Virus record (IMG/VR): IMGVR_UViG_3300030331_002683
Location: 1 to 29,188 of that record
Source of the DNA: a virus
Length of the DNA: 29,188 bases
Reading direction: 5' to 3' (one strand)
Of the stretch, positions 1 through 29,188 are shown in pieces (the first letter of the stretch is position 1; the number at the start of each line of letters is the position of its first letter). The notes under the pieces were generated by a model. That model was given only the letters and a program-made list of their open reading frames with translations, was not told where the DNA came from and did not search any database. The position numbers were made by a program, and so were the translations under genes.

Positions 1-27
1 TTAATCTATATGAGAAAGGAGAAATAG

Positions 28-648
28 ATGGCAACAATTAAAACAGATGGAAAAACATTTTTAGAAGAAAATGAAAAGAGAAATGCAACTTCTTCAGGAA
101 TGATAAACTTTGAGGAGGATCAAAGAGAAGATCTGAACTCAGTTGGTGATGCAAAGTCATTATCAGATCAGGTCGTTAAACTAAAAAAATTAGAAGACGA
201 TCTTGTAGAAAAAGAAAAAGAATTAAAAGAACTGAAGAGACATATCGAATTAGTTTCTGGTGAGGTTATACCTACCATGATGCAAGAGATGAATATCTCT
301 ACATTAAAACTAGCTGATGGATCTTCTGTAGAAGTAAAACCGATTTATGGTGCCTCAATATCTCCTGCAAAAAAGGAGGAGGCATTTGACTGGCTTCGTA
401 ATCACGGTCTAGGTGATCTTATTAAAAATGAGATTACAGTTTCCTTTGGTCGTAACGAAGATAACAAGGCAATTGCTTATGCAAACCTTGCACAAGGTCA
501 AGGATTTCAACCTGTCCAGAAGTTAAAGGTTGAACCTATGACACTTAAAGCTTTAGTCCGTGAGCGTCTTGAGTCTGGACAAGAGATGCCCACGGAACTA
601 TTTAACGTGTTCGCAGGAAACCGAACCAAAATCACAAGGAGTAAATAA
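28..648 (+). CDS. Coiled-coil phage protein of unknown function, replication module
   Basis: A 206-residue protein I do not recognise as a named family. Residues about 45-78 are Lys/Glu/Leu-rich with heptad spacing (VKLKKLEDDLVEKEKELKEL), which suggests a coiled coil; the remainder looks globular and has no membrane segment. An AAAGGAG ribosome site lies about 7 nt before the ATG. It is the first complete gene of the run that continues into a possible ssDNA-binding protein, primase, helicase and polymerase, so a replication or recombination accessory role is likely by position only. The ribosome site of the next gene lies in its last codons, so the two are probably translated together. Confidence 0.85.
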   Translation: MATIKTDGKTFLEENEKRNATSSGMINFEEDQREDLNSVGDAKSLSDQVVKLKKLEDDLVEKEKELKELKRHIELVSGEVIPTMMQEMNISTLKLADGSSVEVKPIYGASISPAKKEEAFDWLRNHGLGDLIKNEITVSFGRNEDNKAIAYANLAQGQGFQPVQKLKVEPMTLKALVRERLESGQEMPTELFNVFAGNRTKITRSK

Positions 649-650
649 CG

Positions 651-1415
651 ATGAGCAAAGAACCAATAAAGAAGGCGAATGGGTCATTGGCGATGAGCAA
701 CTTTGAAGCAGACGCAAACATGGGAATGGGTAATCTAACTCAAGATGATTTAGCATTACCATTTCTAAAAATACTTGGTCAACTATCTCCAGAGGTAAAC
801 AAAAGAGATGGCAAGTATGTAGAAGGGGCACAACCTGGGATGATATTTAATTCAGTAACAGGCGATCTCTTCGATGGTGAAAAAGGTGTAAAGATTATAC
901 CTTGTCACTATAAGTTGGAGTATGTTGAATGGAGAGATAGGGGTAAAGATGGATCTGGTGCGCCAGTAAATATTTATCCTTCTTCTTCAGACATCATGAC
1001 AAAGACTACAAGAGGGGCAGACTTTAAAGATAGATTACAAAATGGTAATTATATCGAGAAGACTGCGCAGCACTTTGTAATTGTTGTTGGGTCTATTCCT
1101 ACAACAGCTTTGATTGCTATGAAATCTACTCAATTAAAAATTAGTAGAAAATGGAATAGCATGATGCAAAGTATCAAACTCAAGGGTAAGAATGGTATGT
1201 TCACCCCTGCTTCTTTTAGTCACGAATACTTATTAAAGACTAATCAACAATCAAATGACAAAGGTAGTTGGTTTGGATGGGAGATAAGTAAAGTCGGACC
1301 TGTAGAGAATGCAGATATCTATCACCAAGCAAAAAGTTTTGCTGAGAGCATTAGTAAAGGAGATGTTCAAGTAAAACATGGTGAAGAACAAACAAGTGAA
1401 GCATCACATTACTAG
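651..1415 (+). CDS. Possible ssDNA-binding or recombination-accessory protein
   Basis: A 254-residue soluble protein with AAGGAG about 9 nt before the ATG, 2 nt after the previous stop. It has a central region rich in aromatic and beta-type residues (residues about 30-220) and a polar acidic tail (HGEEQTSEASHY). Proteins of this size and place, just before a phage primase, are often ssDNA-binding proteins, and the acidic tail would fit. I can see no diagnostic OB-fold motif, so the function is inference. The opening PFLKILGQLSPEVNKRDGKY and the repeated Lys/Trp pattern look conserved rather than random. Alternative: a conserved structural or recombination protein without SSB function. Confidence 0.8.
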   Translation: MSKEPIKKANGSLAMSNFEADANMGMGNLTQDDLALPFLKILGQLSPEVNKRDGKYVEGAQPGMIFNSVTGDLFDGEKGVKIIPCHYKLEYVEWRDRGKDGSGAPVNIYPSSSDIMTKTTRGADFKDRLQNGNYIEKTAQHFVIVVGSIPTTALIAMKSTQLKISRKWNSMMQSIKLKGKNGMFTPASFSHEYLLKTNQQSNDKGSWFGWEISKVGPVENADIYHQAKSFAESISKGDVQVKHGEEQTSEASHY

Positions 1416-1425
1416 AATCCTAGGT

Positions 1426-1459
1426 TATGGGCGTGGAAGCGAGAGTGGAAACGCCCATA
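1426..1459. promoter_or_regulatory. Hairpin in the 54-bp gap before the primase gene
   Basis: TATGGGCGT (1426-1434) and ACGCCCATA (1451-1459) form a perfect 9-bp stem around a purine-rich 16-nt loop. There is no T-run after it, so it does not look like an intrinsic terminator. It ends 10 nt before the primase ATG, which has no recognisable Shine-Dalgarno sequence. A role in translation control or as an RNA processing site is inference. Confidence 0.55.
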
Positions 1460-1469
1460 GAATATTCGC

Positions 1470-3104
1470 ATGGAAGATAAATTTGTTAAAATATTTGACG
1501 GATTAAAAAGAGATTATGGTTACGCAGAAATCAACAACGGATACAAAGACACAACAACAGGTAAGTTTAAAGTAAAACATGGTTGGGCAGGTAAACCTTT
1601 AACCAAATCTGATTACGTTGACCATCTCTCTGGTAAAAAATCTATAGGAATTCAACCTTGTGATGACAATGGCATGGTTAATTTTGGTGCTATAGATATA
1701 GATTCAAAAGCATATCAAGATTTTAGTCCTAGAAAATATTTAGAAATAATTCAAAAAAATAATTTACCAGTAATACCAGTTAAATCTAAAAGTGGTGGAT
1801 TACATTTATACATACACACAAAAGAAAAAGTCAAAGCTAGTTTTTTAAGAAATTTTTTGGACAAACTATTATATACGTTAGAGTTGAATTCTACAACAGA
1901 AATATATCCTAAACAAACAGAACTTGGAACAGGATCCGATGGCAGTTTTACAAATGGTAATTTTATAAACTTACCATACTATAATAAAACAGAAAGAGTT
2001 GCATTAAATTTTGACGGACAAGAATTTTCTTTTGATCAATACATACAAGTTGTTGAAGCTAATTTAAAATCAGAAAAAGAATTAAATGACTTTATAGATG
2101 AACATATAAATAAAATATTACAAGGTGGAGCAGAAGAATTTAATGATGGCCCACCATGTTTACAAGCTATATCAAAAACAATTGACGACAGTAATAAACT
2201 ACCAGATGAAAGAGATCGATTTTTATTTAACTATATGGTTTTTTCTAAAAAAAAATATCCAGATCTTTGGGAGAAAAAAGTTTTAGATGGCGCAAGAAAA
2301 TATATTTTATATGATGAAGAGTGGGGAGATAAAAAAGTTTTAGATAAAATAAAATCTTGGAGAAAACCAACAGCAGGACATCTCTGTGATCAAGATCCTA
2401 TTAGAAATTTTTGTATAAAATCAGAGTGTGCAAAAAGACAATTTGGTTACATGTCAGATAAACAAAAGAAATTTCCACAGTTATCAGCTTTAATTAGAAT
2501 TGATTATATACCAGAACCAGAGTTTAGATTTACAGTTCATTTTAATGACAAACAAGATGGAGAAAAAAGTAAACAAGTTTTAGCTAGAGACGTAAATTAT
2601 TTAATGGACATGGAAAAATGCAGAAGGTTGATAGCATCACATACACCAATAGCACCACCAAGAATAAAACAAGATGAATTTCAAACAATCATAGAAAAAT
2701 TAAAAGAGACTGAGACTGTGCAACCACCTCCAGCTGGCACTTCTCCAAAAGAAATATTACAAAAATATTTAGAAGAACATATTCATGGAGTCCCTGCAAT
2801 TAGTGCTACGTCATTTAGTAGTGGATCTGTTTTAAAAGAAGATGGCTTTGCATATTTTACTATGGAGGTATTTTTTAATTATTTAAAAAATAAAGAATGG
2901 AAGATGAAATATGAAAAAACTGGTAGAATGTTAATAGAAGAATTTAAAGCAGAACTAGGTTACTTAAAAAGATATCCTAAAAAAGATACAGACAAAAAAT
3001 CTCATAACCCAATACGGTGTATAAAAATACCTCTTTCTTTTTTTGAAAGAGATGAAGAGGATGTTGAAATTATAGATATGAAAAACAAGGGCGATATTTT
3101 ATGA
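1470..3104 (+). CDS. Archaeo-eukaryotic-type primase (AEP/TOTE-like)
   Basis: A 544-residue protein with the AEP catalytic set: the GAIDID metal motif (D76, D78), SGGLH (S108-H112), then EIYPKQ (144-149) followed by NGNFINLP (162-169). This arrangement is typical of the primase domain of TOTE-type and phage prim-pol proteins. A helical middle domain carries Cys230, Cys306, Cys315 and Cys320, a likely zinc site like that next to other AEP domains. The C-terminal about 200 residues are not recognised and contain no Walker A, so there is no fused helicase; the helicase two genes on may be the partner. It should make primers, and perhaps extend them, at the phage fork. The start ATG lacks a clear ribosome site and follows a hairpin. 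The stop overlaps the next gene by 4 nt. Confidence 0.85.
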   Translation: MEDKFVKIFDGLKRDYGYAEINNGYKDTTTGKFKVKHGWAGKPLTKSDYVDHLSGKKSIGIQPCDDNGMVNFGAIDIDSKAYQDFSPRKYLEIIQKNNLPVIPVKSKSGGLHLYIHTKEKVKASFLRNFLDKLLYTLELNSTTEIYPKQTELGTGSDGSFTNGNFINLPYYNKTERVALNFDGQEFSFDQYIQVVEANLKSEKELNDFIDEHINKILQGGAEEFNDGPPCLQAISKTIDDSNKLPDERDRFLFNYMVFSKKKYPDLWEKKVLDGARKYILYDEEWGDKKVLDKIKSWRKPTAGHLCDQDPIRNFCIKSECAKRQFGYMSDKQKKFPQLSALIRIDYIPEPEFRFTVHFNDKQDGEKSKQVLARDVNYLMDMEKCRRLIASHTPIAPPRIKQDEFQTIIEKLKETETVQPPPAGTSPKEILQKYLEEHIHGVPAISATSFSSGSVLKEDGFAYFTMEVFFNYLKNKEWKMKYEKTGRMLIEEFKAELGYLKRYPKKDTDKKSHNPIRCIKIPLSFFERDEEDVEIIDMKNKGDIL

Positions 3105-3490
3105 TGAGAGATGATCTCATGGTTCAACAGCAGGTAAAGAACAAGTGGCAGCATATGGTGGGTGTTATCTGTCTTAATCAGACAGGACGCAAGAAGGTGA
3201 AGAAAATACTACCACCTTTTTTTAAAAAATTTCCCACTCCAGAGGTATTATTGCAGTCAAATATTAATGTAATTGCAACACTTTTAGAAGAATTAGGTAT
3301 GAAATATGTACGATCTCAGAGGATCTGGAGGATGTCTGAGGACTATCTAAAATGGGATGGTGAAGACGCAACACAACTATTTGGTATCGGTAAGTATGGT
3401 AGCGATAGCTACGAAATATTTTATAAGAACAGGATACCAGAAAATGTGCAGGACAAAGAATTGAAAAGATATATCAAGGAGGAAATGTGA
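3101..3490 (+). CDS. MBD4-like HhH-GPD DNA glycosylase
   Basis: A 129-residue protein that lines up from memory with the glycosylase domain of mammalian MBD4. It has LNQTGRKKV near residues 25-33 (MBD4: LNRTSGK), then FFKKFPTPEVLL (40-51) and LEELGMKYVRSQRIWRMSEDYL. The helix-hairpin-helix segment is LFGIGKYGSDSYEIF (93-107), followed by NVQDKELKRY (115-124). In that alignment Asp118 matches the catalytic Asp of MBD4 (HPEDHKLNKY). The family removes thymine or uracil from G:T and G:U mismatches, i.e. deaminated (methyl)cytosine. A C5-methyltransferase lies about 1.7 kb downstream in the same operon, a fitting partner. AAGGGCG lies about 8 nt before the start; two adjacent ATGs are possible. 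It overlaps genes on both sides by 4 nt. Confidence 0.8.
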   Translation: MMRDDLMVQQQVKNKWQHMVGVICLNQTGRKKVKKILPPFFKKFPTPEVLLQSNINVIATLLEELGMKYVRSQRIWRMSEDYLKWDGEDATQLFGIGKYGSDSYEIFYKNRIPENVQDKELKRYIKEEM

Positions 3491-4920
3491 TAAAAAAATT
3501 TTATGGTCCTCCCGGTACAGGTAAGACGGAAAAATTAATTAGAAGGGCTTTAGCTTACGTTAGATCTGGCACACCAGTAAAAAAAATAGGATATTTTGCG
3601 TTTACAAAAAAAGCAGCCAATACTGCAAAGGAAAGAATGTTAAATAAAAATAGACAGTTTCAAAAAAAAGATCTTAGATATTTTCAAACACTACATTCTT
3701 TAGCTTTTCACACATTAGGATTAAAGGAAGAAAATGTAATGCAAGATTATCATTATGATGATCTTGGAAAAACTTTAAGTATAAGTGTTAAGGCAAAAAG
3801 AGATATGGATTCTTCTCCATATCTAACTTGTGACAATGAATATTTTCAAATTATAATTAAATCTAGAGAAAAAAATATAGAGGTTTGGGATGAATATTGC
3901 ACAGGGGAATATAGTAAAGATATTAAACCAAATATTTTAAAACACATTGCAGCTAATTATATTAAATATAAATACAGCAATAATTTAATTGATTTTACCG
4001 ATATGATTCATCAATTTATAGAGAAAAAAGATTTATGCCCTAAATTTGATGTAGTGTTCATTGATGAAGCACAAGATTTATCTCCAATACAGTGGATGAT
4101 GTACGACATATTAAAAGCAAATACTAACGATATGTATCTTGCAGGAGACGATGATCAAGCCATATATGCATGGGCAGGTGCAGATGTAGACAGGTTTATA
4201 AAAGAACCTGCAACAGAAATAGTCTTAAAAAAATCAAGAAGAGTGCCCGTAAAAATACAAGAAATATCAAACATTGTAGTGAGTCGTATAGAGGGATTAA
4301 GAGCGGATAAATTATATTATCCGAAAAACGAAGATGGATCTTACGTAAAAATTAATAATTTAAATAACGTAGACCTATCAAAAGATAACTGGTTAATCTT
4401 AACTAGAACAATAAATAAATCTATTGAGATATCAAAAGAGATTAAAACAAAAGGTTTTTTCTTTGAAAATAAATTTATTAAAAGTTTAAATACTAAACTG
4501 CATAAAGCAGCTATTTATTATTCTAGATGGTCTGAGGGACAAGATTTAGAACAAACACAAAAAGAAGATGTTGAAGACTATATGTCAGAGGATAATTGGA
4601 ACGAACTAGTCCCTTGGTATGAGGCTTTTGATAAAGCGAATCTCGAAGATAAAAATTACATTAGAATGCTTCTATCAAACAAAGAAAAATTAACAGAGGA
4701 TCCAAGAATAAAAATATCTACGATTCATGCAGCAAAAGGTGGAGAATGTGAGAATGTAATATTAGTATTGGATAACGCTAGGAAAATTAGAGAAGCTGTG
4801 TTAAAAAGTAGTAAAAAAAGAGATGAAGAACACAGAGTTTGGTACGTAGGAATTACTCGTAGTAAAAATAATTTGTATTTAATGCGAGCTAAAATAGAAA
4901 GGCATGGTTATAATTTATGA
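3487..4920 (+). CDS. UvrD/Rep-type superfamily 1 helicase, compact
   Basis: A 477-residue SF1 helicase with GPPGTGKT (Walker A, residues 7-14), FAFTKKAA (Ia), FIDEAQD (Walker B, 191-197) and GDDDQAIYAWAGA (motif III, 220-232). Motifs V (STIHAAKGGECENVILV) and VI (YVGITRSKNNLYL) lie near the C-terminus. It should unwind DNA 3'-to-5' using ATP. At 477 residues it is shorter than the roughly 700 of UvrD/Rep, so the 1B/2B insertions are probably reduced. The start is GTG at 3487, overlapping the previous stop, with AAGGAGG just upstream. No DnaB-type helicase is in the window, so this may serve as the phage's replicative helicase with the AEP primase (inference). Confidence 0.93.
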   Translation: MIKKFYGPPGTGKTEKLIRRALAYVRSGTPVKKIGYFAFTKKAANTAKERMLNKNRQFQKKDLRYFQTLHSLAFHTLGLKEENVMQDYHYDDLGKTLSISVKAKRDMDSSPYLTCDNEYFQIIIKSREKNIEVWDEYCTGEYSKDIKPNILKHIAANYIKYKYSNNLIDFTDMIHQFIEKKDLCPKFDVVFIDEAQDLSPIQWMMYDILKANTNDMYLAGDDDQAIYAWAGADVDRFIKEPATEIVLKKSRRVPVKIQEISNIVVSRIEGLRADKLYYPKNEDGSYVKINNLNNVDLSKDNWLILTRTINKSIEISKEIKTKGFFFENKFIKSLNTKLHKAAIYYSRWSEGQDLEQTQKEDVEDYMSEDNWNELVPWYEAFDKANLEDKNYIRMLLSNKEKLTEDPRIKISTIHAAKGGECENVILVLDNARKIREAVLKSSKKRDEEHRVWYVGITRSKNNLYLMRAKIERHGYNL

Positions 4921-5162
4921 CAACAAAAGATATATTTGAGGAAGCATTTCCTCAATACACTCAAATAGGTGGGAATCACTATACTAAATTTCCTATTCAA
5001 CCATATGAGTTTATTTCTAAAAACAATCTTTCGTTTTTTCAAGGCAACGTAATTAAATACGTTTGTCGTTATCAACGAAAGGGAGGTGTTGAAGATCTAA
5101 AAAAGATAGTGCACTATTGTCAATTAGAAATGTTGAAAATGAAAGATGCAAAGAAAACTTAA
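4917..5162 (+). CDS. DUF3310 family protein
   Basis: An 81-residue protein with the DUF3310 pattern: IGGNHYTKFPIQPYEFI (residues 17-33), then FFQGNVIKYVCRYQRKGGVEDLKKIVHY. This small family is widespread in phages and is sometimes called a nucleotide-kinase-like or SaV-like domain, but its activity is not established as far as I know. The ATG overlaps the helicase stop (ATGA), and its own 3' end overlaps the methyltransferase start by 17 nt, so it is translationally embedded in the replication operon. A role in nucleotide metabolism or host takeover is only a guess from context. Confidence 0.88.
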   Translation: MTTKDIFEEAFPQYTQIGGNHYTKFPIQPYEFISKNNLSFFQGNVIKYVCRYQRKGGVEDLKKIVHYCQLEMLKMKDAKKT

Positions 5163-6312
5163 AGTATTAGATTTATTTTCTGGCATAGGAGGATTTGCAT
5201 TAGGTTTAGACTCTACAGGAATATTTGAGACTGTAAAATTTGTAGAGAAAGATAAATACTGTAAGAAAGTTTTACAAAAAAACTTTCCTAACATACCGAT
5301 TGAGGAGGATATAAAAGATGTTAAAGGAAAAGAAGGAGACGCAGATGTCATTGTGGGAGGATTCCCCTGCCAACCAATGTCAGTCGCAGGTAAAAGAAAA
5401 GGAACAGATGACGACCGCTATCTCTGGCCAGAAATGTTTAGACTCATTAGGGAGATCAAACCCCAATTCATTATTGGGGAGAATGTGCAAGGAATTATTA
5501 ACATCCAAAACGGCATGGTACTCAGACAGGTGCAAGACGACTTGGAAAGTGAAGGTTTCGAAGTCCAATGTTTTCTTATTCCAGCTTCAGGCATCGGTGC
5601 TTGGCACCAGAGGTACAGAGTCTGGATTGTGGGCCACTCCGAATACAATGGATCACTTACCTCCAAGATCAAAAGAAGGAACACTGAAACTGCAACAGGG
5701 ACACAGGAAGGGACGAACACGACCGGCGAACCTGAGAGAACAAGTGGATCCAGAAACAATGAGGATGTATCCGACACCGAGATCATCGGGACAAGAGAAT
5801 CCAGAAACATTGATCAAGAGAAAGGGAGTCAAAGCAGCAGCTCAACACAATCTAACAGCAGCAGTACAGATGTATCCAACACCGACAGTGGGTTGCGAGG
5901 AAGGGGGAGAACAATCGAGCAGAGTGGAGAGAACAAAGTCTGGCGGTTTTATTCTGAGGAAGAAGAACAAACCCGACTCGACATTTGGAGCGAAACTATC
6001 GGACGCAATGTTGTATCTGGAGAAAAAGAAATTATTCTACAGTCCAACAACGAACGACAGCAAGAATCTAACACTTCCAAAGAGTCAGAAGGACAGACAT
6101 TCAGTGGTGGGGGACATGTTACAAATGAAGCAAAACAAACCTGGTGGCAAGTTGAATCCAACCTTTGTGGAATTCCTAATGGGATTTCCTATGAATTGGA
6201 CAAAGACAGAGCCAACAGAATCAAGACTCTCGGTAACGCAATCGTCCCACAGATTGCAAGAGAGTTCGGACTTGCAATTAAAAAAGTTTTATCCAACTCC
6301 AAGAGCTCATGA
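5146..6312 (+). CDS. C5-cytosine DNA methyltransferase
   Basis: A 388-residue Dcm-type enzyme using S-adenosylmethionine to make 5-methylcytosine. Motif I is DLFSGIGG (9-16), motif IV GGFPCQPMSVAGKRKG with catalytic Cys75, motif VI GENVQG (111-116), motif VIII QRYRVWIV (about 155-162) and motif X NRIKTLGNAIVPQIA near the C-terminus. Between VIII and X, where the target-recognition domain should lie, the protein is Ser/Thr/Glu/Asn-rich and low in complexity. Over that stretch another frame encodes a more conserved-looking protein (next entry), so this part may be shaped by the overlap. It probably protects phage DNA against host restriction. No cognate restriction enzyme is visible. The start lies inside the DUF3310 gene. 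Confidence 0.93.
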   Translation: MQRKLKVLDLFSGIGGFALGLDSTGIFETVKFVEKDKYCKKVLQKNFPNIPIEEDIKDVKGKEGDADVIVGGFPCQPMSVAGKRKGTDDDRYLWPEMFRLIREIKPQFIIGENVQGIINIQNGMVLRQVQDDLESEGFEVQCFLIPASGIGAWHQRYRVWIVGHSEYNGSLTSKIKRRNTETATGTQEGTNTTGEPERTSGSRNNEDVSDTEIIGTRESRNIDQEKGSQSSSSTQSNSSSTDVSNTDSGLRGRGRTIEQSGENKVWRFYSEEEEQTRLDIWSETIGRNVVSGEKEIILQSNNERQQESNTSKESEGQTFSGGGHVTNEAKQTWWQVESNLCGIPNGISYELDKDRANRIKTLGNAIVPQIAREFGLAIKKVLSNSKSS

Positions 6313-6394
6313 ACCAGGTAGAACCACAAAAGGTTATGGAAGAGGTTTAGCAGAACTTATGGAAGGTAAAGAACAAAAGGATCCTAAAAAATGA
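5318..6394 (+). CDS. Long overlapping gene nested in the methyltransferase frame
   Basis: A 358-residue reading frame shifted by one base, of which about 995 nt overlap the methyltransferase. It is unlikely to be a shadow. It has its own GAGGAGG ribosome site about 10 nt before ATG 5318 (a second candidate start is 5345). Its stop overlaps the DNA polymerase start as ATGA. Its sequence also matches, from memory, a family found next to or overlapping phage and Bacteroidetes C5-methyltransferases: MTTAISGQKCL (31-41), WYSDRCKTTWKVKVSKSN (67-84), GLWATPNTMDHLPPRS (103-118), and LNPTFVEFLMGFPMNW (279-294). The tag [WFM][AY]xTP recurs (WATP 105, MYPTP 150 and 185, FYPTP near 334). Its function is unknown; a partner or modulator of the methyltransferase is the natural guess. 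Confidence 0.75.
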   Translation: MLKEKKETQMSLWEDSPANQCQSQVKEKEQMTTAISGQKCLDSLGRSNPNSLLGRMCKELLTSKTAWYSDRCKTTWKVKVSKSNVFLFQLQASVLGTRGTESGLWATPNTMDHLPPRSKEGTLKLQQGHRKGRTRPANLREQVDPETMRMYPTPRSSGQENPETLIKRKGVKAAAQHNLTAAVQMYPTPTVGCEEGGEQSSRVERTKSGGFILRKKNKPDSTFGAKLSDAMLYLEKKKLFYSPTTNDSKNLTLPKSQKDRHSVVGDMLQMKQNKPGGKLNPTFVEFLMGFPMNWTKTEPTESRLSVTQSSHRLQESSDLQLKKFYPTPRAHEPGRTTKGYGRGLAELMEGKEQKDPKK

Positions 6395-8253
6395 TCATAC
6401 CAAAGTTTGAAGCACAAACAGAATGGATTGAACCAGAAGAATATCCAGATCTAAGATCATACGATGAGATTGCAATTGACTTAGAGACAAGAGATCCTGA
6501 ACTTAAAACAAGAGGATCTGGTTCTGTTATTGGTTTAGGTGAGGTTGTTGGTATCGCTGTAGCTGTGCCTGGAAGAAAATTTTATTTTCCTATTGCTCAT
6601 GGCTCTGGACCAAACATGGACAAGAAAAAAACTTTAGAATGGTTTAAAGATATTTGTGCGTCACCCGCTACGAAAATATTTCATAACGCTATGTATGACG
6701 TATGTTGGATACGAAAATTAGGTATAAAAATCAATGGTTTAGTGGTTGATACCATGATAGCAGCATCTTTGATTGATGAGAACAGATTTAAATATGATTT
6801 AAATAGTTTATCTTGGGACTATCTTGGTTTTGGTAAATCAGAAATAGCTTTAGTTGAAGCTGCAAAGTCAAGAGGACTAGATCCAAAAGCAGATCTATGG
6901 CAACTGCCCGCTATGGAAGTTGGAGCATACGCAGAGAAAGATGCAGAGTTAACTTTAGAACTCTGGCAAATATTTAAAAAAGAAATTATTCATCAAGACG
7001 TAGAATCTATTTTTAATCTCGAGACAGATCTATTTCCTTGTTTGGTCGACATGCGTTTTTTAGGAGTGAGAGTAGATGTAGAAAACGCTCATAGATTAAA
7101 GAAAGACCTAGAGTACCAAGAAAAATTGTTACTGTCAGAAATAAAAAAAGAAAGTAACATAGAAGTTCAAATATGGGCAGCAAGGTCAATTGCCAAAGTT
7201 TTCGACAAATTAAATTTACCTTACGAACGAACTGTAAAAACACAAGCACCTTCCTTTACAAAAAATTTTTTACAAGAGCATCCTCATCCTGTTGTAAAAC
7301 AAATAGCTAAAGCTAGAGAGATAAACAAAGCTCACACTACATTTATTGATACCATAATTAAATATGAACATAAAGACAGAATACACGCAGAGATAAATCA
7401 AATTAGATCTGATGCGGGTGGAACTGTTACTGGTAGATTTAGTTACAACAATCCAAACCTACAGCAACTACCGGCAAGGAACAAGGATCTAGGACCCATG
7501 ATTAGATCTTTGTTTTTACCAGAAGAAGGATGTCACTGGGGTTGCTTTGATTATAGTCAACAAGAACCAAGACTAGTTGTACACTATGCAGGTCTACATA
7601 AGTTTCCAACAGTATACGATGTTATCGATGCATATGAAAATGATTCATCAACAGACTTCCATCAAACTGTAGCTGACATGGCTAAGATTCCTAGGTCACA
7701 AGCAAAGACAATTAATCTAGGTTTATTTTACGGAATGGGTAAAGCTAAGTTACAAGCAGAGTTAGGAGTTTCAAAAGATAAAGCAGCAGAATTGTTTGAC
7801 CAATACCATGCGAAGGTTCCCTTTGTTAAACAGTTAATGAACTCGGCCTCTAATCGTGCACAAGAACGTGGACAGATCCGTACACTTCTTGGTCGGTTAT
7901 GCCGATTTCATTTATGGGAACCAAATAGTTTTGGTATGCACAAAGCCATGCTACATGAAGATGCACTCAGGGAACACGGACCTGGGATAAGAAGAGCATA
8001 TACATACAAAGCATTAAATAAATTAATTCAAGGTAGTGCAGCTGATATGACTAAAAAAGCAATGTTGGATTTATATAAAGAAGGAATATTAGCACATATA
8101 CAAATACATGATGAGTTAGATCTATCTGTTGAATCTGATGCACAGGCAAAAAAGATAATCGAAATTATGGAGAATGCGGTTAATCTAGAAGTCCCCAATA
8201 AAGTTGATTATGAAACAGGAAAAACTTGGGGAGATATTTATGATAAGGATTAA
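6391..8253 (+). CDS. polA: DNA polymerase, family A, with 3'-5' exonuclease
   Basis: A 620-residue replicative-type polymerase of the Pol I family, without a 5'-3' exonuclease domain. The proofreading domain has IDLET (D30, E32), HNAMYD (N99, D103) and YAEKD (Y180, D184). The polymerase domain has motif A DYSQQEPR (387-394, where most Pol I have DYSQIELR), the O-helix RSQAKTINLGLFYG (435-448), and motif C IHDE (572-575). The position equal to E. coli Phe762 is Leu443, with Lys439 and Tyr447 matching Lys758 and Tyr766. AAAGGATCC precedes the ATG, which overlaps the nested gene's stop by 4 nt. It should copy the phage genome with the nearby primase and helicase. Confidence 0.96.
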   Translation: MIIPKFEAQTEWIEPEEYPDLRSYDEIAIDLETRDPELKTRGSGSVIGLGEVVGIAVAVPGRKFYFPIAHGSGPNMDKKKTLEWFKDICASPATKIFHNAMYDVCWIRKLGIKINGLVVDTMIAASLIDENRFKYDLNSLSWDYLGFGKSEIALVEAAKSRGLDPKADLWQLPAMEVGAYAEKDAELTLELWQIFKKEIIHQDVESIFNLETDLFPCLVDMRFLGVRVDVENAHRLKKDLEYQEKLLLSEIKKESNIEVQIWAARSIAKVFDKLNLPYERTVKTQAPSFTKNFLQEHPHPVVKQIAKAREINKAHTTFIDTIIKYEHKDRIHAEINQIRSDAGGTVTGRFSYNNPNLQQLPARNKDLGPMIRSLFLPEEGCHWGCFDYSQQEPRLVVHYAGLHKFPTVYDVIDAYENDSSTDFHQTVADMAKIPRSQAKTINLGLFYGMGKAKLQAELGVSKDKAAELFDQYHAKVPFVKQLMNSASNRAQERGQIRTLLGRLCRFHLWEPNSFGMHKAMLHEDALREHGPGIRRAYTYKALNKLIQGSAADMTKKAMLDLYKEGILAHIQIHDELDLSVESDAQAKKIIEIMENAVNLEVPNKVDYETGKTWGDIYDKD

Positions 8254-8722
8254 TCATGGTAAAGATGAAGTTTATGTTTTTAAAAATTTTTTATCAGACA
8301 AAGAATGTGACAAGTATTTTAAAAAGATACGAGACATAGGACATTTACCTTATTCACTGCCATGGCCAGAAAGAGTTATTGATATAACAGAAGACCGAAT
8401 AGTTAAAAAAGTTACTAAATTTATAAATAAAAATTTTAATTTAAAATTAACTGCAGAACAAGTTGAAATACAAAACCACCACGTAAATTCTTCAGCAGAT
8501 CTGCATATACATAATGATTTAGGAAGAGAGCATATAACATACAACAGTCTTATTTATTTGAACGACAATTTTGACGGTGGACATTTCGTTACTAAAAATG
8601 GCATAAGCATAAAACCAGAAAAAGGAATGTTAACTTTTTTTAATGGTCAAAAAGTTTATCATGGTGTAAAAAGAGTTTTAAAAAATGATAGAAAGACTAT
8701 AATTTTTTGGTGGAGAAAATGA
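8240..8722 (+). CDS. 2-oxoglutarate/Fe(II) dioxygenase, prolyl-hydroxylase-like
   Basis: A 160-residue protein ending in a compact double-stranded beta-helix pattern: HIHND (H91 and D93 as the HxD iron ligands), YNSLIYLNDNFDGGHF, KPEKGMLTFF, then H141 and R151 in HGVKRVLKNDRKTIIF as distal iron ligand and 2-oxoglutarate binder. I chose the ATG at 8240, not the upstream in-frame ATG at 8204, because GGGGAG lies just before it. The coding region then overlaps the polymerase by 14 nt. Such oxygenases are frequent in marine phages. The substrate (protein, DNA or a small molecule) cannot be told from the sequence. Its place behind the polymerase makes a link to DNA modification possible. Confidence 0.85.
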   Translation: MIRINHGKDEVYVFKNFLSDKECDKYFKKIRDIGHLPYSLPWPERVIDITEDRIVKKVTKFINKNFNLKLTAEQVEIQNHHVNSSADLHIHNDLGREHITYNSLIYLNDNFDGGHFVTKNGISIKPEKGMLTFFNGQKVYHGVKRVLKNDRKTIIFWWRK

Positions 8723-8725
8723 TTT

Positions 8726-9376
8726 ATGGCTTATTTAAATGCAAACATACCAGTAGAATATGCACAGATCAGAAGGGAGTATTTATATGATCTTAAAAAA
8801 CATCATGGAGAAGTTGAAGACTGTATTATCTTTGGTGTTAGCTGTATTACAGGTCGTGCATTATTATTTCACGCTATTATGGAAAACGGTGCAATATTTT
8901 ATCGCTTACCTATTAGCGCTTTTATTCAGAGAGGATTTAAGATCACCGACGTACCCAAACGACGCCTTGATGAACTTCAGCTTTGGAATTCTTTTAGTTA
9001 TTTTCCTGCTGTTACTAGTTGGGATATATTAGAATCACAGGCAGGTAAATACATTGGTAAAGACAAAAAATGGCATCATGGTAAATATTTATTTACTGTT
9101 GACTTTGCACACCCAGAACCTAATATATTAGATACTGATCATTCAGAGATACCGCATGAACATAAATGCGCACACGTATTGGCATTAAACGATGGTAATT
9201 ACGCAGCTCAACCTAACAACAGACTTATTTGGGATATACCGTCATTTACGGTAAAAGACCAAGTGCCTGATTGGAAGGTACAAACTAACTACTGGAACGT
9301 AGAAGATACACAGCAGTGGCGAACAGAGGACACTGACAATTTCTTTTACGAGATGGAGGAAAAGAAACATGATTAA
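8726..9376 (+). CDS. Conserved phage protein of unknown function
   Basis: A 216-residue soluble protein of a type common in marine phages, without a family name I can recall. It is rich in aromatic residues, with several Trp in the second half. The middle has FGVSCITGRALLFHAI, and residues about 122-150 have a His/Asp-rich stretch (FAHPEPNILDTDHSEIPHEHKCAH) that could bind metal. The C-terminal third is acidic with WNVEDTQQWRTEDTD. A GGTGGAG ribosome site lies about 10 nt before the ATG. The last codons hold the ribosome site of the next small gene. No catalytic motif is recognised. Confidence 0.85.
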   Translation: MAYLNANIPVEYAQIRREYLYDLKKHHGEVEDCIIFGVSCITGRALLFHAIMENGAIFYRLPISAFIQRGFKITDVPKRRLDELQLWNSFSYFPAVTSWDILESQAGKYIGKDKKWHHGKYLFTVDFAHPEPNILDTDHSEIPHEHKCAHVLALNDGNYAAQPNNRLIWDIPSFTVKDQVPDWKVQTNYWNVEDTQQWRTEDTDNFFYEMEEKKHD

Positions 9377-9470
9377 AAAAGTTAAAGATAAAGCTTTACA
9401 CTATTGGGCAAACCATAAGATTGAATCTATTGTGTTTGTAATTTTAGTCGTAGCATTAATAATTAAATAA
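9369..9470 (+). CDS. Small single-pass membrane protein (33 aa)
   Basis: The frame encodes 33 residues, MIKKVKDKALHYW followed by one hydrophobic helix (residues about 20-32, SIVFVILVVALII). A GGAGG site about 8 nt upstream and a start overlapping the previous gene support translation. The basic N-terminus and C-terminal helix suggest a membrane anchor with its N-terminus in the cytoplasm. With the next two membrane genes it may belong to a lysis or envelope module before the M15 peptidase, which is inference from position. Confidence 0.55.
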   Translation: MIKKVKDKALHYWANHKIESIVFVILVVALIIK

Positions 9471-9491
9471 TGAATTTAGGAGATAGCCAGT

Positions 9492-9629
9492 ATGGATTAC
9501 AAATTTACAGCTTTGCTGATAATTTTAATATGTTTACTGGCTATTTTCATACGCCCAATGTCTCACGCACCGTTGAAACTAGACTCAAAAGACTTTATAC
9601 TACCAAAACCAAAACCTAAAAATGAATAA
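9492..9629 (+). CDS. Small membrane or secreted protein (45 aa)
   Basis: The frame encodes 45 residues with an N-terminal hydrophobic helix (residues about 6-20, TALLIILICLLAIFI) and a Pro/Lys-rich tail (ILPKPKPKNE). AGGAGAT lies about 12 nt upstream, a long but workable spacing. The helix could be a signal anchor. There is a Cys at residue 14, but the context is not a clear lipobox. The end overlaps the next start by 8 nt. It could be a spanin-like or holin-associated protein, but nothing in the sequence proves that. Confidence 0.5.
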   Translation: MDYKFTALLIILICLLAIFIRPMSHAPLKLDSKDFILPKPKPKNE

Positions 9630-10047
9630 GAAACCGCTCAACATATCTGAAGAAGCCGCCGTGCAGATGCCTATGAAGACGGTTGCCAGTTTGATAATTA
9701 TCGTCGCCCTCGGCACTATGGGTTACTTTCAAATTGTAGAACGTCTAAATGTTGCAGATACAAGACTTCAATTAATGGAAAAAGATCTTGAAGAGAATAC
9801 AGAGTTTAGAATAAAATGGCCACGTGGACAACTAGGTTCATTGCCCGCCGATTCTGAGCAATTCATGATGATCGAGGATCTTTATAAGACCACAGATAAA
9901 ATTAATAAACATGTAGAGGACATGGCTTTAAATAAAGTAAACATAGAGTTTTTAAGAAAACAAATGGATAAAGTTTTAGAAGATATGGAAAAATTAAAAG
10001 ACGCAAACAGAGAGATTAAATACAATGGCAACGGGACGAATAACTAG
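9622..10047 (+). CDS. Membrane-anchored coiled-coil protein
   Basis: A 141-residue protein with a short cytoplasmic N-terminus, one membrane helix (residues about 19-37, TVASLIIIVALGTMGYFQI) and a long charged helical region. Residues about 45-60 and 85-135 have heptad-like Leu/Met/Ile spacing (FLRKQMDKVLEDMEKLKDAN). This is the layout of an i-spanin-like or other coiled-coil envelope protein, and it lies upstream of an M15 peptidase. No distinct o-spanin lipoprotein is seen, so a spanin call is not justified. No Shine-Dalgarno sequence is obvious; it probably relies on coupling to the overlapping upstream gene. Confidence 0.7.
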   Translation: MNKKPLNISEEAAVQMPMKTVASLIIIVALGTMGYFQIVERLNVADTRLQLMEKDLEENTEFRIKWPRGQLGSLPADSEQFMMIEDLYKTTDKINKHVEDMALNKVNIEFLRKQMDKVLEDMEKLKDANREIKYNGNGTNN

Positions 10048-10195
10048 AAAAGTTTTAGATTATATAGCTGAGATAAATAGAGCAAATAAACAAAAAACAT
10101 TCTCAAAAGAATTAAAAAAAGAAGTTGAGATTGGTAAACACGGCACACAAAAGTATGTTGTCAAAGAGGGTGAAAACAAGGGTAAGGTATTATGA
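10025..10195 (+). CDS. Small basic protein (56 aa), unknown
   Basis: A 56-residue Lys-rich frame (MATGRITRKVLDYIAEINRA at the N-terminus) with a predicted amphipathic helix and a polar Gly/Lys tail. It starts inside the previous gene and its stop overlaps the next ATG (ATGA), which fits the tight packing of the region. There is no strong ribosome site, so expression probably depends on coupling. No family is recognised. Confidence 0.55.
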   Translation: MATGRITRKVLDYIAEINRANKQKTFSKELKKEVEIGKHGTQKYVVKEGENKGKVL

Positions 10196-10401
10196 TCGAA
10201 ACTGTGGTAGCACTGATTATGTTTGTAGGAGCAGAGATCAAAGAGCACCGTATCCAAGATAACATGGCTACATGCCTTCGTGGGAAGCGTCATGCTGAAA
10301 GACAATACACTCCTAACGTCACATATAAATGCATAAAAAGCAAAGCAGAAACTGAAATTTACATGGGTGAAAAAAGTATTAAAAAGCTTATATTAAACTA
10401 A
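10192..10401 (+). CDS. Small protein with N-terminal hydrophobic helix, unknown
   Basis: A 69-residue protein. Residues 1-14 are hydrophobic (MIETVVALIMFVGA) and could be a signal or anchor helix. The rest is charged, with two Cys (residues 28 and 47) that could form a disulfide outside the cytoplasm. The pattern CL-x2-KRHAER ... YKC looks conserved in small phage proteins I have seen, without a known function. An AAGG site is close upstream. It lies directly before the M15 peptidase and overlaps it by one base (TAATG), so an envelope or lysis role is possible. Confidence 0.65.
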   Translation: MIETVVALIMFVGAEIKEHRIQDNMATCLRGKRHAERQYTPNVTYKCIKSKAETEIYMGEKSIKKLILN

Positions 10402-10877
10402 TGAATCTTACACGAAATTTTTCTCTTCAAGAGTTAACTAAATCTGATACGGCGATACGTAAGGGTATTGATAATCAACCTAATGCTGATCAAGTGGATA
10501 AATTAAAAACGATTTGTGAAAAAATATTACAGCCCGTACGTGACCATTTTGGCAGAGTTAAGGTGACGAGCGGATTTCGTAGCCCAGAATTATGTGTAGC
10601 TATTGGCAGTTCTGTAAATTCACAACATGCCAAAGCTGAGGCGGTTGATTTCGAGGTTTTAGGAGTTGATAATGCAGAGGTGGCTGATTGGGTTTATAAA
10701 AACTGTGACATAGATCAATTAATATTAGAATTTTATACTCCAGGTGAACCTAATTCAGGATGGATACACGCAAGTTATATACCTTTTCAACCAAGGGCTC
10801 AATATATGAGAGCATATAAAGAAAATGGTAAAACAAAATATAAACCAATAACTGGTAAGGCGGTTGATCTTGTCTAA
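10401..10877 (+). CDS. M15-family zinc peptidase, endolysin candidate
   Basis: A 158-residue peptidase of the M15_3 / D-Ala-D-Ala carboxypeptidase-like type. It begins with the usual NFSLQELTKSDTA. VTSGFRSPELCVAIG (55-69) precedes the zinc ligands H76 and D83 in SQHAKAEAVDFE, and WIHASY supplies H123. The family cuts the peptide stems of peptidoglycan. In phages of Gram-negative hosts it serves as the endolysin or as a virion-bound lysin. There is no signal peptide or membrane segment, so a holin would be needed for export; small membrane proteins lie upstream and a holin-like protein lies at 24331. The start overlaps the previous stop (TAATG). Confidence 0.9.
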   Translation: MNLTRNFSLQELTKSDTAIRKGIDNQPNADQVDKLKTICEKILQPVRDHFGRVKVTSGFRSPELCVAIGSSVNSQHAKAEAVDFEVLGVDNAEVADWVYKNCDIDQLILEFYTPGEPNSGWIHASYIPFQPRAQYMRAYKENGKTKYKPITGKAVDLV

Positions 10878-11091
10878 AATTACTTTAATGAAAGCGTTTA
10901 GTAATATCGATACCGTTCAAGGGCATTGCCATAACTGTGAGGAAGAGTCTATTTTAGTTGCAATTGTTTCAGAATTTTATAGATGCACTAATTGTGGTGC
11001 TGATACAAAGCAACACGTAAATGGTTGTATAAGATATATACAGCTATCAGAAAGTGATAGAGAATATATAAGAACACATGGCAAAACGTAA
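10870..11091 (+). CDS. Small zinc-ribbon protein
   Basis: A protein of about 73 residues with two CxxC knuckles (C20/C23 and C39/C42), ITLMKAF at the N-terminus and the conserved-looking stretch SEFYRCTNCGADTKQHVNGCIRYI. I placed the start at TTG 10870 because AAGG lies about 9 nt before it and relatives, from memory, begin MSKIT. TTG 10864 and ATG 10888 are alternatives. Similar small zinc-ribbon proteins are common in marine phages. They are presumed nucleic-acid or protein binders, but the role is unknown. Confidence 0.75.
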   Translation: MSKITLMKAFSNIDTVQGHCHNCEEESILVAIVSEFYRCTNCGADTKQHVNGCIRYIQLSESDREYIRTHGKT

Positions 11092-11197
11092 GTTTACAAC
11101 TTTTGTACCAAGACCAAAACCAAAGAAACGTCCAGGTCGACATACAAAAAGATTAAACAAACATAAAAAGAGACAATTGAAACATAACGGAAGATGA
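11078..11197 (+). CDS. Very basic small protein (39 aa)
   Basis: A 39-residue protein in which over half the residues are Lys, Arg or His, with the start MAKRKFTTFVPRPKPKKRPG. I recall near-identical small proteins in several marine phages, so it is likely real although short. It overlaps both neighbours. The charge suggests binding to DNA or RNA, but no fold can be assigned. Confidence 0.65.
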   Translation: MAKRKFTTFVPRPKPKKRPGRHTKRLNKHKKRQLKHNGR

Positions 11198-11418
11198 GCC
11201 AAAGAGAAATGGACTTAATAATACTAAACGACGGAGTGTACAGTCTCATACCGGTCACAAAAGAGATGATGGAGAGTATGAAGTTATACATGAGTCAAGA
11301 AAATTTATTTGATCTTTGTGATATATTAAGATTAAAATTAACCACGTATAGCGATAGCATAAACGCTCATGTCATGAATGATGGCAGCGGACATTTTTAT
11401 GGTTGTATCTGGAATTAA
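11194..11418 (+). CDS. Small protein of unknown function (74 aa)
   Basis: A 74-residue soluble protein (MSQREMDLIILNDGVYSLIP...) with a mixed alpha/beta composition and the ending SGHFYGCIWN. The start is coupled to the previous stop (ATGA), and the end converges on the minus-strand gene with a 4-nt overlap. No family or motif is recognised. Confidence 0.7.
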   Translation: MSQREMDLIILNDGVYSLIPVTKEMMESMKLYMSQENLFDLCDILRLKLTTYSDSINAHVMNDGSGHFYGCIWN

Positions 11419-11630
11419 GTTTCCTGAATAGGAGAGCAATAAAATTTTATATGTATAAGATTTTCATTTATATCTTCTGGGCCTATCTCTTTTATTTTAT
11501 TCATAGACATTGTGTATCCAAGTTCTAGACAATCATATAGATTATTGAATTTTTGATCTGCCTCATATGGTGGCATACAACCCACACCTGATATTCCAGA
11601 ACACATTATTAAAGTCAGTAAAAATTTCAT
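11415..11630 (-). CDS. Small secreted protein or lipoprotein
   Basis: A 71-residue protein starting with a signal peptide (MKFLLTLIMCSGISGVGCMPPYE). Cys18 after a short hydrophobic stretch may be a lipobox-type cysteine, though the GVGC context is not a perfect match. The mature part carries two more Cys (residues 34 and 66) and the pattern LYDCLELGYTMSMNKI, which looks conserved. AAGGGG lies just upstream on the minus strand. It is the only minus-strand gene between 1 and 14 kb. A superinfection-exclusion or envelope role is possible, but this is inference. Confidence 0.75.
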   Translation of the reverse strand: MKFLLTLIMCSGISGVGCMPPYEADQKFNNLYDCLELGYTMSMNKIKEIGPEDINENLIHIKFYCSPIQET

Positions 11631-11664
11631 TGACAGCCCCTTTAAATTTTAATAGGATATCCTA
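11630..11664 (+). promoter_or_regulatory. Sigma70-like promoter overlapping a 12-bp palindrome
   Basis: TTGACA (11630-11635), a 17-bp spacer and TAGGAT (11653-11658) form a good promoter pointing at the ribbon-helix-helix gene. The -10 box is half of the perfect palindrome TAGGATATCCTA (11653-11664), a likely operator. TATCCTA-type elements recur at most other predicted promoters between 15 and 20 kb. The ribbon-helix-helix protein encoded 30 bp downstream is an obvious candidate binder (inference). Confidence 0.6.
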
Positions 11665-11694
11665 CATTATATGTACAAAGAAAGGTTATAATAG

Positions 11695-11880
11695 ATGACA
11701 GACTTTAGCAAATATAAAAATGTATCACTATCAAATGATACATATACTAAACTTGACAGTTTGAGAAGGGTTATAGTACCCAACACAATCGTATCAAGAG
11801 CCCAGACTGTTAATATCTTAGTAAATGAAAAAGTTGAGAAGATGAATGGCAAACTGGCAAAGGTTAAAAACAAAGGATGA
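11695..11880 (+). CDS. Possible ribbon-helix-helix DNA-binding protein
   Basis: A 61-residue protein whose layout fits the CopG/Arc fold: a short strand KNVSLSND (residues 8-15), a first helix TYTKLDSLRRV, a turn near NTIV, and a second helix SRAQTVNILVNEKVEKM. Such proteins bind palindromic operators as dimers. It sits just after a promoter whose -10 box is in a perfect palindrome, so autoregulation is plausible. AAAGG lies upstream of the ATG. The family call rests on pattern alone; a small helical protein of another kind is possible. Confidence 0.7.
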   Translation: MTDFSKYKNVSLSNDTYTKLDSLRRVIVPNTIVSRAQTVNILVNEKVEKMNGKLAKVKNKG

Positions 11881-12145
11881 TTTCTTGGCAGCTCCACCAG
11901 AACTTAAACTATGGAGAGCTGTCTTGAGTTTAGCTGCAGACGATGCTGTGAAAGATAAGTCTAGAAATATGGAGGGACGAAATGCGATTGATGCTGCTCG
12001 ATCTTGGTTCTTAAATCCTACTTCTAATTTTTTTATGGTCTGTAACTATGCTGAATACGAACCAGAGTATGTTTTAGATAAGATGAAACTAGCAATTGAA
12101 AGACAAGAAAGGAGAGAAGATGCCCAAAGAAAAAGTTATATGTAA
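11846..12145 (+). CDS. Conserved phage protein of unknown function (99 aa)
   Basis: A 99-residue, probably all-helical protein with the conserved-looking pattern LWRAVLSLAADDAVKDK, then a Trp/Phe segment ending NPTSNFFMVCNYAEYEPEYVLDKM. Similar proteins are common in marine phages without a known role. The frame overlaps the ribbon-helix-helix gene by 35 nt, and no strong ribosome site is visible, so translation probably depends on coupling. The last codons carry the ribosome site of the next gene. Confidence 0.8.
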   Translation: MANWQRLKTKDDFLAAPPELKLWRAVLSLAADDAVKDKSRNMEGRNAIDAARSWFLNPTSNFFMVCNYAEYEPEYVLDKMKLAIERQERREDAQRKSYM

Positions 12146-12353
12146 TGTTTGTAAAGGTAATGGATTTGTAAAAGTTCCTTACGAACAAGCTTATGATGAA
12201 CAATGGGCTGATTGTGATTTTTGTAATAGTCAGGGTGAGATTTACTTGGAAGACGAATACATTAACGAACAATTTGATCACGACTTAAACGAAGTAGAGG
12301 AGGACACAGATGATCGAGGATCGGGGACCTCTGGATCTCACACGACGCATTGA
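12120..12353 (+). CDS. DnaJ-type zinc-finger small protein
   Basis: A 77-residue protein with two cysteine pairs of the DnaJ central-domain kind: CNVCKGNG (C8, C11) and CDFCNSQG (C32, C35). The second half is very acidic and ends in a Ser/Thr/His-rich tail. I chose ATG 12120 because AAAGGAGAG lies just before it; the upstream in-frame ATG at 12096 has no such site. It should bind one zinc. DnaJ-like zinc fingers in small phage proteins are common, with unknown partners. Confidence 0.75.
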   Translation: MPKEKVICNVCKGNGFVKVPYEQAYDEQWADCDFCNSQGEIYLEDEYINEQFDHDLNEVEEDTDDRGSGTSGSHTTH

Positions 12354-12486
12354 AGATCTAGAGAAACAAAAGAAAATTTTACAAGATGCTTGCCGAAGAG
12401 CAGGCAAAACTATTAAAGAGCAACAGGCACAATTAGATGCAATACAGAGAGGGGCAGACTATGAGTCTAAGATTGGCACTGATTAA
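12310..12486 (+). CDS. Small coiled-coil protein (58 aa)
   Basis: A 58-residue frame with a strong ribosome site (AGAGGAGG about 7 nt upstream) and a Lys/Gln/Glu-rich helix from residue 10 to about 48 (RRIEDLEKQKKILQDACRRA). It overlaps the previous gene by 44 nt and the next by 26 nt, in keeping with the local packing. The heptad spacing suggests a dimeric coiled coil. No family is recognised. Confidence 0.65.
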   Translation: MIEDRGPLDLTRRIEDLEKQKKILQDACRRAGKTIKEQQAQLDAIQRGADYESKIGTD

Positions 12487-12667
12487 TGCATTAGAAGATA
12501 AGTACAATGCCCAGATATCTTCTGCTGATGCAACTATAAAAATTTATTTAGATCACTCTGTGGGCATCGGAGAACATCCACAACACATAGAAGAATTAGA
12601 TAAACTTCTGCAACAGATCGTTGATGCACAAGAAAAATTAAAAGAATTACAGGTATATAAAGTATGA
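12461..12667 (+). CDS. Small helical phage protein (68 aa)
   Basis: A 68-residue protein, MSLRLALINALEDKYNAQIS then a C-terminal helix HIEELDKLLQQIVDAQEKLKEL. GAGGGG lies before ATG 12461; the in-frame ATG at 12437 lacks a site. Similar proteins with the IGEHPQHIEELD pattern occur in marine phages, with no function known to me. It ends 4 nt inside the LAGLIDADG gene. Confidence 0.75.
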   Translation: MSLRLALINALEDKYNAQISSADATIKIYLDHSVGIGEHPQHIEELDKLLQQIVDAQEKLKELQVYKV

Positions 12668-13104
12668 TTAGCGAAGCTGATGCAGCGTATATTGCAGGTT
12701 TGTTTGATGGTGAGGGTAGTATTCAATACAAACAATACGACAGACAAAGAAAAAATAATAAAAAACCATACCCTACCTGGTCGATTAGAATGGAAATATC
12801 CATGACAGATAAGTCTGTTTTAACCTGGATGCACAATTTATTAGGATGTGGGACTGTTAATGAAAAAAGATACAAGACTCCTTATACAGTCGGATGGAAA
12901 AAACAATGGCGTTGGAGATGTCAATCAAGAGATGCGTATTATGTTTCTTTGTTGATTCAACCTTACGCTCATGTAAAGATAGAGGATATAAATAAGATTA
13001 TTAAACATTACTCGATGCTTGGTAAAGAAAAGATTAAAGCTAAAGTAATTAATATTGCCAATTATAAAATTAAAAAAACAAATAGCTTAGTTGATTATGA
13101 TTAA
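12664..13104 (+). CDS. LAGLIDADG homing endonuclease, single motif
   Basis: A 146-residue protein with one LAGLIDADG signature, AAYIAGLFDGEGSI (residues 7-20; D15 and E17 near the active site). Later it has SVLTWMHNLLGCGTV and the segment KKQWRWRCQSRDAYYVSLLI, as in the rest of this fold. One motif implies a homodimer cutting a near-palindromic site. It is freestanding, with no intron or intein seen around it, and starts coupled to the previous stop (ATGA). Such genes spread by cutting the homologous site in co-infecting phages. It could also act in local recombination. Confidence 0.88.
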   Translation: MISEADAAYIAGLFDGEGSIQYKQYDRQRKNNKKPYPTWSIRMEISMTDKSVLTWMHNLLGCGTVNEKRYKTPYTVGWKKQWRWRCQSRDAYYVSLLIQPYAHVKIEDINKIIKHYSMLGKEKIKAKVINIANYKIKKTNSLVDYD

Positions 13105-13106
13105 TT

Positions 13107-13835
13107 ATGATGGAAGATAAAGATATAGAAGAATACCATAACATTGGTAAAGAAATAATTTGGAATAAAAAATTTACTTACCCAAAAAGTCAAAGAGAAA
13201 TAGTCATGGGTCGAAGACACTACGCAGTAGATAACCAAAAATTACCATCTGTTACAACTATATTATCACAGACACAGACAAAAGAAAAGCAAGATTCATT
13301 AGCCAATTGGCAAGCTAAAATAGGCAAGGAAGAGGCTACGAGGATCAAGGACCAAGCAGCTGCTCGAGGAACCGCAATGCACACGTTATTAGAACGCTAT
13401 CTATTAGGTGAAAAACATGCCGATTTAACGGACATAGGGCAACAAGCAACAATGATGGCTGAAAAAGTCATAAAGGAGGGTCTAAAAGGTCATTTAAGTG
13501 AAATATGGGGCTCTGAGGTGACTGTATGGTACCCAGATTTATATGCAGGGCAAACCGATGTTGTTGGTGTGTATGATAATTTAGAAAGTATCGTTGATTT
13601 CAAACAAACTAACAAGCCGAAACGTCGAGAATGGATTGAAGATTATTTTATTCAATTAGCTGCATATGCCATGGCTCATGACTTTACCTATAACACTGCG
13701 ATACGAGCAGGAGTTATATTAATGTGTTCGAAAGATGGCTATTTTCAAAGATTTGAAGTATCTGATGATGAATTTAGGCAATATAAGTACAAATGGTTGG
13801 CAAGAGTTGGGCAATACTACGCTAGTTTAGAATAA
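13107..13835 (+). CDS. PD-(D/E)XK exonuclease, RecB/MGME1-like
   Basis: A 242-residue nuclease with the RecB-type layout. H92 and E96 lie in MHTLLERYL, Glu137 in GSEVTVWYPDLYAGQTD, D151 follows, the catalytic core is IVDFKQ (D164, K166), and QLAAY (183-187) is the downstream motif QxxxY. It likely degrades DNA ends, for phage recombination or recycling of host DNA. The start could be ATG 13107 or 13110; neither has a clear ribosome site. It closes the plus-strand run before the TGTTACA-repeat region. Confidence 0.88.
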   Translation: MMEDKDIEEYHNIGKEIIWNKKFTYPKSQREIVMGRRHYAVDNQKLPSVTTILSQTQTKEKQDSLANWQAKIGKEEATRIKDQAAARGTAMHTLLERYLLGEKHADLTDIGQQATMMAEKVIKEGLKGHLSEIWGSEVTVWYPDLYAGQTDVVGVYDNLESIVDFKQTNKPKRREWIEDYFIQLAAYAMAHDFTYNTAIRAGVILMCSKDGYFQRFEVSDDEFRQYKYKWLARVGQYYASLE

Positions 13836-14107
13836 TTCTAAGTTATTTGTATCATATAGAACTTTTTCCTAGGAATAAAAAAATATTTTTTTATTTTCAA
13901 AACCATGTTACAGGCGTTACAATGTTACAATTGTAAATAAACATTGATTATCAATACTTATTTAAGATTAGATTGTAACAACCCAATGTTACAGATGTTA
14001 CAATCCGCATAAACACTCACTTTTCAAGTTCCCGGAGCGCGTGTATGGAAATTGTTTTTTGTAAAAAATGTCCCTAGAGAAAAGGTCTATAGGGTGTATA
14101 AGGTGAT
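13836..14107. repeat. Gene-free region with seven TGTTACA-type repeats
   Basis: This 272-bp stretch has no credible gene. TGTTACA or GTTACA occurs in direct orientation at 13906, 13916, 13923, 13987 and 13996, and inverted as TTGTAA at 13931 and TGTAACA at 13974. GATTGTAACA (13971-13980) and TGTTACAATC (13996-14005) form a perfect 10-bp inverted repeat. TTACAATTGTAA (13925-13936) is a 12-bp palindrome. Iteron-like clusters next to an AT-rich run (13878-13900 is almost all A/T) are typical of replication origins or multi-site operators. Both readings are inference. Confidence 0.6.
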
Positions 14108-14395
14108 ATGCCTAAGAAAAGAAGAAAAGCTGCACTAACCGAAACAACACCCGACATACCTTTTCACAAAGTCAGAGTTGAGTGGGTTGATTGTGTATCT
14201 GATTCTGGATGGGCTAACGAAAAAGAATTTGATAAAATGAAATTAGCTAGACCAGTAAACGAGGGTTGGCTATACGAAAAAACAAAAGATCATATAAAAA
14301 TATTTGCATCATACGATAAAGATGAAGATGGAATTACGTTTGGGGATCGGACGATGATTCCTCGACAGTGGGTGAAGAAGATAACTCGTCTGTAA
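14108..14395 (+). CDS. Conserved phage protein of unknown function (95 aa)
   Basis: A 95-residue protein with conserved-looking blocks: HKVRVEWVDCVSDSGWA, PVNEGWLYEK, and FGDRTMIPRQWVKKI. The composition is that of a small beta-rich fold. AAGGTGAT lies just before the ATG. Its last 62 nt overlap the 3' end of the minus-strand TerS-like gene. Proteins with this pattern are common in marine phages. The function is unknown. Confidence 0.85.
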   Translation: MPKKRRKAALTETTPDIPFHKVRVEWVDCVSDSGWANEKEFDKMKLARPVNEGWLYEKTKDHIKIFASYDKDEDGITFGDRTMIPRQWVKKITRL

Positions 14396-15056
14396 CTACT
14401 TCAGCATTTCTATCTATAATTGGTTGGTAATGTTCTAAAGCCTCTACAACCTTTTTGTCTATTTCTTCCTGGCTCAAACCTTCATGTTTGTGTAGATGAA
14501 TCTGTTGATTGTTATAATACCCCGCTGCTTTTCCACGTGAAACCTCCATATTACCAGATGCAGTCCAGGCTTTGTTTTCTCTAAACTCATCTCTCAGTCT
14601 ACCTAACTCTGTTATGTGGCCTTCAAATGTTATGTCATATTTTTTTCTTAACTCAGATCTTCTAATCCCTATGTATGTTACAACATCTGGATGTAACTTA
14701 GAATTCTGTAATTGACTAGCTTTTGAATAAGCACTTTTTTCTGAGTATCCTGCCTTGATTGCACACATTTCTGGTGTCAGTCTACCCTCTTCTGATGCTA
14801 TCAACTCTGCAAATTTTCTTTGTTTATCTGTTAGATCAGGTAAAGTTTTTGCTTTTTCTAATCTCAATTCGTTTATTCTATTGACTACAAGTGGGTATTG
14901 TTTGGGGTTTTGAAGTTTACTAGCTATCACTTCAGCAGTCTCTGTCGAGTATCCTGCTTGAATTGCACAGTCTTTTGCGGTCAGTTTGCCTTCATTGTCT
15001 ACCAATATGTCTGTAAACAATATTTGTTTTTCTGTTAATCTTTTTGGAACTCCCAT
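14334..15056 (-). CDS. Terminase small subunit-like protein with duplicated HTH segment
   Basis: A 240-residue protein with two copies of the segment LTxKQxxF...EGxLTxxxCAIxAGYS...ASxLQN...P.VV..I, at residues about 7-65 and 75-132. This is the N-terminal DNA-binding HTH of TerS-like proteins. The following TELGRLRDEF...GKAAGYYNNQQIH...EEIDKK also fits TerS from memory. It would recognise the packaging site for TerL. It lies on the strand opposite to TerL and about 5 kb away, and the HTH duplication is unusual, so a regulator with a borrowed domain is possible. No ribosome site is seen before the ATG. The Ser-rich tail is encoded in the overlap with the convergent gene. Confidence 0.75.
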   Translation of the reverse strand: MGVPKRLTEKQILFTDILVDNEGKLTAKDCAIQAGYSTETAEVIASKLQNPKQYPLVVNRINELRLEKAKTLPDLTDKQRKFAELIASEEGRLTPEMCAIKAGYSEKSAYSKASQLQNSKLHPDVVTYIGIRRSELRKKYDITFEGHITELGRLRDEFRENKAWTASGNMEVSRGKAAGYYNNQQIHLHKHEGLSQEEIDKKVVEALEHYQPIIDRNAEVVTDELSSSPTVEESSSDPQT

Positions 15057-15062
15057 GGTTGA

Positions 15063-15090
15063 AATATATAAAATATAGGATATATTTCAA
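15063..15090 (-). promoter_or_regulatory. Predicted promoter for the TerS-like gene
   Basis: On the minus strand TTGAAA (15090-15085), a 16-bp spacer and TATATT (15068-15063) form a promoter. TATCCTA (15082-15076) lies inside the spacer. Transcription would start within a few bases of the ATG at 15056, giving a leaderless or nearly leaderless message. An alternative -10 is TATATT at 15077-15072. The outer bases form an inverted repeat (TTGAAATATA / TATATTTCAA). Confidence 0.45.
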
Positions 15091-15096
15091 GTACGA

Positions 15097-15330
15097 ATGA
15101 ATGGAAAGCTATTAAGTCAAGTATTAAATAAAATGTTAGTATCTCCTGCAGCTCAAGATGCAAGAGTGCAAGTTTGTTTACCAGACGGTAAATTTTATGA
15201 TGTCACTTCATTTCAAATGCTTGAAAATAAAATTATAGGACACAGAGAGTCTCACAGATTAGTATTCACAATCAAGGCAGAGACTTGGAATATGGGTAAG
15301 GTTATTAAAAAAATTGGTGACCACTCTTAA
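15097..15330 (+). CDS. Small conserved protein, unknown (77 aa)
   Basis: A 77-residue protein with the conserved-looking run LPDGKFYDVTSFQMLENKIIG followed by HRLVFTIKAE. It suggests a small beta-rich domain, similar from memory to uncharacterised DUF6225-type proteins. That name is uncertain. No ribosome site is visible before the ATG, and the start lies close to the divergent TerS-like promoter. The VRR-NUC gene follows after 20 bp. Confidence 0.7.
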   Translation: MNGKLLSQVLNKMLVSPAAQDARVQVCLPDGKFYDVTSFQMLENKIIGHRESHRLVFTIKAETWNMGKVIKKIGDHS

Positions 15331-15350
15331 CCTAAAACTTAACCTAAAAA

Positions 15351-15725
15351 ATGTTAAAGGAGGAGAGTAAATTTTGGAGACAAATTAAAGACCATAAATG
15401 TAAAATAACTTGGACTAGGATTGAAAATTCTGCATCACATGGCACTCCAGATTTACTAGGATATACCAATAAAAAAACATTTTTCACATTAGAATTAAAA
15501 GTTAAAAAAAGTAAAAAAATATCGTTCTCACCACACCAGATTTCTTTCCATATTAGACACCCTAAGAACACTTTCATCATGGTAAAAGAGTTGCCACGGG
15601 CCCTCGGTCAAGGGGCTATAAAACTTTATGAAGGGACCGAGATCCACGCGCTTGTGGGCGGGACCCACCCGGAGCCTGTGGCTTGTGGCTTATCAGCTTG
15701 TTGCTTGTTCCTTGAACGCTTGTAG
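15351..15725 (+). CDS. VRR-NUC-type nuclease with a repeat-derived C-terminus
   Basis: A 124-residue protein with a compact PD-(D/E)XK nuclease: RIEN (E25), GTPDLLG (D34), FFTLELKVKK (E48, K50) and SPHQISF (Q63). VRR-NUC proteins cut branched or flap DNA, so a junction-resolving role is likely. The fold seems complete by residue about 95. Residues 101-107 (LVGGTHP) are read from the dispersed GC-rich repeat at 15651-15670, and the tail to the stop is read from the GCTTGTG-type sequence. The C-terminus has therefore probably been replaced or extended by repeat insertion. The ATG at 15351 is the only in-frame start that keeps the N-terminal ESKFWRQIK helix. Confidence 0.85.
   Translation: MLKEESKFWRQIKDHKCKITWTRIENSASHGTPDLLGYTNKKTFFTLELKVKKSKKISFSPHQISFHIRHPKNTFIMVKELPRALGQGAIKLYEGTEIHALVGGTHPEPVACGLSACCLFLERL
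15651..15670 (+). repeat. Dispersed GC-rich palindromic repeat, copy 1
   Basis: CTTG followed by GTGGGCGGGACCCACCC minus its first G forms this copy. The imperfect palindrome GTGGG-CGGGA-CCCAC could form a small hairpin. The copy lies inside the 3' end of the VRR-NUC gene. The same core recurs five more times up to 19737, always in this orientation. Confidence 0.85.
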
Positions 15726-15743
15726 CTTGTGGACTGGTGCGTG

Positions 15744-15763
15744 CTTGTGGGCGGGACCCACCC
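15744..15763 (+). repeat. Dispersed GC-rich palindromic repeat, copy 2
   Basis: This copy is identical over 20 bases to copy 1, 93 bp further on, just after the VRR-NUC stop. Both are surrounded by GCTTGTGGCTTG-type sequence (15677-15690 and 15764-15785), which is also seen as a tandem 7-mer at 16691. Confidence 0.85.
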
Positions 15764-15789
15764 TGCTTGTAGCTTGTGGCTTGAGGCCC

Positions 15790-15852
15790 GGATCAGGTGC
15801 ACGCCCGCTCGTAAGCCGTCGCTTAGTCATAACACAGCTAATGACCTGATCC
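15790..15852. repeat. 9-bp inverted repeat with GATC motif
   Basis: GGATCAGGT (15790-15798) and ACCTGATCC (15844-15852) are perfect inverted copies around a 45-nt loop. The arms share CTGATCC with the arms of the array at 16780-17224, so this may be an isolated, diverged unit of the same kind. It lies in the short gap after the VRR-NUC gene. Confidence 0.55.
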
Positions 15853-15876
15853 AGTATTCCACGCGGGAATTCTGTT

Positions 15877-16476
15877 TTAATGTTCACCATATGCAATATT
15901 TTTTACTAACGGATCCCAACACGCCCGACAGTCCAGGCAAGCGTTACCCTGCTGCGGGGCTGGACATGTAGCTGCTTTTGTAACTACAGTCGATGTATTA
16001 GGCCAGGCGCCAGCTGGCGCCTGGTCAATCATGGGCATGGAGAATCTTACAACTAAATTTTTTGGAGCTCTTGCGACGTGTTCTTGGGTCCACGCTTCAC
16101 GAGTCGGGAGCCAGTGCTGCACACCAGGCGTGAGCTCGCAAACTTTAAAAATTTTATTTAGATGATCTAAATCCTGGATATCCCCGGAATCGTGCCATCT
16201 AAAATATTTAGATTTTTTTGAATTAATTAAAAATACCATAGCCGCAACCCATCCAGGATGTTTAATAGATTCTAGCCTTCTATACTGGGCCGCCTGGACA
16301 ACTTTAAAAACGTAGCAGCCCTTGAGCGCGTAGCAATTGCTGCACGTGCTGCCTTCAATTTTTTGAAGCTTCGATCCGGTTTTACATTCCGCAGCCGGTA
16401 GGCCGTAGCTCCAGCCCGGCATTTTCGACGGCTTTGAGAGTCCGCCCACCAGCTGCAATGCTTCTTTTGATTTCAT
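15877..16476 (-). CDS. GP88-like protein (mycobacteriophage gene 88 type)
   Basis: A 199-residue protein matching, from memory, the phage GP88 family: GSTCSNCYALKGCYVF (42-57), then RRLESIKHPGWVAAMVFLI, YFRWHDSGDIQDLDHLNKIF, and LTPGVQHWLPTREAW. The C-terminal part has CPAPQQGNACLDCRACW. The Cys clusters suggest a metal centre. The function is unknown. The gene is clearly richer in G+C than its neighbours and contains a perfect 22-bp palindrome, signs of transfer from another source. The predicted promoter puts the transcription start at the ATG itself, and no ribosome site is present, so the message may be leaderless. Confidence 0.8.
   Translation of the reverse strand: MKSKEALQLVGGLSKPSKMPGWSYGLPAAECKTGSKLQKIEGSTCSNCYALKGCYVFKVVQAAQYRRLESIKHPGWVAAMVFLINSKKSKYFRWHDSGDIQDLDHLNKIFKVCELTPGVQHWLPTREAWTQEHVARAPKNLVVRFSMPMIDQAPAGAWPNTSTVVTKAATCPAPQQGNACLDCRACWDPLVKNIAYGEH
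16003..16024. repeat. Perfect 22-bp GC-rich palindrome inside the GP88-like gene
   Basis: CCAGGCGCCAG is followed directly by its reverse complement CTGGCGCCTGG, with no loop base. On the minus strand it encodes the AGAW region of QAPAGAWP. Perfect palindromes of this length without a spacer are rare in coding sequence. It may be chance under GC-rich codon use, a protein-binding site or a recombination seam. Confidence 0.6.
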
Positions 16477-16482
16477 AAATTA

Positions 16483-16510
16483 AATATAGGATATTGTAGG
16501 AAATAAACAA
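16483..16510 (-). promoter_or_regulatory. Predicted promoter of the GP88-like gene
   Basis: On the minus strand TTGTTT (16510-16505), a 16-bp spacer and TATATT (16488-16483) point at the ATG 16476, with TATCCTA (16493-16487) overlapping the -10 box. The expected start of transcription, about 7 nt beyond the -10 box, coincides with the ATG. A second, related TAGGA lies at 16497. Confidence 0.5.
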
Positions 16511-16542
16511 GAAAAATATTTTTTATTTTTTAAATTTTTTTC

Positions 16543-16571
16543 TTGACATATCCTATTTTATCCTATACACT
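16543..16571 (+). promoter_or_regulatory. Predicted promoter reading into the gene-free repeat region
   Basis: TTGACA (16543-16548) is followed by TACACT after 17 bp (16566-16571) or TATACA after 15 bp (16564-16569). Two TATCCTA elements lie between the boxes (16549-16555 and 16559-16565), as at the other predicted promoters here. No gene follows on the plus strand before the TerL side of the region; the first about 680 bases hold only repeats. It is therefore a candidate promoter for a non-coding RNA. Confidence 0.5.
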
Positions 16572-16600
16572 TGGACGGCGGCTGGGGATGGCGGTGGTAG

Positions 16601-16631
16601 GTAGAGAAGAGCATGTGGGCGGGGCCCACCC
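16601..16631 (+). repeat. Dispersed GC-rich palindromic repeat, copy 3 (long form)
   Basis: GTAGAGAAGAGCAT leads into GTGGGCGGGGCCCACCC minus its first G; with the G variant the core pairs GTGGGC/GCCCAC around GGG. The 14-base leader is shared exactly with copies 4 and 6, which defines a unit of about 31 bp. An A-rich run follows. Confidence 0.85.
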
Positions 16632-16690
16632 AAAAAAAATAAAAGAGAAGAGCTTGTGTACTATAATTGATTGAGGCGAGGCTCGCTGCC

Positions 16691-16722
16691 TGTGGCTTGT
16701 GGCTTGTGGCTTGTGGCTTGTG
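16691..16722 (+). repeat. Tandem 7-bp repeat TGTGGCT
   Basis: Four perfect tandem copies of TGTGGCT (16691-16718) are followed by a partial one. The same heptamer appears twice at 15677-15690, and close variants lie near 15764-15785. It immediately precedes the inverted-repeat array. Slippage at such a sequence would vary its length between isolates. Confidence 0.85.
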
Positions 16723-16724
16723 AC

Positions 16725-17224
16725 CAGTAGTGGATGCGATTCGGGCCTATGTCTAGAACAGGTTTTGGCACCCTCACTACTGATCCCAGATCCTTTAGTC
16801 GATGCCCTATCGCCGTTCGAGATATTTCAACGCGAAGAAATATCAGCGATTCACTTCCCGCTAAAGGATCAGGGATCAGGCTTCGTTATTGACTTACGTC
16901 GCTTCACCTGATCCCAGGTCCATTTTCGCTGACAGCATTCTGTCTCCAATGGACCAGGGATCAGGGATCAGTTTCTTCCCGTCGGCATTGTCCCCGCGGT
17001 TTTGCCAACAGTAATAGACTGATCCCAGGCCCATTCGGTAAGCCCCAATAGAGGTGGTCGCTAGCTGTTTTGGTACTGGCGACGAACTCCCAAACAACAC
17101 CGGGTCGAATGGACCAGGGATCAGTAGCCAATGATCTATGCCATTTCTTTCTACTGATCCCAGGTCCATTGTTCTCTAGAATTTCTTCCGCCCGTAATTA
17201 CTGGGGCACAATGGACTAGGGATC
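16725..17224. repeat. Array of alternately inverted 17-19-bp repeats with unique spacers
   Basis: The forward arm CTGATCCCAGGTCCATT, or a close variant, starts at 16780, 16908, 17019 and 17154. The inverted arm AATGGACCAGGGATCAG or a variant ends at 16879, 16964, 17124 and 17224. Each pair encloses unique sequence of about 62, 23, 70 and 37 nt, and units are separated by about 28-54 nt. All four stems share the same central A-A mismatch. Inner hairpins lie in the loops: GATATTTC/GAAATATC, GACAG/CTGTC and GTCGC/GCGAC. Neighbouring units can also pair across the gaps, e.g. GGGATCAGTAG with CTACTGATCCC (17117-17127 and 17151-17161). CAGTAGTG/CACTACTG (16725-16732 and 16775-16782) precedes unit 1. 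The two open frames here are accidental products of the repeats. The function is unknown. Confidence 0.8.
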
Positions 17225-17248
17225 GAGGGCGATTTCTCGCCCTCGATC
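17221..17248 (-). other. 12-bp hairpin with GNRA-type loop
   Basis: GATCGAGGGCGA and TCGCCCTCGATC form a perfect 12-bp stem. Read on the minus strand the 4-nt loop is GAAA, a very stable GNRA tetraloop; read on the plus strand it is TTTC. It lies 6 bp beyond the stop of the minus-strand gene at 17255-17638 and closes the inverted-repeat array. No T-run follows on either strand, so it is not a classical intrinsic terminator, but it could protect a 3' end. Confidence 0.7.
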
Positions 17249-17254
17249 TAAACT

Positions 17255-17638
17255 TTACCAACTACAATCGTAGCCGATTTCTTTTCCTTCCTTCAACATT
17301 TTTTTACACCACTCAAGAAATTTTTTATCTTGAGCCTTGTATTCTTTGACTTGCTCTTCTTGAAACTGTTGTCCCCAAAAAAAGCCGTCATGTGCAAAGC
17401 AATCATGAAAATTATTTTTATATTGCTCCTCTAATCTTTTAACAACATCCTCGGTGATTTTTACACCACCCTCACCTGCGTTAAAACCTAGATTGTAGCT
17501 ATTTTCTTCGCTTTCTCCTTTTTGCTTTTCAAATTCTCTTGAAAAAAACTGTTGCAATCTAGCATGTTTTCTCCAATAGAATTCCTCATGAACTTCGCCA
17601 TTACTATCTCGAAGTCCTGCGTACTGATCTAAACCCAT
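17255..17638 (-). CDS. MGLDQYA-type conserved phage protein, unknown
   Basis: A 127-residue protein of the widespread phage and bacterial family that opens MGLDQYA, followed by EFYWRKHARLQQFF. It has a middle segment NAGEGGVKITEDVVKRLEE and ends near EWCKKMLKEGKEIGYDCSW. The DGFFWG motif and the YWRKH pattern are conserved in the relatives I remember. The function is unknown, and some database entries carry the misleading name phosphoglycerate kinase. AAAGGAGAA lies just before the ATG. Its own promoter and operator lie upstream, so it is a separately transcribed accessory gene. Confidence 0.85.
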   Translation of the reverse strand: MGLDQYAGLRDSNGEVHEEFYWRKHARLQQFFSREFEKQKGESEENSYNLGFNAGEGGVKITEDVVKRLEEQYKNNFHDCFAHDGFFWGQQFQEEQVKEYKAQDKKFLEWCKKMLKEGKEIGYDCSW

Positions 17639-17660
17639 AATATTCTCCTTTGTTAAATGG

Positions 17661-17699
17661 TTTATAGGATTATCCTATATTAAATAAAGGTAAAGTCAA
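17661..17699 (-). promoter_or_regulatory. Predicted promoter and palindromic operator
   Basis: On the minus strand TTGACT (17699-17694), a 16-bp spacer and TAGGAT (17677-17672) point at the gene starting at 17638. The -10 box is half of ATAGGATTATCCTAT (17664-17678), a near-perfect palindrome. The arrangement is the same as at 11630-11664. A second set, TATAAT with a flanking TAGGA-type repeat, lies at 17721-17735. Confidence 0.55.
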
Positions 17700-17771
17700 G
17701 TGGTACAACGGAAAAATATGTAGGATTATATAGGACATACTGACGCAGTTCCAGGCACACAACTTTAGGTT

Positions 17772-17802
17772 GTAGAGAAGAGCATGTGGGCGGGGCCCAC
17801 CC
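17772..17802 (+). repeat. Dispersed GC-rich palindromic repeat, copy 4 (long form)
   Basis: This copy is identical over 31 bases to copy 3, including the GTAGAGAAGAGCAT leader and the GGGGCCC variant of the core. It is followed by a T-run (17803-17816), which makes this copy look like an intrinsic terminator on the plus strand, but no plus-strand gene lies just upstream. It fills the gap between two minus-strand genes. Confidence 0.85.
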
Positions 17803-17867
17803 TTATTTTTTTTTTTCTGGGGCAGCTCGAGTGGTCTGTTTGGAAAATCGAGCCCCCCCAAAAAAAC

Positions 17868-18089
17868 TTACTTATCGTAAGTTACTTTTTGACCCAACAA
17901 ATCGAGAGCCAAAATATTTTTTTCGTGTCTCACGCACCAAAGTTGAAAACCTTTTTCCGTTGCTCCAAATTCATAATTTGCATATTCTCTTGGAGAAACA
18001 CTATCACCTATGGACTCTTTTGCACAAATTTCATTAAGGCATTCTTTACAATGGTAAAAAGAAAAAATTTTATTTTTTACTTTTTTCAT
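17868..18089 (-). CDS. Small zinc-binding phage protein
   Basis: A 73-residue protein with CKEC (C14, C17) and WCVRH (C52, H55), which together could hold one zinc. It has the conserved-looking YEFGATEKGFQLWCVRHEKNI seen in phage proteins of unknown role. I started it at the ATG at 18089 because AAAGGGA lies just before it; the longer frame from 18128 has no such site. It overlaps the upstream minus-strand gene by 20 nt, so the two form a small operon. Confidence 0.75.
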   Translation of the reverse strand: MKKVKNKIFSFYHCKECLNEICAKESIGDSVSPREYANYEFGATEKGFQLWCVRHEKNILALDLLGQKVTYDK

Positions 18090-18330
18090 AAGTCCCTTTC
18101 TGAAAAATATTATAAGTGATCGAAACAATTTCAGAGTTTGCCGTTGTATATCTTTCTCTGTCTCTGTCCCAAAAAGTCATATATTTTTTTCCTGTTTTTT
18201 TATTAATTGCGATTTTACTTTTTTCATCCCAAAGCCCTTTTCTTGAAACACTTTGACCATGAAAATTTTCTTCTCCATTAATGAACTCAGGTGTCCATGT
18301 AACGAAGAATTTTGTTCCTTTGTTCAACAT
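18070..18330 (-). CDS. Conserved phage protein of unknown function (86 aa)
   Basis: An 86-residue protein with the pattern TKFFVTWTPEFINGEENFHG, then SVSRKGLWDE and YMTFWDRDRERYTTA. It looks like a small conserved beta-rich domain. AGAAAGG lies about 14 nt before the ATG, a long spacing. A promoter-like sequence lies upstream in the divergent gap. It overlaps the next minus-strand gene by 20 nt. No family name is known to me. Confidence 0.8.
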   Translation of the reverse strand: MLNKGTKFFVTWTPEFINGEENFHGQSVSRKGLWDEKSKIAINKKTGKKYMTFWDRDRERYTTANSEIVSITYNIFQKGTYEKSKK

Positions 18331-18350
18331 AATTTATTTTTTCCTTTCTA

Positions 18351-18385
18351 TTGACATTTTTAATATAAAATCCTATATATGTCAA
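18351..18385. promoter_or_regulatory. Overlapping opposed promoters
   Basis: On the plus strand TTGACA (18351-18356), a 17-bp spacer and TATATA (18374-18379) point at the gene at 18405, with AATCCTATATA overlapping the -10 box. On the minus strand TTGACA (18385-18380) with TAAAAA 17 bp on (18362-18357) would serve the genes ending at 17868. The outer TTGACA and TGTCAA form an inverted repeat. Only one direction could be occupied at a time. The plus-strand version is the stronger. Confidence 0.55.
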
Positions 18386-18404
18386 ATGAAAGGAGAAATA
18401 AAAA

Positions 18405-18659
18405 ATGGAAAATGTAAACTCAACATTTTTAGTATTAAAAATTAGAGAAGACAAAAATCCTAAAGGTGAAACTGAAATTACAGTTGCCAAGGGTTTTGAC
18501 ACTCTAACAGATGCTAAAAAATACAAAGATGCAAAGGACAGTATCGAGAGACTTACTCCAATGGAATATTGGGTAACCTCGTATAAAATTCAACAAATTT
18601 TTTACAAGTCCTTTGTTCAAACTGAAAAAAAATCGTGGAAAGATTTAGTTTCGGTTTAA
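18405..18659 (+). CDS. Small protein of unknown function (84 aa)
   Basis: An 84-residue soluble protein, probably alpha/beta (STFLVLKIRED strand, then DTLTDAKKYKDAKDSIERL helix). A strong AAAGGAG site and its own promoter precede it, and a 14-bp hairpin follows the stop, so it is a self-contained transcription unit. No family is recognised. Confidence 0.8.
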   Translation: MENVNSTFLVLKIREDKNPKGETEITVAKGFDTLTDAKKYKDAKDSIERLTPMEYWVTSYKIQQIFYKSFVQTEKKSWKDLVSV

Positions 18660-18672
18660 TGTTGTAGAAATA

Positions 18673-18704
18673 CATCAGCTGTTGCATTATTGCAGCAGCT
18701 GGTG
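18673..18704 (+). terminator. 14-bp hairpin after the 84-aa gene
   Basis: A stem (18673-18686 with 18691-18704, one or two G-T pairs) around the loop TTAT lies 14 bp after the stop. There is no T-run directly behind it; the GC-rich repeat copy 5 begins at the next base. It could stop transcription or protect the 3' end of the message. The terminator label is tentative. Confidence 0.45.
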
Positions 18705-18731
18705 GTAAGTGCATGTGGGCGGGACCCACCC
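18705..18731 (+). repeat. Dispersed GC-rich palindromic repeat, copy 5
   Basis: GCATGTGGGCGGGACCCACC (18711-18730) plus one more C matches the other copies. The leader here is diverged (GTAAGT instead of GTAGAGAAGA). An A-rich run follows, as after copy 3. It occupies the gap between the 84-aa gene and the DUF2786 gene. Confidence 0.85.
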
Positions 18732-18775
18732 AGAAAAAAATAAAAAAATAATTTCACCTTTTAGTTGAATGTGTA

Positions 18776-18807
18776 TTGACACTAATATAAAATAATATAA
18801 TATCCTA
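18776..18807 (+). promoter_or_regulatory. Predicted promoter of the DUF2786 gene
   Basis: TTGACA (18776-18781), a 16-bp spacer and TAATAT (18798-18803) form a promoter, with TATCCTA at 18801-18807. About 100 bp of leader separates it from the ATG at 18907. In that leader TCCTCCAG (18855-18862) and CTGGAGGA (18875-18882) form a perfect 8-bp stem. A 12-codon frame (18811-18846) starts close to the predicted transcription start. Confidence 0.5.
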
Positions 18808-18906
18808 TTTATGTTATTTACAGAGATTATGAAATCTGACGAATAAACTAGGTGTCCTCCAGTATCATAATTATCTGGAGGAACCGCATATAACAAAGGA
18901 GCAAAA

Positions 18907-19635
18907 ATGAAAGATATAATAAATAAAATCAAAAAGCTTTTAGCGATGTCCGAAAAAAACGGAGCATCGGAAAATGAGTCAATGATGGCATCAGAAAAAG
19001 CTTTGGAACTTTTAAAACAACACAATTTATCTTTAAGTGATATTAAAGATGAAGATCAAGAACCGATCGAAAAAGAAACTCAAGTTGTTGATCAAAATGT
19101 TTGGCAAAGGTGGATAAGACACCAAACCGCTCAATTGTATTTTTGTCAGTTTTACACAACTACAAAATACAATTCCGAAACTTACAAAAAAGAAACGATC
19201 GCTCATTTTGTAGGTAGAGAATCAAATAGAATTGTTGCAACTGAAATGTGCAATTATTTTATTAGAACTGTTAAAAGATTGGTGGAGCAAGAATTTAAAA
19301 AAGTAAAATTATCTCCACTTGCAAAAAGAAGAGCAAAAAGTGCATTTACTTTGGGATGTGCAAATAGACTTTGTAAAAGATTGAAAGAAAAATACCTTTC
19401 AATTGTTCCTGAGTATCAACCAATTGCAAATCCAGATGGTTTACCAATGCTTTACAAATCAGAACAAAAAGCTTTAACTGATTGGTTAGCAAAGCAAGGT
19501 ATAAGATTAACTAACTCTAAATCTAGAATGAGCATTAGAGATAGAATGGCATATGCTAATGGGCAATCAAAAGGAAATGGAATTGGAATTGATACTCAAG
19601 TTAATGATAAAACGAAAGCGAGGTTATTAACATAA
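18907..19635 (+). CDS. DUF2786 domain protein
   Basis: A 242-residue protein whose first 45 residues match DUF2786: IINKIKKLLAMSEKNGASENESMMASEKALELLKQHNLS. The middle (VWQRWIRHQTAQLYFCQFY ... HFVGRESNRIVATEMCNYFIRTV) fits the domain that usually follows in these proteins. The C-terminus is basic and polar. The family is widespread in phages and some bacteria, with no established activity. AAGGAGC lies upstream. It is a single-gene unit with its own promoter, leader hairpin and a flanking repeat on each side. Confidence 0.88.
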   Translation: MKDIINKIKKLLAMSEKNGASENESMMASEKALELLKQHNLSLSDIKDEDQEPIEKETQVVDQNVWQRWIRHQTAQLYFCQFYTTTKYNSETYKKETIAHFVGRESNRIVATEMCNYFIRTVKRLVEQEFKKVKLSPLAKRRAKSAFTLGCANRLCKRLKEKYLSIVPEYQPIANPDGLPMLYKSEQKALTDWLAKQGIRLTNSKSRMSIRDRMAYANGQSKGNGIGIDTQVNDKTKARLLT

Positions 19636-19890
19636 TAAGCCATGTGGTTTATGCATAGGATATTGTAGGATACCCTATGCATATTCTGCATACTACCCAC
19701 GGCTGCGTAGAGAAGAGCATGTGGGCGGGACCCACCCCGATCTCTCACCCCTCATAGAGGTACCAGACCGTTTTGGATTTTTGACTTTTTTATTTTTGTC
19801 GATCTGCATTTTTGCAAAAGGGATCCTAGCATATACCCCTATAGTGCTTGATTTACACAATTTATCCTATAAAATACTTTTTGGTTCCAT
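19636..19890. other. Gene-free gap before TerL with hairpin, repeat and promoter-like site
   Basis: No credible gene is present in these 255 bp. ATGCATAGGATA (19651-19662) and TACCCTATGCAT (19671-19682) form a 12-bp stem with one mismatch. TAGGATA at 19656 and 19666 repeats the ATAGGATATTGTAGGA run seen at 16486. Repeat copy 6 lies at 19707-19737. TATCCTATAAA (19863-19873) gives a -10-like box before TerL, but the -35 box is weak (TTGATT, 14-bp spacing). A packaging (pac or cos) site could lie here by position, but no feature proves it. Confidence 0.55.
19707..19737 (+). repeat. Dispersed GC-rich palindromic repeat, copy 6 (long form)
   Basis: It has the same 14-base leader GTAGAGAAGAGCAT and the GGGACCC variant of the core. 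It lies between the DUF2786 gene and TerL and is the last copy in the window; no copy was seen outside 15.6-19.8 kb. Confidence 0.85.
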
Positions 19891-21369
19891 ATGAAGCTAA
19901 CCCTAGAGCAAATAAATAAAATACCTGATGTTGAGGTAAGAGAAAGATTAAAACAAGATATTATAGCAGGTTATGAAAATCAAAAAGCTGTAGCTGCAAG
20001 AAAAGATTTTTTAACCTTTGTTAAAAGGATGTGGCCACAATTTATTGAAGGCAAACACCATAAAGAAGTATCAGAAAAATTTAATAAAATAGCTAGTGGA
20101 GAATTGACCAGATTAATTATTAATATGCCACCAAGACATACAAAGTCTGAGTTTGCATCTTATTTTTTACCTGCGTGGATGATAGGTAACTATCCTGAAC
20201 TTAAAATTATTCAAGCAACCCATACTGCAGAGTTAGCCGTAAACTTTGGTCGTAAAACAAAAAATTTAATTGATAGTGAGTCTTATCAAAAACTTTTTAC
20301 AACTAGACTACAAGAGGACTCTAAGGCAGCAGGAAGATGGAACACCTCAAAAGGTGGTGAGTATTTTGCAGTCGGTGTCCAAGGTGCGGTGACCGGTAGA
20401 GGTGCAGACTTATTAATAATTGACGATCCACATTCAGAGCAAGATGTAAACTCACCTAACGCATTTGAAAAAACTTACGAGTGGTATACTTCAGGTCCAC
20501 GTCAACGTTTACAGCCTGGAGGTAGAATTATCCTGGTCATGACTAGATGGAGTAAAAAAGATTTAACACAAATGTTGCTTAACGCACAAAGAGAAGAAAA
20601 AGCAGATCAATGGGAGGTAATAGAGTTCCCTGCGATTATGCCAAGTGGTCAACCGATGTGGCCACAATATTGGAAGCTCGAGGATCTTGAAGCTGTTAAA
20701 GCATCTGCAGGGGTAAATAAATGGAACGCACAATACATGCAAAACCCAACATCTGACGAAGGAGCTTTAATTAAACGAGAGTGGTGGGTGGACTGGCCAC
20801 ACGAGGAGATGCCAATATTAGAACACGTAATACAAAGTTATGATACTGCCTTTTTAAAAAAACAAACCGCAGATTATTCTGCTATTACAACGTGGGGTGT
20901 ATTTAGAGAAACAGAAGATAGTCCACAAAGTTTGATATTGTTAGATTCGTTAAAAGGTAGATACGAGTTTCCAGAACTAAAAAGATTAGCTTACGATCAA
21001 TACTTGTATTGGAAACCAGAAACAATTTTAGTTGAAGCAAAAGCAGCAGGTCTACCTTTGATAGCAGAGCTTCGTAGACAAGGTCTTCCTGTAGCAGACT
21101 ATAGTCCTAATCGTGGACAAGATAAACATGCAAGAGTTAATTCAGTTGCCCCCTTATTTGAGTCTGGAAGAATATATGCACCTAAAGAAAGAGAGTTTGC
21201 ACAAGAAGTTATTGAAGAATGTGCTGAGTTTCCATATGGAGATCACGATGATTTGGTAGATAGCACAACTCAAGCAATTATGAGATTTAGAGATGGGGGC
21301 TTGATTATGCACCCAGAAGACTATAAAGAAGAACCATTAATTAAACCTAGATACAAATATTATTGGTAA
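19891..21369 (+). CDS. terL: Terminase large subunit
   Basis: A 492-residue packaging motor. The ATPase part has a Walker A-like INMPPRHTKSE (77-87) and Walker B LLIIDDPHSE (174-183, D178/D179), with VMTRW (216-220) as the coupling region. The RNase H-like nuclease has QSYDTAF (D318), VEAKAAG (E382) and GDHDDLVDS (D453/D454). It cuts concatemeric DNA and drives it into the prohead through the portal encoded just downstream. No ribosome site is seen before the ATG. The next gene starts at the stop (TAATG). Family assignment is firm. Confidence 0.96.
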   Translation: MKLTLEQINKIPDVEVRERLKQDIIAGYENQKAVAARKDFLTFVKRMWPQFIEGKHHKEVSEKFNKIASGELTRLIINMPPRHTKSEFASYFLPAWMIGNYPELKIIQATHTAELAVNFGRKTKNLIDSESYQKLFTTRLQEDSKAAGRWNTSKGGEYFAVGVQGAVTGRGADLLIIDDPHSEQDVNSPNAFEKTYEWYTSGPRQRLQPGGRIILVMTRWSKKDLTQMLLNAQREEKADQWEVIEFPAIMPSGQPMWPQYWKLEDLEAVKASAGVNKWNAQYMQNPTSDEGALIKREWWVDWPHEEMPILEHVIQSYDTAFLKKQTADYSAITTWGVFRETEDSPQSLILLDSLKGRYEFPELKRLAYDQYLYWKPETILVEAKAAGLPLIAELRRQGLPVADYSPNRGQDKHARVNSVAPLFESGRIYAPKEREFAQEVIEECAEFPYGDHDDLVDSTTQAIMRFRDGGLIMHPEDYKEEPLIKPRYKYYW

Positions 21370-21548
21370 TGACATTCGTATTCAAGCATCCAAGCAAATA
21401 TAAGAAAGCTAAAAAACTAACAACCACTGTGCCCCCTGAAAGTGGACCCACACCTCAAGGGTTGAATATTAGCTATAATACTGTTAAAGATGTAAGATTG
21501 GAGAAAAAGCATGGCAATAGACAAAAGTCTGCCAAACAAAAAGGTTGA
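21369..21548 (+). CDS. Small basic protein between TerL and portal (59 aa)
   Basis: A 59-residue Lys-rich protein with a central VPPESGPTPQGLNI that recalls the PPxxGPxPQGL pattern of small proteins found near phage head genes. The start ATG 21369 overlaps the TerL stop by one base, and the 3' end overlaps the portal gene by 38 nt, so it is translated in the packaging operon. The function is unknown. Confidence 0.7.
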   Translation: MTFVFKHPSKYKKAKKLTTTVPPESGPTPQGLNISYNTVKDVRLEKKHGNRQKSAKQKG

Positions 21549-23997
21549 AATACCTGGGGCAGAAGAACAAATTATCGAAGACGCAAAGATTCAAGAGCAA
21601 CTTCCTGATCAAGGTGATACTGAAATCACAGAGCTTGATGATGGAGGTGTTGAAATTAATTTTGAACCGGGAGCCTTTAATCAAGAACAAAGTGAAAGTC
21701 ATTTCGACAACTTGGCAGAGTTACTACCAGAGGAAACATTAAATCCTCTTGGTTCAGAATTAGTACAAAATTATCAAGAGTACAAAGCATCAAGAAAAGA
21801 TTGGGAAGATGGTTACTCAAAAGGTTTAGATCTATTAGGATTTAAATACGAAAACATGGCACAACCTTTTCAAGGTGCAAGTGGTGCCACTCACCCTGTG
21901 CTCGCAGAGGCAGTCACACAGTTTCAAGCATTGGCATACAAAGAATTGTTACCTGCAGATGGCCCTGTAAGAACTAGAATTATCGGAGTAGAGACTCCAC
22001 AAAAAAATGATCAAGCAGATCGTGTTAAAGAATTCATGAACTATCAGCTCATGGATGTGATGAAAGAGTACGAACCAGAGTTTGACCAAATGCTTTTTTA
22101 TCTCCCTCTTTCCGGATCTGCCTTTAAGAAAGTTTATTATGACGATCTTTTAGGCAGAACGGTTTCTAAGTTCGTTCCAGCTGATGACTTGATAGTTCCA
22201 TACAATGCAACATCTCTAGAAGATGCGGAGGCCGTGATCCATCGTCTTAAAGTCTCGGAGAATGATTTAAGAAAACAACAAGTGGCAGGATTTTATCGTG
22301 ACATAGATTTACCTAGACCATTTAATCAAGAAACAGAATTAGAGAAAAAAGAAAGAATGTTAGAAGGAACTAAAAGAACTTTTAACGAAGACGTGTACAC
22401 ACTTCTTGAGTTTCATATCAATTTAGATTTAGAAGGGTTCGAGGATCGTGGATCAGATGGCGATGTTACTGGTATTAAATTACCATACATTGTAACAATA
22501 GAAGAAGGCTCAAGAGAAGTTTTATCTATTAGAAGAAACTATAACATAGGTGATCCTAAAAAAGAAAAGATACCATACTTTGTACATTTTAAATTTTTAC
22601 CAGGTCTAGGTTTCTATGGCTTTGGTTTAATACATATGATCGGTGGATTATCAAGAACTGCAACCGCAGCTCTTAGATCATTGTTAGATGCAGGTACATT
22701 ATCAAACTTACCTGCAGGATTTAAAATGCGTGGCATTAGAATTAGAGATGACGCACAGTCTATTCAACCTGGAGAATTTAGAGATGTAGATGCACCGGGC
22801 GGTAACATAAAAGATTCTTTTATGACTCTACCGTTCAAAGAACCATCTGCAACTTTGTTACAGCTTATGGGTGTCGTGGTATCAGCAGGTCAACGTTTTG
22901 CATCTATTGCTGATCTTCAAATAGGTGAGGGTAATCAACAAGCAGCAGTGGGCACGACAGTAGCCTTGTTGGAACGTGGATCGAGAACAATGTCAGCGAT
23001 CCACAAAAGAATTTACGCAGCACTTAAAAATGAATTTAAATTAATGTCTAGAGTATTTAAATTATATCTACCACCAGAATATCCATACGATGTTATTGGT
23101 GGACAAAGAGTTATTAAACAACAAGACTTTGATGATAAGATAGACATCATCCCAGTTGCAGACCCTAATATTTTCTCTCAAGCTCAAAGGATATCTATAG
23201 CCCAAACGGAGCTGCAACTGGCTACATCTAATCCACAACTACACAATTTATATTCTGCATACAGAAATATGTACGAAGCACTCGGTGTAAAAAACATAGA
23301 TACAATTTTAAAACCACCACAAAGACCAATGCCGATGGATCCTGCAGTAGAACACATACAAGCTTTAGCAGGCAAACCATTCCAAGCCTTTAAAGGGCAG
23401 GATCATCAGGCACACATAACTGCGCATTTAAGTTTTATGGGAACAAACATGGCTAGAAATAATCCTGTGGTGATGGCAAGTTTACAAAAAAATATTTTTG
23501 AACACATATCTTTAATGGCGTTAGAGCAAGTTGAAATGGAATTTAAAGATGAGATTTTACAATTACAACAAATGCAACAAAACCCACAAGCAATGCAAGA
23601 TCCAATGATGCAACAACAAGTTATGGACTTTACGATGAAGATAGAATCTAGAAAAGCAATATTGATTGCAGAGATGACACAAGAATTTATGAACGAAGAG
23701 AAGAAAATTTTAGGTGACTTCGGTAATGATCCTTTAGCTAAACTAAGATCTAGAGAGTTAGACCTTAGAGCACAAGAAAATATGAGAAAAGAACGTGAAG
23801 GTGAAGACAGATTAAACCTAGATAAGATGAGAGCTATGATGAACCAAGATAATCAAGAGGAAAAACTTGAACAAAACGAAAAATTATCGAAGTTAAGAGC
23901 AGATACATCAATTCAAAAAACAATTTTAAGTAAAACTTTGCCATCAAGCAAAGAAATGATGCCAGATTCTATAATTATAGGCACGGATAGCGAGTAA
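21511..23997 (+). CDS. Portal protein, large podovirus type
   Basis: An 828-residue head-tail connector. The core includes DWEDGYSKGLDLLGFKYENM (residues about 90-110), PFQGASGATHPVLAEAVTQFQ, LPLSGSAFKKVYYD and the segment GLGFYGFGLIHMIGGLSRTATAALRSLLDAG. These fit large portal proteins of P22-like or marine podovirus type. The last about 150 residues are Gln/Met/Glu-rich and helical (QQMQQNPQAMQDPMMQQQVM), probably the barrel or a coiled-coil extension. GGAGA lies before the ATG. It forms the dodecameric ring at the capsid vertex through which TerL pumps DNA. Confidence 0.93.
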   Translation: MAIDKSLPNKKVEIPGAEEQIIEDAKIQEQLPDQGDTEITELDDGGVEINFEPGAFNQEQSESHFDNLAELLPEETLNPLGSELVQNYQEYKASRKDWEDGYSKGLDLLGFKYENMAQPFQGASGATHPVLAEAVTQFQALAYKELLPADGPVRTRIIGVETPQKNDQADRVKEFMNYQLMDVMKEYEPEFDQMLFYLPLSGSAFKKVYYDDLLGRTVSKFVPADDLIVPYNATSLEDAEAVIHRLKVSENDLRKQQVAGFYRDIDLPRPFNQETELEKKERMLEGTKRTFNEDVYTLLEFHINLDLEGFEDRGSDGDVTGIKLPYIVTIEEGSREVLSIRRNYNIGDPKKEKIPYFVHFKFLPGLGFYGFGLIHMIGGLSRTATAALRSLLDAGTLSNLPAGFKMRGIRIRDDAQSIQPGEFRDVDAPGGNIKDSFMTLPFKEPSATLLQLMGVVVSAGQRFASIADLQIGEGNQQAAVGTTVALLERGSRTMSAIHKRIYAALKNEFKLMSRVFKLYLPPEYPYDVIGGQRVIKQQDFDDKIDIIPVADPNIFSQAQRISIAQTELQLATSNPQLHNLYSAYRNMYEALGVKNIDTILKPPQRPMPMDPAVEHIQALAGKPFQAFKGQDHQAHITAHLSFMGTNMARNNPVVMASLQKNIFEHISLMALEQVEMEFKDEILQLQQMQQNPQAMQDPMMQQQVMDFTMKIESRKAILIAEMTQEFMNEEKKILGDFGNDPLAKLRSRELDLRAQENMRKEREGEDRLNLDKMRAMMNQDNQEEKLEQNEKLSKLRADTSIQKTILSKTLPSSKEMMPDSIIIGTDSE

Positions 23998-23998
23998 G

Positions 23999-24148
23999 AT
24001 GGATAAAAAACAGAAAAAAGTTGCGAAAGTTATGAAAGAATTTAAAAAAGGAAAGCTTTCTATTGGAAAATCTGATAAAAAAGTTAAAAAACGTAAACAA
24101 GCCATCGCAATTGCACTGCGAGAGGCTGGAATAAGGAGAAAAAAATGA
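23999..24148 (+). CDS. DUF6496-type small basic protein (49 aa)
   Basis: A 49-residue protein with the pattern KKVAKVMKEFKKGKL ... KRKQAIAIALREAG, typical of the small phage family DUF6496. It is strongly basic. It starts one base after the portal stop and ends in an ATGA overlap with the next gene. The function is unknown; it may bind DNA or pack with the head. Confidence 0.75.
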   Translation: MDKKQKKVAKVMKEFKKGKLSIGKSDKKVKKRKQAIAIALREAGIRRKK

Positions 24149-24327
24149 AAAAAGCAAAAACAAATGGTAAAAAACAAGTTGATCATGGCATGTTTACCAA
24201 TAAAGATGGTTTGCTTAATGGTGGAGTTGAAGTTAAAGCTACAAGTTTTAAAGAAACTCAATCTGTTCAAGTAGGCGGTCAAAAAAGAATGTTGCCAGAA
24301 AAGAAAAGCAAAGCTGAGTGGTACTAA
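24145..24327 (+). CDS. Small conserved protein ending KRMLPEKKSKAEWY (60 aa)
   Basis: A 60-residue protein with a polar N-terminus and the ending VQVGGQKRMLPEKKSKAEWY, a tail I recall from other marine phages in the same place after the portal. AAGGAG lies upstream and the start is coupled to the previous stop. It may be a minor virion or assembly protein; nothing in the sequence decides. Confidence 0.7.
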   Translation: MKKAKTNGKKQVDHGMFTNKDGLLNGGVEVKATSFKETQSVQVGGQKRMLPEKKSKAEWY

Positions 24328-24330
24328 TTT

Positions 24331-24717
24331 ATGTGGTTTAGTGCTATTAAATTAGCTATATCTGCAGGAAGCAAGATATATGCTAACAAGCAGAAGGCAA
24401 AAGTTGCGATGTCTGATGCTCAGTTGTTACATGCAGAACGACAAGCTAGAGGTGAGGAAGCTTATCAAGGTAAACTTCTAGAGGCACGTCAAAACGATTA
24501 CAAGGACGAATTCGTTCTCGTGATTTTGTCGGCGCCAATTATTGTGCTTGCTTGGGGGGTCTTCTCGGACGATCCTGTAGCGTTAGATAAAGTAAAAATT
24601 TTTTTTGAGCACTTTGCAGCACTGCCGACCTGGTTTTCGTCGTTATGGATCCTTGTAGTTGGTAGTATTTTTGGTATAAAGGGTACACAAATATTTAGAA
24701 ACGGAGGAAAAAAATAA
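24331..24717 (+). CDS. Holin-like membrane protein, two helices
   Basis: A 128-residue protein with an amphipathic helical N-terminus (residues 1-60, many Ala/Gln/Lys). Two membrane helices follow, FVLVILSAPIIVLAWGVF (61-78) and FSSLWILVVGSIFGIKG (102-118). The order DYKDEFVLVILSAPI ... ALPTWFSSLWILV resembles the 3-TM holins of gene-transfer agents and related phages. A holin would release the M15 peptidase at 10401. The distance between them and the place within the head genes make this tentative. Confidence 0.7.
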   Translation: MWFSAIKLAISAGSKIYANKQKAKVAMSDAQLLHAERQARGEEAYQGKLLEARQNDYKDEFVLVILSAPIIVLAWGVFSDDPVALDKVKIFFEHFAALPTWFSSLWILVVGSIFGIKGTQIFRNGGKK

Positions 24718-24893
24718 TGGCTAATCCTAGATATAACACACAGACTACAAATAGACGTGGTGCTATGGGTGGCGGAGTTGCAGAAGCCGCAAGAAAAGTT
24801 CGTGCAGGCATGAAAAAAGGCGGCAAGATCCCACCACAATTAAAAAAGTTCGTGATGGCTAAAAAGAAAAAAGCCAAAATGAAAAAGAAATAA
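24717..24893 (+). CDS. Small Gly/Lys-rich basic protein (58 aa)
   Basis: A 58-residue protein with GAMGGGVAEAARKVRAGMKK and a Lys-rich end. GGAGG lies before the ATG, and its stop and the next start overlap (TAATG). It is one of a run of short basic proteins between the portal and the scaffold. No family is recognised; it may be a head or DNA-associated protein. Confidence 0.65.
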   Translation: MANPRYNTQTTNRRGAMGGGVAEAARKVRAGMKKGGKIPPQLKKFVMAKKKKAKMKKK

Positions 24894-25024
24894 TGGCGGG
24901 TAAAGGTTTATACGCAAACATACACGCTAAAAGAAAACGTGGAGGCAAGATGCGAAAGAAAGGTGCAAAGGGTGCACCAAAAGCATCTGACTTCAAAAGA
25001 GCAAAACAAACGGCGAGGAAGTAA
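24893..25024 (+). CDS. Small basic protein, GLYANIHAKRKR family (43 aa)
   Basis: A 43-residue protein with the recognisable start MAGKGLYANIHAKRKRGGKM followed by RKKGAKGAPKASDFKRA, found in very similar form in many phages. It overlaps both neighbours by one base (TAATG). The function is unknown. Confidence 0.75.
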   Translation: MAGKGLYANIHAKRKRGGKMRKKGAKGAPKASDFKRAKQTARK

Positions 25025-25371
25025 TGACAAAACTTTGTCCAAGAGGTAAAGCAGCAGCGAAAAGAAAATTTAAGGTTTACCCCAGTGCATATGCAAATGC
25101 ATACGCCAGCAAAATCTGTGCAGGTAAAATTAAAGACCCGTCTGGTGTAAAGAGAAAAGATTTTAAAGGTCGTAAACCATCTGCAATGGGTGGAAGAATA
25201 ATGGCTGCAGGAGGTTTTCCTGATTTATCTGGTGATGGAAAAATTACACAAAAAGATATTTTAATGGGTAGAGGTGTAATACCAAGAGAAGAAAAAAATA
25301 AAGGTGGTGTTGCAAGAGGTTGTGGCGCTATCATGAAAAACAGACGTAAAAAAACTAAAATGTACGCGTAA
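25024..25371 (+). CDS. Basic protein with a dockerin/EF-hand-like loop
   Basis: A 115-residue protein. The N-terminal half matches a common phage family (KLCPRGKAAAKRKFKVYPSA, then YANAYASKICAGKIKDPSG), with two Cys and strong basic charge. The second half has a 12-residue calcium-loop pattern, D67-x-S69-x-D71-G-x-I74-x-x-x-D78, as in EF-hands or dockerins, then MGRGVIPREE. Calcium binding is an inference from that spacing. The start is coupled to the previous stop. Confidence 0.8.
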   Translation: MTKLCPRGKAAAKRKFKVYPSAYANAYASKICAGKIKDPSGVKRKDFKGRKPSAMGGRIMAAGGFPDLSGDGKITQKDILMGRGVIPREEKNKGGVARGCGAIMKNRRKKTKMYA

Positions 25372-25375
25372 TGCT

Positions 25376-25759
25376 ATGGCTAAAAATGGTCTTGACAAAT
25401 GGTTCAAACAAAAATGGGTAGATATTGGGAGCAAGCGAAAGGATGGTTCATTCGCAAAGTGTGGCCGTTCAAAACAGAAGAAGGACGCAAAGAGGAAGTA
25501 TCCAAAATGCGTGCCTCTAGCGAAAGCGAGATCAATGTCAGAGGGACAGAGAAGATCTGCCGTTGCGAGGAAACGGGCAGCTGCCAATGTGGGACCTAAA
25601 CCTACAAACGTTAAAACAATCGTAAATAGAAAAAGAAAAGCCTCGGGCGGGCCTGGATCTACTAACACACCATATTTTGGTCGTAGTATAAAAGGTAGTT
25701 ATGGAGGAGTTAATTTATCTAATCCATCTTATATTAAATATTACAAAGGCATGATCTAA
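25376..25759 (+). CDS. DUF5872-like basic phage protein
   Basis: A 127-residue protein with GLDKWFKQKWVDIGSKRKDG, a CGR ... YPKCVPLAKARSMSEGQRR segment and a Gly/Ser/Asn/Tyr-rich tail (TPYFGRSIKGSYGGVN). It is close to DUF5872-type proteins from memory. Two Cys (residues 29 and 45) may bind metal. The function is unknown. It ends one base inside the next gene. Confidence 0.75.
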   Translation: MAKNGLDKWFKQKWVDIGSKRKDGSFAKCGRSKQKKDAKRKYPKCVPLAKARSMSEGQRRSAVARKRAAANVGPKPTNVKTIVNRKRKASGGPGSTNTPYFGRSIKGSYGGVNLSNPSYIKYYKGMI

Positions 25760-26040
25760 TGAGAAAACAAGATAGAATGCCTGCAAGAAATAAAAAGAAC
25801 TTCAGATCAACGAAGTCTGGAGCAGGTATGACACGAGCTGGGGTCGCTGCTTACAGAAGATTAAACCCTGGCTCTAAACTAAAAACAGCGGTCACTGGCA
25901 AAGTCAAACCAGGATCTAAAGCTGCCAAAAGACGTAAATCATTCTGTGCGAGAAGTGCAGGACAAATGAAAAAATTTCCAAAGGCAGCAAGAGATCCTAA
26001 TTCTAGACTACGTCAGGCTAGAAGAAGATGGAAATGTTAA
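25759..26040 (+). CDS. DUF6321-like basic phage protein
   Basis: A 93-residue protein with SGAGMTRAGVAAYRRLNPGS, then KLKTAVTGKVKPGSKAAKRR and KSFCARSAGQMKK, ending RRRWKC. This pattern fits the phage family DUF6321. Nearly a third of its residues are Lys or Arg, pointing to DNA binding, but the role is not known. The start is coupled to the previous stop (TAATG). Confidence 0.8.
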   Translation: MRKQDRMPARNKKNFRSTKSGAGMTRAGVAAYRRLNPGSKLKTAVTGKVKPGSKAAKRRKSFCARSAGQMKKFPKAARDPNSRLRQARRRWKC

Positions 26041-26150
26041 TTAATTTTTTTAAAAAAATATTTGGTATTGAAGCTTTAGAAAAAAGAATTAGATTTCTTG
26101 AAAGAAAAAACTATTGGAAGGAAAAATATAATGAAAAAATCAAAAGCTAA
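26034..26150 (+). CDS. Small amphipathic protein (38 aa)
   Basis: A 38-residue frame: a short hydrophobic start (MLINFFKKIFGIEALE) followed by a charged helix. It overlaps the previous stop and the next start, in line with the local packing. There is no strong ribosome site. A real gene is plausible but not certain. Confidence 0.45.
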   Translation: MLINFFKKIFGIEALEKRIRFLERKNYWKEKYNEKIKS

Positions 26151-26259
26151 AATAAAAAAAGTTATTAAAGGTTTAAAAAAAGCCTCTAAATTACATGCAG
26201 GACAAGCTAAAACTTTAAAAGGAGTTATCGGTGGCGGATCCAAAAAAAGGAACGGGTAA
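26131..26259 (+). CDS. Small basic protein, KASKLHAGQAKTLK type (42 aa)
   Basis: A 42-residue Lys-rich protein with LKKASKLHAGQAKTLKGVI, a pattern I know from other marine phages in this region. AAGGA lies close upstream. Its last 29 nt overlap the next gene, whose ribosome site it carries. The function is unknown. Confidence 0.65.
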   Translation: MKKSKAKIKKVIKGLKKASKLHAGQAKTLKGVIGGGSKKRNG

Positions 26260-26512
26260 AAAACCTAAAGGCTCTGGAAGGAGATTGTATACAGATGAAA
26301 ATCCAAAAGATACAGTATCGATTAAATTTGCTACGCCGACGGATGCTCGTAAAACCGTGGCGAAGGTTAAAAAAGTTTCTAAGCCGTATGCTAGAAAAAT
26401 TCAAATCCTAACTGTTGGAGAACAGCGAGCCAAGGTTATGGGTAAAAACAAAGTCGCTGCTATATTCAAGAAAGGTAAAGATGCTATTAGAAGAACTAGA
26501 AATAATAAGTAA
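26231..26512 (+). CDS. Conserved basic phage protein, GTG start (93 aa)
   Basis: A 93-residue protein with the conserved-looking blocks GSGRRLYTDENPKDTVSIKF, TPTDARKTVAKV and QILTVGEQRAKVMGK. The start codon is GTG at 26231 with AAAGGAG about 7 nt before it; the next in-frame ATG is far downstream and would remove the conserved start. It lies within the small basic cluster. The function is unknown. Confidence 0.8.
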   Translation: MADPKKGTGKKPKGSGRRLYTDENPKDTVSIKFATPTDARKTVAKVKKVSKPYARKIQILTVGEQRAKVMGKNKVAAIFKKGKDAIRRTRNNK

Positions 26513-26732
26513 ATTACAGAAAAATGTTAAAGATTCCTACCAATCAATTGGTGACGCAATGATTGGAGGGGGTGTTGACAACATGGAAAAATATAAGTAT
26601 CTCTTAGGACAAGCGCATGCTTATTATAAAATATCACAGGAAATCTCTAACCTGCTGAAAAACAAGGAGCAAAAAAATGAAGTTAAAACAGACAGAGAAA
26701 ATATCATCAGATTCGACGCAACCAAAAATTAA
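26481..26732 (+). CDS. Conserved helical phage protein (83 aa)
   Basis: An 83-residue, mostly helical protein: LEELEIISKLQKNVKDSYQS, then GGGVDNMEKYKYLLGQAHAY and YKISQEISNLLKNKEQK. I chose ATG 26481 (AAAGG close upstream); the longer frame from 26415 reads through the previous gene without a ribosome site. Similar proteins lie next to the GroES-like gene in related phages as I remember them. It could be an assembly factor. Confidence 0.8.
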   Translation: MLLEELEIISKLQKNVKDSYQSIGDAMIGGGVDNMEKYKYLLGQAHAYYKISQEISNLLKNKEQKNEVKTDRENIIRFDATKN

Positions 26733-27141
26733 ATTAGCGTTAGAAGAAAAATATAAACAAGAAGACCAAAAAGAAATTGACGCTTACGAGCGTTTAAAAG
26801 AAAAAGAATCAGATAAATTACCTAATCCAACTGGATGGAGAATATTAGTTCTACCTTTCAAAATGCCAGAAAAAACTAAAGGTGGTATTTTTTTAGGACA
26901 AGATACTTTAGAAAGGCAACAAGTTGCATCAACATGTGGATTAGTTTTAGCGATGGGGCCACACTGTTATGATAAGAGCAGGTATCCAGAAGGTCCTTGG
27001 TGTAAAAAAGGAGATTGGGTAATTTTTGCAAGATATGCTGGATCTAGAATCCAGATCGATGGCGGGGAAGTTAGATTGCTAAATGATGATGAAGTTTTAG
27101 CAACCATCGAAAAACCTGAAGATATACTTCATCAATATTAA
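26677..27141 (+). CDS. GroES-like co-chaperonin
   Basis: A 154-residue protein with a Cpn10 domain from about residue 50. It has the strand GWRILVLPFKMPEKTKGGIF (53-72), with the mobile loop including GGIFL that would dock on GroEL. CGLVLAMGP, KKGDWVIFARYAG and the ending LLNDDEVLATI follow. The N-terminal 48 residues are an added charged helix. It would redirect the host GroEL, most likely to fold the capsid protein, as gp31 does in T4. AAGGAGC lies before the ATG. No GroEL is in the window. Confidence 0.9.
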   Translation: MKLKQTEKISSDSTQPKIKLALEEKYKQEDQKEIDAYERLKEKESDKLPNPTGWRILVLPFKMPEKTKGGIFLGQDTLERQQVASTCGLVLAMGPHCYDKSRYPEGPWCKKGDWVIFARYAGSRIQIDGGEVRLLNDDEVLATIEKPEDILHQY

Positions 27142-27155
27142 CATAGGAGAGGACT

Positions 27156-28121
27156 ATGCAAGAAGAAGAAAAGACAGTTGATATTGACACTTCTGGCCCA
27201 GATACTGAAGTAGAGTTACCTGAAATTAAGGAGGAAGTTAATGAAACAACTAACGACAATACTGAGTCCACTGACACACCTGAGAAACCTAGTGAGCAGT
27301 TGGATGTTCAAGATAACAAAGAAAACGAAGGACAGAAAGATACAGAGCAAAAGAAAGAATTAGATGAATACTCAGAAGGAGTAAAAAGAAGAATAGCTAA
27401 ACTAACCAAAAAAATGCGTGAGGCAGAGCGGAGAGAAGAAGCTGCAACTATATACGCAAAAGGTGTTTTAGATGAACAAGAAAAACTAAAAGCAAGATTA
27501 GCGAAAGTAGATACAAACTATGTTTCTGAACTAGAGGGTAGAATTAAATCTGGTATGGAAGCAGCAGTTGCTAAACTTGCAAAAGCTAGAGATGAGAACA
27601 ACATTAAAGATGAAGTTGCAGCTCAAGCTGAAATAGCTAGATTAGGTTACGAAGAAGCAAGATTAGGTGACTTAAAATCTAGACAAACTAAAGTCGAAGA
27701 AAAACCTGTTCTACAACCAGAAGAATATACACAACCTATTCAGAGAAGAGTGGATCCAAGAGCTCAAGAATGGGCTGAAAAAAATACATGGTTTAATAAT
27801 GATATGGTTATGACTGAAGGAGCAAAAGCTATCCATAGACAATTAGTGGAGGAAGAGGGGTATGATCCTATTAATCAACCTGAAGAATATTACTCAGAAA
27901 TTGATAAAAGAATATCTCTTGAATTTCCCCACAAATTTGCTAAAAAGGAAACAGAAACGACTAAGCCTACTCAAACTGTTGCATCTGCAACGCGTAGTAG
28001 CAAAACAGGTCGCAAAACACAAAGACTCACACCGTCTGAGGTAGCAATTGCTAAAAAATTAGGTGTGCCACTCGATAAATATGCTGAACAAAAGCAAAAA
28101 ATGAACACGGGAAAGGCGTAA
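27156..28121 (+). CDS. Scaffold-like capsid assembly protein
   Basis: A 321-residue acidic, highly helical protein. Residues 1-70 are Glu/Asp/Thr-rich and probably disordered. Residues about 75-190 are a long coiled coil (KRRIAKLTKKMREAERREEA and following). Residues about 205-260 are more ordered (RAQEWAEKNTWFNNDMVMTE ... EYYSEIDKRISLEFPHKF). The basic tail includes LTPSEVAIAKKLGVPLDKY. This composition, and its place between GroES and the virion proteins, fits an internal scaffolding protein. GGAGAGG lies before the ATG. The call is by composition and position. Confidence 0.8.
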   Translation: MQEEEKTVDIDTSGPDTEVELPEIKEEVNETTNDNTESTDTPEKPSEQLDVQDNKENEGQKDTEQKKELDEYSEGVKRRIAKLTKKMREAERREEAATIYAKGVLDEQEKLKARLAKVDTNYVSELEGRIKSGMEAAVAKLAKARDENNIKDEVAAQAEIARLGYEEARLGDLKSRQTKVEEKPVLQPEEYTQPIQRRVDPRAQEWAEKNTWFNNDMVMTEGAKAIHRQLVEEEGYDPINQPEEYYSEIDKRISLEFPHKFAKKETETTKPTQTVASATRSSKTGRKTQRLTPSEVAIAKKLGVPLDKYAEQKQKMNTGKA

Positions 28122-28127
28122 AAAAAT

Positions 28128-28631
28128 ATGAGTAAAGATAAAAATAAAGCTGATAATCGTGCGGGTCAGGTTAAAACTGAGGAAACAAAAGTTGAATCAC
28201 GTGCTCAACAGGCTCAACCACCTGTAAAAAGCAAACCTTGGACTCCACCATCATCTTTAGATGCACCCCCTGCAAAGGAAGGTTTTCAACATAGATGGTT
28301 GAGGGCTGAGTCTTTAGGATTCCAAGATACTAAAAATATCGCAGGAAGACTAAGATCAGGATATGAATTAGTTAGAGCTGATGAATATCCAGATTCAGAT
28401 TACCCGATAGTTGAAGATGGAAAATACAAGGGAGTGATCGGAGTTGGAGGCCTAGTGCTGGCTAGGGTACCTAAAGAGATTGCAGAGAGTAGAAGAGAAT
28501 ACTACCAAAAAATGCATGACGACAAAGTTAAAGCTGTCGATAACGATCTCATGAGGGAACAGCATAGAAGTATGCCGATTAATATTGATCGTCAATCTTC
28601 TACAACCTTCGGTGGCTCAAAGAAAAGTTAA
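28128..28631 (+). CDS. Conserved head-region protein, unknown
   Basis: A 167-residue protein. A disordered N-terminus (1-35) leads to KPWTPPSSLDAPPAKEGFQH and RWLRAESLGFQDTKNIAGRL, then VIGVGGLVLARVPKEIAESR. The tail ends in TTFGGSKKS. The WTPPSxLDAP...G...RW pattern recurs in marine phages beside the scaffold and capsid genes. It may be a minor head or decoration protein. The function is not established. Confidence 0.8.
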   Translation: MSKDKNKADNRAGQVKTEETKVESRAQQAQPPVKSKPWTPPSSLDAPPAKEGFQHRWLRAESLGFQDTKNIAGRLRSGYELVRADEYPDSDYPIVEDGKYKGVIGVGGLVLARVPKEIAESRREYYQKMHDDKVKAVDNDLMREQHRSMPINIDRQSSTTFGGSKKS

Positions 28632-28690
28632 TTTTTTAACAATTCAAAGTCCGCCGGATAAACTAATAATGTCTAAGGAGGACAACAACT

Positions 28691-29188
28691 ATGGCGACTA
28701 ATCAAGACGCACCTTTTGGTTTAAAACCAATTGGTAAAGTTGGTCAAAACAGAGACAACCAAGGTTTATCCGAGTATGATATAGCTGCTTCGGCAACTGC
28801 TATTTTTTTCAATGATCCTGTCAAAATGAAAGCTGACGGGACAATTGAAGTTGCAGGTGCAGGAGGCGCAATACTAGGTTCCTTGGGCGGTATCTTTTTT
28901 ACCGACGCAAGCACAAGCAAGCCTACGTTCGCAAATCACTTAAACGCATCTAACACAGCGACTGATATCGTTGGGTTTGTTAGTGATGACCCTTACGAAA
29001 GGTTTGAAATACAAACAAACAATACTGGTGCTTCTGCTAAGACTGATATCTTTAATGTTGCAGATATCGAATACACAGCAGGAAGTTCACCAGACTTCGT
29101 GTCCGCAGTTGAATTAAATGATTCAACTCTAGCAAACGGCTCATCTGCTACTTTGCAGATTCTAGGTTTATCTAGAGATCCATCAAAT
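28691..29188 (+). CDS. Virion structural protein, 3' end outside window
   Basis: At least 166 residues, starting MATNQDAPFGLKPIGKVGQN, with no stop before the window edge. The order FGLKPIGK ... ASATAIFFNDPVKMKADGTI ... GGIFFTDASTSKPTFANHL ... VSDDPYERFEIQTNN matches a phage structural family I remember beside or as the capsid gene in podovirus-like phages. The Gly/Ala/Thr-rich beta composition fits a capsid or decoration protein. AAGGAGG lies about 10 nt before the ATG. Whether it is the major capsid protein cannot be settled from this part. Confidence 0.8.
   Translation, partial: MATNQDAPFGLKPIGKVGQNRDNQGLSEYDIAASATAIFFNDPVKMKADGTIEVAGAGGAILGSLGGIFFTDASTSKPTFANHLNASNTATDIVGFVSDDPYERFEIQTNNTGASAKTDIFNVADIEYTAGSSPDFVSAVELNDSTLANGSSATLQILGLSRDPSN

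Follow-up and report, generated by a model that had tools for sequence, protein, structure and literature searches.

Overlapping phage genes that probably encode the catalytic and recognition chains of one split C5-cytosine DNA methyltransferase

Multispecific phage methyltransferases carry tandem recognition units of about 40 residues each between motifs VIII and IX, and the two genes of M.EcoHK31I reportedly overlap in different frames. In M.HhaI and M.HaeIII, the variable region and motif IX are located in the small domain, which is responsible for the sequence-specific contacts (PMC3404938). The same source describes two enzymes divided between chains: in M.EcoHK31I (YGGCCR) the larger chain carries motifs I-VIII and X, with motif IX alone on the smaller polypeptide, and M.AquI (CYCGRG) is split within the variable region, its smaller chain holding part of that region and motif IX (PMC3404938). 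A two-chain split with motif IX apart is already known. Bacillus phages gain protection from many restriction systems through single-chain enzymes with tandem recognition domains (PMC12707154, PMC8936443), and few prokaryotic long overlaps with both frames under selection are fully established (PMC9927249). In the open-licence PubMed Central literature, we found no account of a family-wide kilobase overlap, of a variable second-frame cassette array, or of single-chain, EcoHK31I-like and AquI-like arrangements in one homologous family.

The stretch of DNA analyzed here (the window, a virus record of 29,188 bases) carries primase, helicase, exonuclease, terminase and portal genes, and its source is therefore most likely a tailed phage. 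Two long genes on the same strand overlap in it, as an earlier note on this DNA had described: alpha (388 aa) and beta (358 aa, in frame +1 relative to alpha). The ribosome-binding site and the polymerase junction that the note had assigned to beta were both located, the latter at 6391-6394, where ATGA serves as the beta stop and as the start of a family-A DNA polymerase ORF (Table 1). The beta ribosome-binding site is spelled by alpha codons of a conserved E-[EG]-D-I, and therefore GAAGGAG/GAGGAGG may arise readily in C5-methyltransferase genes.

Table 1. Features of the alpha/beta locus in window coordinates
Feature	Position	Strand	Basis
Alpha: predicted C5-cytosine methyltransferase catalytic chain, motifs I-VIII and X	5146..6312	+	PF00145, TIGR00675 and M.HhaI matches
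Alpha motif I (DLFSGIGG)	5170..5193	+	Position from sequence
GAGGAGG, candidate beta ribosome-binding site, 9 nt upstream of beta ATG	5302..5308	+	Made of alpha codons
Beta: putative recognition chain, frame +1 (N-terminal block, PTP cassettes, motif IX, one more cassette)	5318..6394	+	phrog_1008, open frame in relatives, alignment
Dual-coding overlap, 995 nt	5318..6312	+	ORF map, shuffles, codon positions
Alpha motif IV (GGFPCQP, catalytic Cys)	5356..5376	+	Aligned to M.HhaI
Beta N-terminal block (SGQKC...WKVKVSKSNV...FQLQASVLGT), +1 frame of alpha motifs VI-VIII	5423..5608	+	Both frames constrained, pos3/pos1 1.10
Alpha motif VI (ENV)	5479..5490	+	Aligned to M.HhaI
Alpha motif VIII (QRYRVW)	5608..5625	+	Aligned to M.HhaI
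Beta cassette 1 (LWATPNTMDHLPPRS...)	5627..5764	+	Alignment, cassette typing
Beta cassette 2 (MYPTPRSSGQ...)	5765..5869	+	Alignment, cassette typing
Beta cassette 3 (MYPTPTVGCEEGG...)	5870..6031	+	Alignment, cassette typing
Beta cassette 4 (LFYSPTTNDSKN...)	6032..6142	+	Alignment; same cassette kind in single-chain L197
Motif IX in beta frame (GGKLNPTFVEFLMGFPMNWT)	6143..6202	+	Alignment; pattern missing from alpha frame in 51/51
Alpha motif X (NRIKTLGNAIVPQ)	6214..6252	+	Alpha-type codon pattern resumes, pos3/pos1 1.82
Cassette-like beta tail past motif IX, extending beyond alpha stop	6284..6391	+	Alignment
Family-A DNA polymerase ORF	6391..8253	+	Own ATG overlaps beta stop

The two ORFs are very probably the two chains of one split C5-cytosine DNA methyltransferase with the layout of M.EcoHK31I and a multi-cassette recognition subunit. 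We favor this two-chain reading because both frames are under selection, beta and not alpha holds motif IX along with the cassettes, single-chain relatives contain the same kinds of parts, one of these, L244, was modeled with the full fold, and M.EcoHK31I provides a precedent. Alpha would bind AdoMet and catalyze methylation through motifs I-VIII and X. Beta, whose expression we infer, would be translated from its own ribosome-binding site within alpha and would contribute motif IX and tandem recognition cassettes at the position of the target-recognition domain of a monomeric enzyme, with the low-complexity alpha residues 176-345 acting as a read-through linker held open to reach motif X. The presumed heterodimer would mark several cytosine sites of phage DNA, perhaps one DNA target per cassette, and the marking would protect the phage DNA from host restriction. 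Based on the literature on M.HhaI and M.HaeIII, M.EcoHK31I, M.AquI and the Bacillus phages together with the anatomy of the locus, alpha and beta would most likely be two parts of a single multispecific methyltransferase whose catalytic and recognition functions are encoded by different genes that overlap.

Profile searches with alpha returned PF00145 (E 7.7e-54) and TIGR00675 (E 6.4e-48), M.HhaI aligned with its residues 5-162, and C5-cytosine methylation is its predicted activity. Motifs I (DLFSGIGG), IV (PCQ), VI (ENV), VIII and X are all present in this chain. Motif IX together with a recognition domain between motifs VIII and X was absent from alpha and was found in one chain only in the single-chain enzymes L197, L244 and L245; the motif IX pattern occurred in the alpha frame of none of 51 genes (50 complete relatives and the window). 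The earlier observation that the methyltransferase frame is low in complexity where its target-recognition domain should be was borne out, as S, T, N, E, Q, G and R made up 76% of alpha residues 176-328 compared with 38% of residues 1-175.

The best family match of beta was phrog_1008 (E 1.3e-24; E 1.6e-74 for a Paenibacillus phage beta), whose name, 'DNA methyltransferase', is silent on a second-frame subunit, and its matches were confined to phage families. All of the blocks quoted in the earlier note are present in beta: CLDSLG and WKVKVSKSNV belong to its N-terminal block, GLWATPNT marks the first cassette, and LNPTFVEFLMGFP spans residues 279-291. The note had attributed them to stand-alone proteins beside C5-methyltransferases. 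This attribution did not hold, and such overlaps are not rare within the beta-bearing family: most relatives overlap the methyltransferase, and in a genome scan with the beta profile, 77 of 80 loci, all selected by the beta motif, had the beta match in the +1 frame of an ORF matching the alpha or C5-methyltransferase profile.

Alignment of 37 betas showed an N-terminal block followed by a variable run of cassettes and then by GG[KR]LNPxFVEFLMG[FY]PMNWT, which resembles motif IX of C5-methyltransferases. The M.HhaI entry reads HPRECARVMGYPDSYKVH at motif IX, with H instead of T in its printed stretch, and the M.HhaI motif as a whole is KLTPRECARVMGYPDSYKVH. In the same alignment the cassettes start like '[WYFL]PTP' and finish roughly 'L..AV', and the window beta has four of them before motif IX and one after it. 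Altogether, 605 cassettes in 201 distinct arrays were 15-75 aa long (median about 40 aa), numbered 1-7 per array, and fell into 118 types, the cluster T00 (132 members) being chained by single linkage. Certain betas differed in their flanking parts. In several of L015, L022, L026, L027, L033, L039 and L268, the tail past motif IX was followed by a domain of about 110 aa with '..TIDHWLRSDHCFAYPT..', a domain type that in L268 is located inside the cassette array. An N-terminal block with '..FSETWPRWGM..' or 'YSETLPTSGMTRSG..' replaced the SGQKC type in L246, L252, L197 and L331 (mycobacteriophage GigiOuiOui).

Three loci have these parts in a single chain. In L197 (Pelosinus) a single frame runs from motifs I-VIII through cassettes to motif IX and then motif X, and L244 (70% identical over its best segment) and L245, both from IMG/VR, show the same order. 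The part of L197 after motif VIII matched 225 of 249 split-type beta ORFs, including that of the window (E 2.5e-13), and the corresponding parts of L244 and L245 matched 184 and 137 of the 249. Thus, some enzymes read these cassette kinds in the frame of the catalytic half, and others read the same kinds in a different frame. The +1 frame of L197, L244, L245 and the phage record L329 retains a short one-cassette ORF beside the single-chain enzyme, as though beta had moved frame partly.

These single-chain enzymes bear on a reading in which beta overprints the methyltransferase as a protein of separate function, for instance in regulation or anti-restriction, and stays outside the enzyme. Searches of Pfam, NCBIfam and PADLOC at the chosen cut-offs gave beta no match and hence no functional name, and the beta N-terminal block was not seen in the main frame of the single-chain enzymes, as such a protein would suggest. 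We nevertheless regard this reading as very unlikely, since motif IX, missing from alpha, sits in beta, and in single-chain relatives the enzyme itself includes cassettes of this kind together with motif IX. What the earlier note called a conserved partner is better understood as the half that the methyltransferase lacks, with motif IX and the recognition region, than as a separate protein.

The AlphaFold2 model of L244 reached a pLDDT of 77.4 and a pTM of 0.79, with values near 90 in the motif IX region and largely below 50 in the cassettes. In a VIA second look against solved structures, M.HhaI was the top match (Z 24.9, 251 residues, 3.2 A), residues 1-353 of the model superposing on residues 12-325 of the M.HhaI chain; C5-methyltransferases also ranked first in Foldseek, with a high rmsd over the full length. 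With the cassettes themselves at such low pLDDT values, their proposed recognition role rests on position and variability. Counting against the split-enzyme reading are these low cassette values, the poor AlphaFold2 model of the window beta (33 alignment rows, pLDDT 47.5, pTM 0.21), and the PDB sequence search, which gave no match with the window beta alone or with the beta profile. Against the reading as drawn here, furthermore, the recognition domain of M.EcoHK31I was predicted in the larger chain (PMC3404938). By that analogy the enzyme could be split with the cassettes as spacers or protein-protein modules and with recognition in the middle region of alpha, an arrangement that we consider unlikely, as alpha residues 176-328 are of low complexity and evolve by the beta pattern (described below) and the single-chain enzymes place the cassettes between motifs VIII and IX. 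The suggestion in the earlier note that the second frame bears on target specificity is supported.

To examine whether both frames are coding, IMG/VR relatives were sought with alpha residues 1-57 alone, which lie outside the overlap, because relatives must not be chosen by the frame under test. The best 80 of 566 were used; 30 of their alphas reach a contig end and 50 are complete, some are contigs already present in an earlier search, and the set that is non-redundant at 90% alpha identity, with L115 and L158 excluded, numbers 36. The earlier note had named a lack of homologues, or stops in relatives, as grounds for rejecting the second frame. Homologues were found, and in 48 of the 50 complete relatives, chosen without reference to beta, the +1 frame ran without a stop from the start of beta to the end of motif IX (49 of 51 when the window is counted). 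The other two were L115, whose alpha ends at 135 aa, and L158, which has 217 aa open and a motif unmatched by the pattern. Synonymous shuffling of alpha left beta open in only 1 of 9,800 shuffles (49 genes); in the window, 500 such shuffles placed a mean of 10.7 and a minimum of 5 stops in the beta frame over the overlap. Conversely, alpha stayed open in 0 of 4,900 beta-synonymous shuffles (64 of 4,900 for the cassette part only). The third frame was open for 200 aa in none of the 51 genes.

In this arrangement, position 3 of an alpha codon is position 2 of a beta codon, and position 1 of an alpha codon is position 3 of a beta codon. Ratios of differences at alpha positions 3 and 1 (pos3/pos1) were calculated on 18 disjoint nearest pairs with 95% bootstrap intervals; a first version with 194 non-independent pairs was not relied on. 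The ratio was 2.14 (1.80-2.80) in alpha residues 1-57, 1.90 in 58-110, 1.10 in 111-175, 0.68 (0.55-0.79) in 176-328 and 0.62 (0.48-0.78) in 329-345, and it returned to 1.82 (1.36-2.43) at motif X. The fastest-changing codon position thus shifts from the alpha third to the beta third across residues 176-345 and reverts at motif X, indicating that alpha dominates both ends, that both frames are constrained at motifs VI-VIII, and that beta dominates the middle. Column-permutation and codon-resampling nulls were also tried and were rejected as confounded by shared descent; under codon resampling the third frame scored high too (z 62.6 versus 111.9 for beta), so the case rests on the shuffles and on the codon positions of the 18 pairs. 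The results confirmed that both frames are under selection, in line with the dual coding that the earlier note had proposed. The first 50 or so residues of beta mostly shadow alpha: they follow largely from its motif IV codons, and the ratio is still 1.90 in residues 58-110. That the entire second frame is such a shadow of conserved alpha codons, with no gene in it, is refuted by the shuffles, the open frames in relatives, the reversal of codon positions and the closed third frame, and we assign it practically no probability.

The frames of motifs IX and X relative to motifs I-VIII were sorted (ARRANGEMENTS) in the 80 genome loci and in 80 IMG/VR loci found with L197. Motif IX in +1 with motif X in frame 0 was the prevailing arrangement (55 genome and 60 IMG/VR loci). 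Both motifs were in +1 in 1 genome and 8 IMG/VR loci, motif IX was in +1 with X not found in 8 and 1, both were in frame 0 in 1 and 2, IX was in frame 0 with X in +2 in 2 and 1, no IX was recognized by pattern in 7 and 8, and there was no alpha match in 6 and 0, respectively. Several assignments need qualification: L221 has IX and X in +1 by the first pattern and no IX by the second, L168 and L300 are identical in sequence, and L234 and L243 gave no beta profile match with the motif visible in another frame. L202, L216 and L276 show a further frame permutation, with motif IX in the frame of alpha and motif X in +2. The loci L183-L187 are five copies in one chromosome (uncultured Roseovarius genome OX638333.1), possibly repeated prophages.

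Nine more phage and plasmid records were judged by eye, seven from alpha-frame matches of L206 and two (H171 and H191) from beta-frame matches. In six of the nine (L324, L327, L328, L330, L331 and L332), a different frame (+2 in L331) contained PTP-like cassettes together with a block resembling motif IX, and the annotated frame of L329 held both IX and X, with one cassette in +1. The remaining records, L325 and L326, whose annotated neighbors are restriction enzymes of the HaeIII and NotI families, were ordinary monomers with canonical motif IX; read by eye as informal negative controls, they showed no second frame of the cassette/IX type.

The distribution of motif X also bears on recoding, in which one full chain would arise by a ribosomal shift from the alpha to the beta frame past motif VIII, possibly followed by a return ahead of motif X. 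The single-chain relatives show that one chain is workable in principle, and in the 8 IMG/VR loci and 1 genome locus with motif X in the beta frame a single shift would suffice. However, an internal beta ATG is conserved at the homologous position in 75 of 79 loci and an SD-like sequence in 72 of 79 (both partly dictated by the alpha codons there), far upstream of useful shift sites, and the beta N-terminal block is beta-constrained over alpha residues 111-175 yet would be missing from any shifted product. We therefore consider recoding quite unlikely.

Compared with the described systems, the two-chain enzyme proposed here resembles M.EcoHK31I in having motifs I-VIII and X on alpha and motif IX on the smaller chain beta. 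It differs in that the recognition domain of M.EcoHK31I is predicted in the larger chain, whereas here the alpha middle is of low complexity, the codon pattern is that of beta, and a variable multi-cassette array lies in beta. The methyltransferase is, moreover, an orphan found in phages and scattered genomes, and it is likened to M.EcoHK31I by layout. The M.AquI arrangement recurs in L168/L300, L246, L247, L252, L257, L261, L265 and L314, where motifs IX and X are together on beta; the window differs from M.AquI in having motif X in alpha, and it has a long overlap and a cassette array. The Bacillus phage enzymes SPR, phi3T, rho11 and H2 likewise have several tandem recognition units (putative ones here), but on a single chain in one frame, whereas the units here lie mostly in a second frame and on a second chain. 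Both frames are also open in the DNA methylase gene of phage ShiLan; its out-of-frame HNH endonuclease, however, is a selfish homing element and not a functional half of the enzyme (PMC11855218).

Cassette types were common to marine phages and bacterial genomes. Among 802 cassette pairs with at least 90% DNA identity over at least 90% of the length, 252 occupied a different index counted from the array start, and only 2 linked loci with less than 70% identity in alpha I-VIII (none below 60%); no duplicates were found within one array at an 80% cut. These numbers support the gain, loss and reordering of cassettes among relatives, as read from sequence comparison, and long-range transfer between distant backbones only weakly. 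It is an evenly balanced question whether phage C5-methyltransferases make widespread use of second-frame mix-and-match recognition, with interchangeable dual-frame cassettes of about 30-50 residues gained, lost and reordered inside the catalytic gene and with the same halves also occurring as single chains or in an AquI-like split.

By tblastn, the window beta matched 54 of 50,697 phage records, 48 of them from Paenibacillus phages, and an Aneurinibacillus beta (L206) matched 75 phage records and 4 of 72,556 plasmids. With the alpha frame of L206 as the query, alpha-like matches were found in 517 plasmid and 1,413 phage records. A phrog_1008 search was positive within two orders, in 3 of 15 genomes of the first and 2 of 196 of the second (the seeding genome being counted in each case), and in 0 of 14 control genomes; this patchy occurrence fits phage and prophage genes. 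One contig titled Candidatus Lokiarchaeota (L188) has a Pelagiphage-like beta C-terminus adjoining masked Ns and is perhaps mis-binned phage DNA. The split arrangement recurs in phages and in genomes of many phyla, and, of the kilobase-scale same-strand overlaps in phages of prokaryotes, this may be one of the most broadly conserved.

Annotation often captures one half of this arrangement, which is spread over many bacterial groups: of three Paenibacillus phage records, that of Tadhana lists both genes and those of HB10c2 and Xenia one each. Phage records annotated with one 'DNA methylase' can thereby conceal the half expected to set specificity. Ranging from a single chain to two chains split in different ways, the loci offer a natural series for studying the division of a gene by frame change. 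If individual methylated motifs can be assigned to cassettes, the anti-restriction specificity of a phage could be inferred from its sequence, and if mix-and-match recognition does operate in the second frame, moving one dual-frame cassette would let phages retune which restriction systems they evade.

Follow-up and report, generated by a model that had tools for sequence, protein, structure and literature searches.

The locus described here raises the question of what an array of alternately inverted repeats is doing in a phage genome, and whether it acts as DNA or as RNA. The window, meaning the whole stretch of DNA that was analysed, is a viral contig of 29,188 bases. Its large terminase subunit shares 66% identity with the one encoded by Pelagibacter phage HTVC027P; we infer its host from its relatives. 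The sequence-only reading of this DNA described eight arms, alternately forward and inverted, with unique sequence between them and small hairpins inside some of the loops. Comparison of the arms gave the same picture, resolving them into four hairpins within 16780–17224; the loops are unique in sequence, and folding predicts inner hairpins in them. That reading also held the region to be GC-richer than the phage and to have no credible gene. Both points stand: the GC content is 0.504 in the array and 0.360 in the window, and neither of two overlapping ORFs (70 and 91 amino acids) is credible, because a relative whose flanks are 91% identical has other sequence in place of the whole stretch in which they lie. 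The A-A mismatch reported for every stem was correct as far as the plus strand goes, where A lies opposite A at arm position 9 in all four hairpins, but it is on the minus strand that the pairing is conserved, and there the mismatch is U-U. This strand, the active one, had been overlooked, as had the switching self-complementary palindromes found in many loops. The minus strand from 16730 to 17256 has a predicted folding energy of −227.9 kcal/mol (z = −8.5), which was equalled by none of 100 shuffled sequences.

The hairpins, all on the minus strand, are designated units A to D. Unit A (17156–17224) is the first in transcript order. Its GATCCC-U.U stem lacks the outer CT/AG pairs and has one additional mismatch, and its tip is a putative kissing hairpin, GCCC-CA-GUAAUUAC-GGGC. 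In the predicted fold the palindrome lies within a 10-nt hairpin loop closed by GCCC/GGGC; the 8-nt palindrome GTAATTAC in this apical loop (17194–17201, no strand assigned) is replaced in relatives by GTAGCTAC or ATAGCTAT. Units B (17019–17124), C (16908–16964) and D (16780–16879) share the CTGATCCC-U.U stem and carry, respectively, a 72-nt structured tip containing GCTAGC, a 23-nt tip with a small hairpin, and a 66-nt structured tip. Immediately 5′ of unit A, and continuous with it, is a leader hairpin (17221–17248, minus strand; core GGGCGA-GAAA-TCGCCC), which is kept in the related locus L251 and is shared with the end of the upstream ORF. This ORF (17255–17638, minus strand; 127 amino acids, no known family) lies directly upstream of the array, and is itself preceded by a weak promoter-like site, TTGACT-16-TAGGAT (17672–17699, minus strand), identified as a consensus match only. 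No strong array promoter of the type present in many relatives was seen in the window, where the array follows the small ORF, and the array region matched no tRNA and no Rfam family.

Downstream, on the same strand, lies the conserved neighbour GP88 (PF17338/phrog_1392; 15877–16476, minus strand). The flanks contain other elements as well. A small GC-rich hairpin, GTGGGCGGGRCCCACCC, has six exact copies on the plus strand of the window (at 15654, 15747, 16615, 17786, 18715 and 19721), all in the terS–terL region, with none expected; it also occurs in 30 related loci, with up to six copies per locus. Runs of a GCTTGNN repeat (CAAGCNNCAAGC on the minus strand) are found at 15696–15780 and 16695–16720, and most related loci have such runs at the 3′ end of the array, adjoining the GP88 promoter. 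Just 3′ of GP88 there is a further hairpin, GGATCAGGT/ACCTGATCC (15793–15858), within the sole stretch with DNA similarity to HTVC027P (77%).

The arm is widespread in viral metagenomes: its 17-mer occurs in at least about 100 IMG/VR contigs, far above chance, and the general stem pattern with position 9 left free gave at least 119 matches there. The same pattern, searched in 84,980 bacterial and archaeal genomes, identified 32 stretches (33 matches in a re-count), which we regard as chance matches because position 9 is neither U-U nor A-A in any of them; the element thus seems to be a viral one. Hundreds of contigs from marine phages have it at one syntenic locus, upstream of GP88 and the small subunit of the terminase, and so does the cultured pelagiphage HTVC027P. 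Units were also found in phage 023Pt_psg01. A BLAST search of the window region against 50,697 phage records, insensitive as BLAST is for short pieces, matched only HTVC027P, and outside the array. A search based on structure alone retrieved 512 units, of which 443 have the CTGATCCC stem and 46 have TTGAGCCC, the second commonest stem type. We note that stems of another type, TCATTATTTGCTGGnCC...GGnCCTGCTAATGATGA, occur in approximately ten loci, are seen 3′ of the units in L133 and L103, and bear tips of the same families, for example GATGCATC or GCGCGC. A module GTTATGTAAG..CTTCACC-TAGCTA-GGTTG stands alone before genes of other marine phages (L626, L627, L629–L632), with other closing stems, as a putative portable kissing module outside arrays.

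Of 164 loci with an identified GP88 gene, 162 have it downstream of the array in the same orientation. When GP88 relatives were taken irrespective of the array, 50 of the 63 with at least 1 kb of upstream sequence carried units, and some of the other 13 have a second outer stem, ACUUGA-(G.G)-CCC-U.U, the type that ranks second in the search by structure. Some arrays occur with terS and terL and without GP88, and we therefore consider GP88 to be a neighbour and not a required partner. In the HTVC027P transcriptome, gp33 (GP88) and gp34 form a temporal class of their own at 6–9 h, and a text search of that paper found no mention of noncoding RNA (PMC12753301). Seven cysteines and a FRWHDxGD-like motif are invariant in GP88. 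Its predicted fold (pLDDT 93.5) has no match in the PDB at E ≤ 0.001, giving just weak TIM-barrel and radical-SAM-like matches. On the other side of the array, a DUF2786/DUF7168 protein (18907–19635) matches a CARF-HEPN defence model, though very weakly (E 0.003).

The stem consists of eight constant base pairs (CUGAUCCC/GGGAUCAG), one U-U mismatch and approximately eight freely covarying pairs. Across 251 oriented distinct units the outer eight pairs hardly vary, U-U stands at position 9 on the strand that corresponds to the window's minus strand, and the eight pairs after it covary. The inner pairs of 142 units comprise 1021 Watson-Crick, 98 G-U, 3 A-C and 14 other pairs; this set was not picked by arm sequence, since picking loci by one exact arm biases G-U against A-C. 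Positions 15–17, which were no selection criteria for the units, are paired in 100, 96 and 92% of cases, compared to 43, 43 and 67% in shuffled sequences. The orientation of the units is uniform in 86 of 87 multi-unit arrays. A promoter-like site lies upstream on the array strand in 71 of 157 loci, compared to about 15 in shuffles, the commonest variants being TTGACAATAGGAT(A/T)GTCAAGNATTATATT, and some tips have GNRA tetraloops, which change along with their stems. The strand-specific G-U pairs, uniform orientation, promoter-like sites and GNRA loops together identify the A-A mismatch as the complement of a U-U mismatch in RNA, and the array RNA is presumably made. Three possible roles had been put forward for the array. 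Strand-specific pairing and covariation argue for one of them, a structured RNA. The same four features are contrary to a DNA recombination array, and a decoy for a DNA-binding protein fits poorly with a pairing that is strand-specific and a spacing between arms that varies widely. The sequence-only reading also survives the refutation that it had set itself: related phages carry such arrays, changes in the stems are compensated, and both the loops and the number of units turn over.

Many tips contain palindromes of 6–12 nt, and in relatives another palindrome is found at the same site. Nonredundant tips contain 95 eight-nt palindromes, the corresponding figures being 31 ± 6 after dinucleotide shuffling and 30 for control segments; palindromes of 6 nt are frequent by chance too, and about one quarter of the distinct tips have no palindrome of 6 nt or longer. 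IMG/VR was scanned with tip patterns in which the central bases were left blank, the resulting counts being lower bounds. Family 1 (AGCCYT-N8-GKTAAAYAATT) gave perfect palindromes, of 15 kinds, in 89 of 106 distinct contexts among the matches listed, compared to about 0.4 by chance, the non-palindromic remainder being mostly chance-like matches. Family 4 (GCCTGTY-N8-TATTAAAAYAAAGCAC), whose variants include GCUCGAGC and GCCCGGGC, gave 73 perfect palindromes of 6 kinds among the 82 matches listed (chance about 0.3); the other nine sites read ACCUGGGU, GCCUGGGC or GUCCGGGC, which correspond to G-U pairs in a self-duplex. For a third family, scanned in the same way, 51 of the 54 matches listed were perfect palindromes, again of 6 kinds. 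The family of unit A has perfect palindromes (GUAAUUAC, AUAGCUAU, GUAGCUAC) in 8 of the 10 contexts near arrays among the matches listed. Its pattern is loose, with 99 of 109 contexts lying outside arrays, and these 99 contain no perfect palindrome, which makes them an internal control.

Switching palindromes were found in at least ten tip families, four of which were scanned with the palindrome blank. Adjacent bases cannot pair within one chain, and we therefore take the switching as evidence that two copies pair with each other; this palindrome-covariation argument has also been used to support the quaternary contacts of OLE and GOLLD (PMC12286853). Two tips of one array carry different palindromes in 92 of 93 pairs, and the 152 tip pairs compared within arrays gave no excess of heterotypic complementarity. 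Within the window, family-level support for a kissing loop is confined to unit A. These comparisons show a unit made up of a constant base and an exchangeable tip with predicted internal structure, and many tips with loops of 6–12 nt that stay self-complementary while their sequence changes between relatives.

The tips turn over rapidly. The 361 distinct tips represent 221 sequence families, and one family can occupy different array positions and both stem types. Among 20 pairs of phages with 90–95% identical GP88 DNA, 18 have no tip in common and 13 differ in unit number, although the number of units per array is limited by contig ends; tips are replaced even between phages that are 91–96% identical next door. 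L251 provides an example: it is 91% identical to the window on both sides, and in place of 16721–17208 (minus strand) it has a single unit with an unrelated tip containing CAGCGCUG. L184 likewise has one unit here to the four of the window. L067, which is 99.7% identical to the window, has kept all the units.

We consider it likely that the array is part of a self-associating, structured phage noncoding RNA, transcribed from the minus strand and built of swappable dimerisation modules. Like tip loops on two copies of the RNA would join in a homotypic kissing interaction. Since one RNA often has several different palindromes, its copies would align or cross-link, giving dimers or larger assemblies. 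The constant U-U stem could perhaps serve as a shared docking or scaffolding element, and fast tip replacement might give each lineage a private pairing code, such that an RNA would assemble with itself and not with the RNA of co-infecting relatives. That replacement is selected to stop pairing with the RNA of related phages is speculative. The whole picture, a multivalent RNA that uses the lineage's own set of orthogonal self-complementary kissing loops, swapped as cassettes on a constant stem, to form within the infected cell an assembly private to that lineage, is offered tentatively, as a possibility that we rate somewhat short of even.

Four other explanations were weighed, and the switching palindromes are explained by none of them. 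The constant U-U stem may bind a phage or host protein, as a sponge or a ribonucleoprotein handle, with the tips peripheral and the palindromes minor contacts. A sequence-specific protein site would be expected to have just such a nearly invariant outer half and U-U, next to an inner half that merely keeps its pairing, and the units are repeated; but protein docking leaves unexplained why self-complementarity survives complete replacement of the palindrome. It is unlikely as the main explanation, and could hold in addition. The presence of GP88 downstream on the same strand in almost all loci that contain it suggests instead a cis-regulatory leader whose hairpins control transcription or translation of that gene. 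This is quite improbable: array and GP88 are separated by distances between about 0 and 1.3 kb, 36 of 145 loci have a promoter-like site between the two where 2.9 are expected, GP88 is unchanged while the tips change, and it is missing from some arrays with terS and terL.

The swapping of whole tips and whole arrays between close relatives recalls a DNA cassette or recombination array, in which attC-like hairpins form from one DNA strand and the tips are captured cassettes, and strand bias taken alone fits single-stranded DNA as well. The GNRA tetraloops, the G-U variants in the self-duplex and the promoters reading into the array nevertheless speak against this, no attC-type core was seen, and the genes checked include no known recombinase; we regard it as very improbable, although the constant stems may provide the homology for swapping of tips and arrays. 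The location between the small and large terminase genes, in HTVC027P too, together with the predicted pairing of copies, would suit a packaging RNA like the pRNA of phi29. The phi29 pRNA forms its ring through two different complementary loops, whereas here the contacts are self-complementary, the tips of one array are not mutually complementary, and arrays have anywhere from 1 to 4 units. This we consider the least probable of the four, and the 152 tip pairs, with no excess of heterotypic complementarity, led us to reject phi29 pRNA membership.

A self-associating RNA assembled through its tips has its nearest known counterparts in GOLLD and ROOL. These are likewise phage-encoded, strongly structured noncoding RNAs whose copies are joined by kissing loops, and palindrome-to-palindrome covariation of loops has been reported for GOLLD and OLE (PMC12286853). 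Covariation supporting contacts between copies, the mark of homo-oligomers of this type, was found for the array at the level of sequence. However, GOLLD and ROOL have fixed folds and occur in tRNA islands, whereas the array has 1–4 units with exchangeable tips, adjoins the terminase genes, and has palindromes of 6–12 nt that, unlike theirs, are fully switched in many families. The window gave no gathering-score match to GOLLD, ROOL, OLE or any other Rfam 15 family. In 31 related loci the only Rfam 15 match was Flavobacterium-1 RNA (RF02976), in two loci and outside the units: it immediately follows the array, in the same orientation, in HTVC027P (90 bits) and L133. The coordinates are 7141–7261 (minus strand) in L103 and 3473–3594 (minus strand) in L133, and the family is represented in a cultured pelagiphage. 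This RNA is absent from the window, has no constant stem and does not lie over the array.

In the retroviral dimerisation initiation site, a palindromic apical loop binds the identical loop of a second RNA molecule. Unit A resembles it in having a 10-nt loop that holds an 8-nt palindrome; the array differs in belonging to a DNA phage with no RNA genome to dimerise, and in having several different palindromes per RNA. With CRISPR and attC arrays it shares repeated constant elements, unique intervening sequence and cassette-like turnover, but its constant part is a paired RNA stem and its variable part is structured and often palindromic. The earlier exclusion of both systems was sound: the arms are inverted and the loops of the window, at 23–72 nt, have no near-constant spacer length, the constant stem CTGATCCC/GGGATCAG has no RYYYAAC/GTTRRRY core, and no integrase or cas gene was identified in the subset of ORFs checked. 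A type III toxin-antitoxin RNA (ToxI-like) was also rejected, the tips within an array being unrelated and the downstream gene being GP88, not a member of a ToxN-like family.

A literature search, with most subscription journals outside its reach, found no paper on this RNA, and the tips of the window and related loci belong to no known RNA family in Rfam. As far as we found, a constant stem that displays exchangeable, palindrome-switching modules is undescribed, GOLLD and ROOL being the nearest in mode of working. Homo-oligomers of RNA are seldom found in nature. Here one locus provides hundreds of natural variants in which the pairing loops have been exchanged and self-pairing kept, making intermolecular RNA recognition testable by simple mixing, and its occurrence in relatives of the phages of SAR11, the ocean's most numerous bacteria, among them the cultured HTVC027P, makes it accessible at the bench. 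The locus also indicates that noncoding RNAs of phages can change more quickly than the genes next to them, as expected under diversifying selection. If the lineage-private assembly is real, it would constitute a self/non-self code at the level of RNA among competing phages.
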